Of a stretch of 64,000 bases of DNA, positions 1 to 64,000 are shown in pieces. A program made the translations under genes and the position numbers. Origin of the DNA: Cellulomonas uda (GTDB lineage Bacteria; Actinomycetota; Actinomycetes; Actinomycetales; Cellulomonadaceae); NCBI RefSeq assembly GCF_006538705.1, contig NZ_BJLP01000002.1, forward strand, positions 1 through 64,000, read 5' to 3'. The first letter of the stretch is position 1; each line of letters opens with the position of its first letter. Under the pieces are notes generated by a model. It was not told where the DNA came from. It made no database searches and saw only the letters and a list, made by a program, of their open reading frames with translations.

Positions 1-72
1 GGTGTCAACGACGGACTGGAACTGACCCCGTAGCGACGGATTGGGATTGACCCCCCGGGGGGTCGGTTCGTG

Positions 73-867
73 CTACTTGTCGCGGTCCTTGGCGAGCAGT
101 TCGCGGCGGGCCCGGGTGCGGTAGGACTCGCCCGCGAGGGTGAGGACCTCGGCGTGGTGGACGAGTCGGTCGATCATCGCGGCGGCGACGACCTCGTCGC
201 CGAAGACCTCGCCCCAGCGCCCGAAGGGCAGGTTGCTGGTGACGAGGATGGAGCCGGTCTCGTAGCGGGACGCGACGAGCTGGAAGAACAGGTTCGCGGC
301 GTCGGTGTCGAACGGGATGTAGCCGACCTCGTCGATGATGATCAGCTTGTAGCGGCGGATCTTCTTCAGCTCGGCCTCCAGCGCGCCGGCGTGGTGGGCG
401 CGGGCGAGGCGGTCGATCCAGTTCGTCGCGGTGTCGAACAGCACGCTGTTGCCGGACTGCGCGGCCTTGATGCCCAGCCCGATCGCGAGGTGGGTCTTGC
501 CGAGTCCGGGCGGGCCGAGCAGGATCACGTTCTCCGCCTTGGGCACGAACGTCGCGGTGGCCAGGTGCGCGAGCACGTCCTTGCGCAGCGAGGGCAGGTG
601 CTCGAGGTTGAAGTTCTCCAACGTCTTGATCGCCGGGAAGTGCGCGGTGCGGATCCGCATCGTCGTGCCGGCCGACTCCCGGTCGGCGACCTGGCGTTCC
701 AGGACCGCGGCCAGGTACTCCTCGTGCGACCAGTTCGCCTCCCGCGCCTGCTCGGCCAGGCTCTCCCAGGTCCGCCCGATCGTCGGGGTCTTCAGGACCC
801 TGGTCAGGTAGGCGAGCTTGGATCCCAGCCCGTCGGGGGCCGGTCTGGTCTTCGTCGTGGTGGTCAT
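73..867 (-). CDS. istB: IS21-family transposition helper ATPase IstB
   Basis: This 264-residue AAA+ protein acts with IstA in IS21 transposition, where IstB oligomerises on target DNA and stimulates the transposase. A Walker A motif GPPGLGKT lies at residues 118-125 and a Walker B LIIIDE ends at E180. Length is normal for IstB. The ATG at 867 follows a good Shine-Dalgarno (GAAGGGA) and lies just past the istA stop, so the pair is a two-gene operon read leftward. No truncation is visible. The family call is secure; activity is inferred from the intact motifs. Confidence 0.93.
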   Translation of the reverse strand: MTTTTKTRPAPDGLGSKLAYLTRVLKTPTIGRTWESLAEQAREANWSHEEYLAAVLERQVADRESAGTTMRIRTAHFPAIKTLENFNLEHLPSLRKDVLAHLATATFVPKAENVILLGPPGLGKTHLAIGLGIKAAQSGNSVLFDTATNWIDRLARAHHAGALEAELKKIRRYKLIIIDEVGYIPFDTDAANLFFQLVASRYETGSILVTSNLPFGRWGEVFGDEVVAAAMIDRLVHHAEVLTLAGESYRTRARRELLAKDRDK

Positions 868-877
868 CTACTTCCCT

Positions 878-2146
878 TCAGCGGTTGCCGCTCCCGGGGC
901 GGGGCGGGGGGTCGAAGTCGACGCCGAACAGGGCGTCGTAGTCCGGCAGCGCCCGAATCGTCACGACGTGCCCATCGCCGTGAACACGGGTCGAGCGCGC
1001 CTGCTGCTGGCGGCGGATCGCGAGGTCTCGGCGCAGCGCCCTGGCCGTCGCCTGGTGGGTGGGGTCGGTGATCGTGCGGGCGTGGCCCCAGTCACGGGCG
1101 TGGTCGGCCACGACCTGCCCCGCGCAGGTCGCCACGACCCGGGCCGGGGTGGCCAGGACCTCGACGAACCGGCCGATGGCCCGCGGGTCGATCGAGTAGT
1201 CGTTGGCGTCGATGCGCACGTAGTAGTCCCGCCCGAGCCGGACCCGGTGCGTGAGCCCGATCGACGGTGCGACCGGCGGCAGGGCGACCATCGCCGCCCG
1301 GTCGGCCGCCCAGCGGTCCGTGGGCGTCACCGACCCGATCGAGCGCAGCACCCGCGTGTTCGCGCGCGTCGCCAGCCAGCCGCTGATCTGCTCGGTGAAG
1401 TCCACCGGCGAGGTGAACGTGCGCCCGGGCAGGAACGAGGTCTCGAAGAACCCGTTGCGACGCTCGACCAGGCCCTTGAACTCCGGATCTCGCGGCGGAG
1501 CGAGCTTGAGCCGGACCCCGATCGTCCCCGCGAAGCTGGTCGCCTCGATCGTGGGCCGCCCGGTCCCGCCGATCGCGGCCTCCCGGTCCCAGACCAGCGT
1601 CCGAGGACAGGCGTCCCACCCCGCGACGATCTGCCACATCCCGGCCAGGATGTCCCCGGCCTTGCGCGAGGCGATCATCACCGCGCCCGTGACGCGTGAG
1701 TACCCGCACGTCATCGCCAGCACCGGCAGCACCCGCTCCTGCCCGCCGCCCACGGGGATCGGCTGCGGCGGGAACCACAGGTCGCACTGGGCGACCTCGC
1801 CGGGGTCGTACTCGACCCGGTCGGCCGGGTCGGGCGGCACGAACAACGGCCGCAGCTCACGGACCCGGTCCTTCAGGACCGTCAGCGACCGCGTCCACCC
1901 GATCCGCTCCGCGATCACCGTCGCAGGCATCCGCGGGAACTCCGCCAGCAACGCCCGGATCTGCGGCTCGACCGCGTCGACGGCCGAACCCCGCGGACCG
2001 CGCTCGCGCGAGGGCGGCGCCTCGGCCCGTAACGCTGCTCGGACCGTGTTGCGCGCCAGCCCGAGCCGACGCGCGATCTCCTTGATCGGGACCCCTTCGG
2101 CCCGATGCAGCCGACGGATCTCAGCCCAACCTTCCAGTGCAATCAC
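878..2146 (-). CDS. istA: IS21-family transposase IstA
   Basis: A 422-residue transposase with an N-terminal helix-turn-helix (about residues 5-45, KEIARRLGLARNTVRAALR) and an rve-type DDE catalytic core. Candidate catalytic residues are the Asp in AQCDLWF, the Asp in LVWDREA and the Glu in GLVERRNG. The start is GTG at 2146, directly behind a GGAGGGG ribosome site. It precedes istB by ten bases. Length matches other actinobacterial IstA proteins and no frameshift is seen. It probably binds the terminal repeats that bracket the gene pair. Confidence 0.93.
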   Translation of the reverse strand: MIALEGWAEIRRLHRAEGVPIKEIARRLGLARNTVRAALRAEAPPSRERGPRGSAVDAVEPQIRALLAEFPRMPATVIAERIGWTRSLTVLKDRVRELRPLFVPPDPADRVEYDPGEVAQCDLWFPPQPIPVGGGQERVLPVLAMTCGYSRVTGAVMIASRKAGDILAGMWQIVAGWDACPRTLVWDREAAIGGTGRPTIEATSFAGTIGVRLKLAPPRDPEFKGLVERRNGFFETSFLPGRTFTSPVDFTEQISGWLATRANTRVLRSIGSVTPTDRWAADRAAMVALPPVAPSIGLTHRVRLGRDYYVRIDANDYSIDPRAIGRFVEVLATPARVVATCAGQVVADHARDWGHARTITDPTHQATARALRRDLAIRRQQQARSTRVHGDGHVVTIRALPDYDALFGVDFDPPPRPGSGNR

Positions 2147-2388
2147 CCCTCCAGAGTCCCGGAGGGGGCCAGTCCCGATCCGTCGTCAGGGGGTCAGTCT
2201 CAGCGCGTCGTCGAGAACACCGCTCCGCGGCTCCGGCCGCCCACAGGTGGACAGCGGGACCCCGGCTGACCGCCCGCACACCGGCCGCACCGTCACCGTC
2301 CGTAGACCGGCTCGCGACGAGCGCGTGCGGCCCGTGCACGGCCTGGGTGGGTGCGAGGCACCCCGCTCCCCCGCAGCCTTGATCCTCA

Positions 2389-2471
2389 CGCACGAGAGCC
2401 CCCCGTCAAGAGCGCTGCGCGTCACTCCGTGATGCGTCTACGCCGCACCCTTGACGGGGGGCTCTCGTGCG
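2389..2471. repeat. 83-bp element with perfect 22-bp inverted arms
   Basis: Bases 2389-2410 and 2450-2471 are exact reverse complements of 22 bp, separated by a 39-base centre. Each arm carries a GGGGGG run next to CTCTCGTGCG. It lies in the gene-less stretch between the IS21 right end and the truncated resolvase; I see nothing else in 2222-2388. It could be a miniature inverted-repeat element, the fused ends of a lost transposon, or a very stable hairpin. The long central loop makes an ordinary intrinsic terminator less likely. Confidence 0.7.
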
Positions 2472-2517
2472 TTGGCTGGCCGCTATCGGGGGACGGGGAA
2501 ACTGCCGGGGGCCGGCC

Positions 2518-2616
2518 TCAGACCGACGTCGCCTCGTCGGCCTTGGCCAGCGCCCGCGACACGCTGGACGCACCGACGCCGAGCACCCGTGCGATGTGCG
2601 CGATGCTCTGCCGGTG
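2518..2616 (-). pseudogene. Truncated 3' end of a serine-resolvase gene
   Basis: Read on the minus strand this 99-bp fragment encodes the last 32 residues of a resolvase: the C-terminal helix-turn-helix [20 protein letters not shown], a short tail and a TGA stop. It aligns base for base with 2903-3001, the 3' end of the intact resolvase gene, with about fifteen mismatches by eye. Upstream of base 2616 the similarity stops abruptly. It is a remnant of a related resolvase, in the same orientation as the intact copy, and flanks the small gene at 2643. Confidence 0.85.
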
Positions 2617-2642
2617 GACAAGGACCAGAGGAGGCCTCCGGC

Positions 2643-2861
2643 GTGACGATCTACACGACCAACGAGTGGCAGGGGCACGGCAAGCAGAACTACTACTGGA
2701 ACGAGTACCGGCTGGAAGGCAACAGCGTCGTCAAGTACAAGTGCCACCGACAGAAGTTCTTCGATGGCGACGAGAGCACCTGGCATCACGATGAGGAAGT
2801 CGTGGAGTCGTGGGACCTCGACGATTCGAGCATGCCCGACTGGCTGCGCCAGTACCTCTGA
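2643..2861 (+). CDS. Small hypothetical acidic, aromatic-rich protein
   Basis: A 72-residue protein starting at GTG 2643, eight bases after a strong AGAGGAGG ribosome site at 2627-2634. It is rich in Trp, Tyr, His, Asp and Glu, has a single Cys, and shows no signal peptide or membrane segment. Base composition looks less GC-rich than its neighbours. I do not recognise a family. It sits alone on the plus strand between two copies of a resolvase 3' end, which suggests it arrived as a small cassette. The ribosome site is the main evidence that it is real. Confidence 0.6.
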
Positions 2862-2902
2862 GGGGATCATCCGGGCGACCGTGTTGATCCGGCGCTGTCC
2901 GG

Positions 2903-3481
2903 TCAGACGGTCGTCGTCTCCTCGGCCTTCGCCAGTGCGCGCGAGACGCTGGACGCGCCCACGCCGAGCACGCGGGCGATGTGCGCGATGCTCTGACCCT
3001 GCTCGTGCATCCGCGCCGCGGCCGCGGTGCGCTCGGGGGTCATCACCGACGGCCGGCCGCCGACCCGGCCCTGCGCGCGGGCGTGCGCCAGGCCGCGGCG
3101 GGTGCTGTCGCGGATGGTGTCGACGCGCAGCTGCGCGAACACCGCCACGATCCCGAACAGGGCGCGGCCCATCGGGGTCGTGGTGTCGATGTCCGGCTCC
3201 GTCAACGACTTGATGTTGACGCCGCGCTCGTGCAACTCGTTGATGGTCTCGATGGCCATCTTCTCGCTGCCGGCGATCCGATCGAGCCGGCGCACGAGCA
3301 AGGTGTCCCCGGCGCGCAGGTAGTCCAGGCACGCGAGCCACTGCGGCCGGTCCCTCACCCGGCTGGACTCGCCCTGGTCGACGAACACCCGCACCGCGCC
3401 GGCGGCGCGCAGCTCGGCCTCCTGCGCGGCCGGGTCCTGGTCGTGACGTGACACGCGCGCGTAGCCGACGACGTTGCTCAT
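2903..3481 (-). CDS. Serine recombinase, resolvase/invertase family
   Basis: A 192-residue small serine recombinase. The catalytic N-terminus reads VVGYARVSRHDQD, with the likely nucleophile at Ser11. The arginine motif VRRLDRIAGS and the long linking helix follow, and a helix-turn-helix ([20 protein letters not shown]) lies near the C-terminus. The ATG at 3481 overlaps the fic stop in an ATGA junction, so it is probably co-translated with the toxin gene. The family performs site-specific resolution or inversion at short sites; no res site is evident to me. Its 3' end is duplicated at 2518-2616. Confidence 0.92.
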   Translation of the reverse strand: MSNVVGYARVSRHDQDPAAQEAELRAAGAVRVFVDQGESSRVRDRPQWLACLDYLRAGDTLLVRRLDRIAGSEKMAIETINELHERGVNIKSLTEPDIDTTTPMGRALFGIVAVFAQLRVDTIRDSTRRGLAHARAQGRVGGRPSVMTPERTAAAARMHEQGQSIAHIARVLGVGASSVSRALAKAEETTTV

Positions 3482-4305
3482 CGGCCCTCCCCTCGTCCCG
3501 TGGTGTAGCCCTGCCCCGGCAGACCCAGACTGGTGCGACGGGGCCGCTCCGTGGTGCTCTGCGCGGCCGTGCTGGGTCCCGGGGTAGCCGGTCGCGGGTA
3601 GCTCGCGCTGAGCAGCGAGCGCACTTGTGCGGCGGCGTCGACGGCGGGTGCTGGCGCTGCCGGGCGCTCGACCGCGATGTGTCGGAACACCGGTACGAGC
3701 GAGTCCGGCACCGGGTCGTAGGCGAGCAGGTCCGGGCGGGTGAACTCCGAGGCCTGGTTCCACTCGAGAGGTGACACGCGGTCGAAGTCGAGGGCGAACC
3801 TCGATCGCGCAGCGACGTGCTCCATTAACACCTTCGACGTGCGCCCGTTGCCCTCCCGGAACGGGTGAGCCTGGTTCAGATAGGCGAACACGGTCGCTGT
3901 CCGCTCCCCGAACTGCTCGCGGTCCAGCCGCTCCCATGCGGTGCTCTCGACCAGCCGGTGCACGTCGCTGAGGTACCGGTCGATCTCGCCGGTCTTGACG
4001 TCTCCGAATCCACGTCCGGAGCCCTTGGCCATGTTCACGCCGCGGAACTGTCCGGCCCACTCGTAGACGTCCTGGAACAGGTGCTGGTGAATCGCTCGCA
4101 CGTGGTCGGCGTCGAACGTGTGCGACACGAGGTCCGGCCGGGCAAGGAGCTGCCGCTGACGCGCACCCGTCATGCGGTACTCGTAACTGCTCAGCGCCTC
4201 CGCGCTGCGCCACTCACGCAGGTTGCGCATGACACCCTGGCCGGTCCGCGGGTCATAGGTCTCGGGGTAGAAGTAGAACTCCCAGGAGTCGAACCGGGTA
4301 GCCAC
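3478..4305 (-). CDS. fic: Fic-domain protein (probable AMPylating toxin)
   Basis: A 275-residue protein with the Fic signature HPFREGNGR at residues 147-155, where His147 is the catalytic base and Glu151/Arg155 contact the nucleotide. Fic enzymes transfer AMP or related groups to target proteins. An N-terminal extension and a Pro/Ala-rich tail (after about 215) flank the core. No inhibitory motif was noticed inside the protein, fitting a class I system whose antitoxin is separate: the gene at 4306 abuts this GTG start with no gap. The stop overlaps the resolvase start. Target and activity are unknown. Confidence 0.9.
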   Translation of the reverse strand: MATRFDSWEFYFYPETYDPRTGQGVMRNLREWRSAEALSSYEYRMTGARQRQLLARPDLVSHTFDADHVRAIHQHLFQDVYEWAGQFRGVNMAKGSGRGFGDVKTGEIDRYLSDVHRLVESTAWERLDREQFGERTATVFAYLNQAHPFREGNGRTSKVLMEHVAARSRFALDFDRVSPLEWNQASEFTRPDLLAYDPVPDSLVPVFRHIAVERPAAPAPAVDAAAQVRSLLSASYPRPATPGPSTAAQSTTERPRRTSLGLPGQGYTTGRGEGR

Positions 4306-4548
4306 CTACAGAGCAGCACGCTCGCGCGAGATGGCACGCTCGGCCTTCGCGACCGACCGCCGCTGGTACTCCTCGAACGTGATCGCACCGCGCGCCTCGT
4401 CGATCAGGTCCGCGACGTCCTCACGGTTGGGCTCCCAGCCCTCGTGCCACGCACTGGCGAGCGACTGCACGACCGCGCGGCGCTGCGCGCTGTCGAGCTG
4501 CGCAAACAACTCAGGCCAGCGCTCCTCAACGTCGAACTTTGTAGCCAC
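4306..4548 (-). CDS. VbhA-like antitoxin of the Fic toxin
   Basis: An 80-residue, mainly helical, charged protein directly upstream of fic; its TAG stop touches the fic GTG. Residues 32-37, SAWHEG, match the class I Fic inhibitor pattern [ST]xxxE[GN], in which the Glu blocks the Fic active site. Start is GTG at 4548. Both proteins begin with a near-identical MAT(K/R)FD segment, probably a reused start region. Antitoxin-first order is usual for VbhA/VbhT-type pairs. The function call rests on the motif plus context. Confidence 0.8.
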   Translation of the reverse strand: MATKFDVEERWPELFAQLDSAQRRAVVQSLASAWHEGWEPNREDVADLIDEARGAITFEEYQRRSVAKAERAISRERAAL

Positions 4549-4567
4549 GGCGCGGGTCCCCTCTCCT

Positions 4568-4618
4568 GTGACTTTCGGCGCTAAATGGCGGGGTTCTGCC
4601 GCCGCAGCGTGGCGGGAC
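4568..4618. repeat. Direct-repeat copy A (about 51 bp) flanking metal block
   Basis: This stretch resembles 8989-9039 in the same orientation: shared blocks are GTGACTT, ATGGCGGG, TTCTGCCG and GTGGCGG at near-identical spacing. It lies between the antitoxin gene and the 3' end of the ankyrin gene. The two copies enclose about 4.4 kb with the ankyrin, mer and cad genes. It may be a worn insertion-sequence end; no transposase is attached. Confidence 0.55.
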
Positions 4619-4620
4619 AG

Positions 4621-5646
4621 TCAGGTGGCGCCGGGAGTGATGGGTCGCAGGACATCCTCGACCTCGTCGTGTCCCTTCCCGGGCCCGATCTCGGCGCGCT
4701 GGTGCTGGCACCACTCCAGGGGCGTGCTGCCAAATCTCGTGTCGCGGCGCGTGGGGTCTGCGCCGTGATGGAGCAGGCGGGTAACGCTGTCGGCTCGGCC
4801 GGAGAAGGCGGCCTCGTGCAGGGCGGTGGATCCGTCCCGGTCGACCCCATCTACGGGCGTGGACGCTGCGATGAGCTGATCGATCACGTTCAGCCGGCCG
4901 TGTGCCGCGGCAGTCCGCAGGGCCGCGACGCGATCCTCTTCACAGGTCTCGGAGCTCAGGGCGCCGGTGACGTCACCAGCAGCCGCAGCCTGAACCAGGT
5001 CCTGCGCTCCGGCGGCGAGTAGGACGTCCACGACGTCGGTCATGCCGAAGACGACAGCGTGTCGGAGGGCGGTCCCTCCTGGGACGCCACCGGCGGTGGG
5101 CGACGCGGTCGCGTCCAGGTCCGCTCCAGCCTCGACGAGGACCCGCGCGACCTCCGCGTCGCCGTAGCTGGCGGCGGTCATCAAGGGCGTCTCGGCGTCC
5201 AGGGGATCGCCTTCGACCGGAGCGCCGGCGTCGAGGAGCGCGCGGGCGAGAGCAGCGGTGCCGGGGACGTCTCGCCAGGTGTCGCGCGTGGTGTCGAAGC
5301 GCATCATCGCCACGTAGCCCAGGGGGCTGGCTCCGTGCAGGTGGTCACACCACCCGGACATCCTCTGGACGGCCAGCTCGGGGTGCGCGGCGAGCAGGTC
5401 GACCAGCCGGGCGGCGTCGCCGCTGTCCAGGATGGCGCGTCGCTGGACCTCGAGCTTGAGCTTGGCCCAGTGGGGGAACCCGTACTCGCGGGCCACGGAG
5501 AGTTGCGCTGAGCTCAGGGCGAGCTGCTCGGATACGGAGCGGATCCGGGCGACGGCAGCTGGGTCACCGCGTTCGGCCGTCCGTAGAAGGTCCTTGGCCT
5601 GGCGCCGGAGCTGCTCGAGGTCGGCGCGCGCTGGTAGAAGGGGCAT
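4621..5646 (-). CDS. Ankyrin-repeat protein
   Basis: A 341-residue protein without signal peptide or membrane segment. The N-terminal half is helical and charged. From about residue 150 there are degenerate ankyrin repeats, seen as ETPLMTAASYGDAEVARVLV, TALRHAVVFGMTDVVDVLLA, a short AHGRLNVIDQLI and TALHEAAFSGRADSVTRLLH. Ankyrin repeats bind other proteins; the partner is unknown. The ATG at 5646 follows an AAGGAG site. It is a monocistronic minus-strand gene between the Fic module and merR, with no visible link to metals. The repeat call is firm, the role is not known. Confidence 0.85.
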   Translation of the reverse strand: MPLLPARADLEQLRRQAKDLLRTAERGDPAAVARIRSVSEQLALSSAQLSVAREYGFPHWAKLKLEVQRRAILDSGDAARLVDLLAAHPELAVQRMSGWCDHLHGASPLGYVAMMRFDTTRDTWRDVPGTAALARALLDAGAPVEGDPLDAETPLMTAASYGDAEVARVLVEAGADLDATASPTAGGVPGGTALRHAVVFGMTDVVDVLLAAGAQDLVQAAAAGDVTGALSSETCEEDRVAALRTAAAHGRLNVIDQLIAASTPVDGVDRDGSTALHEAAFSGRADSVTRLLHHGADPTRRDTRFGSTPLEWCQHQRAEIGPGKGHDEVEDVLRPITPGAT

Positions 5647-5801
5647 GACGTCTCCTTAGGAGCTGGCGGCCCGCGCTGCCAGGCAGAGGAGATCGTCGAC
5701 GGGAGTGGTTCGTCGTGGTGCTGTGGAGGTGGACTCAGTCCTGTCCGCGGGCCCGGTGGCGCCCTCCGCGCCAGCACCGACTCTAAGCCCGCGGCCGCCT
5801 G

Positions 5802-6200
5802 TCAGTGGGTGGGGATGACGTGGCAGACGCCGTCCTCGGAGCAGGCCGCGGGGTTCAGGGTGGCTGCGCGGTCCCGGAGCCGGCGGACCTCCTCGCGCGT
5901 CGCCTCGAGCTCTGCGATGCGCTCGTCCAGGGCAGCGGCGTGTCGGTCGAGCAGCGCGGTGACGTGTCCGCAGGGCGGCCCTTGGTCTTCGCGGACCGTG
6001 ATGATGGTGCGGATCTCGGCGAGGCTCAAGCCGGCACCCTGGGCGGCTCGGACGAAGCGGAGCCGCGCGAGCGATGTCTCGTCGTAGTCGCGGTAGCCCG
6101 ACGCGGTCCGGGCCGGCTGCGGCAGCACCTGCGCCTGCTCGTAGAACCTCAAGGTCTTCGTCGTCATACCCGCCTGCTCGGCCAGCTCCCCGATCCTCAT
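5802..6200 (-). CDS. merR: MerR-family metal-responsive regulator, probable MerR
   Basis: A 132-residue regulator with the N-terminal MerR winged helix (MRIGELAEQAGMTTKTLRFY), a long coiled dimer helix and three metal-loop cysteines at 77, 120 and 126. This spacing is close to Cys82/117/126 of classical Hg(II)-binding MerR. It is divergent from merA, with the shared promoter between them, the standard arrangement. It should untwist the over-long spacer when Hg(II) binds. ZntR/CadR-like cadmium, zinc or lead sensing is the main alternative, but merA next door favours mercury. Confidence 0.87.
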   Translation of the reverse strand: MRIGELAEQAGMTTKTLRFYEQAQVLPQPARTASGYRDYDETSLARLRFVRAAQGAGLSLAEIRTIITVREDQGPPCGHVTALLDRHAAALDERIAELEATREEVRRLRDRAATLNPAACSEDGVCHVIPTH

Positions 6201-6217
6201 GGTCTCAAGGCTACGTC

Positions 6218-6249
6218 TTGACCTTGCCGTGCGGTGGAACGTTTACGGT
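6218..6249 (+). promoter_or_regulatory. MerR-type merA promoter and operator
   Basis: A -35 TTGACC (6218-6223) and -10 TACGGT (6244-6249) are separated by 20 bp, the over-long spacer typical of MerR-activated promoters. The spacer holds an interrupted dyad, ACCTTGCC against GGTGGAACGT. The -10 ends six bases before the ATG at 6256, so the merA transcript is probably leaderless. Confidence 0.8.
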
Positions 6250-6255
6250 CCGTCG

Positions 6256-7635
6256 ATGGGCATGGAAGAGACGTGGGACCTGGTCGTCATCGGTAGCGGA
6301 GGGGCGGCGATGGCCGCGGGGATTGAGGCCCGGTCGCGCGGGAAGTCGGTCTTGCTGGTCGAGCACGGGGTGCTGGGTGGAACGTGCTTGAACGTGGGGT
6401 GCATCCCGAGCAAGAACCTGCTCGCGGCCGCGGGGCGCCGTCACCGGGCGCTCGTCAACCCGTTCCCCGGCCTCCCGACCGGCGCGGGGGGCGTCGACCT
6501 GGCGGCTCTGATGGCGCAGAAGCAGGAGCTGATCGACCGGCTCCGTCAGGCGAAGTACACCGACGTGGCCGAGGCGCACGGCTTCCCGGTCATGTACGGC
6601 CACGCGCGATTCGTCGACGAGCAGACGCTCGAGGTCGACGGTGAGCGAGTCGCCGGCGCGGCATACATCGTCGCGACAGGCTCGGCCGCTCACATCCCGG
6701 CCCTGCCAGGCATGGACACGATCGACCCGCTGACGAGCACCACCGCGATGGAGCTGCAGGACATCCCCTCCTCGATGGTGGTGCTCGGCGGTGGGTACGT
6801 CGGGCTCGAGCAGGCCCAGCTCTGGTCCCAGCTCGGTGTCGCGGTCACGCTCGTCGGCCGGCTCGCGCCTCACGCCGAGCCAGAGGTCGCGGACGTGCTG
6901 CGGACCGTGTTCGCCGACGACGGCATCACCGTCGTGGAGGAACGCGCGGTGGCGCTCGAGCGCACCGCCGACGGCGCCGTGCTGGTCCGGACCGAGCGCG
7001 GCGCGCAGCTGACCGGTCAGCGTCTGCTGGTGGCCACCGGGAGGCACGCGAACACCGACGACCTCGGGCTGGACGACGCCGGGGTGCACACCGACGACCG
7101 ACGGTTCATCACGGTGGATGCGCACCAGCGCACGAGCAACCCGCGGATCTTCGCCGCCGGTGACGTCTCCGGCGCCCCGCAGTACGTCTACGTCGCTGCA
7201 CAGACCGGTCACGCTGCAGCTGCCGGAGCCCTTGGCCGGCCCACCACCGTCGACTACCGCGGCCTGCCGTCGGTGACGTTCACGACCCCCCAGCTCGCCT
7301 CCGCGGGCCTGACCGAGCAGCAGGCACTGGCCGCCGGGCACGAGTGCGACTCCCGGGTCTTGGATGCCCAGGACATCCCCCGATCGCTCGCCAACCGCGA
7401 CACCCGCGGCACGCTCAAGGTCGTCGTCGACGCCCACACCCGCAAGATCCTCGGGGTCCACGCCGCCCTCGACGGCGCCGGCGACGTGATGCTCGCCGCG
7501 ACCTACGCGATCAAGTTCGGGCTCACCGTCGACGACCTCGCCGACACCTGGGCGCCCTACCTGACCATGAGCGAGGCGTTGCGCATCTGCGCCGGCCTCT
7601 TCCGCAGCGACATGCCAACGAGCTGCTGCGCGTGA
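6256..7635 (+). CDS. merA: Mercuric reductase MerA, short form
   Basis: A 459-residue FAD/NAD(P)H-dependent disulfide oxidoreductase reducing Hg(II) to volatile Hg(0). The FAD-binding GSGGAA motif is followed by the redox pair Cys44/Cys49 in GTCLNVGCIPSK. A central GGGYVGLE motif binds NAD(P)H, and the C-terminal metal-delivering pair Cys457-Cys458 ends the chain (SCCA), which separates MerA from other flavin reductases. No N-terminal heavy-metal domain is present, as in many actinobacterial MerA. I chose ATG 6256 because the frame further upstream runs through the promoter; ATG 6262 is possible. No merT, merP or merB is nearby. Confidence 0.94.
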   Translation: MGMEETWDLVVIGSGGAAMAAGIEARSRGKSVLLVEHGVLGGTCLNVGCIPSKNLLAAAGRRHRALVNPFPGLPTGAGGVDLAALMAQKQELIDRLRQAKYTDVAEAHGFPVMYGHARFVDEQTLEVDGERVAGAAYIVATGSAAHIPALPGMDTIDPLTSTTAMELQDIPSSMVVLGGGYVGLEQAQLWSQLGVAVTLVGRLAPHAEPEVADVLRTVFADDGITVVEERAVALERTADGAVLVRTERGAQLTGQRLLVATGRHANTDDLGLDDAGVHTDDRRFITVDAHQRTSNPRIFAAGDVSGAPQYVYVAAQTGHAAAAGALGRPTTVDYRGLPSVTFTTPQLASAGLTEQQALAAGHECDSRVLDAQDIPRSLANRDTRGTLKVVVDAHTRKILGVHAALDGAGDVMLAATYAIKFGLTVDDLADTWAPYLTMSEALRICAGLFRSDMPTSCCA

Positions 7636-7947
7636 ACGGCAGCGGCTGACCGGTTCCGCGCGGCCCGTGTCCCACTTCCTTGGAAGTGGAACAGGCGGGG
7701 AGCCCGCAGTTCGTGCGGAGACCGTGTGGTCTTGGCGTTCAGGTGGCGGGGCCTTGTCGGTGTTCTGTGGCGGTCGGGTCAGCTGGCGCCGACAACCAGG
7801 GGGTGATCGCGGGTCTACCGCGAGATCTGCCAGCGCGGCCACGCGATGGCAACACCGGCGCGGCTATCCGCCATGCCTCTCCTCGGAGCTCTTCGCTCCG
7901 TGCGTGCAGTCTCTCAACCGAGATGCGTCATGGGCCGGGGCAGGGCG
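7636..7947. other. Gene-less stretch after merA with palindrome and possible IS scar
   Basis: No convincing gene. Bases 7672-7689 form a perfect 8-bp-arm palindrome (CCACTTCC, TT, GGAAGTGG) that could be a merA terminator or a protein site. Bases 7741-7794 read on the minus strand begin TGTC and contain CTGACCC with GC-rich subrepeats, resembling the inward ends of the IS21 element at 1-2221. It may be the scar of a lost element. Both readings are tentative. Confidence 0.35.
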
Positions 7948-8547
7948 TCAGAGGCCGAAGGCTCCGCCGCTGACGAGGATGACGATGCCCAGGCCGATCA
8001 GAACGATCGGGAACAGCACGTGTTCCCAGCGTTCGAGGACTTCGGCGATCGGTCGGCGCGTGGCGATGAACTTGGCCAGCATGACGAGGATCGCGACGAG
8101 CAGGAGGAAGACGACACAGTAGGCGACCACGGCTACAGGTCCCACGTTGAGGAAGACCGGGACGTAGACGCCGATGTTGTCTCCTCCGTTGGCGAAGGTG
8201 ACCGCGGCGACGGTCAAGACGCCGACGTTCTTGCCCTCAACCTTGGCGTCATCGTCATCGTCGTCGCTCCCGCGCCAGGCCCGCCATGCGGCCCACAGGC
8301 CTAGGGCCAGGGGGATGAGCCCGAAGTAGGGGATGGCTTCTTCAGGAAGGAATGCTCCCGCGCCCAGTGACACGAGCACGGCGGTGCCCAGGATGCCGGC
8401 GAACCCGAGGTACTGGCCTGCGGTGATCCGGGCCGTCGTCCCGCGTTGCCCTGCGCCCCGGGCGAAGAACAGCGAGAGCACGATGATGTCGTCGATGTTG
8501 GTGGCAACGAACAGGCCGATCGCCTGCAGGACCGAGGAAACGATCAC
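7948..8547 (-). CDS. cadD: CadD-family cadmium resistance membrane transporter
   Basis: A 199-residue membrane protein with about five hydrophobic segments. CadD hallmarks are the N-terminal ATNIDDIIVL and the internal NGGDNIGVYVPVF, conserved acidic motifs of this LysE-like family that confer Cd(II) resistance. A cytoplasmic run of six aspartates lies near residue 95. The GTG start at 8547 overlaps the cmtR stop (GTGA), so the pair is translationally coupled and cadmium-inducible through CmtR. Length matches the family. Efflux direction and metal range are inferred from the family. Confidence 0.9.
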   Translation of the reverse strand: MIVSSVLQAIGLFVATNIDDIIVLSLFFARGAGQRGTTARITAGQYLGFAGILGTAVLVSLGAGAFLPEEAIPYFGLIPLALGLWAAWRAWRGSDDDDDDAKVEGKNVGVLTVAAVTFANGGDNIGVYVPVFLNVGPVAVVAYCVVFLLLVAILVMLAKFIATRRPIAEVLERWEHVLFPIVLIGLGIVILVSGGAFGL

Positions 8548-8903
8548 GCGTCAGGCTCCGCGTTGGCGCACCCGGGAACAGGGCAGGCAGGATCGATGCA
8601 GGGAGCGTTCTCATTCACGGCGAGGGTGACCTCGACCAGTGCGTTGAGCGCCCGTGCCAGGTGCGGGTCGGCGATCTCGTAACGTGTCTGGCGGCCCTCG
8701 GGCTCGGCGACCACGATGCCGCAGTCGCGCAGGCAAGCCAGATGGTTCGACACGTTCGAGCGCGTCAGCCCGAGGTCGCGTGCCAGCTCTGCCGGATAGG
8801 CGGGCCGCTCCAACAACGCCATCAGGAGCCGTGACCGTGTTGGGTCGGCCATTGCCCGGCCCAACCGGTTCATCACGTCCAGGCGAGTAGCAATGCTCAG
8901 CAT
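8544..8903 (-). CDS. cmtR: CmtR-type ArsR/SmtB cadmium/lead sensor repressor
   Basis: A 119-residue winged-helix repressor closely resembling mycobacterial CmtR. The recognition helix LTRSNVSNHLACLRDCG carries Cys57 and Cys61, and Cys102 lies in the C-terminal tail: exactly the three Cd/Pb ligands known for CmtR. Two more cysteines (107, 112) sit in the tail. I chose ATG 8903 because a palindromic operator abuts it and the -10 TATAGT lies seven bases upstream, so the transcript is probably leaderless. The longer open frame upstream runs through the operator. It heads the cmtR-cadD operon. Confidence 0.92.
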   Translation of the reverse strand: MLSIATRLDVMNRLGRAMADPTRSRLLMALLERPAYPAELARDLGLTRSNVSNHLACLRDCGIVVAEPEGRQTRYEIADPHLARALNALVEVTLAVNENAPCIDPACPVPGCANAEPDA

Positions 8904-8922
8904 GTGCTGAACTATACAGCAC
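8904..8922 (-). promoter_or_regulatory. CmtR operator overlapping cmtR-cadD promoter
   Basis: A dyad GTGCTG (8904-8909) and CAGCAC (8917-8922) encloses the minus-strand -10 TATAGT (8911-8916). A repressor bound here would block the promoter directly. The dyad ends at the base before the cmtR ATG. No clear -35 is seen. Confidence 0.75.
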
Positions 8923-8988
8923 TGACTGAACCGGCAGCCTGTGCCGCAAACGAACGATTCCGCTACACGCGCCGGAGGGCCGGGCGGT

Positions 8989-9039
8989 GTGACTTCCAGC
9001 GGAAGATGGCGGGCTTCTGCCGAGGCTAAGTGGCGGTGC
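8989..9039. repeat. Direct-repeat copy B (about 51 bp) flanking metal block
   Basis: Partner of 4568-4618 in the same orientation, with shared GTGACTT, ATGGCGGG, TTCTGCCG and GTGGCGG blocks. It lies in the gene-less stretch 8923-9245 between cmtR and the CueP-like gene. I see no gene or further structure in 9040-9245. Confidence 0.55.
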
Positions 9040-9245
9040 CCGGCCGGGAGTTCCGTCCGGGAGCTGGGGTGATTCTTCGACAGCGCGGGGTCATGACCGC
9101 ACCGCAGCGGTGCACTGTCGCCCGCGACTCGGACCTGTGGTTGCTGCGGCCAACCTCGGCCCAATGCCGCGGAGCTGAGCAACACCCCCGCTTCTGTGCG
9201 TCGACGGCGACCGGAGGCCGAGCCCGCTCGGAGCGGCCGTGTCGA

Positions 9246-9794
9246 TCAGGTGAGTTGGAGGGTGGTCACACAGGTCGGGCTGCCCTCGGTCGTGCTGAAC
9301 GGAACGTTGCCGCTCAGGTCGCCCTGAGTGATCTCGATCGTTCCCTCGACGTCTTCAGGGAGCCAGTAGCCGACGAACCCGTTGGAGTAGGTCGTGGCGC
9401 TCTCCTCGACGAGGACAACACCGTCGGCGTCGGTGATCGTGACCTCCACCGGTTCGTCGACCAACTCGCCCTGGCAGGTCGCGAGGCTGTGGAAGTAGCA
9501 CTCGTGCGTCGTCTCGATGTACGGCGCGATCGAGACGTAGAACTCGCCCTCGTCGAGGGGCACGGCGACCTCGGCGGTCCCGTCGCCGACGAGGACCTCG
9601 TCCTCGCGCACGGAGGCCGTGAAGTTCAGCGGCCGGCTGTCCGTCGAGGTGTCGAGTCGCGTGACGATCTCCTGACCGGTCAGGCCGTCGAGCCCGAGGT
9701 CGGCGAGGACGTCGTCATCCGAGGTGGCGGAGCAGCCGGCGAGCACAGCGGTGGCAGCAACGACGACGGCGGCGAGGCGGAGTCGAGAACGCAT
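9246..9794 (-). CDS. cueP: CueP-family copper-binding lipoprotein
   Basis: A 182-residue exported protein. The N-terminal signal ends in a lipobox LAGC with Cys21 as the likely lipidation site. The family motif CYFHSLATC (Cys99 to Cys107) and a further Cys near the C-terminus resemble the copper site of CueP, an envelope copper chaperone known from Salmonella. Start ATG 9794 is preferred over GTG 9812 because GAGG lies at the right distance and the signal starts cleanly. A phased direct repeat lies 55-72 bases upstream, suggesting control by the two-component system at 17.0 kb. The gene follows copB in the same direction. Confidence 0.85.
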   Translation of the reverse strand: MRSRLRLAAVVVAATAVLAGCSATSDDDVLADLGLDGLTGQEIVTRLDTSTDSRPLNFTASVREDEVLVGDGTAEVAVPLDEGEFYVSIAPYIETTHECYFHSLATCQGELVDEPVEVTITDADGVVLVEESATTYSNGFVGYWLPEDVEGTIEITQGDLSGNVPFSTTEGSPTCVTTLQLT

Positions 9795-9848
9795 GTGAAG
9801 ATCCTCGCTCACCGTCGTGCGCGGCTCCGCCGACCGAAGGCCCGTCGG

Positions 9849-9866
9849 CGATGAAGATTCGATGAA
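9849..9866 (-). promoter_or_regulatory. Phased direct repeat 1 (putative response-regulator box)
   Basis: CGATGAA occurs at 9849-9855 and 9860-9866, 11 bp apart on the same strand, in CGATGAAGATTCGATGAAG. It lies between copB and the CueP-like gene. The same phased pair recurs at 13546, 16956 and 19425. The 11-bp period is typical of OmpR/PhoB-family binding sites. Confidence 0.7.
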
Positions 9867-9878
9867 GGGGTCGTCTGC

Positions 9879-12161
9879 TCAGGCAGCTGGCACCGCTGTC
9901 CGCGGTCCGACGCGCTGGGCCCCGTGTGCTGCGGCTGTCGAGGCCTGTGGGCTCAGGTCAAGACGCCGCAGGAGCTGGGCGTTCGCGGCCACGACGACCG
10001 TGGACAGGGACATGAGGATCGCGCCGATCTCCATCGGCAGGACGAACCCCACCGGCGCGAGGACTCCGGCGGCGAGGGGCACGGCGGCGATGTTGTAGCC
10101 GGCGGCCCACCACAGGTTCTGCTTCATCTTCCGGTAGCCCTCACGGGAGAGCTGGATGACGGACAGGACAGACCGGGGGTCGTCGGAGGCGAGGATGACC
10201 CCGGCCGAGGCGATGGCCACGTCCGTGCCGGCACCGATGGCGACGCCGACGTCGGCCTGCGCGAGGGCGGGCGCGTCGTTGACGCCGTCACCCACCATCG
10301 CCACGGTCCGCCCCTCACCCTGCAGGGAGGCCACCGTGCTGCTCTTGTCCTCCGGGCGGACGCCCGCGAAGACCTGATCGATGCCGAGTTCCGTCCCCAC
10401 GGCCTTGGCCACCGGCTCGGCGTCACCGGTGATCATCACTACGCGGATGCCGAGGGCGTGAAGGGCGTCGACCGCCTCGCGGGACTCCTGACGTACCTCG
10501 TCGGCGAGCCCTAGCGCTCCGGCCACGCGGCCGTCGACCACGACGTGCAGGACGATCTGTCCGCGGTCGGACCAGGGCTGGGTCACCGGCAGAGGATCGA
10601 GCCCCTGCTCGGCCAGGAGGTTCGGGCCGCCGACGGCGACCCAGCGTCCGTCCACGGTGACGGAGACTCCGACAGCCGTCGAGGCCTGGAAGTCCTCGGC
10701 GCGCGGCACCGTGAGCCCTCGATGGTGTGCTGCGGCGGTGATCGCACGTGCCAGCGGGTGCTCGCTGTCGGCTTCCGCGGCGGCGGCCAGCGCGAGGAGC
10801 TCGTCGTCACCGATCCCGGTCGTCGCGACATCGTGCACGGCGGGCTCGCCCTTGGTGAGCGTCCCGGTCTTGTCGAACAGGACGGTGTCGACCACGCGCA
10901 TCCGCTCGAGTGCGGCACGGTCCTTGACCAGCACGCCACCCCGGGCAGCGCGTTCGGTGGAGATCGACACCACCAGCGGGATGGCGAGCCCGAGGGCGTG
11001 CGGGCAGGCGATGACGAGCACCGTGATGGCGCGGATGATCGCGAAGTCCGGTGTCCCGACGGCGCTCCAGATCGCGACCGTGATGACGGCGGCGATCAGG
11101 GCGAACCAGAACAGCCACCCGGCGGCGCGGTCGGCCAGCAGCTGCGCACGCGTCGTGGACGACTGCGCCTGGGCGACCAGTCGTCGGATCCCGGCCAGCA
11201 CGGTCGAGTCACCGACGGCGTCGACCCTCACGCGCAGGGCGCTGTCGGTCGAGACGGTTCCCGCGACGACCTGGTCGCCGACGGTCCGGAACACCGGCCG
11301 CGACTCGCCCGTGATCATCGACTCGTCGACGTCGGCAGCGCCCTCGACGACCTGCCCGTCGGCCGGCACCCGGCCGCCCGGGCGGACGATGACGACGTCC
11401 CCCAGGGCGAGCGAGGACGGAGCGACCGTGACGACGGAGTCGCCGTCGACCTTCTCCGCCTCGTCCGGCAGCAGCGCCGCCAGGGAGTCCAGAGCGGAGG
11501 AGGTCTGCGCCAGGGACCGCATCTCCAGCCAGTGGCCGAGCAGCATGATCACGACCAGCAGGGCCAGCTCCCACCAGAAGTCCAGCTCGTGCGAGAGCAC
11601 CCCGAGGGTCGCGCCCCAGGAGGCGACGAACGCCACGGTGATCGCCATCCCGATGAGCAGCATCATCCCCGGCTTGCGGGCCCGGAACTCAGCGACCGCT
11701 CCGGTGAGGAACGGCCGTCCGCCCCACAGGTAGATCACGGTGCCGAGGGCCGGCGCGACCCAGGTGAGCCCCGGGACGTCGGGGAGGGCATAGCCGAGCA
11801 GGTCGGCGAACATCCCGCTGAGCAGGACCGTCGGCACGGCGAGCGCGAGGTTGATCCAGAACAGGCGCCGGAACAGGGCGACGTGGTCACCGTGACCACC
11901 GCCGTGTGCCCCGTGCCCGCCGTGGCCACCCTCGGCGCCCATGTGCTCGCCATGGTGGCTCGCGGAGGGCCGGTGCTCGGCGTCGTGCCCATCCACATGC
12001 GCGGGCATGTGGTGGCCCTCGTGCTCCATCTGGCCGGCGTCGTGCCCACCGTGGCGGTCGTGAGCCAGCGGATCAGTGTCCTCGACGGACAGCTCGTGCC
12101 GCTGGCTCGCGCTGCTGCGTCGTTCGCCGTGCACGTCGTGGCCCTGGTGCGCGTTGCTCAT
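9879..12161 (-). CDS. copB: CopB-type copper-translocating P1B ATPase
   Basis: A 760-residue P-type ATPase. The first 110 residues form a His/Met-rich cytosolic tail instead of a ferredoxin-like metal domain. Membrane helices, the TGES actuator loop, an intramembrane CPH motif (VIACPHALG), the phosphorylation site DKTGTLTKG and GDGVNDAPAL follow. CPH plus a His-rich N-terminus is the CopB (P1B-3) pattern, for copper export. I placed the start at ATG 12161, behind GAGGAG; the longer frame would read through a CsoR-like operator at 12205-12221. Regulation by copper through that operator is likely. Confidence 0.93.
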   Translation of the reverse strand: MSNAHQGHDVHGERRSSASQRHELSVEDTDPLAHDRHGGHDAGQMEHEGHHMPAHVDGHDAEHRPSASHHGEHMGAEGGHGGHGAHGGGHGDHVALFRRLFWINLALAVPTVLLSGMFADLLGYALPDVPGLTWVAPALGTVIYLWGGRPFLTGAVAEFRARKPGMMLLIGMAITVAFVASWGATLGVLSHELDFWWELALLVVIMLLGHWLEMRSLAQTSSALDSLAALLPDEAEKVDGDSVVTVAPSSLALGDVVIVRPGGRVPADGQVVEGAADVDESMITGESRPVFRTVGDQVVAGTVSTDSALRVRVDAVGDSTVLAGIRRLVAQAQSSTTRAQLLADRAAGWLFWFALIAAVITVAIWSAVGTPDFAIIRAITVLVIACPHALGLAIPLVVSISTERAARGGVLVKDRAALERMRVVDTVLFDKTGTLTKGEPAVHDVATTGIGDDELLALAAAAEADSEHPLARAITAAAHHRGLTVPRAEDFQASTAVGVSVTVDGRWVAVGGPNLLAEQGLDPLPVTQPWSDRGQIVLHVVVDGRVAGALGLADEVRQESREAVDALHALGIRVVMITGDAEPVAKAVGTELGIDQVFAGVRPEDKSSTVASLQGEGRTVAMVGDGVNDAPALAQADVGVAIGAGTDVAIASAGVILASDDPRSVLSVIQLSREGYRKMKQNLWWAAGYNIAAVPLAAGVLAPVGFVLPMEIGAILMSLSTVVVAANAQLLRRLDLSPQASTAAAHGAQRVGPRTAVPAA

Positions 12162-12204
12162 GGCTCTTCTCCTCGACCCGTGCTCCACCGTCATCTGCGT
12201 AAAA

Positions 12205-12221
12205 ATACCCCCAGGGGGTAT
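12205..12221 (-). promoter_or_regulatory. CsoR-like operator upstream of copB
   Basis: A perfect 17-base palindrome ATACCCCCAGGGGGTAT, matching the G-tract and flanking TA architecture of CsoR/RcnR-family operators. It lies 44 bases before the copB start. No csoR gene is visible in this window, so the repressor would be encoded elsewhere. Confidence 0.75.
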
Positions 12222-12292
12222 GAGAGCGGCCAACGGCGTGCTCATGGCCGGTATTCCCGGCTCGGGGGCACCTCGACGCCGAGCGGGTCAGG

Positions 12293-12934
12293 TCAGGGGG
12301 TCGGGCACGAGCGCAGCGCGGTGCCCTCGAAGTCCGGTACGGGGCGCGCGTCGGCCTCGGCCGCCGTTGCTGCGATGCCCTTGCGCTCGATGTCCTCGAT
12401 GAGCCAGTCCATCTCGGCGATCTCCCGCTGCTGAGCCTCGATGATCTCGACGGCGAGCTCGCACACCCGGACGTCGTCGATCTGGGCCCGCTCGGAGCGG
12501 GTGATAGCCAGGGAGTGGTGCGGGATCATCGCGCGCATGAATGCGGTGTCGCCGACCGTGACCTGGCTGCGGTCGAGGGCGACGCCGCCGGCAAGGAGCA
12601 GCACGCTGACGGCGACCACGGCGATGTTCGCCTTCGCGTTCTTGTACATGTTCAGCATCCAGGCGAGCATGATCAGCCCCATCGTGCCGCCCATGGTGAC
12701 CGCCATGAAGATCCGGCTCTGGCTGAATCGGACGTGATCCAGCTCCCACGAGCCGACGAACATCACCCAGTACATGACCACCATGGCCGTGAGGATCATG
12801 GCGGCGAACCGCAGGTACATGCCCTTCATCTGATGGCCCTGCCCACCGCCGTGCCGCTCACCCCCGTGATGGGCGCCGTCACCGTCGTGCTCGTCGTTCA
12901 TCGACTCGCCATCGTGCTCACGCTGCACGGACAT
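12293..12934 (-). CDS. Membrane-anchored DUF305 protein, copper-cluster member
   Basis: A 213-residue protein with a His/Gly-rich N-terminal 35 residues, about three membrane helices (roughly 40-65, 72-95, 105-122) and a DUF305 domain marked by FMRAMIPHHSLAITRSE. DUF305 proteins use His/Met-rich helices and are repeatedly found with copper resistance genes. ATG 12934 follows GAGGAG at a good distance; an inner ATG at 12901 is possible. It sits upstream of copB in the same direction, with the CsoR-like operator between them. Function beyond probable metal binding is unknown. Confidence 0.85.
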   Translation of the reverse strand: MSVQREHDGESMNDEHDGDGAHHGGERHGGGQGHQMKGMYLRFAAMILTAMVVMYWVMFVGSWELDHVRFSQSRIFMAVTMGGTMGLIMLAWMLNMYKNAKANIAVVAVSVLLLAGGVALDRSQVTVGDTAFMRAMIPHHSLAITRSERAQIDDVRVCELAVEIIEAQQREIAEMDWLIEDIERKGIAATAAEADARPVPDFEGTALRSCPTP

Positions 12935-13030
12935 CGCTGCGTCTCCTCGTCTCGCTCCTACCTGCCTGGGTGTCGGACGGACTCACGGGGTGCTGCGGGC
13001 GGGATGCCCGCCGGCACCGCGTGGACGGGC

Positions 13031-13432
13031 TCAGCGGATGGCCGCGAGGAGCTCGGCGCAGGCGGCCTCGCAGTCCCGGCACGCCTCGGCGCAGATGCGG
13101 CAGTGCTCGTGCATGCCCGCGTGCTGCTCGCACTCGTCGCCGCAGGCCCGGCACGCGGCGATGCAGGCCTCGAGGTGAGCCCGGGTGATATTGGCGTCAT
13201 AGCCGGTGTGGCGGGACAGGATCCGCGCCGTGGCCGCGCAGCTGTCGGCGCAGTCGAGGTTGGACCGGATGCACTTGCGCAGGTCGGCGACCATCTCCTC
13301 ACTCAGACACGCGTCCGCGCACGCGGTACACGCCTGCGAGCAGGCGACCAGGGACTCGATGACGCGAGCCAGCAGCTGGCGGTCGAGGTTGATGGTCGCG
13401 GGGTAGGTGTCGAGCATCTGCGTGGTCTTCAC
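13031..13432 (-). CDS. Csp-type four-helix-bundle copper storage protein
   Basis: A 133-residue protein with 16 cysteines spaced along four predicted helices in CxxC, CxxxC and similar patterns (ACSQACTACADAC, EACIAACRACGDEC, HCRICAEACRDC). Csp proteins line a four-helix bundle with cysteines and store many Cu(I) ions. No signal peptide is present, so it should be cytosolic, like Csp3. GTG 13432 is chosen because AGGAGG lies five bases upstream; ATG 13417 is too far from it. A phased direct repeat lies 114-131 bases upstream. Confidence 0.88.
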   Translation of the reverse strand: MKTTQMLDTYPATINLDRQLLARVIESLVACSQACTACADACLSEEMVADLRKCIRSNLDCADSCAATARILSRHTGYDANITRAHLEACIAACRACGDECEQHAGMHEHCRICAEACRDCEAACAELLAAIR

Positions 13433-13545
13433 GACGGCCTCCTGATTTGCGGATCGTGCGGCACATCGATCGCTCGTGCGCCGCGGGGACCCTTTCGACG
13501 CTATGCACAGGGCCGCGTGTTCGCGCGGTGAGAGGGACGGCGCCG

Positions 13546-13563
13546 CCATGAAGGTTCGATGAG
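13546..13563 (-). promoter_or_regulatory. Phased direct repeat 2 (putative response-regulator box)
   Basis: CCATGAA at 13546-13552 and CGATGAG at 13557-13563, 11 bp apart, in CCATGAAGGTTCGATGAGG. It lies upstream of the Csp-type gene in the otherwise empty interval 13433-13622, and matches the repeats at 9849, 16956 and 19425. Confidence 0.7.
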
Positions 13564-13622
13564 GGTCTCTCCGGCGGACGGCCGCGCAAGGGCGAACGCG
13601 CGTCAGGCCGTGAATCCGACGG

Positions 13623-14000
13623 CTACGCCGCAGGGCCGGCGGGCACGGGGTCAGAGCGCTGGATGACGTTGCCGACGAGTCGGTCGGGCAGTCGCGCGAC
13701 GCCCGGACCGCCGCACCGGAGCCAGCGCGCGAGCTCGCCGGTGACTTCATCCCCGGCGAGGCGTTCGAACCACACCGGTCGTGCGCCGGTGCGGCGGCAT
13801 GCACCGGACGGACGAGCGACCACGACGTCGCCGCGATCGCACGCGTCGAGGCAGTCGACGGTCGTCAGGCGAGCCACGCCGGAGTCGGCCAGGTGCCTCA
13901 GGCGCTGCAGCTGGCCACCCGGGGCGGTGTCAGCTTCGCCCAGGGTCTCTCCGGCACACAGACTGCACGCGGTGAGGCCGGGCAGGTTCTTCCTTGTCAA
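13623..14000 (-). CDS. Thioredoxin-like 2Fe-2S ferredoxin-domain protein
   Basis: About 125 residues. Four cysteines are arranged as CSLC near the N-terminus and CLDAC about 35 residues later, followed by VVVARPSG and a PVWFERL segment. This is the pattern of small actinobacterial (2Fe-2S) ferredoxin-domain proteins. The start is uncertain: the frame is open to GTG 14087, but that lies inside a strong hairpin, so I list TTG 14000, which lacks a clear ribosome site. It lies between the Csp-type and DUF305 genes in the same direction. Its redox partner is unknown. Confidence 0.65.
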   Translation of the reverse strand: MTRKNLPGLTACSLCAGETLGEADTAPGGQLQRLRHLADSGVARLTTVDCLDACDRGDVVVARPSGACRRTGARPVWFERLAGDEVTGELARWLRCGGPGVARLPDRLVGNVIQRSDPVPAGPAA

Positions 14001-14077
14001 ACGGGGAGTTCGGCACCGGGCGACGGTACGTCCGCACCTAGCGCTTCGCCGCAGCGCCGGTGGCAGACGCACGCGAC

Positions 14078-14110
14078 AGGAGGCCACCTTTTCGTGCGGG
14101 GTGGCCTCCT
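14078..14110 (-). terminator. Intrinsic-type terminator after DUF305 lipoprotein gene
   Basis: A perfect 11-bp stem AGGAGGCCACC / GGTGGCCTCCT (14078-14088, 14100-14110) with an 11-base loop. It lies 21 bases past the stop of the gene at 14132. There is no long T tract, common in high-GC genomes. Confidence 0.75.
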
Positions 14111-14131
14111 GCCGGTCGTGCTGCGGGCTGC

Positions 14132-14758
14132 TCAGAGGGACCGCAGCAGGTTCTCCATCTCGGTGATCTCTATGTTCTGGTCGTCCCTGATCGTCCGGGC
14201 GAGTGCCAGGGCGTCGGGGTCTGCGCCCTCGCCGATCTGGGCCTGGGCCATCTCGACGGCGCCGCGGTGGTGGGCGACCATGAGCTCGAGGAACCTCCGG
14301 TCGAACGCGACCCCTTCAAACTCGGCCAGGGTGGACATCGCCTCCTCCTGGTCCATGCCGTCCATCTCCATCCCGCCGTGGTCCATGCCGCCGTGCTCAG
14401 CCTCAGCGGGGAGCTCCTCGTCCCAGGTCTCCAGCCAGCCGGACATGAGCTCGATCTCCGGGCCCTGCGCTGCGGCGATTCGCTCGGCCAGTGCGCGCAC
14501 CTCGTCGGTGGAGGCCCGCTCGACCGCGAGCTCAGCCATCTCAAGCGCTCCCTGGTGGTGGACGATCATCATCTGCGCGAACTCCACGTCGGCGGCGTTG
14601 TGCTCAGTCGCCGCCTCGGCGTCCTCGCTGCTCGAGGACTCCTGCGCCGCGGGGGGTTCGGGCGTCGGTTCGTCGGCGGTGGAGCAGGCGGTCAGGGTGG
14701 CCGCCAGGGCGAGTGCTGCTGTCGTCGCGGCGAGGCGCCGGCGCGTGGTGCTCGTCAA
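14132..14758 (-). CDS. DUF305 lipoprotein, probable envelope copper binder
   Basis: A 208-residue exported protein. A twin-arginine-like start and hydrophobic stretch lead to a lipobox LTAC with Cys25. A Ser/Glu/Ala-rich linker precedes two DUF305 helical units, FAQMMIVHHQGALEMAEL and FLELMVAHHRGAVEMAQ, joined by a His/Met-rich segment (HGGMDHGGMEMDGMDQ). Similar proteins bind copper outside the membrane. The start is TTG 14758, with AAGGA nine bases upstream. A terminator follows at 14078-14110. It is distinct from the membrane DUF305 protein at 12293. Confidence 0.9.
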   Translation of the reverse strand: MTSTTRRRLAATTAALALAATLTACSTADEPTPEPPAAQESSSSEDAEAATEHNAADVEFAQMMIVHHQGALEMAELAVERASTDEVRALAERIAAAQGPEIELMSGWLETWDEELPAEAEHGGMDHGGMEMDGMDQEEAMSTLAEFEGVAFDRRFLELMVAHHRGAVEMAQAQIGEGADPDALALARTIRDDQNIEITEMENLLRSL

Positions 14759-14791
14759 GGGGTGGTTCCTTCCCAGGATCGGTGTTGGGGA

Positions 14792-14923
14792 TCAGGCCGA
14801 GGTGCTGGTCGTGCAGCAGGTGTCCGCGCCCTGAGCGCCGCCGCCGCAGCAGCTGTTGCTCGTCGTGGTGGCCGTGCTCTGGGTCGTGGTCGTCGAGGTA
14901 GGGGTGTCCTGGCAGCAGCCCAT
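14792..14923 (-). CDS. Cysteine-pair miniprotein, possible metal-binding peptide
   Basis: A 43-residue peptide with three CC pairs: GCC at the N-terminus, SCC in the middle and TCC near the end. These are separated by Thr/Ser-rich spacers and one GGG. No signal or membrane segment is present. ATG 14923 follows an AAGGAG site at the right distance and the stop is TGA at 14792. It lies between the thioredoxin-like gene and the DUF305 lipoprotein gene, in the same direction. I know no family for it; the paired thiols and context suggest copper or other soft-metal binding. It is too short for usual gene finders, so confidence is moderate. Confidence 0.6.
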   Translation of the reverse strand: MGCCQDTPTSTTTTQSTATTTSNSCCGGGAQGADTCCTTSTSA

Positions 14924-14975
14924 CGGGCTCTCCTTCATAGGTCGGTGACGCGCGCGTCAGGTCAAACGGTGATGG

Positions 14976-15602
14976 TCAGAGTCGGCTGGTGACCTCCTTG
15001 AGCAGGTCGGCGGGGGCAAGCCACATGGACGGGTAGTTGCCGTGCCACAGCTGGTTGCCGTCGGCGTCGACCAGGACGAACCCGTGCCCCGGGAGGCCTT
15101 CGTGCATGCCCTTGCCGAGGGTGTCGTAGGCGGCGGAGACGGTGCCGTCGTCAAGCAGGAACGGTGCCTGGACGCCGAGGCGTTGGCGATCGGTGTTGAT
15201 CTGCTCGGCGGTGTTCATCACGATCGGCAGCACGGTGATGCCGGTCTCGGCGAACGCTGGATCCTTCTCGATCTCGGCCATCTGCAGCAGGCATGAGTCG
15301 CAGCCGGCGCCCTCGTTGAAGTACAGGACGACCGGTCCACCGCGGAAGTCCGCCAGCGAGACGGTCGAGCCGTCCGAGGCGGGCAGCGTGAAGTCCGGTG
15401 CGACGCGCACGTCGCTGGACGTGGTCGGCTGGGAGGTGATCAACGCGGCGGCGATCAGCGTGGCCACGATCAGCAGACCGGCGCCCCACGCGGCCCAGCT
15501 GATGCGCTGGCGGCGGCGCGCCTGTCCCGCCTGCGCGGCCTGAACCTCCTGCAGAGCCTGCTGGCGTTCGGCGAGGCGACGGGTGGCGGTTCCGGAGGTC
15601 AT
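14976..15602 (-). CDS. Membrane-anchored AhpC/TSA thioredoxin-fold protein
   Basis: A 208-residue protein: charged cytoplasmic N-terminus, one membrane helix (about 37-57) and an extracytoplasmic AhpC/TSA domain starting APDFTLPASDG. The active-site-like pair is Cys101/Cys104 in GAGCDSCLLQ. It probably reduces or carries disulfides outside the membrane, with electrons from the CcdA-like protein encoded by the overlapping upstream gene (15599-15602, ATGA). Peroxidase activity is possible but the CxxC favours a TlpA-like thiol role. Its coupling to copper genes suggests repair of copper-oxidised thiols. Confidence 0.82.
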   Translation of the reverse strand: MTSGTATRRLAERQQALQEVQAAQAGQARRRQRISWAAWGAGLLIVATLIAAALITSQPTTSSDVRVAPDFTLPASDGSTVSLADFRGGPVVLYFNEGAGCDSCLLQMAEIEKDPAFAETGITVLPIVMNTAEQINTDRQRLGVQAPFLLDDGTVSAAYDTLGKGMHEGLPGHGFVLVDADGNQLWHGNYPSMWLAPADLLKEVTSRL

Positions 15603-16582
15603 CGGGTCACTTCTTCCGTGGTCGGGGTGGCGTGGCAGGACGGGACGGGCACGGCTGGGCCGTCGCTCGGCCCTGCAGCAGCCGTGGTCGTGGCCGGGGC
15701 GGCGCTTTTCGACCGAGCGGGCCGGCGCCGGTCGACGAGCGTCGCCCAGATGAACGCGGCGGCGACCGCGAGCAGCGCCAACCCCTGCAGGGGCTCGGGC
15801 ACCGGAGACAGGAAGTCCTGGACGGCGGCGAACACGTCGGTCAGGGTGCGGCTGGCGGCGTCCTGGAACGCCGAGCCGCCGGTCATGTCCTTGCTGCCGG
15901 CCAGGGCGATGACGAACACGCCCATCACCGTGAACCCGACCGCGACGGCGATGTTGAGGGTGTTGGTGACCAGGGTGCGGCCCGCGACGCGCAGCCGGAC
16001 GGTTCTGGCCTGGAACAGCTTGCGCTCACCGAGGCGCGCCTTGTCCCAGACCAGGGCGATCACGAACAGCGGGAAGACCATGCCGAACACGTACGCCAAC
16101 CCCAGGGCCAGCCCCCCGATGGGAGACCCGGACAGAATCGACAGGGTCATCACCCCGGCCAGGACTGGGGCGCAGCACGAGGACGCGATCCCGGAGAACA
16201 CCCCGAGGGAGAAGAAGCTCGCGGTGTCACCACCGGTGGTATCCGGAGTACGCAGGAACGACGGCAGCGACCACATCCGACCCGAGAGGGCCAGGCCCGC
16301 CAGGGCGATCATCAGCAGGCCGCCGGCCCAGTACAGCGGAGCGTGGTACCGGGCGATCGCGCCGGCGAGCAGGCTCATCCCCAGCGTGATCGGCACCAGC
16401 ACCACGGCCAAGCCCGCCGCGAAGACGAAGGTCAGCGGCAGCAGCCGCCACCGGGCGTTCTTGACCGCACCGGCCAGGTAGGACGGCGCCAGGAAGACGA
16501 TGCAACACGGGGCGAACAGGGCCACCCCGCCGGCGAAGAACGCCGCCAGGATGCTCCCGGTCGTCAGCAACTCGCTGCCCAT
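15599..16582 (-). CDS. CcdA/DsbD-family transmembrane thiol transporter
   Basis: A 327-residue polytopic protein with six or more hydrophobic segments. Cysteine-containing motifs APCCIVFLAPS in the first half and SSCCAPVLAG in the second correspond to the paired redox cysteines of CcdA, which passes electrons across the membrane. The C-terminal 50 residues are a Pro/Ala/Thr-rich tail. It starts one base after the glutaredoxin-like stop and overlaps the thioredoxin-like gene at its end. Together the three genes form a cytosol-to-envelope thiol relay. Confidence 0.87.
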   Translation of the reverse strand: MGSELLTTGSILAAFFAGGVALFAPCCIVFLAPSYLAGAVKNARWRLLPLTFVFAAGLAVVLVPITLGMSLLAGAIARYHAPLYWAGGLLMIALAGLALSGRMWSLPSFLRTPDTTGGDTASFFSLGVFSGIASSCCAPVLAGVMTLSILSGSPIGGLALGLAYVFGMVFPLFVIALVWDKARLGERKLFQARTVRLRVAGRTLVTNTLNIAVAVGFTVMGVFVIALAGSKDMTGGSAFQDAASRTLTDVFAAVQDFLSPVPEPLQGLALLAVAAAFIWATLVDRRRPARSKSAAPATTTAAAGPSDGPAVPVPSCHATPTTEEVTR

Positions 16583-16583
16583 C

Positions 16584-16880
16584 TCAGGCCCCGACCGCTG
16601 CCGTGCGCCGGCTGTGCAGGACCTTGGTGAGCTTCTTCCGCGGCAGTCGCCCGGCGGAGAAGAACTCCCCGTCTACCAGCACCAGCGGGTTCATCGGCGG
16701 GCGGTGCTCGGCGACCAGGGCCCGGCCCTCGTCCGTATCGATGCCGACACTGCGGACCACCAGCGGGAAATCACCGGCCAGGGCGGCTAGGGCCTCCTCG
16801 GCGTCGTGGCAGAAATGGCACGCCGGGGCATGGACGACGGTGACGAGGACCGGTGGGTCGGCGGGCTCGATGGTCGACAC
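16584..16880 (-). CDS. Glutaredoxin/thioredoxin-like small protein
   Basis: A 98-residue protein with a beta strand followed by CHFC (Cys21, Cys24) and helix HDAEEALAALAG. A central RPPMNPLVLVDGEFF resembles the cis-proline strand of glutaredoxins. It is likely cytosolic and may feed electrons to the CcdA-like protein encoded directly downstream. Start ATG 16880 is divergent from the response-regulator gene; a phased direct repeat lies 76-93 bases upstream and could serve both directions. Confidence 0.82.
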   Translation of the reverse strand: MSTIEPADPPVLVTVVHAPACHFCHDAEEALAALAGDFPLVVRSVGIDTDEGRALVAEHRPPMNPLVLVDGEFFSAGRLPRKKLTKVLHSRRTAAVGA

Positions 16881-16955
16881 GGGTTCTCCTGCAGGCGGTC
16901 GCGGATCGGTACATGTGGAGCGTCGACGTGCCGCACCGAAGGACCGGTCGCCCTT

Positions 16956-17013
16956 GGATCAAGGTTCGATGAAGGTCCCCGACCGGCGTCCGTCCGCAGC
17001 CGACAATGGCCAG
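16956..17013 (+). promoter_or_regulatory. Phased direct repeat 3 and response-regulator promoter
   Basis: GGATCAA (16956-16962) and CGATGAA (16967-16973) lie 11 bp apart, just upstream of the expected -35 region. A -10-like GACAAT is at 17002-17007, six bases before the GTG at 17014, so the transcript is probably leaderless. This is the position expected of an OmpR-family activator site, suggesting autoregulation. The repeat also faces the divergent thiol-relay genes. Confidence 0.7.
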
Positions 17014-17745
17014 GTGACCCCCACCCCAGACACCACGACGACCACAGCGCGGCGCGCGGTCGTCGTCGACGACGAGCAAGCCTTGGCCCGGCTGGTGGCC
17101 GGATACCTCGAGCGGGACGGGTTCGAGGTCAGCGTGACCCATGACGGTTCGCAGGCCGTCGGGGTGCTGCGCGAGGTCGATCCGGACGTCGTCGTGCTGG
17201 ACCTGGGCCTTCCCGGACTGGACGGGGTCGAGGTGTGCCGTCAGCTGCGCACGTTCTCCGACTGCTACGTGATCATGCTGACCGCCCGCGCCGAGGAGGT
17301 CGACACCCTCATCGGCCTGTCGGTCGGTGCGGACGACTACATGACTAAGCCCTTCAGCCCGCGTGAGCTCATGGCCCGGATCGCAGTCCTGCTGCGTCGA
17401 CCCCGCCGACCCGCTCCCGCCGTCGCAGCGGCGGCGCGCCCTGCTGTGGAGATCGGGGCGCTACGGCTCGACACGGACGCCCGCGAGGTGCACCTCGAGG
17501 GCCGCCTCGTGCCGTTGACGCGCACCGAGTTCGACGTCCTCGCCGCACTCGCTTCAGGCCCCGGACGGGTGTTCAGCCGCCAGGCCCTGATCGAGGAGGT
17601 CTGGGGCGCCAACTGGGTCGGTGACGAGCACCTCGTCGACGTGCATGTGCTGCACGTGCGCCAGAAGCTCGGTGACAGTGCTGAACAGCAACGGTTCGTG
17701 CGCACGGTGCGAGGTGTCGGGTACCGGATCGGGACCGGGGAGTGA
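17014..17745 (+). CDS. OmpR-family response regulator of the copper/thiol cluster
   Basis: A 243-residue regulator: receiver domain with acidic pocket VVDDE, phosphoacceptor Asp63 (VVVLDLGLPG) and conserved Lys in DDYMTKPF, then a winged-helix DNA-binding domain (LTRTEFDVLAAL ... VRGVGYRIG). GTG 17014 is chosen because a -10-like hexamer ends six bases before it. The stop overlaps the kinase start. It likely binds the 11-bp direct repeats at 9849, 13546, 16956 and 19425. The signal is not shown by the sequence; copper or thiol stress is inferred from the neighbours. Confidence 0.92.
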   Translation: MTPTPDTTTTTARRAVVVDDEQALARLVAGYLERDGFEVSVTHDGSQAVGVLREVDPDVVVLDLGLPGLDGVEVCRQLRTFSDCYVIMLTARAEEVDTLIGLSVGADDYMTKPFSPRELMARIAVLLRRPRRPAPAVAAAARPAVEIGALRLDTDAREVHLEGRLVPLTRTEFDVLAALASGPGRVFSRQALIEEVWGANWVGDEHLVDVHVLHVRQKLGDSAEQQRFVRTVRGVGYRIGTGE

Positions 17746-18860
17746 AGCCGATCCCGCCGGCAGCGCGGTGGGGCCTTGCAGGTCGCCTGCTCATCGCGCT
17801 CGTCATCGTGCTCGCGACCGCAGCCCTGACAGCGTGGCTGGTGGCCTCCGCCGTGGGCCCAGGCCTGTTCCACGAGCACATGGTGCGCGCCGGCCTGGAG
17901 GACCACGACGACGCCGTCATGCACGCCGAGCGGGCCTTTCGCGACGCGAGCGCCGTCTCCCTGGCCCTGGCCCTGGGCGCCGCCGCTGTGGCCTCAACTG
18001 CCGTGAGTCTCGTGCTCGCGCGGCGCATCGGCCGGTCTCTGGCGGCCGTGGCCACCGCTGCGGCGCGCCTGGGCGCCGGTCGGTACGAGTCCCGCGTCCC
18101 GGCTGCAGGACTGGGCGCGGAGTTCGACGACCTCGCCGAGTCGTTCAACGCCATGGCCGCGCGGCTGCAAGAGGCCGAGCGGCTGCGGGCCCGGCTCCTG
18201 GCCGACGTCGCCCACGAGGTCCGCACCCCCGTCGCCACCATCGCCGGGTACCTCGAGGCCGTGGAAGACGGCCTGCAACCGATGGACGAGCCCACAATGG
18301 CCGTGCTGCGCGACCAGTCCGCGCGCCTGACCCGGCTGGCACGCGACCTCGCCGCGGTGACCCGCGCCGAGGCCGGTGACCTCGTACTCACGCTCGAACC
18401 GCTCGCGCCAGACGAACTGCTTGCAGCGACCACCGGCACCTGGCGGGAGCGCGCGACCGCCGCCGGGGTCGACGTGCGGGTCCAGGTCGACCCCGAGCTG
18501 GGACACGTCCGTGTCGACCGCCAGCGTATGGGCCAGGTCCTGGACAACCTGGTCGCCAACGCACTGCGTCACACCCCGGCCGGAGGCACGATCACGCTCC
18601 GTGCGACCGGCGGTTACCAGCGCGTGGCGCTGCACGTGTCCGACACCGGTGCCGGCATCGCGCCCGAGCACCTGCCGCACCTGTTCGAGCGCTTCTACCG
18701 GGCCGATACCGCGCGTGACCGTACCCACGGCGGATCGGGCATCGGCCTGGCGATCTGCAAAGCGCTCACCGAGGCCCACGGCGGCACCATCACCGCAACG
18801 AGCGACGGCCCGGGAGCCGGCGCATCGTTCACCGTCACGCTTCCGGTGCCGCCCGGCTGA
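17742..18860 (+). CDS. Sensor histidine kinase paired with OmpR-type regulator
   Basis: A 372-residue kinase: membrane helix 1 (about 17-38), a loop of about 30 residues, helix 2 (72-93), HAMP domain, HisKA with phosphoacceptor His158 (DVAHEVRTP), and an ATPase domain with N-box NLVANALRHT and DTGAGIAPE. The short outer loop is rich in possible metal ligands (His44, His46, Met47, His55, Met60, His61), which fits copper or silver sensing. The GTG start overlaps the regulator stop. A metal signal is inference from these residues and the gene cluster. Confidence 0.92.
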   Translation: MKPIPPAARWGLAGRLLIALVIVLATAALTAWLVASAVGPGLFHEHMVRAGLEDHDDAVMHAERAFRDASAVSLALALGAAAVASTAVSLVLARRIGRSLAAVATAAARLGAGRYESRVPAAGLGAEFDDLAESFNAMAARLQEAERLRARLLADVAHEVRTPVATIAGYLEAVEDGLQPMDEPTMAVLRDQSARLTRLARDLAAVTRAEAGDLVLTLEPLAPDELLAATTGTWRERATAAGVDVRVQVDPELGHVRVDRQRMGQVLDNLVANALRHTPAGGTITLRATGGYQRVALHVSDTGAGIAPEHLPHLFERFYRADTARDRTHGGSGIGLAICKALTEAHGGTITATSDGPGAGASFTVTLPVPPG

Positions 18861-18862
18861 GC

Positions 18863-19108
18863 TCAGCGGGCTCCCGGCGCCGCGCTGTGCGGCGGCGACG
18901 TCACGGGCGCGTCCGCCGTGACGTCGTGCGCGCCATGGTGGGGCTGCCCGGTGTGGCCGCGGCGGTGCATCCACACCATCATGGCGATCATCATCAGCGG
19001 GCACGCCAGCGCAGCCGCCAACGCCGCGCCAGGACGCACACCCGCTGCCAGCGCCACGACCAGCACCGCCGCAGCAGCGACGACCATTCCCTTGAGGTGG
19101 CTCTTCAT
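18863..19108 (-). CDS. Small DUF2933-like membrane protein
   Basis: An 81-residue protein with two hydrophobic segments; the second contains ACPLMMIAMMVWMHRRGH, followed by a His-rich tail (GQPHHGAHD). The CPLMM...MH pattern resembles DUF2933 proteins found with copper and silver resistance genes. ATG 19108 follows GGAAGGA and overlaps the stop of the SHOCT gene, so both are co-translated. It converges with the kinase gene, with two bases between stops. The Met/His content suggests metal contact at the membrane; there is no direct evidence. Confidence 0.75.
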   Translation of the reverse strand: MKSHLKGMVVAAAAVLVVALAAGVRPGAALAAALACPLMMIAMMVWMHRRGHTGQPHHGAHDVTADAPVTSPPHSAAPGAR

Positions 19109-19341
19109 CGCAGTCCTTCCGATCGCGCCGGCACAGGTCCGGCGAGCTCGGCGTGAAGCCTGCGGTAAGTGTCCACATCGATCTGCCCGGCGGCCAGCCG
19201 GGCGTCGAGCAGCGTCACCGCGTCCGGCTCTGGTGCAGCGGGAAACAGTCGCGTCACCGCCCACACGGCCATGCCGAGCACCGCCAGGCTCGACGCGAGG
19301 ACCAGCCAGCCGCCGACTCCCAGATCCACGCACCACGGCAT
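19105..19341 (-). CDS. Small SHOCT-domain membrane protein
   Basis: A 78-residue protein: one membrane helix (about 8-32), then a C-terminal SHOCT motif LLDARLAAGQIDVDTYRRL. SHOCT tails mediate oligomerisation and are common in small membrane proteins near metal genes. ATG 19341 has GGGAG eight bases upstream. It is the first gene of a two-gene unit with the DUF2933-like protein, and a phased direct repeat lies 84-101 bases upstream. Confidence 0.8.
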   Translation of the reverse strand: MPWCVDLGVGGWLVLASSLAVLGMAVWAVTRLFPAAPEPDAVTLLDARLAAGQIDVDTYRRLHAELAGPVPARSEGLR

Positions 19342-19424
19342 CGGTCCGCTCCCTCTCGCGCCGGGCGCCGACGGCGCCCACGGCCTGAGGCTGCCCCGGG
19401 TACCCCCAAGATGCGGTCGAGGTC

Positions 19425-19442
19425 CGATGAAGGCTCGATGAA
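19425..19442 (-). promoter_or_regulatory. Phased direct repeat 4 (putative response-regulator box)
   Basis: CGATGAA at 19425-19431 and again at 19436-19442, exactly 11 bp apart, in CGATGAAGGCTCGATGAAAG. It lies upstream of the SHOCT/DUF2933-like pair. It is the fourth member of the set at 9849, 13546 and 16956. Confidence 0.7.
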
Positions 19443-19618
19443 AGAGAGCTCGTCGGGAACGCAAACCCGTTGGGCAATCGATGCCAGGCTGCTCAGTCCA
19501 GGGCGCCGCGACTAGGGCGTGTCTCCTAACCTTCCGGCGAGGTGCCCGTGTCGCGCGTCAGACTTAGTGGCAGGGCCCGTTGTTAGCGGGCCTGACCTGT
19601 GAAGGAATCTGATCGATC

Positions 19619-19936
19619 ATGGCGAGACCCCCGGTGATGCAGGCGGAGGAGAAGGTCCGGATCGTGTTGTCGGTCCTGGCCGGTGAGGTGACCGTGGCGG
19701 AGGCCGCGCGGCGGGCGAAGGTGTCCGAGCAGTCGGTCGGGAACTGGAAGCGCCAGTTCCTGGAGGCCGGCAAGACCGGCCTGGCCGCTGGGAAGTCGGG
19801 TCCCTCGACGCGTGAGGCCCAGCTCGAGGCCGAGGTCGCGGATCTGACCCAGGCGCTGGGTGAGGCCGCGGTCGAACTGCGGGTGTGGAAGAAGTCCGCC
19901 GAGGGCCGCCTGGGCCCTTCGAGGACCTCGAGGTGA
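19619..19936 (+). CDS. IS3-family transposase OrfA
   Basis: A 105-residue protein with an N-terminal helix-turn-helix (EEKVRIVLSVLAGEVTVAEA and following) and a C-terminal leucine-rich coiled coil, the usual OrfA layout. It recognises the element ends. Before its stop lies GGGCCCT (19912-19918), read as G GGC CCT: a canonical -1 slippery heptamer. Slippage places the ribosome exactly in the OrfB frame, giving the OrfAB fusion that acts as transposase in IS3 elements. Confidence 0.9.
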   Translation: MARPPVMQAEEKVRIVLSVLAGEVTVAEAARRAKVSEQSVGNWKRQFLEAGKTGLAAGKSGPSTREAQLEAEVADLTQALGEAAVELRVWKKSAEGRLGPSRTSR

Positions 19937-20880
19937 TCCGCTCCGAGGCGGGCATGCCGACCGCGAGGTTCTGCGCTGTGATCGGTGTGCCCGAGCGGAC
20001 CTGGCGCCGCCACCAGTCCCGCGCCCGTGCCGGGGCACAGCCCAACAGACCGTGGCCGCGTCCGGCCCGCGAGAGCGTGCGCGAAGCCGCCCGCCGGCAC
20101 GCGCTCGCGCATCCGGCGTGGGGTCACCGCAAGGTCTGGGCGATGTGCCGCCACGACGGCCACCAGGTCTCCCAGGCCACGGTCCTGCGGCTGCTGCGCG
20201 ACGAGGCACTGATCTTGCCCGCGTCCTACCAGCGTGAACGCCGTCAGCTCGCTGCGCGCCGCAAGGCCGCGTTCGCGACCGACCCGACGGGCCCGAACCA
20301 GGTCTGGCAGCTGGACTTCTCCGAGTTCGAGACCACGACCGGCGGGACCTGGCGCATCGCCGGGTGCCGGGACTACTGGAGCAAGTACGAGCATCGCTGG
20401 CACGTGTCCCCGACGGCGAACCAGCACGACGCGATCGAAGCGATCGAGCTCGCCCTGGCCGACTACGAGAACATGTTCGGCCAGCCGCTGATCGAGGCGT
20501 GCGCCCGCGACCAGGACGGCAACGTGGTCGCGGCGGTCACGATCGTGACCGACAACGGCGGCCCGTTCCGGTCCTTCCGGTTCGAGGCGTTCATCACCGC
20601 CCACCCCGAGCTGCGACACGTGCGCACCCGGGTCCGCACCCCCGGGCAGAACGGCTCACGCGAACGCGGCTTCGGGTCCCTGAAGTACGAACGGCTGTTC
20701 CTCGAAGAGATCGACGACGTCCTGGACCTCGTCGCCCACGCCGAGGACTACCGCACCGAGTACAACACCGTCCGCCCGCACGAGGCCATCGCCTGGAACC
20801 GACCCCACGACGTCTACCACGGCCTCGCCGACCCCCTGATCCCCAACTTTCCCGAACCCGAGAACCTGCCAGCTGCTTGA
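19885..20880 (+). CDS. IS3-family transposase OrfB (DDE integrase)
   Basis: A 331-residue frame, normally made as an OrfAB fusion by -1 frameshifting at 19912-19918; the listed start only marks the open frame. It has an HTH_21-like segment (HPAWGHRKVWAMC) and an rve catalytic core with Asp in QLDFSEF, Asp in VTDNGGPF and Glu after GSRERGFGSLKYE. The stop at 20880 is nine bases before the right end. No internal damage is seen. Confidence 0.9.
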   Translation: MEEVRRGPPGPFEDLEVIRSEAGMPTARFCAVIGVPERTWRRHQSRARAGAQPNRPWPRPARESVREAARRHALAHPAWGHRKVWAMCRHDGHQVSQATVLRLLRDEALILPASYQRERRQLAARRKAAFATDPTGPNQVWQLDFSEFETTTGGTWRIAGCRDYWSKYEHRWHVSPTANQHDAIEAIELALADYENMFGQPLIEACARDQDGNVVAAVTIVTDNGGPFRSFRFEAFITAHPELRHVRTRVRTPGQNGSRERGFGSLKYERLFLEEIDDVLDLVAHAEDYRTEYNTVRPHEAIAWNRPHDVYHGLADPLIPNFPEPENLPAA

Positions 20881-20889
20881 CGCGGGACA

Positions 20890-21101
20890 CTTCTACCTAG
20901 GCGATCAATCCCGAACCGTATGAGGGGTCATCGGGCCTGCGGCGGTCGTTGAATCGAGCGGCATGTGACCTCGAGCAACGGAGGATCGGAGTCGGGCGTA
21001 GTCGCACGCTCACCGCGAGCCAAGCGACTACTGGCGCTCGCCAGGGCGCACCTCGACGGCAGATGCCACTACGCCTCCCGGATCGTGGACCCGAGAAGAG
21101 G
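20890..21101. other. Island-chromosome junction, no gene seen
   Basis: This 212-base stretch between the IS3 right end and the NarL-type regulator gene holds no supportable gene, tRNA or integration repeat. A plus-strand frame from 20965 runs into and antisense to the regulator and is not protein-like. Confidence 0.5.
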
Positions 21102-21776
21102 TCAGTGGCCGGGCTCGGCGCGCCAGCTCGAGTGCTTGCGGGACGCGACCCACGCGGCGACCTGGGTGCGTCGCTGCAGGCCCATCTTCGCGAGCAGCGA
21201 CGTGATGTGGTTCTTCACGGTCTTCTCGGCGACGCCGAGCCGCTCCGCGATCTCGCGGTTCGACAAGCCCTCGCCGATGAGGTCGAGCACGCGCAGCTCG
21301 CTGGGCGTGAGGTTCTCGGTCGGGTCGTCCTGGCCCGCGCGACGGCGGGTGACCGTGCGCTCGTCGAGCAGCGTGCGGCCCGCGGCCACGGCGCGGATGA
21401 CGTCGGTGATCTCGGCACCGCGCACGGACTTGAGCAGGTAGGCCGCGGCGCCCGCCTCGAGCGCGGCGGCGACCGCGTCGTCGTCGTCGAACGACGTCAG
21501 GACGATGGCGCGCGCCCCCGGCTGCTTCTCGTGCACCTGGTGCAGCAGGTCGATCCCCGTGCCGTCAGGCAGCTGGAGGTCGACGAGCATGACCTGCGGG
21601 TGGACGAGCGTCGCACGGCGCACGCCGTCGGCGACGGACCCCGCCTCTGCGACAACGGTCATCCCCTCGGTGCGCTCGACCACCTCGGCGATGCCGCGAC
21701 GGACCACCTCGTGGTCGTCGACGATCATGACCGTGATCGGTCCCTGCTTCCCTGGGGCGGCGTCAAGGTTCGGCAC
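21102..21776 (-). CDS. NarL/LuxR-family response regulator
   Basis: About 224 residues: an N-terminal receiver (VMIVDDHEVVRRGI, phosphoacceptor Asp in VMLVDLQLPDG, Lys in YLLKS) and a C-terminal LuxR-type helix-turn-helix (LTPSELRVLDLIGEGLSNRE and following). I chose GTG 21776 because TACGAT ends six bases before it, giving a leaderless start; an ATG at 21797 is the alternative. It resembles DevR/DosR-type regulators. No partner kinase is adjacent. It is divergent from the dehydrogenase gene with about 20 bases between. Confidence 0.88.
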   Translation of the reverse strand: MPNLDAAPGKQGPITVMIVDDHEVVRRGIAEVVERTEGMTVVAEAGSVADGVRRATLVHPQVMLVDLQLPDGTGIDLLHQVHEKQPGARAIVLTSFDDDDAVAAALEAGAAAYLLKSVRGAEITDVIRAVAAGRTLLDERTVTRRRAGQDDPTENLTPSELRVLDLIGEGLSNREIAERLGVAEKTVKNHITSLLAKMGLQRRTQVAAWVASRKHSSWRAEPGH

Positions 21777-21795
21777 AGTGGCATCGTAGCCAGGC

Positions 21796-22737
21796 ATGAG
21801 GACGATCCTGCTGCCCACCACGCTCGAAGAGCGCGTCGCGCTGCCACAAGGGTGGCGTTCGCTCGACTACGACCCCGCGCTGCCGCTGCCGACCGCGGGG
21901 CTCGACGCCGAGGTGCTGGTGGTGTGGGGGAACCGTCGTCCCGCGCTGGCGGACGCCGCGCGACGCCTGGCGGGGCTGCGCTGGGTCGCGTGCCTCGCGG
22001 CGGGCACGGACGCGGTCGACGACGCGGGCTTCGATCCGTCGGTCGTCGTGACGTCCGGTCGCGGGCTGCACGACGGGCCCGTCACCGAGCACGCGCTCGC
22101 GCTCCTGCTCGCGTGCGCGCGGCGGCTGCCCGACCTGGTGCGCGCGCAGGACGAGCGCCGGTGGGCCGGGGAGCTCGGCGGCGTGCAGCGGGTGCACGAC
22201 ACGAAGTTCCGCACCCTGGCGGGGGCGCACGTCGTGGTCTGGGGGTTCGGGTCCATCGCTACCAGGCTCGCCCCGCTGCTGGTGGCGCTCGGGGCGAACG
22301 TCACGGGGGTCGCGCGGACCGCGGGCGAGCGCGAGGGGTTCGGTGTGGTCACGCCCGACGAGCTGCCGCGCGTGCTGCCGACGGCCGACGCGCTCGTCGG
22401 GATCCTGCCCGCCACCGCGCAGACCCGGCACGCGATCGACGCGCGGGTGCTCGCGATGCTCCCGCCGCGCGCGTTCGTCGTGAACGTCGGGCGCGGCGCG
22501 ACGCTCGACGAGGGCGCGCTCGTCGACGCCGTGCGCACGCGGCAGATCGCGGGCGCCGCGCTCGACGTGTTCGAGCGCGAGCCGCTGCCTCCGTCGAGCC
22601 CGCTGTGGGGCGAGCCGCGCATCCTCATCAGCCCGCACGCGGCCGGCGGACGGCCGCAGCACGCGGGCGCGTTCCTCACCGAGGCGCTGCGCGCGTTCGA
22701 CGAGGACCGTCCGCTGCCGAACGTCGTCCCGCGCTGA
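21796..22737 (+). CDS. D-2-hydroxyacid dehydrogenase family protein
   Basis: A 313-residue NAD(P)-dependent oxidoreductase of the phosphoglycerate dehydrogenase-like family. The nucleotide-binding segment reads VVVWGFGSIATRLA. Downstream are the conserved NVGRGATLDEGALVDA, with the substrate Arg equivalent near it, and the catalytic His in ISPHAAGG. The substrate cannot be told from sequence; the protein is shorter than SerA and lacks an ACT domain. It is monocistronic on the plus strand, convergent with mutM. Confidence 0.9.
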   Translation: MRTILLPTTLEERVALPQGWRSLDYDPALPLPTAGLDAEVLVVWGNRRPALADAARRLAGLRWVACLAAGTDAVDDAGFDPSVVVTSGRGLHDGPVTEHALALLLACARRLPDLVRAQDERRWAGELGGVQRVHDTKFRTLAGAHVVVWGFGSIATRLAPLLVALGANVTGVARTAGEREGFGVVTPDELPRVLPTADALVGILPATAQTRHAIDARVLAMLPPRAFVVNVGRGATLDEGALVDAVRTRQIAGAALDVFEREPLPPSSPLWGEPRILISPHAAGGRPQHAGAFLTEALRAFDEDRPLPNVVPR

Positions 22738-22755
22738 CGCCGGCTCGGCCGCGGG

Positions 22756-23709
22756 TCAGGTGCGAGGCGACCGCGCCGCCCGTGGCGTCCGGGGCGCGGG
22801 CTGGCAGCGGGGGCAGAACGCCGAGCTGCGGTTCATGAACTCGACGCGCCGGATCGGCGTGCCGCAGCGCGGGCACGGGCGGCCCTCCTGCCCGTAGACG
22901 GCCAGGCTGCGGTCGAAGTACCCGGACGCGCCGTTGACGTTGACGTACAGCGCATCGAAGCTCGTCCCGCCCTGCGCGAGCGCCTCCGACATGACCTGCG
23001 CGGCCGAGTCGAGGACGCGCCGCACGTCGACCGGCCGCAGCGCCGAGGTCGGGCGCGTGAAGTGCACCTGCGCGCGCCACAGCGCCTCGTCGGCGTAGAT
23101 GTTCCCCACGCCCGAGACGAGCGTCTGGTCCAGCAGGGCGCGCTTGATGCCGGTCCTGCGTGCGCGCACGGCGCGCACGAGCGCCGGCAGGTCGAGCGCC
23201 GGGTCCAGCAGGTCACGCGCGATGTGTGCGACGGGCTCCGGGACGGTCGCGTCCGACGACCCGCGCCCACCGGGCGCACCGTCCGGGGTCGGGACGAGGT
23301 CCTGCACGCTCACGTGGCCGAACGTGCGCTGGTCGACGAAGTCGAGCGCGCCCCCGTCGTCGAGCACGAACCGCACGCGCAGGTGCGGATGGGCCGCACG
23401 GTCTCCCGCGGTCTCGGCCGCGAGCTCGTCCGACGAGCGCACCAGGAGCTGGCCGCTCATCCCGAGGTGGACGAGCAACGCCTCGTCGGCGGCATTCCGG
23501 TCCCCGGTGAGCGGCACCCACAGGAACTTCCCGCGCCGCACCGCCGCGGCGAGCGTGCGTCCCTGCACGCGGCCGACGAGGTCGGCGGGACCGCCCAGAT
23601 GCCGACGGACGCTGTAGTCGCGCAGTACCTGCGCGTCGAGCACGCGGCGGCCGACGACGTGACGTGCGAGCCCGTCGCGGACGGTCTCGACCTCGGGCAG
23701 CTCGGGCAC
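22756..23709 (-). CDS. mutM: Formamidopyrimidine-DNA glycosylase
   Basis: A 317-residue base-excision repair enzyme removing 8-oxoguanine and formamidopyrimidines. The N-terminus [10 protein letters not shown] supplies the catalytic Pro2 and Glu3, and a C-terminal zinc finger ([13 protein letters not shown] ... CPRCQ) binds DNA. Start is GTG 23709, three bases after the rnc stop, so it is last in the DUF177-rpmF-rnc-mutM run. It is slightly longer than average because of an internal linker and a basic tail ([13 protein letters not shown]). In many actinobacteria smc and ftsY follow; here they do not. Confidence 0.96.
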
Positions 23710-23712
23710 GCG

Positions 23713-24453
23713 TCAGCCGGCGGCAGCCCCGGGAGCCGCAGCGTCGTCGTCCACCGCGCTCTCGGACTGCAGCCGTCGGTACGCGGCCTCTGCGGCCTGC
23801 TGCTCGGCGACCTTCTTCGCCGGGCCGACGCCCGTGCCGCGCACCTCGTCGCCCACGACGGCGTGCGCGGTGAACGACCGCGCGTGGTCCGGGCCCTCGC
23901 CCACGACGTCGTAGTGCGGCGCACCGAGCCCGAGGGACGCGGAAAGCTCCTGCAGCGACGTCTTCCAGTCGAGACCTGCGCCCAGGTCGGCCGCCTGCGC
24001 GAGCGTCGGGCCGACGAGGCGCTCGACGACGACACGCGCGGTCTCGAGCCCGTGCGTCAGGTAGATCGCCCCGAACAGCGCCTCGAGCGTGTCGGACAGG
24101 ATCGAGTCCTTGTCGCGGCCGCCCGTGGCGAGCTCGCCCTTGCCGAGCAGCACGTAGCGGCCCAGGTCAAGGTCCCGCGCGACGCCCGCGAGCCCGCGCT
24201 GCGACACGGTCGCGGCACGCATCTTCGCGAGCGCGCCCTCGGGCTCGTCGGGACGCGTGCGGTACAGCGACTCCGTCACCACGAGGCCCAGGACCGTGTC
24301 GCCCAGGAACTCCAGGCGCTCGTTCGTCGGGATGCCGCCGGCCTCGTGCGCGAACGACCGGTGGGTCAGGGCGAGCACGAGAAGCTCGGGGTCCAGGTGG
24401 ACCCCGAGCTTCTCGAGGAGTTCGGTGGCCATGTCGCCCCCGCCGGCACTCAT
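23713..24453 (-). CDS. rnc: Ribonuclease III
   Basis: A 246-residue double-strand-specific endoribonuclease that processes rRNA precursors and structured mRNAs. The catalytic signature [14 protein letters not shown] is present, with the second acidic cluster [11 protein letters not shown], and a C-terminal dsRNA-binding domain (about 165-235) ending in a short acidic tail. ATG 24453 is the usual start for this group; ATG 24432 (MATELLEK) is the alternative. It lies between rpmF and mutM, a conserved arrangement. Confidence 0.95.
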
Positions 24454-24490
24454 TCCAGGGCCCGGGACGTCACGACTGCGCGCACCCGCG

Positions 24491-24688
24491 TCAGCGGGCG
24501 TCGTGCTCGCTGCGCAGCGCCTCGGCGTACTGACGGCCGTTGTAGGCACCGCACGACGGGCAGGCCGTGTGGGGCTTCTTGTCGGCCTTGCAGTTGGGGC
24601 ACTGCGTGATCGTCGTGGCAGTGGTCTTCCACTGCGACCGACGCGCACGGGTGTTGCTGCGCGACATCTTGCGCTTCGGAACCGCCAC
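24491..24688 (-). CDS. rpmF: 50S ribosomal protein L32, zinc-binding form
   Basis: A 65-residue basic ribosomal protein beginning [17 protein letters not shown]. It retains four cysteines as CPNC and CPSC, the zinc-binding (C+) form. Start is GTG 24688, two bases after the DUF177 stop. The DUF177-rpmF-rnc order is conserved in many bacteria. No second, cysteine-free L32 paralogue is present here. Confidence 0.97.
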
Positions 24689-24690
24689 GG

Positions 24691-25269
24691 CTAGCTCTCT
24701 TTCGTCTCGTCGTCCTGGCTCACCAGACCGCTCAGGGCGGACCAGCGAGGGTCAAGCGTCTCATGCGAATGGTCAGGGTCGTCCGCCAGGCGCGCTCCGC
24801 ACTCGGAGCACAGACCCGGGCAGTCGGGCCGGCACAACGGCTGGAACGGCAGAGCCGGCACCACCGCGTCCCGCAGCGCGGGCTCCAGGTCGATCAGGTC
24901 GCCCTCGAGCTCACGCACGTCCTCACCCTCGTCGCCCTCCTCGGCCGCGGCCTTCGCGCGCTCGGGGTACGCGTAGAGCTCCGTGAGGAAGACGTCGACG
25001 TCGTCGACGACCTCGCCCAGGCAGCGCACGCACTCCCCGACCGCCCGACCACGGACGGATCCGGTGACCAGGACCCCCTCCATGACGGCCTCGAGCCTCA
25101 GATCGAGCTCGAGGTCCGCCCCCTCGGGGAAACCGATCACGTCGGTGCCGAGATCCGCGGGAGCGGCGACCGTCCGCTGCACGGTCCGCGTCGATCCCGG
25201 ACGTCGGCCGAGCTCGTGGGTGTCGAGCACGAACGGCGAGCGGGGATCGAGGTGAACTGGGCGCTGCAC
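24691..25269 (-). CDS. DUF177 (YceD-family) protein
   Basis: A 192-residue soluble protein upstream of rpmF. YceD/DUF177 proteins are linked to 23S rRNA or L32 biogenesis. A central acidic segment and the pairs CVRC (middle), CRPDCPGLC and CSECGARL (C-terminal) suggest metal binding; the DPRWSALSGL ending is typical of the family. GTG 25269 follows GAGGGG at a good distance. It begins the compact DUF177-rpmF-rnc-mutM group. Confidence 0.9.
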   Translation of the reverse strand: MQRPVHLDPRSPFVLDTHELGRRPGSTRTVQRTVAAPADLGTDVIGFPEGADLELDLRLEAVMEGVLVTGSVRGRAVGECVRCLGEVVDDVDVFLTELYAYPERAKAAAEEGDEGEDVRELEGDLIDLEPALRDAVVPALPFQPLCRPDCPGLCSECGARLADDPDHSHETLDPRWSALSGLVSQDDETKES

Positions 25270-25340
25270 GGCCGTCCCCTCGTCAGGTGCTGTTCCTTGG
25301 ATTCTCGGTACCGCCAGACCGGCAGGACCAACGGACGATG

Positions 25341-25520
25341 CTACAGGTCCCGCGGGACGCCCCCAAATCCTCGGGCCGTGAGCGCCGCCACCACGGCGAG
25401 GGTCGCGACGAGGGTCACGCCGAGGGCCACACCGAACGCCACGACGAGGCCGCGGTTGGTCCGGGTATCGGCACGCCGAGCCGGAGCAGGTGCGGGGTCG
25501 GCGCGAGCGGGGTGGTGGGG
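25341..25520 (-). other. Open frame with a membrane segment directly after a stop codon
   Basis: Immediately after the TGA of the DivIVA-like gene, and in the same frame, 59 sense codons run to a TAG at 25341. Codon use has strong GC at third positions. The translation has a Pro/Ala/Arg-rich part, then one clear hydrophobic helix (about codons 25-47). The only usual start is GTG 25442, without a ribosome site, giving 33 residues. It could be a separate short membrane peptide, a readthrough extension of the upstream protein, or a relic. Nothing else is seen in 25270-25340. Confidence 0.4.
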
Positions 25521-26003
25521 TCAGACGTCGGTCGAGAGCCTGCCCGCGAGCTTCGCGCGGCCCGCCTGGACCTGCGCGAGCACCTTGCCCAGGTCGATCT
25601 CGAAGTCCGCGAGCCGACGGTCGCAGTAGTCGTCCGCGTCGCGTCGCAGCTCCTCGGCGGTGCTCTGCGCGTCGGCGACCAGCGCCGCCGCGTGCTCCTG
25701 CGCGGCCGTCACGACCGCCTCCTGCGCGACGAGCTCGGCCGCCCTGGCCCGGGCGCGCTCCAGGATCCGCTCGGCGTCCTCCTGCGCGGCGGTGCGCGCG
25801 GCGTCCGCGTCGGCGAGCACCTGGTCGGCGCGGGTCAGCTGGTCGGGCAGCACCTCGCGTGCCTGCGCGACGAGGTCCAGCAGCTCGGCACGGCTCACCA
25901 GCACCGACGACGACATGGGCATGTTCCGGGCGGACGCGACGGCCTGCTCGATCGCGTCGAGCACCCCCGTCAGGCCCTCGGTGCGCTCCTGCGCCTCGCT
26001 CAC
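25521..26003 (-). CDS. DivIVA-like coiled-coil protein
   Basis: A 160-residue, almost wholly helical protein. A short N-terminal segment is followed by long Ala/Glu/Arg-rich coiled coil (about 45-150), as in small DivIVA/ATP-synthase-b-like proteins of actinobacteria. Such proteins are linked to polar growth or septum organisation, but this one lacks a clear membrane-binding DivIVA N-terminus, so function is open. GTG 26003 has a strong AGGAGGAGG site. It follows coaD. A membrane-type open frame continues in frame past its TGA stop. Confidence 0.75.
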   Translation of the reverse strand: MSEAQERTEGLTGVLDAIEQAVASARNMPMSSSVLVSRAELLDLVAQAREVLPDQLTRADQVLADADAARTAAQEDAERILERARARAAELVAQEAVVTAAQEHAAALVADAQSTAEELRRDADDYCDRRLADFEIDLGKVLAQVQAGRAKLAGRLSTDV

Positions 26004-26098
26004 GACGATCCTCCTCCTCTCGCACGCACGGCCCGGTCCGGCGCGGTGCGCGGGTCCAGCCTCGCACCGCAAGCCGCCCCGCGCGGCTCAGGCACGGC

Positions 26099-26578
26099 TC
26101 AGGCGCGGGCCAGCGCGTCGCGCACGGCGTCCGCGACGCCCGCCGGGACCAGGTCCGCGACCGACCCGCCGAACCGCGCGACGTCCTTCACCAGCGACGA
26201 CGCGACGTGCGCGAGCGCGGGGTCGCCCACCACGAACACGGTCTCCACGCCCGTGAGGTGCCGGTTCATCAGCGCCATCGGCAGCTCGCCGTCGAAGTCC
26301 GCTCCCCCGCGCAGGCCCTTGACCACCGCGGCCGCGCCGACCTCGCGCACGAAGTCCGCGAGCAGCCCGGGCACCACCTCGACCCGCACGCCCGCGTCCT
26401 GCGCGAACGCCGCCCGGGCGAGCGCGACCCGACGGTCGACGTCGAGCAGCGGGGACTTCGAGGAGTTGCGCGCGATCCCGACGACGACCTCGTCGAACAT
26501 CGACCGCGCGCGCCGCACGACGTCGACGTGACCGAGCGTCAGGGGGTCGAACGACCCGGGGCAGACGGCGAGGCTCAC
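26099..26578 (-). CDS. coaD: Phosphopantetheine adenylyltransferase
   Basis: A 159-residue enzyme of coenzyme A synthesis joining 4'-phosphopantetheine and ATP to dephospho-CoA. The nucleotidyltransferase motif GSFDPLTLGH lies near the N-terminus, with RNSSK and the KGLRGGADFDGELPM loop typical of CoaD. GTG 26578 begins VSLAVCPGSFDP, matching the usual start of the family. It lies in the conserved rsmD-coaD neighbourhood, here with a GNAT gene between. Confidence 0.95.
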   Translation of the reverse strand: MSLAVCPGSFDPLTLGHVDVVRRARSMFDEVVVGIARNSSKSPLLDVDRRVALARAAFAQDAGVRVEVVPGLLADFVREVGAAAVVKGLRGGADFDGELPMALMNRHLTGVETVFVVGDPALAHVASSLVKDVARFGGSVADLVPAGVADAVRDALARA

Positions 26579-26583
26579 GTGCG

Positions 26584-27213
26584 TCAGCGTAGGCCAGCGT
26601 CCCGCGGGGCACGGTGCATCACGCGCAGCGTCCCCACGTCGTCGAGCGGCACGTGACCCACGACCGTGAACCCGAGCCGCTCGTAGAGCACCACGTCGCG
26701 CGCCTCCGCCGTGCACAGCCAGGTCGTCGCGCCGCGCTCGTCGCACGACGCGAGGCCCCGCGTGGCGAGCAGCGTGCCCAGGCCGCGGCCCTGCAGGTCC
26801 GGCCGGACGGCCAGCAGGTGCAGGTAGGTCGGCGCGCCCGCGGGCGCGAGGGCCGACGAGCGCCCGAGCGTCGCGAACAGGTGCGCGGCGCGCTCGGGGC
26901 CGACGACCGCGGCGACGACGCCGGGGACGGACGGCAGGCTCGTCATCACCGGGTGGTCGGCCGGCACGTCGGGCGGACGCCACGCGGCCACCGCCACGAC
27001 CTCCCCGTCGACCTCCACGACGTCCACCCGCCCGACCGCGACGTACCGGTCGACGAGCGCACCGAACCACGCCGCGCACACGTCGTCGCGCGTCGCCTCG
27101 TCGGGCAGCGCCCACCGCACGAGCGAGTCGTCGTGGAACGCCAGCGCGAGGACCGTCCGGATCGCGGGGACGTCGTCCCAACGCGCCGCGCGCACCAGCC
27201 GCTCGTCGGTCAT
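26584..27213 (-). CDS. GNAT-family N-acetyltransferase
   Basis: A 209-residue acetyltransferase. The acetyl-CoA binding motif VRPDLQGRGLGTLLATRGL (motif A) and the C-terminal YERLGFTVVGH are clear. ATG 27213 overlaps the rsmD stop by four bases, so it is translationally coupled. It stands between rsmD and coaD, which are usually adjacent, so it may be a lineage insertion into the operon. The substrate is unknown. Confidence 0.9.
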   Translation of the reverse strand: MTDERLVRAARWDDVPAIRTVLALAFHDDSLVRWALPDEATRDDVCAAWFGALVDRYVAVGRVDVVEVDGEVVAVAAWRPPDVPADHPVMTSLPSVPGVVAAVVGPERAAHLFATLGRSSALAPAGAPTYLHLLAVRPDLQGRGLGTLLATRGLASCDERGATTWLCTAEARDVVLYERLGFTVVGHVPLDDVGTLRVMHRAPRDAGLR

Positions 27214-27815
27214 CGTGGACCGCCCTCCTCGACGTCGTCGGGACCCTCGTCGGCGACCGCCGGCTCGTCCGGCTCGGCGAACCACACCGCCGTCTCGCCG
27301 TACGAACGCGCGTCGAACCGGCGCACCCCGTCCGGCCAGGCGGGCTCGGGCGCCCGGCCCGAGCGCTCGACGACGACCACCGCGCCCGGGGCGAGGTGCC
27401 CGGCCAGGGCGCGCAGCACGGCCTCCAGGTCGGCCTCGGGCAGGTCGTACGGGGGGTCGACGAGCACGAGGTCCCACGGCGACAGCGGGGCCCGCTCGAC
27501 GAAGCGCTCAGCCTTCTCGGCCACGACCACCACGCGGTCCCCGACGCCGAGCGTGACCACGTTGCGCCGGCAGACCTCGGCGGCCTGCCGCGCGAGCTCG
27601 ACGAGGGTCACGGCCGCGGCGCCGCGGCTCGCGGCCTCGAGCCCGAGCGCACCCGAGCCGGCGTACAGGTCGAGCACGCGCGCGCCGGCGACGACGTCGA
27701 GGTGCTCGAGGCGCGAGAACAGCGCCTCGCGCACGCGCTCGCTCGTCGGCCGCGTCCCGGCCCGCGGCACCTGCAGCGCCCGTCCGCCGACGCTGCCCGC
27801 GACGATCCTCGTCAC
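27210..27815 (-). CDS. rsmD: 16S rRNA (guanine(966)-N(2))-methyltransferase
   Basis: A 201-residue SAM-dependent methyltransferase: conserved start TRIVAGSVGGRAL, RPTSERVREALFSRL, the SAM loop LDLYAGSGALGLEA and catalytic DPPY. It modifies G966 of 16S rRNA in 30S subunits. I placed the start at GTG 27815, just before the conserved segment; the frame extends further but is low-complexity. The 153-bp gap to recG holds two 15-bp tandem copies (27831-27860) that encode only junk in the extended frame. Confidence 0.93.
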   Translation of the reverse strand: MTRIVAGSVGGRALQVPRAGTRPTSERVREALFSRLEHLDVVAGARVLDLYAGSGALGLEAASRGAAAVTLVELARQAAEVCRRNVVTLGVGDRVVVVAEKAERFVERAPLSPWDLVLVDPPYDLPEADLEAVLRALAGHLAPGAVVVVERSGRAPEPAWPDGVRRFDARSYGETAVWFAEPDEPAVADEGPDDVEEGGPR

Positions 27816-27968
27816 GCCGTCCTCCCGTCCCGCGACAACCCGACCTGCGACAACCCGACCCGCGGCCCGGCGACCGGAGCCGCACCAGGGAGGGTGTGCC
27901 GTGCGCACAGCCTCGCCCACCACCGGCCCGGCCGTCACCTCGCCCGGTGCCGGCCGAGCCGCGACCCG

Positions 27969-30203
27969 TCACGCACGGTCGAGGAACTCCTCGCGCTCGC
28001 CCGCCAGCAGCGCCTCGATCGCGTCGCGCAGCGCGGGGTACGACTCGAGCTCGGGGTCCTGCTCGACCACCGCGCGCGCGTCCGCCCGCGCCTGCTCGAT
28101 GAGGTCACCGTCGCGCGTGACGCGCAGCAGGCGCAACGACGTCGACCCGCCGGACTGCGACGCGCCCAGCACGTCACCCTCGCGTCGCTGCTCCAGGTCG
28201 AACGCCGCGAGCGCGAACCCGTCGAGCGTCGCCGCGACCGTGCGCAGCCGCTCGTGCCCGGGACCGCCCTCCTGCGCGCCCGAGACGAGCAGGCACACGC
28301 CCGGCGCGCTGCCGCGGCCCACACGGCCACGCAGCTGGTGCAGCTGCGAGACGCCGAACAGGTCGGCGTCCAGGATCACCATCGCGGTCGCCTCGGGCAC
28401 GTCGACGCCGACCTCGACGACCGTCGTCGAGACCAGCACCGGCACCGCGCCCGACGCGAAGTCCGCGAGCGCGCGGTCCTTCTCCTCGGGGGCGAGCCGC
28501 CCGTGCAGCATCCCGACGCCGACCCCGGCGAGCTCGGGCAGCGACCTGAGCTCCTCGACCACCTCGAGGACCGCACGCGGCGGGCGGCGCGGCGTCGCGC
28601 CCTGGTCGCCGAGCGTCGCGGGCTCGTCGGCCACGAGGTCCGCCCCGTCCGCGTCGTCGCCCGTGATGCGGGGGCAGACGACGTACGCGCGGCCACCCCG
28701 GGCGACCTCCTCCCGGACGCGTGCCCACGTCCGGGACATCCAGGTGGGCAGGTGCGCGGGCACGACGAACGTCGTGATCGGGGACCGGCCCGCGGGCAGC
28801 TCGTCGAGCACGGACGTCTCGAGGTCCCCGAACACGGTCATCGCGACCGTGCGCGGGATCGGCGTGGCGGTCATGGCCAGCAGGTGCGGCTGTGCCGACG
28901 CCTTGGCGCGCAGCGCGTCGCGCTGCTCGACACCGAACCGGTGCTGCTCGTCGACCACCACGAGCCCGAGCTCCGCGAACTGCACGGTCTTCTCGAGCAG
29001 CGCGTGCGTCCCGACGACGATGCCCGCGGCACCCGATGCGGCGTCGAGCAGCGCCTGCTTGCGCGCAGCACCGGTGACGGAGCCCGTCAGGAGCGCGACG
29101 CGCGTGCCCTGGTCGGCACCCCCGAGCATCCCGCCCCCGGCGAGGTCGCCGAGCATGGCCCGCAGCGACCGCGCGTGCTGGGCGGCGAGCACCTCCGTCG
29201 GCGCGAGCAGAGCCGCCTGCCCACCCGAGTCGACCACCTGCAGCATCGCGCGCAGCGCGACCACCGTCTTGCCGGACCCGACCTCACCCTGCAGGAGCCG
29301 CTGCATGGGGACGGGCTGCGCGAGCTCGGCGGCGACCTGCTCGCCCACCGTGCGCTGACCCGCGGTGAGCGTGAACGGCAGCCGCTCGTCGAACGCGTCG
29401 AGCAGCCCGCCCGGCACGTGGGGCCGGGCCACCGCGGGTTGCGCCGCCGCGCGCGCCCGGCGGCGCGCGAGCTCGGCCTGCAGCACGAACGCCTCCTCGT
29501 AGCGCTGCCGGCGGCGGGCCGCGCGCCAGTCCTCCTCGGTCTCGGGGCGGTGGATGGCGCGCAGCGCGGGCAGCAGGTCGCCCAGGCCGCGCGCGTCGCG
29601 CACCTGCGCGGGCACCGGGTCGGGGACGTCACCGTCCCGGAGCGGGTCGAGGACGAGCTGCACGGCGGTCGCGATCCGCGCGCTGTCGAGACCCGCGCTC
29701 GCCGGGTAGACGGGCAGCGGTCGCGCGGCGTGCTCGAGCGCCGCGCCCTCGTCGTCGGCGTCGAACCACACCGCCTCGGGGTTCGCGAGCTGTGCGCGGC
29801 CGTTGAACCAGCCGACCTTCCCCGTGAACAGCCCCCGCCGCCCGGGCCGCAGCTCCTGCACGAACCGCTTGGCCATGTGCTCGCGCTGCGCGAAGAACGC
29901 GAGGTGCAGCACCGACCGTCCGTCGGTGACCTGCGCCTCGACGCGGAGCTTGCCCGACGACCGCGCGCGCAGCACGCCGGAGCACGAACGCACCTCGGCG
30001 ACCACCGACACCTTCTCGTCGATCACGAGACCCGCGATGTCCGTCAGCCTGCTCGGGTCGGCGTACCGGCGCGGGTAGTAGCGCAGCAGGTCGCCCGCCG
30101 TCCGCACGCCCAGGGCCTCGAACTTCGGCCCCGTGCGCGGCACGAGCGAGCCCACCGGGCGGTCGAGCCCCGCCGCGCGCGTCACTCCGTCCGCGTACCG
30201 CAC
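27969..30203 (-). CDS. recG: ATP-dependent DNA helicase RecG
   Basis: A 744-residue helicase that remodels stalled replication forks and branched recombination intermediates. It has an N-terminal wedge/OB domain (LTDIAGLVIDEKVSVVAEVR), Walker A GEVGSGKT, DEQH box, motif III MTATPIPRT and the C-terminal QLRGRVGRG. It is longer than E. coli RecG by insertions, one an acidic stretch within the second helicase domain. GTG 30203 follows GGAGG. It is 44 bases after the DAK2 gene, probably one transcript. Confidence 0.97.
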   Translation of the reverse strand: MRYADGVTRAAGLDRPVGSLVPRTGPKFEALGVRTAGDLLRYYPRRYADPSRLTDIAGLVIDEKVSVVAEVRSCSGVLRARSSGKLRVEAQVTDGRSVLHLAFFAQREHMAKRFVQELRPGRRGLFTGKVGWFNGRAQLANPEAVWFDADDEGAALEHAARPLPVYPASAGLDSARIATAVQLVLDPLRDGDVPDPVPAQVRDARGLGDLLPALRAIHRPETEEDWRAARRRQRYEEAFVLQAELARRRARAAAQPAVARPHVPGGLLDAFDERLPFTLTAGQRTVGEQVAAELAQPVPMQRLLQGEVGSGKTVVALRAMLQVVDSGGQAALLAPTEVLAAQHARSLRAMLGDLAGGGMLGGADQGTRVALLTGSVTGAARKQALLDAASGAAGIVVGTHALLEKTVQFAELGLVVVDEQHRFGVEQRDALRAKASAQPHLLAMTATPIPRTVAMTVFGDLETSVLDELPAGRSPITTFVVPAHLPTWMSRTWARVREEVARGGRAYVVCPRITGDDADGADLVADEPATLGDQGATPRRPPRAVLEVVEELRSLPELAGVGVGMLHGRLAPEEKDRALADFASGAVPVLVSTTVVEVGVDVPEATAMVILDADLFGVSQLHQLRGRVGRGSAPGVCLLVSGAQEGGPGHERLRTVAATLDGFALAAFDLEQRREGDVLGASQSGGSTSLRLLRVTRDGDLIEQARADARAVVEQDPELESYPALRDAIEALLAGEREEFLDRA

Positions 30204-30247
30204 GCGTCCTCCTTCGTCGTCCGCATCATCGTCGCCCGCACCCCGAG

Positions 30248-31828
30248 TCAGTCCACCGCGACGAGCACGCGCGTCGCGCTCGCGTCCGCGAGCACGGTCG
30301 GCTCGAGCCCGTGCTGCGCCGCGACGCGCTCGACCTGCGCGGCCAGCAGCTCGTCCAGCGGCCCCGGCACGACGACCGTCAGGCTCTCCGGGACCGGCAG
30401 GGCGCCGTCCGTCAGGGCGCCGGCCAGGCGGTCGGGGAGGTCTGCCAGGCGGTCGGGCACCGCGCGGACGAGGCCGTCGACCGTCCGGCCGAGCTCCGCG
30501 ACCGACGCGTCGGGCTCGAGCGCGGCCACCCGCGCGCGGGCCGTCGCGAGCGCCGCCGCGGCCGCTGCCGAGGTCCCCGCGGTCACGAACGCGAGCGTGG
30601 CGACCGCCGCGCGCGCCTCGTCGTCCGCGCCGAGCACCTCGACCCCGTCGATCCCGAGCAGCAGGTCCAGCTCGTCCCCCGCGACCGCACCACCGGGCAC
30701 GACGAGCACGGCCCGGCCGGACTCGTCGCGTGCGTCCTCCACGGCACGCCGCACGTGCTCGGCCCGGACGGGCAGCTCAGGACAGCGCACGACGACGACG
30801 GCCCCCGCGGTCGCGTACCAGGCGGCGAGCCCCGGCGACGCCGTCACGACGACCAGGCCCCACCCGTCCGGGCGCGGGCCGACCGCGGCGTCGACCACGT
30901 CGAGCCGCCGCACCACCACCTGCTCGCGCGCGCCCGCGGCGCACGCGTCGATCGCGGCGACCGGCTCGTCGGTGTGCACGTGCGCGTGCCACCAGCCGTC
31001 GGCCCCCACGACGGCGACCGAGTCCCCGACGGCCGCGAGCCCCTCGCGCAGATGGTCGCCCAGGTCCGCGCGCGGCGCCTGGACGACGAGCATGACCTCG
31101 AACGCCCCGCCGCCGCCGTGCCCCGCGTCCGGCAGGTCGCCGTCCGCGTCCCGCGCCCGCGGCACGGAGCGCTCCGGAAGCCACAGCGCGGGGTCGCGTG
31201 CCGGCTCGCGCGTCACCGCCGCGACCAAGGCGTCCACGACGACGAGGAGCGCGCACGCCCCGGCATCCGGGACGTGCGCGCGGCGCAGCACCGGGTGCGT
31301 GGCGGAGATCCGGGCGAGCGCCTGGTGCCCCGCGGCGGCCGCATGGGCCACGGCCTGCCCGGTCGGCGCACCGGCGTCCGCGGCGAGCTCGGCCGCCTCC
31401 GCGACCTCGTCGGCCAGCGTGAGCACGGTGCCCTCCTGCGGGTCCGCGAGCGCGAGCCGCGCCGCGCGCGCCGCGTCCCGCAGCGCGTCCGCGAGGACCC
31501 GTGCCGGGCCGTCGTCGTCGCGCCGTGCGCGCCGCACGAAGCCCGCGAGCCACTGGCTGAGGATCACCCCGGAGTTGCCGCGCGCCGCGAGCATGGCGCC
31601 GCGCGCGAACGCCGCGAGGGCCGCCTCGGCGTCGGGCGGCCCACCCGGGGACGCGAGCAGCTCGTCGACCGCACGGGCGCCGCCCTCGACGGTGAGCCAC
31701 GCGTTCGTGCCGGTGTCCGCGTCGGCCACGGGGAACACGTTGACGGCGTCGATGCGGCCGCGCGCACCCACGAGGCCCGCGCGTGCGGCGGACACCCAGG
31801 CGAGGGCCTGGTCGGTCCCGAGCAGCAC
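30248..31828 (-). CDS. DAK2-domain (FakA/YloV-like) protein
   Basis: A 526-residue protein whose N-terminal half is a DAK2 nucleotide-binding domain (GRIDAVNVFPVADADTGTN and ARGNSGVILSQWL), followed by Ala-rich and C-terminal regions as in YloV/FakA. FakA phosphorylates fatty acids held by FakB, but that role is unproven in actinobacteria, where this gene usually neighbours rpmB and recG, as here. GTG 31828 has GGGGAG upstream. It is divergent from rpmB. Confidence 0.9.
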   Translation of the reverse strand: MLLGTDQALAWVSAARAGLVGARGRIDAVNVFPVADADTGTNAWLTVEGGARAVDELLASPGGPPDAEAALAAFARGAMLAARGNSGVILSQWLAGFVRRARRDDDGPARVLADALRDAARAARLALADPQEGTVLTLADEVAEAAELAADAGAPTGQAVAHAAAAGHQALARISATHPVLRRAHVPDAGACALLVVVDALVAAVTREPARDPALWLPERSVPRARDADGDLPDAGHGGGGAFEVMLVVQAPRADLGDHLREGLAAVGDSVAVVGADGWWHAHVHTDEPVAAIDACAAGAREQVVVRRLDVVDAAVGPRPDGWGLVVVTASPGLAAWYATAGAVVVVRCPELPVRAEHVRRAVEDARDESGRAVLVVPGGAVAGDELDLLLGIDGVEVLGADDEARAAVATLAFVTAGTSAAAAAALATARARVAALEPDASVAELGRTVDGLVRAVPDRLADLPDRLAGALTDGALPVPESLTVVVPGPLDELLAAQVERVAAQHGLEPTVLADASATRVLVAVD

Positions 31829-32175
31829 GCGCGCTCCCCTCTCGTCGTCCCGCCGTGGTCCGGTGGTCGTGGTGGTCCGGTCGTCGTGCCGTCCGTCCTG
31901 TCGGCGACGAGACCGCGCACCAGCCTGCCCGACACGGCGGACGTCGGTGCGGCGCATCTCACCCTGCACCACCGCACCCACATTTGGGGGCCCTGCACGC
32001 CATGGGCTAGTCTTGACCGGTTGCCCGACGGGTTCGGGCGCGCCCTGACGGGTGCGGTGGCAGGTTCGTCCGACGATCTCGTCCGACGGTCCGCGACCGC
32101 CGCCCACCGGGAAACACCGACTTCGCCGCGGACCTCGCGGCTGTTCAAGTTCGACCAGAGCAACAGGAGAAGACC
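31829..32175 (+). promoter_or_regulatory. rpmB promoter and long leader; no gene
   Basis: This 347-base interval separates the DAK2 and rpmB genes. A plausible plus-strand -10 TAGTCT lies at 32008-32013 with a weak TTGGGG about 18 bases earlier, which would give rpmB a leader of roughly 155 nt. I see no known riboswitch, and no gene in 31829-32000. Confidence 0.45.
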
Positions 32176-32367
32176 GTGGCCGCCACCTGCGACGTCTGCG
32201 CCAAGGGCCCGAGCTTCGGGCACAGCATCTCGCACTCGCACGTCCGCACGAAGCGTCGCTGGAACCCGAACATCCAGCGCGTCCGCGCGGTCGTCGCCGG
32301 GACGCCCAAGCGTCTCAACGTGTGCACCTCGTGCCTCAAGGCCGGCAAGGTCCAGCGCGCCGTCTGA
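32176..32367 (+). CDS. rpmB: 50S ribosomal protein L28, zinc-binding form
   Basis: A 63-residue protein of the large ribosomal subunit. It carries two cysteine pairs, CDVC near the N-terminus and CTSC near the C-terminus, the zinc-ribbon (C+) form, and the family segments HSHVRTKRRWNPNIQ and LNVCTSCL. GTG 32176 follows an AGGAGA site. A strong terminator lies 24 bases beyond the stop, so it is monocistronic. Confidence 0.97.
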   Translation: MAATCDVCAKGPSFGHSISHSHVRTKRRWNPNIQRVRAVVAGTPKRLNVCTSCLKAGKVQRAV

Positions 32368-32390
32368 GTCGCACCTCCAGCATCGACCGC

Positions 32391-32422
32391 AAGGCCCGCG
32401 AGGAATTCTCCTCGCGGGCCTT
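32391..32422 (+). terminator. rpmB terminator
   Basis: A perfect 14-bp stem, AAGGCCCGCGAGGA and its complement, with a 4-base ATTC loop, 24 bases past the rpmB stop. A short TTGCG follows rather than a T tract. Confidence 0.85.
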
Positions 32423-32454
32423 GCGTCGTCGCGCCCGTGTGGCATGGTGACCCC

Positions 32455-32979
32455 ATGGCCGAGCAGATCGAGGAGCTGACCATCCGCGCGGCAGGGCCGG
32501 CGGACGCCGCCGCGATCGCGTCCGTGCACGTGCGCTCGTGGCAGGAGGCGTACGTCGGGATTGTCTCCGCGACCTACCTCGACTCGCTCGACCCGCAGTC
32601 GGCGGCCGAGCGGTGGCGGCACCACCTCGAGCGCGGACCGGACGACGGCGTGCGGACGTGGCTCGCGCAGGACGGCGGCCGGCCCTTGGGCTTCGCGTCG
32701 ATGGGTCCGAGCCGCGACGAGGACGCCGGCCGCGGCGACCTGGAGATCTACTCGATCTACCTCGACCCCGGGACGTGGGGGCACGGGGTCGCGCGCGAGC
32801 TCATGCGCACCCTCATCGCCGAGGCGGGCGACCACACGCCGCTGTCGCTGTGGGTGCTCGCGGCGAACGAGCGCGCGCGCCACTTCTACCGGCGCCACGG
32901 CTTCCAGCCCGACGGTGTCGAGCGGTTCGAGGACGTGGGCGGCGAGGAGCTGCTCGAGGTCCGCTACCGCCGCCGCTGA
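32455..32979 (+). CDS. GNAT-family N-acetyltransferase
   Basis: A 174-residue acetyltransferase with an N-terminal IRAAGPADAAAIASVH, a central IYSIYLDPGTWGHGVAREL as the acetyl-CoA motif, and the C-terminal ARHFYRRHGFQPDG. ATG 32455 is chosen because a CATGGT hexamer ends six bases before it, a leaderless arrangement; the frame opens at 32437 without a ribosome site. It stands alone between the rpmB terminator and the convergent thiL. The substrate is unknown. Confidence 0.9.
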   Translation: MAEQIEELTIRAAGPADAAAIASVHVRSWQEAYVGIVSATYLDSLDPQSAAERWRHHLERGPDDGVRTWLAQDGGRPLGFASMGPSRDEDAGRGDLEIYSIYLDPGTWGHGVARELMRTLIAEAGDHTPLSLWVLAANERARHFYRRHGFQPDGVERFEDVGGEELLEVRYRRR

Positions 32980-32991
32980 CCGCCAGGACGC

Positions 32992-34008
32992 TCAGCCCGG
33001 CCGGCCGGCGAAGTGGTCCCAGCCCGTCGCGACACCGGGAGCCTCCCCGTCGAGGGTGACGGCGGGCTCGTCGTCCCCGGCCGGCTCCCCTCGGCCGACC
33101 ACCCCACCGACCGCCCCGTCGACCACCCGGCCGATCACCCGGCCGATCACGCGAAACGGTGCCGGGAGCTCGGTCCCCGCGGGGAACGTCGCGAGCAGGC
33201 CGTGGTCCTCTCCTCCGCCGAGGACCCATGCCCACGGGTCGGCGTCGAGCCCGCGGGCCACGTCCGCGAGCGCGTCCGCGGCCGGGGCGAGGGCACCGCG
33301 GTCCAGGTCCACGCGGACCCCGCTCGCACGCGCGAGCCGCCCCGCGTCCTTGAGCAGCCCGTCGGACACGTCCATCATTGCGGTCGCGCCCGCGCGCGCG
33401 GCGTCCGGCCCCGCGGCGAGGGGTGAGCGCGGCCGCAGATAGGCCTCGACGAACCGGGCGGGCACGTGCGCGGCGCGCGCGGACAGCGACGCCAGACCCG
33501 CGGCCGACCACCCCAGGACCCCCGCGTGCGCGACCACGTCACCGGTCCGCGCGCCGGAGCGCAGCACGGGGGCACGCCCCTGCAGGTCGCCGTGCGCGGC
33601 CACGCCGACGACGACGAGCGGCCCGCCCGACAGGTCCCCGCCGACCACGCCCGCACCCAGCGGGCCGCACTCGGCGGCGAGACCGCGCGCGAGCCCGACG
33701 ACCCAGTCGACGTCCAGCTCCGCGGGTACGACGAGCGTCACGACCAGGCTCGTAGGCACCGCGCCCATCGCCGCGACGTCGGCCAGGTTCTGCACCGCCG
33801 CACGTCGCCCGACGTCCTCGCCCGAGGACCACGCGCGACGGAAGTGCCGGTCCTCGACCAGCACGTCCGTCGTGACGACAAACCGCCCGTCCGCTGCCGC
33901 GACGACCGCTGCGTCGTCGCCCGGGCCCAGGAGGGTCGCCGCGCCCGCCGGCAGCTCCGGGACGATCCGGGCCAGCAGCTGCTCCTCGGTCAGGTCCGCG
34001 ACTCGCAC
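32992..34008 (-). CDS. thiL: Thiamine-monophosphate kinase
   Basis: A 338-residue AIR-synthase-fold kinase converting thiamine phosphate to the active diphosphate cofactor. Family motifs: LGPGDDAAVV, TTDVLVEDRHFRRAWSS, GGDLSGGP, MMDVSDGLLKD and GGGEDHGLL. GTG 34008 has TAGCGT ending six bases before it, so the mRNA is probably leaderless. Near the C-terminus a short DNA tandem repeat gives RVIGRVIGRVV followed by a Gly/Glu-rich stretch not usual for ThiL, probably a neutral expansion. It is divergent from the DUF3515 gene. Confidence 0.94.
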   Translation of the reverse strand: MRVADLTEEQLLARIVPELPAGAATLLGPGDDAAVVAAADGRFVVTTDVLVEDRHFRRAWSSGEDVGRRAAVQNLADVAAMGAVPTSLVVTLVVPAELDVDWVVGLARGLAAECGPLGAGVVGGDLSGGPLVVVGVAAHGDLQGRAPVLRSGARTGDVVAHAGVLGWSAAGLASLSARAAHVPARFVEAYLRPRSPLAAGPDAARAGATAMMDVSDGLLKDAGRLARASGVRVDLDRGALAPAADALADVARGLDADPWAWVLGGGEDHGLLATFPAGTELPAPFRVIGRVIGRVVDGAVGGVVGRGEPAGDDEPAVTLDGEAPGVATGWDHFAGRPG

Positions 34009-34095
34009 CCGGCCACGCTAGCGCCCGCGCGACGGCGAGCCAGCCCGCGCACGCGCTCGTGCGGAGCACGCCCCGCGAGTCGTTACGGTGGTGAC

Positions 34096-34581
34096 GTGCC
34101 CCGCGCTGCTCGTCGTGCCCTCGCCCTCGCCCTCGTCCCGGCCGCCCTCGCCGGGTGCGCGCCGGCCGTGGCGACCACCGCGGGACCGTACGCGACCGAC
34201 CCGGTGTGCGCGCAGGTGGTCCTCGCGACACCCGACGAGCTCAGCGACCTGGAGCGGCGCGACACCGACGCGCAGGCGACGACCGCGTGGGGCGACGGCT
34301 CGGGCGCGGTCGTGCTGCGCTGCGGCGTCGAGCCGCTCGGGCCGACCACGGACCGCTGCGAGAGCGTGGAGTCCCCCGACGGCACGTCCGTCGACTGGGT
34401 CGTCGTCGCGTCCGACCCGGACGACGAGGCGGGCAGCGACTGGACGTTCACCACGTACGGTCGCGTCCCCGCGGTCCAGCTGCTCGTGCCGGCCGCGATC
34501 GCGCGCACGCACCCCACGTCGTTCCTCGACGCGCTCGGGCCCGCCGTCCAGCACACCACCCGCGAACGCGGCTGCCTGTGA
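34096..34581 (+). CDS. DUF3515-family exported lipoprotein
   Basis: A 161-residue protein with a signal ending in lipobox LAGC (Cys19) and a compact domain containing CAQVVLATPDELSDLERR, the paired RCGVEPLGP and CESVE, and a C-terminal Cys. DUF3515 proteins accompany ddl and thiL in actinobacteria but their role is unknown. GTG 34096 has TACGGT ending six bases upstream, a leaderless start. It is convergent with ddl. Confidence 0.88.
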   Translation: MPRAARRALALALVPAALAGCAPAVATTAGPYATDPVCAQVVLATPDELSDLERRDTDAQATTAWGDGSGAVVLRCGVEPLGPTTDRCESVESPDGTSVDWVVVASDPDDEAGSDWTFTTYGRVPAVQLLVPAAIARTHPTSFLDALGPAVQHTTRERGCL

Positions 34582-34614
34582 CGCGCCCGACGCCGACGCG
34601 CCTGCCGTGACGCG

Positions 34615-35769
<1,155 letters not shown>

Positions 35770-35826
35770 CGGGGACGACCCTACCTGCCGCCGACCGGGT
35801 GCCGACCGCGCGCGTACGCTGGCGCG

Positions 35827-36984
35827 GTGACCTCGCCGCACGCGCACCGGGCCCCTTCGACGCTCGTCGTGACCGCCGGACGCCCCGACCGCGGGCAGGG
35901 CGCGCCGCTCAACCCGCCGCTGGTGCTGTCCTCGACCTTCGTCTCGCAGGGCGTGCCGGGCGACGAGCCGATGTACGGGCGCGCGGACACCCCCGCGTGG
36001 CACGCGTTCGAGGGTGCCCTCGCAGCGCTCGAGGCGTGCCCGTCGCCCGCGCTCGTGCTCGGCTCGGGCATGGGCGCGATCGCGGCCGCGCTCTCCCTCG
36101 TACCCCCGGGCGGCCGGCTCGTCCTCCCCCGGCACAGCTACCAGGTCACGCTCGGCTACGCGGCCGACCTCGCGCGGCGCAGCGGCGTGCAGGTCGAGCT
36201 CGTGGACGTCGCGGACACCGACGAGGTGCTGTCCGCGGTCCGCGACGGCGACGGCACCCGGCCCGCGGACCTGCTCTGGGTCGAGTCCCCGACCAACCCG
36301 ATGCTCGAGGTCGCGGACCTGCCCGCGCTCGTCGTCGGCGCGCACGAGGCCGGCGCGCTCGTCGCGGTCGACAACACGTTCGCCACGCCGCTCGTGCAGC
36401 GGCCGTTCGAGCACGGCGCGGACGTCGTCGTGCACTCCGTCACCAAGTACCTCGCGGGGCACAGCGACGTCGTCCTGGGCGCGGTGCTCGCGGCCGACCC
36501 GGCGGTGCGCGCCCGCCTGCACGAGTACCGCACCGTGCACGGTGCGATCGCCGGCCCGTTCGAGGTGTGGCTCGCACTGCGCGGCCTGCGCACCCTCGCG
36601 CTGCGGGTCGAACGCGCCCAGGCCAACGCGCTCGAGCTCGCGCGCCGGCTCGCGGCCCACCCACGCGTGCTCGCCGTGCGGCACCCCGGCCTGCCCGACG
36701 ACCCCGGCCACGCGCGCGCGACGAAGCTCATGGACGGCTACGGCTCGATCATCGGCATGCGCCCCGTGGGCGGGCCCGACGCGGCCGACGCGCTCGTCGA
36801 CGCGCTGCGGCTGTGGGTGCCCGCGACGAGCCTCGGCGGGGTCGAGTCGACGCTCGAGCGCCGCCGCCGGTTCACCACCGAGTCCGTCACCGTGCCCGAG
36901 GACCTCCTGCGCCTGAGCGTGGGCATCGAGGACGTCGAGGACCTGTGGCGCGACCTCGAGGACGCCCTCGACCGGACGGCCTGA
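35827..36984 (+). CDS. Cys/Met-metabolism PLP enzyme (cystathionine synthase/lyase type)
   Basis: A 385-residue pyridoxal-phosphate enzyme of the cystathionine gamma-synthase family. The PLP lysine is Lys207 in HSVTKYLAGHSD, with Asp182 contacting the ring nitrogen; SGMGAIAAALS binds the phosphate and WVESPTNPMLEV is typical. Synthase, gamma-lyase and methionine gamma-lyase roles cannot be separated here. GTG 35827 has TACGCT ending six bases before it, a leaderless start. It neighbours ddl, as in related genomes, but gpsA is displaced by 5 kb. Confidence 0.9.
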   Translation: MTSPHAHRAPSTLVVTAGRPDRGQGAPLNPPLVLSSTFVSQGVPGDEPMYGRADTPAWHAFEGALAALEACPSPALVLGSGMGAIAAALSLVPPGGRLVLPRHSYQVTLGYAADLARRSGVQVELVDVADTDEVLSAVRDGDGTRPADLLWVESPTNPMLEVADLPALVVGAHEAGALVAVDNTFATPLVQRPFEHGADVVVHSVTKYLAGHSDVVLGAVLAADPAVRARLHEYRTVHGAIAGPFEVWLALRGLRTLALRVERAQANALELARRLAAHPRVLAVRHPGLPDDPGHARATKLMDGYGSIIGMRPVGGPDAADALVDALRLWVPATSLGGVESTLERRRRFTTESVTVPEDLLRLSVGIEDVEDLWRDLEDALDRTA

Positions 36985-36992
36985 CCCGCGCC

Positions 36993-37424
36993 TCAGCTCG
37001 GTGTGGTGACCATCCAGCGGCCGTCGGCCCGGGTGAGATGGAGCGTGCCCTCGACAGCGCCGAAGGCCTCCGCGACGGAGCCACGAAGTCCGGTCGCGAC
37101 GTCCGCAGCGGCATCGCCGTCGAGCACGACCTCACCGACGCTGCCCTCGATCTCCTCGTCGAGCTCGCCGAGCCGTTCGACGCCGGTCAGGCACGACGAG
37201 GCCGCAGTGGCGACCTCGAGCGAGCGTTGAGCCTCGACCGTCAGAAGGGAGCAGACACGTTCCGGCTCACCGCCGGCGAGGCCGCCCAAGAACGCCTCGA
37301 CCGTCAGGCGCGCCCCCTTCTCGCCGGGCTCGAGCCCAGGATCGAGCGGCTCACCGTCCGCACACCCCCCGCACAGCACCACTGCGAGCACGCCCGTCGC
37401 GCACCACACCGCGCGGATCCCCAT
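36993..37424 (-). CDS. Small exported lipoprotein, unknown function
   Basis: A 143-residue protein: hydrophobic leader with lipobox LCGGC (Cys21), a short linker, then a domain of about 115 residues that begins RLTVEAFLGGLAGG and ends LHLTRADGRWMVTTPS. This resembles NTF2-like or DUF4878-type small lipoprotein folds. ATG 37424 follows AAGGGGG. It is downstream of the FtsX-type transporter in the same direction and may belong with it. Family is not certain. Confidence 0.75.
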   Translation of the reverse strand: MGIRAVWCATGVLAVVLCGGCADGEPLDPGLEPGEKGARLTVEAFLGGLAGGEPERVCSLLTVEAQRSLEVATAASSCLTGVERLGELDEEIEGSVGEVVLDGDAAADVATGLRGSVAEAFGAVEGTLHLTRADGRWMVTTPS

Positions 37425-37471
37425 GTCGTTCCCCCTTCGTCGTCGCGGTCGATCGACCGCGCGTGGCTTCA

Positions 37472-39754
37472 TCAGTCGCGAGAAAGATCGCGGTGGTGCG
37501 TGGTGCGCATGGCCGGGAGCACGGCCGTCGACGCGACGAGCGGGAGCAGCAGCGCACCCGCGGCGATCGCCCCCATGCCGCCCCACGGGATCCGCGCGGG
37601 GCCGCTGCCGTCGAGCGCGAGGAAGACCGCACACAGCGCGACCGCCAGCAGCCACGAGAGCGCGACGCCCGGCACGGCCGCGAGCGCTGCCTGCGCCACG
37701 GTGGACCTCGCGAGCTCGGCCTCGCGCACGCCGACGACACGGAGCAGCGCGCGCTCCCGACGCTGTGCGGCGATCTCCGCCAGCAGCGCCGCGCACAGCA
37801 GCATGGCCGCCATGGCGCCCGCCGCGGCCACGACGGCGATCGTGATCCGCCGGTAGGTGATGCTCGTGCGCTCTGCGTCCTGGATGCGCTCCTCGAGCGT
37901 CAACGCGGAGTCGGGCCGAACGGGTGCGACCGCGGTCCGTGCCGCCTCCGTTCCGTGCGCACCGGGAAGGACAAGGACTGTCGCGTGCACGGCGGCGTCA
38001 GCCACCGTGATCGGGTCGAGCGCCGAGCGGTCGATCACCCCACCGTTCGCCGGCAGCAGCTCGCGGATCTGCTCGAAGGTCTCGGACGTCGGCTGGACCG
38101 GCAGGCGCCCGACCGCGCCGAGCTCGTCGTACGTGATCGTGCCGTCGGGCTCGACCCGCTCGCGGACGACCTGCGAGCCGGGCGGCAGGGCTGCGTCCCA
38201 GACGAGCGCGGCGCCACCGGGCACGCAGGGCGGATCGACGACGAGCAGCTCGCCGAGCGCCGCGCAGTCCACCACCGCGACCGCCCGGACGTCCGGGCCC
38301 ACCGCCACCTGGATGACGTCGACCCGGACGACGGCGGCGACCTCGTGGCCGTCGACCTCGCCGTCGCGGTCCTGCACGTCGGCGAGGACGAGGTCGTCGA
38401 CAGTCGACGCTCGAGCAGCCCGCAGGTCGGCGCTCTCCGCCCCCGCGAGGAGCGGCAGGAGCGACAGGAGCAGCCCGCTGACCAGCACGACGACGGCTGA
38501 GCCGGCGACCACGCGCGCGTACCGCTCGGGCCGTTGAGCGACCCTGGCCGACGCGAGCTCCGCGACCCACGATCCCGTGAGCCGTCCCGTGACCGACGCG
38601 CACCAGCGGACGACGAGCGGCGTCGCGACCGGGACACCGACAAGGACTCCTGCGAGCGCGGCGATGAAGAGCCATGCGGCCACCTCGACGTCGTCCTGAG
38701 CCCCCATCGCAACCACCGAGCCCGCCAGCAGTGCGAGGCCCACCGCCAACGGCCACCCCCGCGCACGCGAGACCCCGGCCATGCTTGCTCGCCGCAGGAC
38801 GGCGAGAGGACCGACGTCGAGCCGACGGAGAGCGCCGACCACCACGACCGTGGCAACCCCGAGGACGGTCGCGGTCGCAGCGAGCAGCGCGGGCAGCGAG
38901 ACGTCGACCATCCCGGGCCACACACCACCGTCGAACGGCAGCGACGGGGCCGCCCATCGCGCCGCCGGTCGCAGGACCAGAGCGGCAGCCAGCACGCCGG
39001 GCAGCACCGGGATCACCGACTCCAGCACGACGACTCCTCGGGCCGACGTCCTCGACAGACCGAGCAGTCGCAACGCCGCGAGCCGACGCTCGCGCCGCTC
39101 GGCCCCGATCGCGGCGGCAGTCGCGAACAGGATCACGACGGGCAGCAGGAAGACGACGACCAGCACCGGGACGGCCACGCGCAGGTCCGACGGCACGCGC
39201 AGGACATCGGCCGCATCGGTCCCGAAGCCCGACACCCGCAGGTCAGGTGAGAGCTCCGAGTCGTCGCGCCCGACCCAGACGACGAGCTCGTGCGGCCCGA
39301 GCAAGCCCGACGGACCCACGGTCGCGACGACGTCGCCCGGGTACCTGTTCGCCAGGGTGCTCCCCTCACGCCGCCTGAGCTCGCCGAACGCCGGCGACAC
39401 CACGAGCTCACCCGCACGTGGCATCCGGGTGACGCCTGGAGCCGCGTGGCTCGTCGGGTCGGACGCCCAGACGTCCACGACGTGTATGGACCGGCCGGCG
39501 AACCGACCTTCGGACACCTGGACCCTCAGGCCGTCCTCATCCCCCACGATCGGCATCCGGGCCGCGGTCACCTCGGCCCGGTCGAGCGCGACATCGATCG
39601 TCGCGGCCGCACCGAGCACCACGAGCGTGCCGCCGAGCGCGGCGAGGAACGGCACGAGCGCGATCGTCGGCGCCCGGCGCAGTCCCGTCCAGGCGATGTC
39701 GAGAAGGAGACCCGCTCGTGCTCTCCACGCCCGTGGCGTCCCGTCACGGCTCAC
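37472..39754 (-). CDS. FtsX-type ABC transporter permease
   Basis: A 760-residue membrane protein. One N-terminal helix is followed by an external domain, then clusters of helices (about 195-360 and 395-440), a second large external domain (440-620) and three C-terminal helices (620-750) with the FtsX pattern RRERALLRVVGVREAELARS. This duplicated MacB/FtsX layout is used by exporters or mechanotransmission ABC systems. It overlaps its ATPase gene at 39744-39754. The substrate is unknown; adjacent lipoproteins could be partners. Confidence 0.88.
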   Translation of the reverse strand: MSRDGTPRAWRARAGLLLDIAWTGLRRAPTIALVPFLAALGGTLVVLGAAATIDVALDRAEVTAARMPIVGDEDGLRVQVSEGRFAGRSIHVVDVWASDPTSHAAPGVTRMPRAGELVVSPAFGELRRREGSTLANRYPGDVVATVGPSGLLGPHELVVWVGRDDSELSPDLRVSGFGTDAADVLRVPSDLRVAVPVLVVVFLLPVVILFATAAAIGAERRERRLAALRLLGLSRTSARGVVVLESVIPVLPGVLAAALVLRPAARWAAPSLPFDGGVWPGMVDVSLPALLAATATVLGVATVVVVGALRRLDVGPLAVLRRASMAGVSRARGWPLAVGLALLAGSVVAMGAQDDVEVAAWLFIAALAGVLVGVPVATPLVVRWCASVTGRLTGSWVAELASARVAQRPERYARVVAGSAVVVLVSGLLLSLLPLLAGAESADLRAARASTVDDLVLADVQDRDGEVDGHEVAAVVRVDVIQVAVGPDVRAVAVVDCAALGELLVVDPPCVPGGAALVWDAALPPGSQVVRERVEPDGTITYDELGAVGRLPVQPTSETFEQIRELLPANGGVIDRSALDPITVADAAVHATVLVLPGAHGTEAARTAVAPVRPDSALTLEERIQDAERTSITYRRITIAVVAAAGAMAAMLLCAALLAEIAAQRRERALLRVVGVREAELARSTVAQAALAAVPGVALSWLLAVALCAVFLALDGSGPARIPWGGMGAIAAGALLLPLVASTAVLPAMRTTHHRDLSRD

Positions 39755-40463
39755 GTGTGCGCCCGTCCGCCATCGTCACCACGCGGTCGGCCATCGCGGC
39801 GAGCCCCGAGTCATGCGTCACGAGCACGACCGCCGCCCCGGCCTCCCGTGCGCTGCTCCGCAGCGCGGCGGCGACCACAGCACCGTTCGCCGAGTCGAGC
39901 GCACCCGTGGGCTCGTCGGCAAATACCACGGCGGGACGTGCGCACAGCGCGCGTGCGACCGCGACGCGCTGCTGCTCCCCACCCGATACCTCGCCTGGTA
40001 ACCGCGACGCGAGGTGGGCCACCCCCAGCGACTCGAGCAACGGCATGACGTTCGCGAGCGCCTGGCGACGCGTGGCGCCGAGCAGGCGTAGCGGCATCGC
40101 CGCGTTCTGACCGAGCGTGAGCTCGGGGACGAGCTGGCCGTGCTGCATCACGAAGCCCAGGCGCTCCCGCCGCAGCCGGGTGCGCTCCGCGTCGGACGCG
40201 GCGACGACGTCGACGCCCCCGAGCGTGACGCTTCCCTTGTCGGGCACGACCAGCCCGGCAAGCGCGTGCAAGAACGTCGACTTGCCGGACCCGCTCTGCC
40301 CGACGACGGCCACGAACTCGCCCTCGGCCACGTCCAGCGACGCATCTCGCAGCGCCCACTGCGCGCCGTAGCTCACGCCCACTCCCCGCGCGGCAAGCAC
40401 CGTCGGTGCCAATTCTTCCTCCTCTGGACCATTCTCCAGAACCGTACCGGCACGCCCCTTCAC
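39744..40463 (-). CDS. ABC transporter ATPase, MacB/LolD-like
   Basis: A 239-residue ATPase with Walker A GQSGSGKST, Q-loop in FVMQHGQLVPELT, signature SGGEQQR, Walker B VVFADEPTG and H-loop LVTHD. This set, with DEPTGALDS, is typical of the LolD/MacB/FtsE group that pairs with FtsX-type permeases. ATG 40463 overlaps the stop of the lipoprotein gene at 40460. It drives the permease encoded directly downstream. Confidence 0.93.
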   Translation of the reverse strand: MKGRAGTVLENGPEEEELAPTVLAARGVGVSYGAQWALRDASLDVAEGEFVAVVGQSGSGKSTFLHALAGLVVPDKGSVTLGGVDVVAASDAERTRLRRERLGFVMQHGQLVPELTLGQNAAMPLRLLGATRRQALANVMPLLESLGVAHLASRLPGEVSGGEQQRVAVARALCARPAVVFADEPTGALDSANGAVVAAALRSSAREAGAAVVLVTHDSGLAAMADRVVTMADGRTREP

Positions 40464-41464
40464 TTATCAGGCAACAGATCCGTGAGGTGGGCAATCTCGT
40501 CCGTGGCTTGCTCGGCGAGACGGTCGATCTCTGGCTGGTTCGCCGCCGCAACTTCTGACCGTGGGCCGACCTGAAGCGCCTCAAGGCGCGCTGAAAAGTC
40601 GATCGACAGGGCACACGCCACCCAGTCATGTGCGAAAGCAACCTCGCCTTCGGAAGGCTCGTACGTCACCGGGCCGGGAGCCCTCACGACACGGACCTCA
40701 CCAGGCCCAGGAGGCGCGGAGTCGGCAGGCGGTTCGACTGGACGCCCAGTACTTATGCCACGCTCCTTCAGGAGCTCACCCACGTCCCGCCCGCTCGTCC
40801 AGTCATGCAGATCTCCGACGAGGCCGTTCAGATCCTCGATGCAAAGAAGCTGATCTTCCAGGAGAGCCGTGAGATCGGCCGTGATCCGGTCGGCGAGCTC
40901 AGCACGCATCAAGTCAACGAGAGCGTCGAAGGCCGCCGTAAGGCGGTCGGGCCCGGCGCCCATATATGCCCCACAGGCCGAAAGCGCATGGTCGTAGTCG
41001 GGACTATCAGAGAGCACCGCGCCGTGACGCCTGCTCTGAAAGGCCCACCTGAGACCCCCGAAGCCATATCGCTCAGCCTCGTCGGCCGACAACGGCCCGA
41101 TCTCGAGGTGATGGACGGTCAGGGGGTCGTACTTCTGGTCTCCCGCACTCGGCGAAACGTCTTCCATCGCATCCCGGTACTGAGGCCAACCGGCCGTGTC
41201 CATGCACGCTGCTACGACATCAGAACGGCGATCTACGACGATGGAGACTGCACTTTGCAGCGCCGCGAAACTGCTCCCCAGCGGTTCGACCTCGCTTCGC
41301 GACTGGCTCGCGTTCGACGACTGTCCGGATGCTGCTGCCATCCCATCTGCAGATGCAACGCAACTGGTGAGGGACAGTACAATCACCAGAACGACGGCGA
41401 GCTGGGGGCCGCTTGGGCGGCCCCCAGCGACGGACCTGCTAGCAAACACGCTCGTGGCGGTCAT
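40460..41464 (-). CDS. Exported lipoprotein, hypothetical
   Basis: A 334-residue protein with a long N-terminal signal ending in lipobox LTSC (about Cys35) and a mixed, mainly helical, acidic body with two or three further cysteines (AACMD, SACGAY, CIEDLNG). I do not recognise the family. ATG 41464 lies inside the last codons of the upstream gene (26-bp overlap) and its stop overlaps the ATPase start, so it is embedded in one operon with the transporter. GC content looks lower than the flanking housekeeping genes, a sign of transfer. Confidence 0.72.
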   Translation of the reverse strand: MTATSVFASRSVAGGRPSGPQLAVVLVIVLSLTSCVASADGMAAASGQSSNASQSRSEVEPLGSSFAALQSAVSIVVDRRSDVVAACMDTAGWPQYRDAMEDVSPSAGDQKYDPLTVHHLEIGPLSADEAERYGFGGLRWAFQSRRHGAVLSDSPDYDHALSACGAYMGAGPDRLTAAFDALVDLMRAELADRITADLTALLEDQLLCIEDLNGLVGDLHDWTSGRDVGELLKERGISTGRPVEPPADSAPPGPGEVRVVRAPGPVTYEPSEGEVAFAHDWVACALSIDFSARLEALQVGPRSEVAAANQPEIDRLAEQATDEIAHLTDLLPDK

Positions 41465-41852
41465 TCTCGTTGTCGACGCTGTCCTTGAGCGGGGTCCAGA
41501 CACCATTGTTCGGGATCGTCTGGACATCGTCCGGGAGGAGCCCCCGGTCGTCGATCACCTTGACGTCACACGTCCGATCGCGGTTTCGGACCTGATCTGC
41601 GTTGTTCTTCAGCTCGGAACCGTCCGGGTCGTTCTCGACCGTGTCCCAGAAGTAGTAGTTGTCATGCGACGCGCCATACCAGAAGTGCTTCTGGTACCTG
41701 ACCGTCGCGTCGTCACGAGCGAAGCAAATCTCGCCAACGTTGCATGCGGTCTTTCCGTCGCCCGAATCCGCGAGCGCTAGGGCGGGCATCGAAATAGCGG
41801 CGGCTATCGCCACCGCGATTGCCGCTCCAGAACGCCTGAAGAGTACGCGCAA
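41439..41852 (-). CDS. Secreted small protein, hypothetical
   Basis: A 137-residue exported protein: signal peptide of about 30 residues with probable cleavage after ALALA, then a mature domain with four cysteines (ACNVGEICF, a mid TCDVK, terminal Cys) and many aromatics (YQKHFWYGASHDNYYFWD). The CNVGEICFARD part resembles secreted peptidase-inhibitor I36-like proteins; that is tentative. The start is TTG 41852, with GGAGG six bases upstream. It begins the transporter operon and overlaps the next gene. Only about 110 bases, without features, separate it from gpsA. Confidence 0.7.
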   Translation of the reverse strand: MRVLFRRSGAAIAVAIAAAISMPALALADSGDGKTACNVGEICFARDDATVRYQKHFWYGASHDNYYFWDTVENDPDGSELKNNADQVRNRDRTCDVKVIDDRGLLPDDVQTIPNNGVWTPLKDSVDNENDRHERVC

Positions 41853-41991
41853 GTGATCCTCCCTGGCTCGAAAAACGCACACAGGGAGGCACAGCCAGAC
41901 ACAGCCCCCTGCGCCGCCCGCGCTCCACGCGGACGACCTGACGTTAGCAGGTAATGTCCGGCGAGACTGGCGAAAGAAGAGGGCAATGTGA

Positions 41992-43026
41992 TCAGCGGCC
42001 GACGACCTCCGCGCGGCGCGGGCGCGACAGCAGCATGGGCGCGAGCTGGTCGACCGGCAGGCCCTCGTAGAGGACCTTCACGACCGCCTCGGTGATGGGC
42101 ATCTCGATGCCGAGGCGCCGTGCGAGCTCGAGCACGGGCCGGCAGGTCTTGACGGCCTCGGCCGTCCCGCCCGTGGCGGCGATCGCCTCGTCGAGACCCA
42201 TGCCGCGGCCGATGTGCCCACCCAGGGTGTGGTTGCGAGAGTCCGGCGACGCGCACGTCGCCATGAGGTCGCCCATGCCCGCGAGCCCGGGGAACGTCTC
42301 CGGGGTCGCACCGAGCGCCAGGCCGAGCCGCGTGATCTCGACGAGACCGCGCGTGATGACGGTCGCCATCGTGTTGTAGCCCAGGCCGCGGCCCTGCGAG
42401 ATGCCGACCGCGAGCGCGATGACGTTCTTCACCGCACCGCACAGCTCGACGCCCACGACGTCCGGGTTCGTGTACGGGCGGAAGTACGACGAGGCCACGG
42501 CGCGCGCGACGAGCGCGGCGGTCTCGGGCGACGTCGAGGCGACCACCGTGGCGGTCGGCTGGTGGCGCGCGATCTCGCGTGCGAGGTTCGGGCCGGAGAC
42601 GACGGCCACGCGCTCGTCGGGGATATCCAGCGTCTGGGCGACGACCTCGCTCATGCGCTTGTCGGTGCCGAGCTCGACACCCTTCATCAGGGACACGACG
42701 ACCGCGTCGTCGCGCAGCGCACCGCGCAGCGGCGCGAGGGTGTCGCGCGCGACCTGCGACGGCACGGCGACCGCGACGATGCGTGCGTGCGCGACGGCCG
42801 CGCGGGCGTCGGTCGTCGCGGTCACGGACGCGGGCAGGTCGATGCCGGGCAGGTAGGCCTCGTTGCGGTGCTGGTCCGCGATCTGCCGCACCACGGCGGC
42901 CGAGCGGCCCCACACGGTCACGTCGCACCCCGCGTCGGCGAGCACCGCCGCGAACGTCGTGCCCCAGCTGCCGGTGCCGAGGACGGCCGTGCGCAGCGTC
43001 TCGCCGTTCTCGTCGGACGCCGTCAC
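41992..43026 (-). CDS. gpsA: Glycerol-3-phosphate dehydrogenase [NAD(P)+]
   Basis: A 344-residue enzyme reducing dihydroxyacetone phosphate to sn-glycerol-3-phosphate for phospholipids. The dinucleotide motif VLGTGSWGTTFA, SLMKGVE, catalytic Lys in CGAVKNVIALAVG and GLAGMGDLMATC are present. GTG 43026 overlaps the plsC stop (GTGA), so the two phospholipid genes are coupled. Length is normal. Confidence 0.96.
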   Translation of the reverse strand: MTASDENGETLRTAVLGTGSWGTTFAAVLADAGCDVTVWGRSAAVVRQIADQHRNEAYLPGIDLPASVTATTDARAAVAHARIVAVAVPSQVARDTLAPLRGALRDDAVVVSLMKGVELGTDKRMSEVVAQTLDIPDERVAVVSGPNLAREIARHQPTATVVASTSPETAALVARAVASSYFRPYTNPDVVGVELCGAVKNVIALAVGISQGRGLGYNTMATVITRGLVEITRLGLALGATPETFPGLAGMGDLMATCASPDSRNHTLGGHIGRGMGLDEAIAATGGTAEAVKTCRPVLELARRLGIEMPITEAVVKVLYEGLPVDQLAPMLLSRPRRAEVVGR

Positions 43027-43778
43027 GGCTGCTCCGGCCGGGCCGCGCGCTCGCCGCCGGACCGCTGCGCGTCGGGCTTGCGCATGTCGTACCGCACGGC
43101 GGGTGCCTGCTCGCCGCGGATGCCCTCGAGCAGCCGCGTGATGGCGTCCATGACGCGCTCCGTCGCCTCGCGCAGCGTCGCGGCGTCCTGCGGGCGCTCG
43201 TACAGGTCGTCGAGCACCACCGGCGGCCCGACGACGATCGTGACGGTCTTGCGCGGGATCGGCCTGAGCAGCTTCGCGTAGCGCCCCAGCAGGTTCTGCG
43301 GGCCCCACTGCGCGACGGGGATCACGGGTACGCGCGTCGTCAGCGCGAGCCGCGCGACGCCCGTCTTCCCGACCATGGGCCACAGGTCCGGGTCGCGCGT
43401 CAGGGTGCCCTCCGGGAACACCGCGACGGCGTCACCCTGCTGGAGCGCCGTGACCGCCGCGCCGAGCGACTCCCCCGCCGCGCTCGTGTTGCGGTAGACG
43501 GGGATCTGACCGGTCGCGCGCAGGACGCGGCCCACCAGCGGGACCTTGAACAGCGGGTCCTTCGCGAGCACCTTGGGCGCCACGCCGTTGTCCCACAGGA
43601 AGTGCGCGAACGTCAGCGGGTCGACGTTCGTCATGTGGTTCGCCGCGACGATGAACCCGCGGTCGGTCGGGAGGTGCTCGACACCGTGCCAGTCGGGCTT
43701 GGTCATCGCCTTGAGCAAGGGTCGGACGATCCGCGCGACGTTGCGGTAGGCGCGGTTGGAACGGGCAGGCGGACGCAC
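43023..43778 (-). CDS. plsC: 1-acyl-sn-glycerol-3-phosphate acyltransferase
   Basis: A 251-residue membrane-associated acyltransferase adding the second acyl chain to form phosphatidate. The catalytic motif NHMTNVDP contains His48 and Asp53 (Hx4D), and FPEGTLTRD binds the phosphate. GTG 43778 begins a basic N-terminus. It is between murA and gpsA, as in related actinobacteria. Confidence 0.94.
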   Translation of the reverse strand: MRPPARSNRAYRNVARIVRPLLKAMTKPDWHGVEHLPTDRGFIVAANHMTNVDPLTFAHFLWDNGVAPKVLAKDPLFKVPLVGRVLRATGQIPVYRNTSAAGESLGAAVTALQQGDAVAVFPEGTLTRDPDLWPMVGKTGVARLALTTRVPVIPVAQWGPQNLLGRYAKLLRPIPRKTVTIVVGPPVVLDDLYERPQDAATLREATERVMDAITRLLEGIRGEQAPAVRYDMRKPDAQRSGGERAARPEQP

Positions 43779-43854
43779 GACGAGCAGGCTACCTTCTGGC
43801 GGCGGGACGGGACCTGAGGCGCCACCAGGGGACGGGGGTGCCCGAGGTGCGGGG

Positions 43855-45171
43855 TCAGTCGCGGCTGAACTCCGCGCCGAGGGCCGAGAGCTTGTCCATG
43901 AAGTGCTCGTACCCGCGGTCGATCAGGCTGATCCCCCGCACCTGGGACGTGCCCTTCGCGGTCAGCGCCGCGATGAGATGGCTGAAGCCCCCGCGCAGGT
44001 CCGGCACCTCGATGTCCGCCGCCGACAGGGGCGTCGGGCCGCTGATGACCGCCGAGTGGTAGAAGTTGCGCTGGCCGAACCGGCACGGCCGCCCGCCCAG
44101 GCACTCCTTGTAGACCTGGATCGTCGCGCCCATGCCGACGAGCGCGTCGACGAACCCGAACCTGTTCTCGTACACCGTCTCGTGCACGATCGACAGGCCC
44201 TTGGCCTGCGTGAGCGCGACGACGAGCGGCTGCTGCCAGTCCGTCATGAAGCCGGGGTGCACGTCCGTCTCGAGCTGGATCGAGCGCAGGTCGCCGCCCG
44301 GGTGGTAGAAGCGGATGCCCTCGTCGTCGACCGCGAACTCGCCGCCCACCTTGCGGAACGTGTTGAGGAACGTCGTCATCTCCGGCTGCGTCGCTCCGCG
44401 CACGTAGATGTCACCGCCCGTCGCGAGCGCCGCGGACGCCCACGACGCCGCCTCGATGCGGTCGGACAGCGAGGTGTGCTGGTACCCCTCGAGCCGCTCG
44501 ACGCCCTCGATGCGGATCACGCGGTCGGTGTCGACCGAGATGATCGCGCCCATCTTCTGCAGGACGTTGATCAGGTCCATGATCTCGGGCTCGATCGCCG
44601 CGCCCGCCAGCTCGGTGATGCCGTCGGCGCGGACCGCCGTGAGCAGGAGCTGCTCGGTGGCGCCCACGCTCGGGTACGGCAGCGCGATCTTCGTGCCCTG
44701 CAGGCGCCGCGGGGCGCTGAGGTAGATGCCCTGGGGGCGCTTCTCCACGACCGCGCCGAACTGGCGCAGGATGTCGAGGTGGTAGTTGATCGGCCGGTCG
44801 CCGATCCGGCAGCCACCCAGGTCGGGGATGAACGCCTCGCCCAGGCGGTGCAGCAGCGGGCCGCAGAACAGGATCGGGATGCGGCTCGAGCCGGCGTGCG
44901 CGTCGATGTCCGCGACGTGCGCGATCTCGACGTCGCTCGGGTCCAGGCGCAGGGTGCCGGCGGCGTCGTCGGCCTCGACGCGCACCCCGTGCAGCTCGAG
45001 CAGCCCCTTGACCACCGCGACGTCCCGGATCTGCGGCACGTTGCGCAGCACGCTGGGGGTCTCCCCCAGGAGCGCGGCCACCATGGCCTTCGACACGAAG
45101 TTCTTGGCGCCACGCACGGTGATCTCTCCCCGCAGCGGGTTGCCACCGTTGACGTACAGCAGATCGTTCAC
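43855..45171 (-). CDS. murA: UDP-N-acetylglucosamine 1-carboxyvinyltransferase
   Basis: A 438-residue enzyme of the first committed step of peptidoglycan synthesis, adding enolpyruvate to UDP-GlcNAc. N-terminal GAKNFVSKAM supplies the substrate Lys, and the active-site loop reads LGGCRIGDRPINYH with Cys121, the residue alkylated by fosfomycin. Mycobacteria carry Asp there. GTG 45171 lies behind GAGGAT, which may serve as ribosome site or -10. It is followed by plsC after 76 bases. Confidence 0.96.
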   Translation of the reverse strand: MNDLLYVNGGNPLRGEITVRGAKNFVSKAMVAALLGETPSVLRNVPQIRDVAVVKGLLELHGVRVEADDAAGTLRLDPSDVEIAHVADIDAHAGSSRIPILFCGPLLHRLGEAFIPDLGGCRIGDRPINYHLDILRQFGAVVEKRPQGIYLSAPRRLQGTKIALPYPSVGATEQLLLTAVRADGITELAGAAIEPEIMDLINVLQKMGAIISVDTDRVIRIEGVERLEGYQHTSLSDRIEAASWASAALATGGDIYVRGATQPEMTTFLNTFRKVGGEFAVDDEGIRFYHPGGDLRSIQLETDVHPGFMTDWQQPLVVALTQAKGLSIVHETVYENRFGFVDALVGMGATIQVYKECLGGRPCRFGQRNFYHSAVISGPTPLSAADIEVPDLRGGFSHLIAALTAKGTSQVRGISLIDRGYEHFMDKLSALGAEFSRD

Positions 45172-45499
45172 GCGCCCATCCTCGCCTACCCACGGCACCG
45201 GCCCCCGACCACACGGGGGCCCGACACCTTGCTCCGCACGACACCTTCACAGGCCGGCGACACCCGCGCGCGCGGGTGTCGCCCCGCACGACGACGCCGT
45301 GACGACCTCTTGCCGAGCCGCTTGCGCGCACCCGGTCCGTTCTTGGCCTCGACCTCCCACCGGCGCCATGTACCGCGCGCCGACGAGGGGCCGTCCGCCC
45401 GAGCACAGCCAACCAGGACCGTCGCGGAGTTCTTCCCGCACCGGCGTCTCCGGCGCGACGGACCGCTGCCCACGCTAGCGCGAACGCGGTGCCCGCACG
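45172..45499. other. Gene-less interval between leuD and murA with a 26-base palindrome
   Basis: No gene is supportable. Bases 45257-45282 form a perfect 26-base palindrome (GCGACACCCGCG, CG, and complement), able to form a cruciform or hairpin. The remainder is GC-rich without recognised sites; the murA promoter should lie near 45175-45230. The leuD terminator follows at 45500-45542. Confidence 0.5.
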
Positions 45500-45542
45500 C
45501 GACGGCCCCGGCGCACCCGTCCGGGGCGCACCGGGGCCGTCG
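45500..45542 (-). terminator. leuCD terminator
   Basis: A 12-bp perfect stem CGACGGCCCCGG / CCGGGGCCGTCG (45500-45511, 45531-45542) with a 19-base centre that can itself pair. It starts 13 bases past the leuD stop and ends the leuC-leuD transcript. Confidence 0.75.
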
Positions 45543-45555
45543 TCGTGCAGGCGGG

Positions 45556-46218
45556 TCAGGCGGGGCGGCGCCCGATCGCGACCTCGACCGGCCGCGCTGC
45601 CTTGATCTCCACCGGCGGGAGGTGCTTGGCGGGCAGCGTCGCGGGACGCCACGACTCACGACGCTCCTCGAACGCGGAGATCTCGTCGACGTGCTGCAGC
45701 GTCAGGCCGATGTCGTCCAGACCCTCCATGAGCCGCCAGCGCGTGTAGTCGTCCACGTGGAACGGGACGACGACGTCGTCGCACTGCACGGTGCGCGCGA
45801 CCAGGTCGACCGTGACCTCGGTGCCCGGGCGCGTCTCGAGGATCTTCCAGATCAGCTCGATGTCCTCCTGGGCGACCTGAGCGGCCAGCAGGCCCTGCTT
45901 GCCCGAGTTCCCGCGGAAGATGTCCGCGAACCGCGCCGAGACCACGACCTTGAAGCCGTAGTCCTTGAGCGCCCACACCGCGTGCTCACGCGACGAGCCC
46001 GTCCCGAAGTCGGGGCCCGCGACGAGGACCGAGCCGGAGCGGTAGGCGTCCTGGTTGAGGACGAACTCCGGGTCGCCGCGCCACGCCGCGAACAGCGCGT
46101 CCTCGAACCCCGTGCGCGTCACGCGCTTGAGGTAGACGGCGGGGATGATCTGGTCGGTGTCGACGTTGCTGCGACGCAGCGGGACCCCGACGCCGGTGTG
46201 CTGGGTGAACTTCTCCAT
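45556..46218 (-). CDS. leuD: 3-isopropylmalate dehydratase small subunit
   Basis: A 220-residue swivel-domain subunit; with LeuC it isomerises 2- to 3-isopropylmalate in leucine synthesis. Conserved [32 protein letters not shown] and the [11 protein letters not shown] segment are present. ATG 46218 follows GAGAGAG. It comes 31 bases after leuC, in one operon, and a terminator follows directly. Confidence 0.97.
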
Positions 46219-46249
46219 GGGTCTGTCTCTCTCGTTCGTCGTCGGGTCG

Positions 46250-47716
46250 TCAGACCGTCTGGAGGTCGGCGGCGGGGCCGGTCAGCGGCGAGCCGTCCGG
46301 CGCGGGCCGGCCCGTGCCCAGGTCCGCGTAGGACGAGAGCGTGCCGCGGATGGCGGTCGCGGCCGCGACGAGCGGCGAGACGAGGTGGGTGCGCCCGCCC
46401 TTGCCCTGGCGGCCCTCGAAGTTGCGGTTCGACGTCGACGCCGAACGCTCCCCCGGAGCGAGCTGGTCGGGGTTCATGCCCAGGCACATCGAGCAGCCCG
46501 CGTTGCGCCACTCCGCACCGAAGTCGAGGAAGATCTTGTCGAGCCCCTCGGCCTCCGCCTGCAGACGCACGCGCGCCGACGACGGGACCACGAGGACGCG
46601 CACGTCGTCGGCCTTCTTGCGGCCCTGCACGACCTTCGCGACCGAGCGCAGGTCCTCGATGCGGCCGTTGGTGCACGAGCCGATGAAGACCGTGTCGACC
46701 TTGATCGAGCGCAGCGGCTGGCCCGGCGTCAGGCCCATGTACTCGATCGCGCGCTCGGCGGCGACGCGCTCGTTCGCGTCCGCGATCTGCTCGGGCACGG
46801 GCACGTCGGCCGACAGCGGCAGGCCCTGGCCCGGGTTGGTGCCCCACGTGACGAACGGCTCGAGGTCCGCGGCGTCCAGGACCACCTCGGCGTCGAAGAC
46901 CGCGTCGTCGTCCGAGTGCAGCGTGCGCCAGTACTCGACCGCCGCGTCCCAGTCGGCGCCCTCGGGCGCGTGCGGGCGGCCCTTGAGGTACTCGAACGTG
47001 GTCTCGTCGGGCGCGATCATCCCGGCGCGCGCACCGGCCTCGATCGACATGTTGCAGATCGTCATGCGCGCCTCCATCGACAGCGCGCGGATGGCCTCGC
47101 CGCGGTACTCCAGCACGTACCCCTGGCCGCCACCGGTGCCGATCTTGGCGATGACCGCGAGGATGATGTCCTTGCTGGTCGCACCCTCGGGCAGACGGCC
47201 GTCGACGGTGATCGCCATGGTCTTGAACGGCGCGAGCGGGAGCGTCTGGGTCGCGAGCACGTGCTCGACCTCGGACGTGCCGATGCCGAACGCGAGCGCG
47301 CCGAACGCGCCGTGCGTGGACGTGTGCGAGTCGCCGCAGACGACCGTCAGGCCGGGCTGCGTGAGGCCGAGCTGCGGGCCGACCTGGTGGACGATGCCCT
47401 GGTCCGCGTCGCCGAGCGAGTGGATGCGCACGCCGAACTCCGCGGCGTTGGTGCGCAGCGTCTCGATCTGCGTGCGGCTCGTCGCGTCCGCGATCGGGCG
47501 GTCGATGTCGAGCGTCGGCGTGTTGTGGTCCTCGGTGGCGAGCGTCAGGTCCGGGCGACGGACCGGACGGCCGGCGAGCCGCAGGCCCTCGAACGCCTGC
47601 GGGCTGGTGACCTCGTGGACGAGGTGGAGGTCGATGTAGAGGAGGTCAGGGGCTCCGTCCGTGCCTCGTCGCACGACGTGCGCGTCCCAGACCTTCTCCG
47701 CCAACGTACCGGACAT
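46250..47716 (-). CDS. leuC: 3-isopropylmalate dehydratase large subunit
   Basis: A 488-residue aconitase-family subunit. The 4Fe-4S cluster cysteines lie in [11 protein letters not shown] and [31 protein letters not shown] and the [18 protein letters not shown] loop are family hallmarks. ATG 47716 has AGGA nine bases upstream; the frame extends further but is not conserved-looking. It is divergent from the IclR-type regulator gene, which probably controls it. Confidence 0.97.
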
Positions 47717-47814
47717 GTGCTGCGGTCCTGTTCTGCTCGTCCGGGTGGGGGTGTTCCCGGTTCTCGGGGCCGATCGGGGTGACTTCTCGAACGCGTCGTG
47801 CCTCTGCACTTGCA

Positions 47815-47829
47815 TCTCAGCCTGCGAGA
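47815..47829. promoter_or_regulatory. Candidate operator between leuC and iclR-type gene
   Basis: A dyad TCTC (47815-47818) and GAGA (47826-47829) with TTG/CAA flanks on either side lies just upstream of the regulator -10 (CAATAT, 47833-47838). It is suitably placed for autoregulation and for control of divergent leuC. Only position and symmetry support it. Confidence 0.45.
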
Positions 47830-47844
47830 CGCCAATATCGGCCT

Positions 47845-48564
47845 ATGGACAACTCTAGCGGAGTCGGCGTCCTGGACAAGGCCGCAGCCGTCCTGAGCGC
47901 GCTCGAGGCCGGTCCGGCGACCCTCGCGCAGCTCGTGACCGCCACCCATCTTGCTCGACCGACCGCCCACCGGCTCGCCGTCGCGCTCGAGCACCATCGT
48001 CTGGTCGCCCGCGACATGCAGGGCCGGTTCGTGCTCGGCCCGCGCCTGTCCGAGCTCGCCACCGCGGCGGGCGAGGACCGGCTGCTCGCCGCGGCCGGAC
48101 CGGTGCTCGCCGCCGTGCGCGACCACACGGGTGAGAGCGCGCAGCTCTACCGCCGGCAGGGTGACCAGCGCATCTGTGTCGCCGCCGCCGAGCGACCCAT
48201 CGGCCTGCGCGACTCCATCCCCGTCGGCGCGACGCTCACCATGCAGGCCGGCTCGGCCGCGCAGGTGCTGCTCGCGTGGGAGGAGCCCGACCGGCTGCAC
48301 CGCGGGCTGCAGGGCGCCAAGTTCACCGCGACGATCCTGTCCGGCGTGCGCCGCCGCGGTTGGGCCCAGTCCGTGTCGGAGCGCGAGGTCGGCGTCGCGT
48401 CGGTCTCCGCACCCGTGCGCGGGCCGTCGGGACGCGTCGTCGCGGCCGTCTCGGTATCCGGACCGCTCGAGCGTCTGACCCGCCAGCCGGGCCGCCTGCA
48501 CGCCGCCGCGGTCGTCTCCGCCGCCAACCGGCTGACCGAGGTGCTGCGCCGCACCGCGGAGTGA
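47845..48564 (+). CDS. IclR-family regulator, LtbR/NdgR-like
   Basis: A 239-residue regulator: N-terminal winged helix (ATLAQLVTATHLARPTAHRL) and C-terminal IclR effector domain ending RLHAAAVVSAANRLTEVLRR. An IclR protein divergent from leuCD is the known place of NdgR in Streptomyces and LtbR in Corynebacterium, which control leucine and other amino-acid genes. ATG 47845 lies six bases after CAATAT, a leaderless start. A terminator follows. Confidence 0.92.
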   Translation: MDNSSGVGVLDKAAAVLSALEAGPATLAQLVTATHLARPTAHRLAVALEHHRLVARDMQGRFVLGPRLSELATAAGEDRLLAAAGPVLAAVRDHTGESAQLYRRQGDQRICVAAAERPIGLRDSIPVGATLTMQAGSAAQVLLAWEEPDRLHRGLQGAKFTATILSGVRRRGWAQSVSEREVGVASVSAPVRGPSGRVVAAVSVSGPLERLTRQPGRLHAAAVVSAANRLTEVLRRTAE

Positions 48565-48609
48565 CACCCGCCACCTCCCCACGTCCCCCCAGAGGTCCGA
48601 GACCTCACG

Positions 48610-48640
48610 CGATGGCCCCGGCCCTGCGCCGGGGCCATCG
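48610..48640 (+). terminator. Terminator after iclR-type gene
   Basis: A perfect 12-bp stem CGATGGCCCCGG / CCGGGGCCATCG with a 7-base loop, 46 bases past the stop of the regulator gene. Confidence 0.85.
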
Positions 48641-48707
48641 TCGTGCGTGAGGGGCGCCGAGCACACCGCACTCACGACGTCACCCACGAGGATCAGCTCA
48701 CGACGAC

Positions 48708-48739
48708 GAAGGCCCGGTCACCGTGGTGACCGGGCCTTC
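48708..48739 (-). terminator. Terminator after the tRNA genes
   Basis: A perfect 15-bp stem (GAAGGCCCGGTCACC and complement) with a 2-base GT loop, starting 6 bases past the tRNA-Glu 3' end. It ends the minus-strand tRNA-Gln/tRNA-Glu transcript. Confidence 0.8.
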
Positions 48740-48744
48740 TGACG

Positions 48745-48817
48745 TACCCCCGACCGGATTCGAACCGGCGCTACCGCCGTGAGAGGGCGGCGTGCTAGGC
48801 CGCTACACAACGGGGGC
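48745..48817 (-). tRNA. tRNA-Glu (CTC)
   Basis: A 73-nt tRNA without encoded CCA. The acceptor GCCCCCG pairs with CGGGGGT (last pair G-U). Anticodon arm CCGCC-CTCTCAC-GGCGG gives anticodon CTC, and the T arm contains GGTTCGAATCC. It lies 94 bases downstream of tRNA-Gln on the same strand. Confidence 0.95.
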
Positions 48818-48911
48818 CTATCGCCTGCGTGACCCGTGGGCCTCGCTTGCGTGTGAACACTTTACCCGACGTCCGCTCGTGCTCCGAACCGTCCGATCAG
48901 CGGTGCTCGCG

Positions 48912-48983
48912 CTGGGGTACCAGGACTCGAACCTAGACTAACTGAACCAGAATCAGTCGTGCTGCCAATTACACCATACCCCA
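48912..48983 (-). tRNA. tRNA-Gln (CTG)
   Basis: A 72-nt tRNA without encoded CCA. The acceptor TGGGGTA pairs with TACCCCA and the discriminator is G. Anticodon arm ACTGA-TTCTGGT-TCAGT gives anticodon CTG, and the T arm contains GGTTCGAGTCC. The U1-A72 pair is typical of bacterial tRNA-Gln. Confidence 0.95.
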
Positions 48984-49134
48984 TGGGGTATAACTTCCGG
49001 GCCTCCCGGCAGCCTCACGACGGGGCGTGAGGGCCACTCGGTTCGGACTGATCCGGACGTCGTACCGCCCGTGAACGTTACCCGGTCGCAGGCCCGACGA
49101 CCAAACCGCTGCCGTGAGAGCCGCGCCACGCCGC

Positions 49135-49602
49135 TCAGCGAGGGATCTGGGCGATCTCCGCCGCGTCGTACCAGAGCAGGTCCGCGTCGTCGACGCGCTC
49201 CGCCGCCGCCGCGTCGCCCTCGAGCGCCCGGGCGACGTCCGCCGCGACCTCGGGCTCGTCGACGTGCACGCACGCGATCGCGTCGCCACCCACGGCGTCG
49301 ACGAGCGCGACCGCGCTCGGGCCCGCGTCGTCGGGTGCGGCGTCGAGCCGGACGGCGCCGTCGGGGACGTCGACCGTCACGACGAGCCGCAGACGCGGTG
49401 CGTCACCGCGCGCGGCGAGCATCGCGAGGCTGTCGTCCGCGGCCATGAGGTGCGCGGAGAACCCGAGCCCCTCGTCGTCCTCGTCGGGCAGCGCGGCGCG
49501 CAGCGCGGCGGTGACCGCGTGAGCGGTCCGGGGGCCGAGCGTGACCGAGCCGTCGGCGGCCGGGTCGAGCTCGTCGAGCGTGGCGGGCAGGTAGAGGCGC
49601 AC
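49135..49602 (-). CDS. Conserved hypothetical (DUF6912-like) protein
   Basis: A 155-residue acidic soluble protein starting VRLYLPATLDELDPAADG, with an Ala-rich middle and the ending ADLLWYDAAEIAQIPR. This start and end pattern is typical of small actinobacterial proteins encoded near tRNA-Gln and the TadZ-like gene; function unknown. GTG 49602 has CACACT ending six bases upstream, a probable leaderless start. Confidence 0.8.
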   Translation of the reverse strand: MRLYLPATLDELDPAADGSVTLGPRTAHAVTAALRAALPDEDDEGLGFSAHLMAADDSLAMLAARGDAPRLRLVVTVDVPDGAVRLDAAPDDAGPSAVALVDAVGGDAIACVHVDEPEVAADVARALEGDAAAAERVDDADLLWYDAAEIAQIPR

Positions 49603-49664
49603 GACGTCAGTGTGCCGCGAGTGCGGGGCGCGCGTCGCACCGGACCGCGCGCTCCCGCTCCACG

Positions 49665-50972
49665 TCACGCGAACGGCGCGACAGACGCGACCGCAGGTAC
49701 GCCGCCGCCGACCCCCTGCCCCACCCGTGCGGCGAGGCCGACGATCGCGCGGCGGGCCGGCGATCCCGGTGCGATCTCCCGCAGCGTGCGCGCCTCGAGC
49801 ACCGCCGCGTCGAGGCTCGGCCGGTCGTCCGGCACCAGCACCGCGTCACGCACGCCCGCGTACCGCTCGAGGGCTCCCGCGACCGCGCGAGCGGCCTGGG
49901 GCCCCGCGACCGACGCGCGCACACGGTTGACGACGACGTGCTGCGGGGTGATCCCGAGCTCCCCGAGGTCGGACAGCGCGCGCACGAGGCGCTGGATGCC
50001 GACCGGGTCCGCGGACCCGACCACGACGACCTCGTCGGCCGCCGCGAGCGCCCCGAGCGTCGCGGCGTTGCGCCGCGGCGCGCGCGTGTCGTAGCTCAGC
50101 ACCTCGTCCTGCTCGACCGAGAACCCGCAGTCGACGACGACGAGCGCCGCGAGCCGCCGCGCGACCACCCAGACCGCGTCGAGCGCCGAGCCCGGCAGCT
50201 CGGGCCACCGGTCGGCGCGCGTGATGCCCGACAGCAGCCTCAGGTCCGCGCTCACGTACGGCGCGAGGCGCGCGAGCGTCACGAGGTCGAGCGAGCCCTG
50301 CCCCGCCGCGCGGGCCGCGGCCGCCAGACCGGGCGACTCGTCGAGCAGGCCGAGCAGCTGCGCGAGGCAGCCGCCGTACGTGTCGGCGTCCGCGAGCAGC
50401 GTCGACCGGCCGGCCGCCGCCGCCTCCGCGGCGAGGTTCAGCGCGACCGTGGACCGGCCGGGCGCACCCGTCGGGCCCCAGACCGCCACGAGGCGGCCAC
50501 GCTCGGCGGGCGGGACCGGCGCCTCGTCCCACGGCGCGGCTCCCGACCAGTGCCGGCCGTCGGGGACGTCGGGTGCGGGCGCTCGGTGCATCCCCTGCAC
50601 GAGCGTCACGACGCGGTCCGCGAGCGCGGCCGCTCCCCCGGCGTCCACGGGTGCGTCGAGGACGAGGTCGGCAGCGGCGACGCGCGCCCGGTCCGCCGCG
50701 GACGTGCGCTCGGGGTCCAGCAGGACGACGACGGCGGCGCCGGCGGCGCGCAGGACCGCGACCGCGGTCAGGTCGAGCTGCTCGACGTCGGACGAGACCA
50801 CCGCGACACGCCCCAGACCGGCGTCCGCCGCCGCCTGCAGCTCCGCGAGGTCGGCGCACCGACGGGTGACCCGCAGCGCGGGGTCGTCGTCGAGCGCGCG
50901 GACCACCGCGACCTCGGCCGTCCCGCGCACGGCGCACAGCACGCCGACGACGCCCGGCGACTGCTCGCTCAT
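49665..50972 (-). CDS. TadZ/Ssd-like MinD-family ATPase
   Basis: A 435-residue protein: an N-terminal receiver-like domain (about 5-125) and a C-terminal ParA/MinD fold with a deviant Walker A, VWGPTGAPGRSTVALNLA, and LLADADTYGG. This is the architecture of TadZ/CpaE and of mycobacterial septum-site protein Ssd. ATG 50972 overlaps the stop of the SAF gene, so they are one unit. No pilin or TadA ATPase is nearby. Polar pilus positioning or septum regulation are the options. Confidence 0.85.
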   Translation of the reverse strand: MSEQSPGVVGVLCAVRGTAEVAVVRALDDDPALRVTRRCADLAELQAAADAGLGRVAVVSSDVEQLDLTAVAVLRAAGAAVVVLLDPERTSAADRARVAAADLVLDAPVDAGGAAALADRVVTLVQGMHRAPAPDVPDGRHWSGAAPWDEAPVPPAERGRLVAVWGPTGAPGRSTVALNLAAEAAAAGRSTLLADADTYGGCLAQLLGLLDESPGLAAAARAAGQGSLDLVTLARLAPYVSADLRLLSGITRADRWPELPGSALDAVWVVARRLAALVVVDCGFSVEQDEVLSYDTRAPRRNAATLGALAAADEVVVVGSADPVGIQRLVRALSDLGELGITPQHVVVNRVRASVAGPQAARAVAGALERYAGVRDAVLVPDDRPSLDAAVLEARTLREIAPGSPARRAIVGLAARVGQGVGGGVPAVASVAPFA

Positions 50973-51655
50973 CGCCCGGCCGGCCCGGGGACGGGCAGGA
51001 CGTCGATCGCGCCCTCGGCCGAGAGCGCGGCGAGCAGCGAGGCGAGCGCGTCCTGCGGGACCAGCACGTGCACCACGGCCGCCCCGCTCGTGGCGAACGT
51101 CCCCTCGGGCCGGTTCACCTCGGCGACCGTCACCCCCGTCGCGAGCGTCCGCGGCCCCGGCGCGTCCTTGCCGTCCTTGCCCTGCTCGGAGGAGGACGCA
51201 GGCGGCTTGGGCGTGAACCACACGTCGACGACCGCGCCCGCCACGACGTCGTCGGACGGCGCCGACCGCACCGGGACCGCGACCGGCCGCAGCGCGACGT
51301 CCGCTGCGGATCCCAGCGCGTCGGCCGGGACCAGCTCACCCGCGCCGACCGTGCGCAGCGCGACCGCGTCCTGCGGCAGGGCGCGGGACGCCGAGACGTA
51401 CTCCGCGCCCGCGAGCTCGGGCAGGCGCACCTCGACGACGACGAGGTCGTCCGGGCCCACCGCGGACCCCGGGACGAGCACGCCACGCGTCGCGTAGACC
51501 GGCACGGTCTCCTGCGCGGACCGCACGGCCCACGCGCCGAGCGCGACGGCGGCGGCGACGAGCACGATCCCCGCGAGCAGCCGCGGGTCGCGCCACCCGG
51601 GACGGCGCAGCCGCGCCGCGGTCGGCGCAGGGAGGTCGAGCAGGGCGGTGTCCAC
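50969..51655 (-). CDS. SAF-domain protein (RcpC/CpaB-like)
   Basis: A 228-residue protein: one membrane helix (about 26-46), then a SAF domain beginning PVYATRGVLVPGSAV and a C-terminal RcpC-like part ending EGAIDVLPVPGPAGR. RcpC/CpaB proteins belong to Flp/Tad pilus systems. GTG 51655 follows GGAG. It is co-translated with the TadZ-like gene; the pair appears conserved without the rest of a pilus locus here. Confidence 0.85.
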   Translation of the reverse strand: MDTALLDLPAPTAARLRRPGWRDPRLLAGIVLVAAAVALGAWAVRSAQETVPVYATRGVLVPGSAVGPDDLVVVEVRLPELAGAEYVSASRALPQDAVALRTVGAGELVPADALGSAADVALRPVAVPVRSAPSDDVVAGAVVDVWFTPKPPASSSEQGKDGKDAPGPRTLATGVTVAEVNRPEGTFATSGAAVVHVLVPQDALASLLAALSAEGAIDVLPVPGPAGR

Positions 51656-51774
51656 GCGGGCTCCTTCGGTCGTCGGCGCTCCGCATCCTGCCCCAGACGG
51701 CGGGGGCGAAGCGGGCGAAACGGAAGGATTGTGGATAACCGGATGTGCCCGCCACCGCGTGCCACACTGCGGTC

Positions 51775-52011
51775 ATGCCGCAGCGGTACCTCTCCCTCGC
51801 CGACGTCGCCGAGACCCTCGGGGTCTCGGTCGGCCAGGTGCGCACCATGGTGACGACGGGCGAGCTCGAGGGCTTCCAGATGGGCGGGCGCAAGATCTGG
51901 CGCGTCGACGTCGCCGACCTCGAGGCCTACGTCCAGCGCGCGAAGGCGCGGACGCGCGAGCGCATCACGAGCGGCGCGGGGTTCGACGACGAGGGCCGCG
52001 ACGAGTCCTGA
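51775..52011 (+). CDS. Excisionase-type helix-turn-helix protein
   Basis: A 78-residue DNA-binding protein. Residues 5-50 (YLSLADVAETLGVSVGQVRT and following, then GRKIWRVDVADLEAYVQ) form a MerR/excisionase-like HTH_17 domain; the tail is charged. ATG 51775 has CACACT ending six bases before it, a leaderless start. It is divergent from the SAF gene. It resembles the small HTH proteins near secA in actinobacteria; targets are unknown. Confidence 0.9.
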   Translation: MPQRYLSLADVAETLGVSVGQVRTMVTTGELEGFQMGGRKIWRVDVADLEAYVQRAKARTRERITSGAGFDDEGRDES

Positions 52012-52062
52012 CGCCCGTCCGGCGGTCGCACCCCGGCCCCCGGGACCGCACCCGCGGTCACC

Positions 52063-52590
52063 TCAGCCGGACCGCACGACGAGCAGCGTCTCGAACGCGA
52101 ACGTCCAGCCCGCGGCTCCGCGCGCGGCGTCCGCGGGCATGACGTCGACGTGGTCGGCACCGACCCGGTCGATGCGCCCGGAGACGCTCACGCCCTGCGC
52201 GTCGACCCGCACGAGCGTGCGGTCCCGCGCCACGGCGCGCAGCGCGTGGCCCAGCGCGAGCCGGCGCTCGACCTCGCCCGCGGCCGGTGCCGCCCATGCG
52301 CCGAGGCCGACGACCGCGGTCACGGCCGCCGTCGGCACGAGAGCACGTCGGACGCCGTCGGGCGCGAGGAGCACCCACTGCGGCGCCGCGTCGACGACGA
52401 CGCCGTCGACCGTCTGACCGTCGCGCAGCACGAGTCGCAGCGTCGTCGCGCGCGCGGCCCGCAGCCGGTCCGCCAGGTGCACCTGCGCCCGCTCGGCACG
52501 CGTCAGCTCGGCGACCTCGTCACGCAGGTCCTGGGCCCGAGCGGCATCGAGACCGCTCTCCAGGTCCGCGAACAGCGCCTCCCACCGCAC
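52063..52590 (-). CDS. Conserved hypothetical protein
   Basis: A 175-residue soluble protein with helical N-terminus (ALFADLESGLDAARAQDLRD), a beta-rich middle (TLRLVLRDGQTVDGVVVDAA) and a similar second beta segment (LVRVDAQGVSVSGRIDRVGA). The two similar beta segments suggest an Sm-like or duplicated barrel fold, by eye only. GTG 52590 lies six bases after TACCGT, a leaderless start. It is convergent with the HTH gene. No function assigned. Confidence 0.75.
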   Translation of the reverse strand: MRWEALFADLESGLDAARAQDLRDEVAELTRAERAQVHLADRLRAARATTLRLVLRDGQTVDGVVVDAAPQWVLLAPDGVRRALVPTAAVTAVVGLGAWAAPAAGEVERRLALGHALRAVARDRTLVRVDAQGVSVSGRIDRVGADHVDVMPADAARGAAGWTFAFETLLVVRSG

Positions 52591-52761
52591 GCGCCCACGG
52601 TAGCGGTGACCGATCGTCGGCGGGGCGCTGCCGCCGACCGCGAAGGAGCCCGTCGGCGGCCAGGAGACGGACACGACTGGACAGATCGGACAGTCCTCCG
52701 CTAGACCTACGCACATCAAACGTGCTCAAACGACATCATCATGAAGCATGCGGGGGGAAAC

Positions 52762-53841
52762 ATGACCAGCAGGGCACGTCGCCGGCCCATGGCGACGACG
52801 GCCGCGACGCTCGCCGTCGCCGCACTGACCGCCGCCGTGGTCGCGGTCGCGCTCGTGCTGGCCGCACTGGCGGCCGCACAGCCGGACCGGCCCCTGGCGG
52901 TGCAGGACGTCGTCAACGTCGCGGTCGCCGCGCTGGGCGCGGCGGTCGCCGCGTGGCTCGCGGTGTCCTGCGCCCTGGGGTCGGCGTGCGTCGCCGGGCG
53001 GCTGGTCGGGGCCGGCTGGCGCTCCGGCGAGGCGCTCCTGCGGCGCTGCGCGCCCGTCGTCGTGCGACGGGCCGTCGCAGGTGCCGTCGGTGCGAGCCTC
53101 GGGCTCGGGCTCGTCGCGACCGGGGCGCAGGCGGCGCCCGTCGACCCGGCACCGGTGGCGGTGAGCGTCGCCGACGAGGCTCCGTCCGACCCTCCTGCAC
53201 CCCGCACGGGTGCGGACGGCGTGGCGGAAGGCACGCTCGAGGGCCCCTCGCGGGGCTCGGGCGTCGTCCCCGTGGGTTCCGTGGCGGTCGACTCGGTCCG
53301 CGACACCGGGACCGCGCCGCAGGCCCCGGTCGGGGCTCCGGACCCGGCGTCTCCCGCGCTCGGCTGGCCGGTCACCGCACCGACGGACGGCACGTCCCCC
53401 ACGCAGGGCACTGCCCCCGCGGACGGCGCTCTGCCCCCGGACGGCCCGGCACCCGCACCGGTCGCCGCGGGCTGGGTCCCGACGAGCGGTGCGGCCGCGG
53501 ACGGCGCGGGCGGCCGGACGGACGGCGCCACGGGAGACCGCGCGCGCGGCGCGAGCGCCGCAGCCCAGAGCGCTGGTCAGACCGCGGGTCGGTCGGGTGA
53601 CCGGGGACCGGCCACGGCGCCCGACGGCGGCGCGGACGGAGCCGACGTGGTCGTGGTCGAGGCCGGCGACTCGCTCTGGTCGATCGCCGCCGCCCACCTG
53701 CCGCGTGGCGCGAGCGACGCGCAGGTCGCCGCGGCCTGGCCGCGCTGGTACGAGGCGAACCGCGACGTCGTCGGGGACGACCCCGACGTCCTCCAGCCCG
53801 GCCAGCAGCTCACGGCTCCCGCGACGGAGGCGGCCCGATGA
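52762..53841 (+). CDS. LysM-domain membrane protein
   Basis: About 359 residues: two membrane helices (about 13-38 and 50-75), a third hydrophobic stretch near 100, a long Pro/Gly/Ala-rich low-complexity linker (130-300), and a C-terminal LysM-type domain (VVVEAGDSLWSIAAAHLP ... PDVLQPGQQLTAP) that should bind peptidoglycan. I chose ATG 52762 behind GGGGGGAAAC; ATG 52741 is possible. The stop overlaps the Rv3235-like start. The pair precedes secA, as in related species. Confidence 0.85.
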   Translation: MTSRARRRPMATTAATLAVAALTAAVVAVALVLAALAAAQPDRPLAVQDVVNVAVAALGAAVAAWLAVSCALGSACVAGRLVGAGWRSGEALLRRCAPVVVRRAVAGAVGASLGLGLVATGAQAAPVDPAPVAVSVADEAPSDPPAPRTGADGVAEGTLEGPSRGSGVVPVGSVAVDSVRDTGTAPQAPVGAPDPASPALGWPVTAPTDGTSPTQGTAPADGALPPDGPAPAPVAAGWVPTSGAAADGAGGRTDGATGDRARGASAAAQSAGQTAGRSGDRGPATAPDGGADGADVVVVEAGDSLWSIAAAHLPRGASDAQVAAAWPRWYEANRDVVGDDPDVLQPGQQLTAPATEAAR

Positions 53842-54446
53842 GCGCGCTCACCGTCGCGGAGGTCGTCTCGCCGCTCGAGGACGCGCTCGCCGCCGGGATC
53901 GCCGCACCGCGCCGGCCCCGGGCGGGGACCCACCTGCGCGTCGCGGGCGCACCGCGTGTGCGTCCGCTGCCCGACCTGGCGCCCTCCCCCGCCCCCCTGC
54001 CCGAGGTCGAGCACGACGTGCGTCCGGTCCACTCGCTGCGCACACGCATCGCCGTGCTGCGCAGCACGGACCGCACGGACCTCGGTGAGGACGCCGACGA
54101 GGCGGCACCCGCGGCGCCCGTGGACCCGCGCGCGCTCGTCGGGTCGCTCGCCCTCGCGAGCGTGGAGTCGCTCGTCGGCCGACGCTCGGTCGCACAGCTC
54201 GCCCGCTGGCTCACGCCCGGGGTCTACGACGCGCTGCACGCGCGCGCCACCGCCTCGGCGCGGGTGCTCGCCGCCCGCGGCGGCGGACGGTCGGTCGTGG
54301 TCCGCAGCGTGCGGGGCTGCCGGACGCAGGAGCGTGTCCTCGAGGCGAGCGCGGTCGTGGACGACGGGACGCGCGTGCGGGCGGTCGCGATGCGGCTCGA
54401 GGCGCACCGCCGGTCGTGGCGCGTGACGGCGCTCGAGATCGGCTGA
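53838..54446 (+). CDS. Rv3235-family protein
   Basis: A 202-residue protein with a disordered Pro/Ala/Arg-rich N-terminal half and a C-terminal domain: SLALASVESLVGRRSVAQLARWL, a basic middle, and RVRAVAMRLEAHRRSWRVTALEIG. This matches Rv3235-like proteins encoded beside secA in actinobacteria; function unknown. ATG 53838 overlaps the LysM gene stop, so they are coupled. A strong hairpin follows, between it and secA. Confidence 0.85.
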   Translation: MSALTVAEVVSPLEDALAAGIAAPRRPRAGTHLRVAGAPRVRPLPDLAPSPAPLPEVEHDVRPVHSLRTRIAVLRSTDRTDLGEDADEAAPAAPVDPRALVGSLALASVESLVGRRSVAQLARWLTPGVYDALHARATASARVLAARGGGRSVVVRSVRGCRTQERVLEASAVVDDGTRVRAVAMRLEAHRRSWRVTALEIG

Positions 54447-54485
54447 CCGGCCCACGCATCACGGCACCAACGCACGACGCACGAC

Positions 54486-54518
54486 GACGCCGCCGGCGGG
54501 ATCCCCGCCGGCGGCGTC
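54486..54518. terminator. Bidirectional terminator between Rv3235-like gene and secA
   Basis: A perfect 15-bp stem GACGCCGCCGGCGGG / CCCGCCGGCGGCGTC with a 3-base loop, centred between two convergent genes, 40 and 36 bases from their stops. Confidence 0.85.
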
Positions 54519-54553
54519 TCGTCGTGCTCGTGTCGGCCCGCAGGCCCGTCACG

Positions 54554-57319
<2,766 letters not shown>

Positions 57320-58357
57320 GCATGACTCCTGGTGTAGACGCCCCGTGCGTGGTCGGCGCGGGGTGGCGCGGGCGCCCGGCGGCGTCGCCGAGCCCGACCA
57401 TGGTAGGCGAGGCAGCGCTCCGTGGGCGCAGGACGACCACAGCAGTCACGAGCAGGATCGCGCCCACCACGCCCCAGGCGCCGAGCCGCTCGTCCCGGAC
57501 CACGACCGCGAGCGCCGCCGCGGTCACCGGCTCGAGCAGCGACAGCAGGGTCGCCGTCGTCGCCGGCACGGTGCGCAGGCCCGTGAAGTACGCGCTGTAG
57601 GCCGCCGCGGTGGGCACCACCGCCAGGAACACGAGCCACGCCCAGCCCGCGGCGTCCTGCGGCACACCCAGCCCGACCGCGGCCGCGTACGGCACGAGCA
57701 GGACCCCGCCGAGCGTGAACGCCAGCGCGGTCACGGCGAGCCCGTCGAGCCCGGGCACCGGACGGGTGTTCACCGCGGTCAGCGACGCGAACGCCACCGC
57801 GGCGACCAGCGCGAGCGCGACACCTCCCGCGTCGACCGCGTGCCCCGCGTCGCGGCCCAGCACCAGCGCCGTGAGACCTGCCAGCGCGAGGGCGAGCGCG
57901 AGGGCCGTGCTGCGTCCCGGCCACGCCCTCGCCCGCAGCGCCGTCGCGGACGCGACCAGCAGCGGCGCCGCTCCGAGCGTCACGAGCGTCGCCACGGCGA
58001 CCCCGGCCCGCGCGACCGCCTCGAAGTAGGCGGCCTCGAAGACCGCGATCAGGCCGGCGGTCGCCAGGACGCGCACCGCCGCGGCCCGCGAGCGCGGCAC
58101 GCCGCGCAGACGCCCGGTGACCGCGAGCGCGACGAGCAGCAGGCCGCCGCCGCCGAGCAGGCGGTAGGCCGCGACCGCGGCGCTCGTCAGTCCGGCCGCG
58201 TCGCCGAGCTCGGCTCCCGCCAGACCGCCGGTCCCCCACAGCACGCCGGCGAGCGCGACGAGCCAGAAGTCCCCGCGACGGCCCACCCGAGCTCCCTCCG
58301 ACACCGCTCGACACGCGCCTGACCTGCGGCGCGGCACCCTCGCCCGATCGCGGCGGC

Positions 58358-59695
58358 TCAGCGACCGTGCGCCAGCCTACGGGCCAGCGCGACGGCGAGG
58401 TCACCCCCGATGCCGTCCGTCCCGAGGACGACCTCGGGCACGCCCGCCCAGCGGCCGACGAGCACGAGCTCGTCCACGAGCGCTGCCGCGACCTCGTCGT
58501 CGTCCGGCACGCGCGTCCCCCGCCCCGCCGCCCGGTCCCGGGCGCCGGGTGTGCGGTGCGCGGCCTGCACGACGAGCCGGCCCGAGGCCCGGTCAGCCTT
58601 GAGGTCGACGAGCGCCTCGACCGCCTCGTCCATGAGGAACGGCAGGACGTAGTAGCCCCACCGGCGCTGCGCCGCGGGTACGTAGATCTCGATCCGGTAC
58701 CGCAGCCCGAACAGCTCCTCGAGCCGTCGACGCTCGAACACCAGCGGGTCGAACGGGCTGAGCAGCGCGCGCCCGGTCGCCCGCCGCGGCGTCGTCGCCT
58801 CGACGTGGCGGTACGCCTCGCGCCAGCCGTCGACCCGCACGGGCACGAGGACGCCGGCGTCCACGAGCTCCGCCACCGCCCGCCGGGTCGGTGCGGTGCG
58901 CAGCCGGAAGTAGTCCGCCAGGCAGCCGAGCGTGCCGATGCCGTGCGCGCGGGCCGAGATCTCGACGAGCGCGCGCACCGCCTCCTCGCCGTCCGGCGCC
59001 GGCAGGTCCGCGACCGGGCGCGGCAGCACCCGCGCGGGGACGTCGTACAGCCGCTCGAACGCCGCGTTCCGGCCGCTGACGGCCACGTCGCCGGCGAAGA
59101 ACAGGTACTCCAGGGCGCTCTTCGCGACCGTCCAGTTCCACCCCCACGCGCCGGTGGGGCGCGGGAACCGCTCGGCGAACAGCGCGTGCACCTGCTGCGA
59201 GGTCACGGGACCCCGCTCCGCGACGACCGTGCGCACCTCCTCGAGCACGGGCGAGTCGCGCAGCGGGACACCCTCGACCAGGTGCCCGCCGAACCGCTCG
59301 CGGTCCTCCCGGCGGCGCCACTCGAGCAGGCGGTACGTCTCCGGGGGCACGTACGACGCCACGTGCGCCCACGACTCGACGAGGCGGCGCGGCGCACGGC
59401 CCGCCGCACGGTCGAGCAACGCGGTGTCGTAAGGCCCGAGCCGGGAGAACAACGGGACCTGGTGGGCGCGCGCGAGCACGTTGACCGAGTCGATCTGGAG
59501 CAGCCCGATGCGGTCGACGACCTGCTGGACCTGGCGCATCGTGACCGTGCGCCCCGCGCGGGGGCGGTGCAGCCCCTGGGCGGCCAGCGCGATCCGCCGC
59601 GCCTGCGCGAGCGTGTAGCGCTCGGGGGCGGCAGACGCCGCGCGGGCGCCGGCGGCTCGCGCCGCGGTCGGCTCTGTTCCGGTGCTCGTGACCAC
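58358..59695 (-). CDS. YcaQ/AlkZ-family winged-helix DNA glycosylase
   Basis: A 445-residue member of the HTH_42 (YcaQ/AlkZ) family, which unhooks interstrand crosslinks or removes bulky alkyl adducts. Near the N-terminus LLQIDSVNVLARAH contains the QxD catalytic signature, followed by HVASYVPPETYRLLEW and three winged-helix units, ending RWGYYVLPFLMDEAVEALVDLK. GTG 59695 has CAGGAT six bases before it. It is downstream of hpf but beyond a terminator, so separately transcribed. Confidence 0.88.
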   Translation of the reverse strand: MVTSTGTEPTAARAAGARAASAAPERYTLAQARRIALAAQGLHRPRAGRTVTMRQVQQVVDRIGLLQIDSVNVLARAHQVPLFSRLGPYDTALLDRAAGRAPRRLVESWAHVASYVPPETYRLLEWRRREDRERFGGHLVEGVPLRDSPVLEEVRTVVAERGPVTSQQVHALFAERFPRPTGAWGWNWTVAKSALEYLFFAGDVAVSGRNAAFERLYDVPARVLPRPVADLPAPDGEEAVRALVEISARAHGIGTLGCLADYFRLRTAPTRRAVAELVDAGVLVPVRVDGWREAYRHVEATTPRRATGRALLSPFDPLVFERRRLEELFGLRYRIEIYVPAAQRRWGYYVLPFLMDEAVEALVDLKADRASGRLVVQAAHRTPGARDRAAGRGTRVPDDDEVAAALVDELVLVGRWAGVPEVVLGTDGIGGDLAVALARRLAHGR

Positions 59696-59754
59696 GCGGT
59701 CATCCTGCCGCCGGCCACCGACACGCCTCACCGGCGAGGCGGGACGACGCGACA

Positions 59755-59788
59755 GCGCCCGGCCGGGGGCGTGCCGCCGGCCGGGCGC
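59755..59788 (-). terminator. hpf terminator
   Basis: A perfect 12-bp stem GCGCCCGGCCGG / CCGGCCGGGCGC with a 10-base loop, 26 bases past the hpf stop. Confidence 0.8.
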
Positions 59789-59813
59789 GTCGGTCTCGGG
59801 AGCCGCCCGGCGG

Positions 59814-60446
59814 TCAGCCGACCGCCTGCGCGCGCTCGGTGCCCACGACGGGCGAGTCGAGCTTGATCACGCCGTAGCTCCAGCCGCGGCGCCGGTACGC
59901 GACCGCGGGCTGGGCGGTCTCGGCGTCGACGAACAGGAAGAAGTCGTGCCCGACGAGCTCCATCTCGTACAGCGCGTCGTCGATCGTCATGGGCTGCGCC
60001 TGGTGGGTCTTCTCACGGATGACCACCGGCGAGTCGCCGAGGGTGACCTCCACCGCGCCGTCGACCGCGACCGGGGTGTCGGCCGCGACGGGTTCCTCCT
60101 GGGGCGGCCGGACGTCCACGGGGGTCAGCGGAGTGTGGTTGCGGTGGTCCTTGCGTCGGTCGCGCATCCGGCGCAGCCGCTCGAGCAGCTTCGCGAGCGC
60201 GAGGTCGAGCGCGGCGTACCGGTCGTCGGCGCACGCCTCGGCGCGGATCACGGGCCCCTTGTCGACGACGGTGAGCTCGACGCGTTCCGAGCTGTCCGCC
60301 TGACGGGGGTTGACCTCGTGCGAGACGAGGACGTCGATCCGCTGGGCGCGGGGGGCCAGCTGCTCGACCTTCGCGAGCTTGTCCGTCAGGTGTGCCCGGA
60401 ACTTCGGGGACACCTCGGTGTGCCGGCCTGCAACCACGATCTCCAT
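59814..60446 (-). CDS. hpf: Long-form ribosome hibernation promoting factor
   Basis: A 210-residue protein that dimerises or protects idle 70S ribosomes. The N-terminal S30AE domain (1-105, MEIVVAGRHTEVSPKFRAHL) binds the decoding site. A linker with a His/Pro-rich start follows, and the C-terminal dimerisation domain contains ALYEMELVGHDFFLFVDAET. The ATG follows a strong AGGAGG. Upstream 60447-60671 has GC-rich hairpins and presumably its promoter, with no gene. It lies near secA and comF, the common actinobacterial order. Confidence 0.95.
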   Translation of the reverse strand: MEIVVAGRHTEVSPKFRAHLTDKLAKVEQLAPRAQRIDVLVSHEVNPRQADSSERVELTVVDKGPVIRAEACADDRYAALDLALAKLLERLRRMRDRRKDHRNHTPLTPVDVRPPQEEPVAADTPVAVDGAVEVTLGDSPVVIREKTHQAQPMTIDDALYEMELVGHDFFLFVDAETAQPAVAYRRRGWSYGVIKLDSPVVGTERAQAVG

Positions 60447-60671
60447 GAGAGCCTCCTGGGAGGTGAGGGGCGGCGGGGCCGCCGCCCGATGTCTGCGGTC
60501 GTGGCCCTCGAGAGGGCCGCTGCGGGCATCACCTCCTCCACGCGCCCGAGGGTTCGCGAGGAACCCGTCCGTGCGGCGCCGTCGGCTCGGACTGCCACGC
60601 TAACGCCGCAGGGGGCACGTGACCACTGTGCGCGCCGGGAACGTCGCTCCCGCGGGCGGAAGGTCCCGGAT

Positions 60672-61511
60672 TCACCCTGTCGGAGCAACCCCACCTGCGG
60701 CGACCAGGTGCGTCGGGCCGCGGCCCGCCCCGCGGTCGGCCGGGCCGGGCGTGGACGCGAGAGTGACGGCCGCGCGCGGCGACGCGCCTGCGACGACGAG
60801 CGCGCGCTGCGCGGCCGCGAGCGTCGCACCGCTCGTCAGCACGTCGTCGACGAGCACGACGACACGGCCGTGCAGCGCGTCGCGATGCCGCGCCGCGACG
60901 CGCACGTCGACCCGGGCGCGGTCGCGCACGCCCCGCCCGACCTGGTCGGCACGGTCACCGCGCCGGCGGCGCAGGACCCGCGCCACACGAGCCGGGCGTC
61001 CGGCGGCGCGCAGGCCCTCGACCACGCCGCGTGCGAGCTCGTCGACGTGCGCGAAGCCACGGCGCCGCCGCGCCACGGGTGTCGACGGCGCGGGGACGAC
61101 GAGCACGGGCGCGGTCGGCCGCGAGCGGGGGCAGGGCTCCGCCGCGAGGGACTCGTCGAGCACCGCCACGCAGGCGACCCCGAGCCGTCGGGCGTGCCCG
61201 ACGAGCGGACGCGTCAGGTCCCGCCGCCCGCGGTCCTTCCACGCGATCACGGCCGCGCGCACCGGGCCGGCACAGTCCGCCAGCGTGAGCACGGGCAGAC
61301 CCCGCGCCCCCACGGGGTCGAGGCGACCGGCACGGTCCTCGCAGCGCCACGGGTCCTCGTCGAACGCCGAGCGGCAGGACGCGCACCACGCGACGTCGGC
61401 GAGGTCGCACCCCGCGCACCGCACGGGCAGGACCAGGTGCACGACCTGCGCCCACCAGGCGCGGACGAGCGCGGCCACCGCCGCGCCGCGCCGCGTCCCG
61501 TCGTCCCGCAC
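60672..61511 (-). CDS. comF: ComF-family phosphoribosyltransferase-like protein
   Basis: A 279-residue protein: N-terminal double zinc finger (CAGCDLADVAWCASC), then a PRTase domain with VLVVPAPSTPVARRRRGF and the PRPP loop VLVDDVLTSGATLA. ComF proteins are tied to natural transformation in some bacteria, with unknown chemistry. GTG 61511 has CACCCT ending six bases upstream, so a leaderless start is likely. It is upstream of hpf, as usual in actinobacteria. Confidence 0.9.
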   Translation of the reverse strand: MRDDGTRRGAAVAALVRAWWAQVVHLVLPVRCAGCDLADVAWCASCRSAFDEDPWRCEDRAGRLDPVGARGLPVLTLADCAGPVRAAVIAWKDRGRRDLTRPLVGHARRLGVACVAVLDESLAAEPCPRSRPTAPVLVVPAPSTPVARRRRGFAHVDELARGVVEGLRAAGRPARVARVLRRRRGDRADQVGRGVRDRARVDVRVAARHRDALHGRVVVLVDDVLTSGATLAAAQRALVVAGASPRAAVTLASTPGPADRGAGRGPTHLVAAGGVAPTG

Positions 61512-61787
61512 TCCCCCAGGGTGACGCCGAAGGCGCCGCGCGGGACCGGCACGGCGTCCGGCTGGGGACGGGAGCGCCGGGCCGCGGGGCTGGGGTCGGG
61601 TGGCGGGGCGGATCGCGCCGGTCCCACCGACGCACCGCGCGCCCTTTTCGCACAGTTGCTCCCGTTCTGTACTGTGTGCGCCGTCCGGGACCGCACGCCG
61701 TGGTCGCGGATGACCGGCCGGACGACGACGTCTGCGGTGCCCAGCAGCCCTGACCACGCGACGACGAACGAGCCGGAGGGTCCGACC

Positions 61788-61955
61788 ATGCCGCCGAGAG
61801 CGAAGAGCATCCTGATCTGGATCGTCGTGGTCTTCGTCATCTACGCCGTGGTGCGCAACCCGGACAAGGCCGCCGACGTCGTGCGGTCCGTGTGGGACTT
61901 CATCTACGGCGCGTTCGCGGGGTTCGCGCAGTTCTTCAGCAACCTGGCGGCCTGA
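61788..61955 (+). CDS. Small single-span membrane protein
   Basis: A 55-residue protein with a basic start (MPPRAKS), one membrane helix (about 8-23, ILIWIVVVFVIYAVV) and an aromatic C-terminal amphipathic part ending FAGFAQFFSNLAA. ATG 61788 follows GGAGGG. Very similar small proteins accompany hpf and lpqB in actinobacteria; function unknown. It precedes the PH-domain gene by 43 bases and is probably co-transcribed. Confidence 0.8.
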   Translation: MPPRAKSILIWIVVVFVIYAVVRNPDKAADVVRSVWDFIYGAFAGFAQFFSNLAA

Positions 61956-61998
61956 CGGGCTCGCCGGGGGCCGCTGCGCCGGTGAGGAGGTGACGGGT

Positions 61999-62910
61999 GT
62001 GGACGACGACGCGACCCGGATCGTCATGTCCCACCGGCTGCTGCGCCGTTACATCCTGCCGGGCGAGCGCGTGGTGCTCGCGGCGCGGCGGCACTGGGCG
62101 CAGCTCGTCGAGCCGGCGCTCACGGCGACGGGCGTGTTCGTCCTGTGCGGCTGGCTCACGGTCGCGCTGACCCCGACGCTGGGGGACGGTGCGCTGTGGG
62201 TCTGGTGGCTGTGGGCCGCGGCCGTGGCTCGGTTCGCCTGGCTGGCGCTCGTGTGGCGGGTCGAGTGGTTCGTCGCGACCGACAAGCGGATGCTCCTGCT
62301 GACCGGGCTCGTCACCCACCAGATCGGGATGATGCCGCTCATGAAGGTCACGGACATGCGGTACTCGCGGTCCGTGCTCGGCCAGCTGCTCGGCTACGGG
62401 CAGTTCCTGCTCGAGTCCGCCGGCCAGGACCAGGCGCTGCGGCAGATCAACTGGGTCGCCCGCCCCGACGCGACGTACCGGGACCTGTGTGCGCTGATCT
62501 TCACGCCGGGCGAGGCGCCGCCCCCGGACGGCAAGGACGACGCGGGTCCCCTGCCACCCGCAGTCCTGCCCGCGCGCCCGACCGGCCACGGCCGGCACTC
62601 GGCGGCGGCGCAGGACCCCGACGAGACGTCCGACGACGAGCTCGACGACGCGTACGCCGACTTCCCCGACGACGAGCCCGACGAGGACGACGGGCGCTAC
62701 GAGCCGCACGACACGCAGCCGCTGCGCGTGCGACCGCGCGTCGGCCCCCAGCCCGTCGTCGAGACCGTCGTCGAGCGGTCGTGGGACGTCTCCGAGCCGA
62801 CCACACGCTTCGTCGACCTGACCGGCCGCGGGCGGCGCCACGAGGACGACGAGCCCGACGCCCCGCCGTGGCCACCGCGTCCGGGCCGCGACGAGGGCCG
62901 CGGCCGGTAA
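61999..62910 (+). CDS. PH-domain (bPH2/YdbS-like) membrane protein
   Basis: A 303-residue protein: two membrane helices (about 36-58 and 64-84), then a bacterial PH domain (VEWFVATDKRMLLLTGLVTH ... MKVTDMRYSRSVLGQLLGYGQ) and a long acidic disordered tail rich in Asp and Pro. GTG 61999 is chosen because AGGAGG lies eight bases upstream; GTG 61990 is inside that site. It is convergent with lpqB. Function of the family is unknown, perhaps membrane organisation. Confidence 0.85.
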   Translation: MDDDATRIVMSHRLLRRYILPGERVVLAARRHWAQLVEPALTATGVFVLCGWLTVALTPTLGDGALWVWWLWAAAVARFAWLALVWRVEWFVATDKRMLLLTGLVTHQIGMMPLMKVTDMRYSRSVLGQLLGYGQFLLESAGQDQALRQINWVARPDATYRDLCALIFTPGEAPPPDGKDDAGPLPPAVLPARPTGHGRHSAAAQDPDETSDDELDDAYADFPDDEPDEDDGRYEPHDTQPLRVRPRVGPQPVVETVVERSWDVSEPTTRFVDLTGRGRRHEDDEPDAPPWPPRPGRDEGRGR

Positions 62911-62958
62911 CCGTCAGGGCGCGTCGGATCCGCGGCCACCCGGCGGGCGTGCCTACCG

Positions 62959-64000
62959 TCAGCCCGGGTACGCCGGGTCCCGCACCCCCTCGACGTGCGT
63001 GACGGCCGCCCACGTCGAGCCGACCAGCCGGTGCAGCGTGCCGTCGGTCGTCGCGACGTACACGACGCGCCCGCCCGCGAGGCCCGCGAGGTCGGGGACC
63101 TCGGCCTCGGTGGTCGTGCGCCCCGCGACGGGCACCTTGTGCACGAGCACCGACGAGTCGCTCGACCCCACGACGCCGAGCACGGACTCGTCGAGCCACA
63201 CGACGTCGCTCGCGTCCTGGAGCACCGCACCCGCGCGCACGGGCTCGCCGATGTTCTGCGGCGTGCCCTGCGCGTCGCGCACCACCGCCGCGACGTCGAC
63301 GGACACCCCGTCCGAGCCGCGCGAGACCACCGCGAGGCGGGTCGCGTCGCGCGCCATGCGCAACGCGACCACCGTGCGCCCGTCGAGCCACTCGGCGGGG
63401 ACCACGACCGGGTCGAGCCCCTGCTTGACCGCGATGACACCCTCGCCGGGCCGTGCGGTCCACACCCAGCCGAGCCGGTCGACCGACGGTGCGACGAGCC
63501 GCGGCCCGTCGAGCAGCACCTGCGAGGGGCTGTCCTCGAGCGGCACCGTCACGAGCGTGCCGGCCGGGTCGAGCATCACGCGGACGGTGCCGTCCTCGTC
63601 GCGCGCGGGCGAGCGGGCGCCCACCGGCAGCGGCGCGACGCCCTCGACCGGGCCCAGCCCGTCCTCGCCGAGCGTCACGAGCCGGTCGTCCTGGATCATC
63701 TCGACCGGTCCGTCCGGCAGGCCGCCGCGCTGCACCGACCGCGTGTCGACGATCGGCACGGAGCCCGCGGTGACCTTCACCTCGCGCACCCCGGGCACCT
63801 GCCGCAGCGTCGCGTCGAGCTGGGCGTACAGGCTCGCGGTGTCGCCCTTGAGCACGGTCGTGCCCATGTCGAGCGGCACGGTCGCGATGCCCGAGTCGTC
63901 GACGACGACGGTGTCGGCCTGCAGCTGCACGCCCTCGGGGACGGCCGTGGTCACGGCGTCCCGCAGCCACGGGGACGGGCCGGCGAGCAGCGCGCGCGCG
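62959..64000 (-). CDS. lpqB: LpqB lipoprotein, C-terminal part (cut by window end)
   Basis: The frame is open to the window edge, so the signal peptide and N-terminus lie outside. The visible 346 codons hold the end of a GerMN-type domain (LQADTVVVDDSGIATVPLD, TLRQVPGVREVKVTAG) and the LpqB beta-propeller-like domain, ending EGVRDPAYPG. LpqB assists the MtrAB two-component system, whose genes are expected just beyond the window. The call rests on domain order and its usual place upstream of comF and hpf. Confidence 0.88.
   Translation of the reverse strand, partial: ARALLAGPSPWLRDAVTTAVPEGVQLQADTVVVDDSGIATVPLDMGTTVLKGDTASLYAQLDATLRQVPGVREVKVTAGSVPIVDTRSVQRGGLPDGPVEMIQDDRLVTLGEDGLGPVEGVAPLPVGARSPARDEDGTVRVMLDPAGTLVTVPLEDSPSQVLLDGPRLVAPSVDRLGWVWTARPGEGVIAVKQGLDPVVVPAEWLDGRTVVALRMARDATRLAVVSRGSDGVSVDVAAVVRDAQGTPQNIGEPVRAGAVLQDASDVVWLDESVLGVVGSSDSSVLVHKVPVAGRTTTEAEVPDLAGLAGGRVVYVATTDGTLHRLVGSTWAAVTHVEGVRDPAYPG

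Follow-up and report, generated by a model that had tools for sequence, protein, structure and literature searches.

Organization of the locus

The window, which is the whole stretch of 64,000 nucleotides analysed here from the start of contig NZ_BJLP01000002.1 of Cellulomonas uda, contains a group of genes among which lie four direct repeats, predicted to be CopR boxes. The first gene, cueP (9246..9794, minus strand), encodes a protein of the CueP family (PF21172, E 9.8e-58, 194.2 bits against a gathering threshold of 27; NF038094, E 2.7e-51), its start being placed by reading at the ATG at 9794, with a lipobox-like LAGC, in preference to the GTG at 9812 of the longer frame in the ORF list. 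The predicted CopR box 1 (9849..9867, plus strand), detected by pattern and matrix, is located upstream of cueP. The adjacent gene (9879..12161, minus strand) encodes a copA-like copper P1B-type ATPase (TIGR01511, 567.3 bits, cut-off 397), the start at 12161 having been chosen by reading and that of the ORF list being 12245. A palindrome of the G-tract, CsoR type, ATACCCCCAGGGGGTAT (12205..12221), precedes the ATPase gene about 43 bp before the chosen start. It is followed by genes for a DUF305-type membrane protein (12293..12934, minus strand; PF03713, E 3.7e-9) and for a Csp/DUF326-type copper storage-like protein (13031..13432, minus strand), which is assigned to DUF326 (PF03860, E 1.9e-12) and scores 35.3 bits with the Csp1-type model TIGR04401, below its cut-off of 100. 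The csp start was placed by reading at the GTG at 13432, preceded by AGGAGG, and the predicted CopR box 2 (13546..13564, plus strand) lies about 115 bp upstream of it.

The next series, all on the minus strand, encodes a DUF305/CopM-type secreted protein (14132..14758; PF03713, E 2.9e-49; NF049983 CopM, 105 bits, cut-off 90), a 43-amino-acid peptide with three Cys-Cys pairs (14792..14923) that has no Pfam match and for which like peptides occur at three loci of relatives (L145, L159 and L201), a TlpA/AhpC-type thioredoxin-fold protein (14976..15602; PF00578, E 2.4e-18), a CcdA-like membrane protein with two Cys-Cys motifs (15599..16582) and a glutaredoxin-like protein (16584..16880). The CcdA-like protein matched no Pfam or NCBIfam model and the glutaredoxin-like protein matched PF05768 at E 1.4e-4, under the cut-off of that model; the genes at the same places in the order on plasmid NZ_CP081863.1 are annotated as CcdA and glutaredoxin. 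The predicted CopR box 3 (16956..16974, plus strand) separates this series from the plus-strand genes copR (17014..17745), for an OmpR-family response regulator (PF00072 and PF00486), and copS (17742..18860), for a sensor kinase with HAMP, HisKA and HATPase domains by Pfam and a short His/Met loop. Two minus-strand genes for small membrane proteins of 81 (18863..19108) and 78 amino acids (19108..19341) follow. The initial annotation had labelled them DUF2933 and SHOCT, and neither label was supported at Pfam thresholds, the first protein scoring 12.5 bits with PF11666, for which 21 are required (E 0.17), and PF09851 giving the second no match at E≤10. The predicted CopR box 4 (19415..19443, plus strand), detected by pattern and matrix, includes a third, overlapping half-site; in relatives of the gene for the 78-amino-acid protein, a box is found 74-96 bp before the gene at four loci (L173, L186, L197 and L201).

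Exclusivity and period of the four sites

Scanning of the window confirmed what had been proposed initially, namely direct repeats with an 11-bp phase, at 9849-9867, 13546-13564, 16956-16974 and 19425-19443. Site 1 carries one mismatch to CGATGAAGGTTCGATGAAG and sites 2, 3 and 4 carry two each; no further match with up to three mismatches exists in the window, in agreement with the initial annotation, which had noticed no other copies there. Dinucleotide shuffles of the window (n=100) gave a mean of 0.01 matches to the same pattern. When the scan was extended to the genome (3,563,272 bases in 103 contigs), the 18-mer GATGAAGGTTCGATGAAG, with up to three mismatches, matched only these four places, rather than being spread at random across the 3.56 Mb, and its backwards control matched none; the genome-wide counts come from pattern matching, and matrix scanning covered the window. 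On these controls, chance repeats were rejected as an explanation. The looser pattern TTCATC-N5-TTCATC, with one mismatch at most, recovered three of the four sites and one unrelated place. Site 4 had been correctly placed as a two-unit repeat, its extra half-site (overlapping, within the 20-mer from 19415) having been missed.

The 11-bp period is not peculiar to the four sites, since in 54 distinct copR-upstream regions (53 from relatives and the window's own) pairs of 7-mers agreeing in at least six of seven positions occurred at lag 11 in 79.6% of the regions, against 23.9% in shuffles, and none of the other lags from 8 to 24 exceeded 35.2%.

Association of the boxes with CopR among relatives

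In 81 Cellulomonas genomes, the site (up to two mismatches) was found in 39 and CopR (E≤1e-70) in 40, and the control pattern in none. Both were present in 34 genomes and neither in 36, with the site alone in five and CopR alone in six (Fisher odds ratio 40.8, p 1.7e-11, a calculation that ignores relatedness and horizontal transfer). CopR had 69 matches outside its own genome, from which 58 were taken with their flanks and 11 were omitted; of 50 distinct regions lying upstream of copR in relatives, 47 contained a permissive box pattern, 14-92 bp before the gene, and of 1000 shuffles 4 contained it. A matrix built from 37 distinct 20-mers of the copR-upstream regions of relatives, with the window sites excluded, scored the four sites at 36.9, 32.4, 27.4 and 22.0 and the overlapping third half-site at 21.7; no other place in the window exceeded a score of 8, and the reversed window peaked at 7.1. 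The pattern used for training was written after the lag-11 result, so the matrix is independent of the window sites, not of the idea of the motif. In more distant relatives of the regulator (27 of 80 loci tested, 44-73% identity), only certain closer members had clear boxes, the box-like sequences having 14-16 of 18 positions in L005-L009 and L017 and 12-13 of 18 in L012, L013, L014, L016 and L059; the other 16 reached 10-11 of 18, equivalent to no signal. Among plasmids, 52 records had a match at E≤1e-36, and 10 of these were examined.

Similarity to the CopRS system of Corynebacterium glutamicum

The CopR box of C. glutamicum, TGAAGATTTnnTGAAGATTT, was defined by EMSA and mutation (Schelder et al. 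2011, PMC3140484). Sites 1 to 4 match it at 14, 13, 12 and 10 of its 18 specified bases, respectively, hence the boxes of the window are related and not identical to it. In site 1, 15 of the first 16 bases are identical, and the ATTT that forms the last four bases, in the second repeat of the C. glutamicum box, is mostly not kept in the sites. Both systems share the period of 11, the TGAAG core and a direct repeat reading toward copR, and in both an OmpR-type CopR is encoded beside a HAMP/HisKA/HATPase kinase and the gene set includes a copper pump and thioredoxin-like genes. Sequence comparison showed that the short extracytoplasmic loop of CopS has the H-x-H-M...H pattern, its residues H44, H46, M47 and H61 corresponding with a constant offset of 5 to H39, H41, M42 and H56 of C. 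glutamicum in an alignment made with the kinase of pLEW279b. The CopR of the window is 53.6% identical to the regulator of this Corynebacterium plasmid, whose cop region is described as 97% similar in PMC3140484, and it scored 155.3 bits with the heavy metal response regulator model TIGR01387 (CzcR/SilR/CopR), far under the cut-off of 279.2. In pLEW279b one box precedes copR and a second lies 109 bp before a four-helix copper gene. The gene divergent from copR is CueP by annotation in C. marinum and a cueP match in pLEW279b, and cueP has a box here too.

The two systems differ in extent. For C. glutamicum PMC3140484 reports a single binding site, whereas here there are four sites for four predicted units, among them csp and the glutaredoxin-CcdA-TlpA series. 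With a Rhodococcus multicopper oxidase as query, the best match in the window had E 0.85 and was not a convincing relative. Box 1 precedes cueP, a gene on which the regulatory effect is known only from C. crenatum, where deletion of copR was reported to lower the cueP and copS mRNAs by 78-98% (PMC11124244). The copRS mutants of C. glutamicum were described as more sensitive to copper and not to silver, so this system, the nearest one studied, does not point to silver. Among the entries listed in the open-access literature search, neither a CopR regulon of Cellulomonas nor a directional rule for the -10 element appeared, and CopRS together with TGAAGATTT was found there in PMC3140484 and PMC3353115 only.

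A directional -10-like element

Studies on the flanks of the boxes started from 170 sites scoring at least 20, reduced to 127 (those scoring at least 24, plus window site 4, with full flanks) and, by removal of similar flanks, to 109 and then to 82. Of the 82 sites with dissimilar flanks, 58 have a -10-like A...T that begins 32-33 nt past the box, on the flank facing away from copR, and at non-adjacent positions such an A...T was present in at most 9 of the 82. Within the window, only sites 3 and 4 have a -10 at the expected distance, and both Corynebacterium copR/cueP boxes are without one at that distance. Extra half-sites in phase are weak, occurring (at least four of six bases) in 5 of the 82 sites at +22 and in 12 at +33, with a background of 1.9%. 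Promoters of the PhoB type have 11-bp phased direct repeats that end roughly one helical turn short of the -10 and no clear -35. The arrangement described here would resemble them in the phased repeats, the distance to the -10 and the lack of a clear -35; it differs in that its distal pair of half-sites is strong and its proximal pair weak, and in belonging to a copper system instead of a phosphate one. The balance of this evidence leans slightly to a general architecture of actinobacterial CopR promoters, in which two strong CTTCAT half-sites would be followed targetward by weak ones in phase and, away from copR, by a -10 element 32-33 nt on.

Alternative readings and the possible contribution of CsoR

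The boxes could be bound mainly by another OmpR-family regulator, CopR being a bystander. The genome has 22 matches to CopR at E≤1e-3, CopR itself included, the next one having 48% identity (G000:C2:66400) and conceivably acting at the same boxes, and similar spacing is on record for other OmpR-type regulators, such as PhoR of C. glutamicum, described with 8-bp tandem repeats and a 3-bp linker. This reading is very unlikely in view of the co-occurrence of box and CopR across the genus, the location of the box shortly before copR in nearly all the upstream regions of relatives and the resemblance of the sites to the tested C. glutamicum box. Even less probable, and barely credible, is that the sites stem from a mobile repeat that travelled together with a metal island and is devoid of regulatory meaning. 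Three other Cellulomonas genomes carry parts of the island at 98.0-99.8% identity, in one of them on a plasmid, and a transposase pair adjoins the island; the spreading repeat was nevertheless rejected because the 82 sites with dissimilar flanks share the -10-like element at a fixed distance and the boxes recur near the same kinds of copper genes.

It is also very unlikely that CsoR runs most of the copper response, with the CopR boxes providing a minor or autoregulatory input, even though the palindrome before copA has a counterpart 47 bp before the csoR-family match on contig C8 (G000:C8) and deletion of csoR in C. crenatum was reported to raise copA two- to threefold (PMC11124244). With up to three mismatches ATACCCCCAGGGGGTAT occurs nowhere else in the window, hence the cueP, csp, grx and 19.3-kb genes have CopR boxes and no palindrome, and in the C. 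glutamicum mutant expression of cg3286-cg3289 was reported to fall 50- to 100-fold. At the same threshold the palindrome pattern matched four places in the genome, two of them unassigned, and its backwards control matched once per strand. The csoR-family genes lie elsewhere in the genome, csoR being on another contig than copA, and the arrangement resembles the known CsoR/copA operator system in having a palindrome before copA and a csoR in the genome. The predicted CsoR site suggests two layers of control for copA, which, because of its own CsoR-type palindrome, need not belong to the CopR layer alone.

The predicted CopRS regulon

Genome exclusivity, co-occurrence in the genus, boxes in 47 of 50 upstream regions, recovery by the matrix and likeness to C. 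glutamicum back the operator function, and the four sites are very probably CopR boxes. The initial proposal, that the OmpR-family regulator encoded between the sites uses them as operators and that they unite the neighbouring copper genes in one circuit, is therefore supported as a prediction, the two gene labels apart. We consider it highly probable that the locus is a CopRS copper-excess regulon of four transcription units. The circuit is of a known actinobacterial kind, larger here and carried by a mobile island of metal-resistance genes in Cellulomonas. By analogy with C. glutamicum, the short His/Met loop of CopS would sense copper outside the membrane, copper being the presumed signal in C. 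uda, and the kinase would phosphorylate CopR. Phosphorylated CopR would bind head-to-tail to two half-sites, CTTCAT in the direction of the target gene, exactly 11 bp apart, and would activate cueP (unit 1), csp and the DUF305 gene with possibly copA downstream, depending on the extent of the operon (unit 2), the grx-ccdA-tlpA-CC peptide-DUF305 series, with copRS divergent (unit 3), and, at 18.9-19.3 kb, the pair of genes for small membrane proteins (unit 4). With the CsoR palindrome at the ATPase gene, cytosolic and extracytoplasmic copper may be read separately. This scheme would tie about 13 genes, several of them without an assigned function, to extracytoplasmic copper sensing.

Where the repeats read CTTCAT, activation on that side should be strong, copR being on the opposite one, and the -10 rule offers a testable account of a one-sided response: if true, a one-sided promoter would explain why targets respond far more than copR. 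Boxes across the genus, with a mostly fixed -10 distance, would be a simple predictor of copper-induced actinobacterial genes, making the CopR regulon readable from sequence alone on plasmids and chromosomes. The rule would moreover reach genes not yet tied to copper, such as lgt (lipoprotein modification) and those for DUF305 proteins, small membrane proteins and the Cys-Cys peptide. Labelled neighbours other than copR numbered 117 on the CTTCAT side of the boxes versus 18 on the copR-like side, the labels relying on a protein reference from the window and plasmids and 36 of the 170 sites having no labelled neighbour. On the copR-like side the count took in every one of the 81 dissimilar sites with complete flanks, whether or not they adjoin copR; there A...T shows small peaks of 10, 15 and 14 of 81 at 25, 37 and 47 nt, whose 11-bp spacing is suggestive but weak.

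Four phased repeats and the genes beside them

The initial annotation had claimed that four direct repeats, each phased by 11 bp, define a copper/thiol stress regulon. The repeats are real, and in the window sequence they lie exactly at the places claimed: box 1 (9849-9867), box 2 (13546-13564), box 3 (16956-16974) and box 4 (19425-19443). At up to three mismatches the window held no further site (mean of 0.01 in dinucleotide shuffles), and the 3.56-Mb genome yielded the same four matches only, the backwards pattern giving none. A matrix built from 37 distinct 20-mers of the copR-upstream regions of relatives, the window being excluded, recovers all four places in the 64 kb; above a score of 8 it adds just a third half-site overlapping site 4, and the reversed window reaches at most 7.1.

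Box 1 lies upstream of cueP (PF21172) and box 2 upstream of csp (PF03860), a copper storage-like gene with a DUF305 gene and then the copper ATPase after it. Box 3 has on one side copRS, encoding an OmpR-family response regulator (17014..17745, +) and its sensor kinase (17742..18860, +), and on the other a series of glutaredoxin-like, CcdA-like, TlpA-like, 43-residue Cys-Cys peptide and DUF305/CopM genes. Box 4 stands upstream of a pair of genes for small membrane proteins. For cueP, csp and copA the start codons were picked by reading, and the putative operon extents follow gene order. The 43-residue peptide (14792-14923, -), located between the tlpA-like and DUF305 genes, contains three Cys-Cys pairs, has relatives in three further loci (L145, L159 and L201) and is possibly a small metal-binding peptide.

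Box and regulator in Cellulomonas

Among 81 Cellulomonas genomes the box was found in 39 (up to two mismatches) and the regulator in 40 (E<=1e-70); 34 have both, 36 neither, five the box alone and six the regulator alone (Fisher odds ratio 40.8, p 1.7e-11, statistics that ignore relatedness), and 108 of 114 boxes fall in regulator-bearing genomes. In 54 distinct copR-upstream regions, window included, self-similarity at lag 11 was 79.6%, against 23.9% in shuffled sequences, and did not exceed 35.2% at the remaining lags from 8 to 24. A permissive box pattern occurred in 47 of the 50 distinct copR-upstream regions of relatives with at least 65% regulator identity, compared with 4 of 1000 shuffles. 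The 18-mer GATGAGGGTTCGATGAGG, present in eight of the 81 genomes, three of them with no CopR match, may be an unrelated conserved sequence.

Relation to the Corynebacterium CopRS system

Gel shift and mutation defined the CopR box of C. glutamicum as TGAAGATTTgaTGAAGATTT (PMC3140484; PMC3353115). The period of 11 is common to this box and the window sites, which in order match 14, 13, 12 and 10 of its 18 specified bases and 15, 13, 13 and 12 of its first 16; hence the TGAAG core and the spacing are retained and the final ATTT is mostly lost. In plasmid pLEW279b, whose cop region is described in that work as 97% similar to that of C. glutamicum (PMC3140484), a box with one mismatch (693-712) lies about 62 bp upstream of the copR start inferred by alignment; the copR annotated in the record is longer and would start at 688. 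A second pLEW279b box (three mismatches) is 109 bp ahead of a four-helix copper-binding gene, comparable to the approximately 115 bp between site 2 and the chosen csp start. In C. marinum, the box between the annotated CueP and copR genes is exactly that of C. glutamicum. The window CopR shares 53.6% identity with its pLEW279b counterpart, and kinase loop residues H44, H46, M47 and H61 keep a constant offset from H39, H41, M42 and H56 of C. glutamicum CopS. In C. crenatum, cueP and copS mRNA fall by 78-98% upon copR deletion, and copA is acted on by csoR (PMC11124244). The regulator, the type of box and one or more of the targets are thus of an already known kind. The proposed regulon is supported in its core, as one of that kind; new here are how large the set is, its csp and thiol series, and a proposed one-sided promoter rule.

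A distinct CsoR-type palindrome, ATACCCCCAGGGGGTAT (12205-12221), lies about 43 bp upstream of the likely copper ATPase start. Two csoR-family genes are located on other contigs of the genome, and one such match has a like palindrome 47 bp upstream. The pattern occurs at four genome places at up to three mismatches; since the backwards control matched once per strand, the weaker places mean little. The arrangement may be read as two layers, with cytosolic copper sensed via CsoR and copper outside the membrane via CopRS.

A proposed one-sided promoter arrangement

The window, 60 Cellulomonas stretches and 10 plasmid stretches provided 170 distinct sites scoring at least 20. At 54 places copR adjoins the box. 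Other labelled genes number 117 on the side opposite copR, where the repeats read CTTCAT, versus 18 on the same side. Among the opposite-side labels are DUF305 (22), CcdA-like (13), Grx-like (11), lgt (6), the 78-aa protein gene initially labelled SHOCT (5, of which two are sites that overlap in a single near-identical copy), csp (3 counting the window, and one more in pLEW279b) and cueP (3, window included); 36 sites have no labelled neighbour. Same-side labels include nine C40 peptidase genes 312-400 bp away; C40 and YibE/F genes sit on the copR-like side, and the direction rule does not predict them. The lgt sites, together with one near lnt (L199), come from seven Cellulomonas loci (L167, L169, L174, L180, L190, L192 and L199).

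Towards the targets, a -10-like hexamer begins 32-33 nt past the box (z 12.9 for copR-adjacent sites, z 8.5 for the others), with no comparable peak in the copR-like direction (z <=3.4). After removal of similar flanks, A...T was found at 32-33 nt in 58 of 82 sites, whereas no other, non-adjacent position had it in more than 9 of them. Counted from the first half-site, weak half-site-like sequence recurs at +22 and +33, with none at -11 or +44. Five of seven further boxes tried have the -10-like element, namely the csp box of pLEW279b, three boxes on Rhodococcus and Mycolicibacterium plasmids and one on a Cellulomonas plasmid; the two Corynebacterium cueP/copR boxes are without it at the expected place, and within the window sites 3 and 4 alone fit the distance. 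The one-sided rule agrees with expression in a C. glutamicum mutant, in which cg3286-cg3289 fell 50- to 100-fold and cg3283-cg3281, downstream of copRS, about twofold (PMC3353115). The mapped cg3286 start, placed 266-285 bp from the box (PMC3140484), does not easily fit it.

Mobility of the island

Parts of the metal-resistance island holding the sites are 98.0-99.8% identical in two further genomes (G018 and G009) and in the Cellulomonas sp. C5510 plasmid NZ_CP081863.1. The G018 copy (L201, ~3363) lacks about 0.9 kb across copR/copS and keeps the four boxes, and that genome has two other CopR genes; its boxes may therefore be served in trans. Mobile-element surroundings occupy 73-2146, 2903-4305 and 19619-20880 of the window, with istA/istB-like, resolvase-like and Fic-like genes, named from their translations, and a transposase pair (PF01527, rve_3). 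Between 6199 and 9185 lie a cadmium transporter (PF03596), an ArsR-type regulator (PF01022) and a flavoprotein named from reading only as mercuric-reductase-like.
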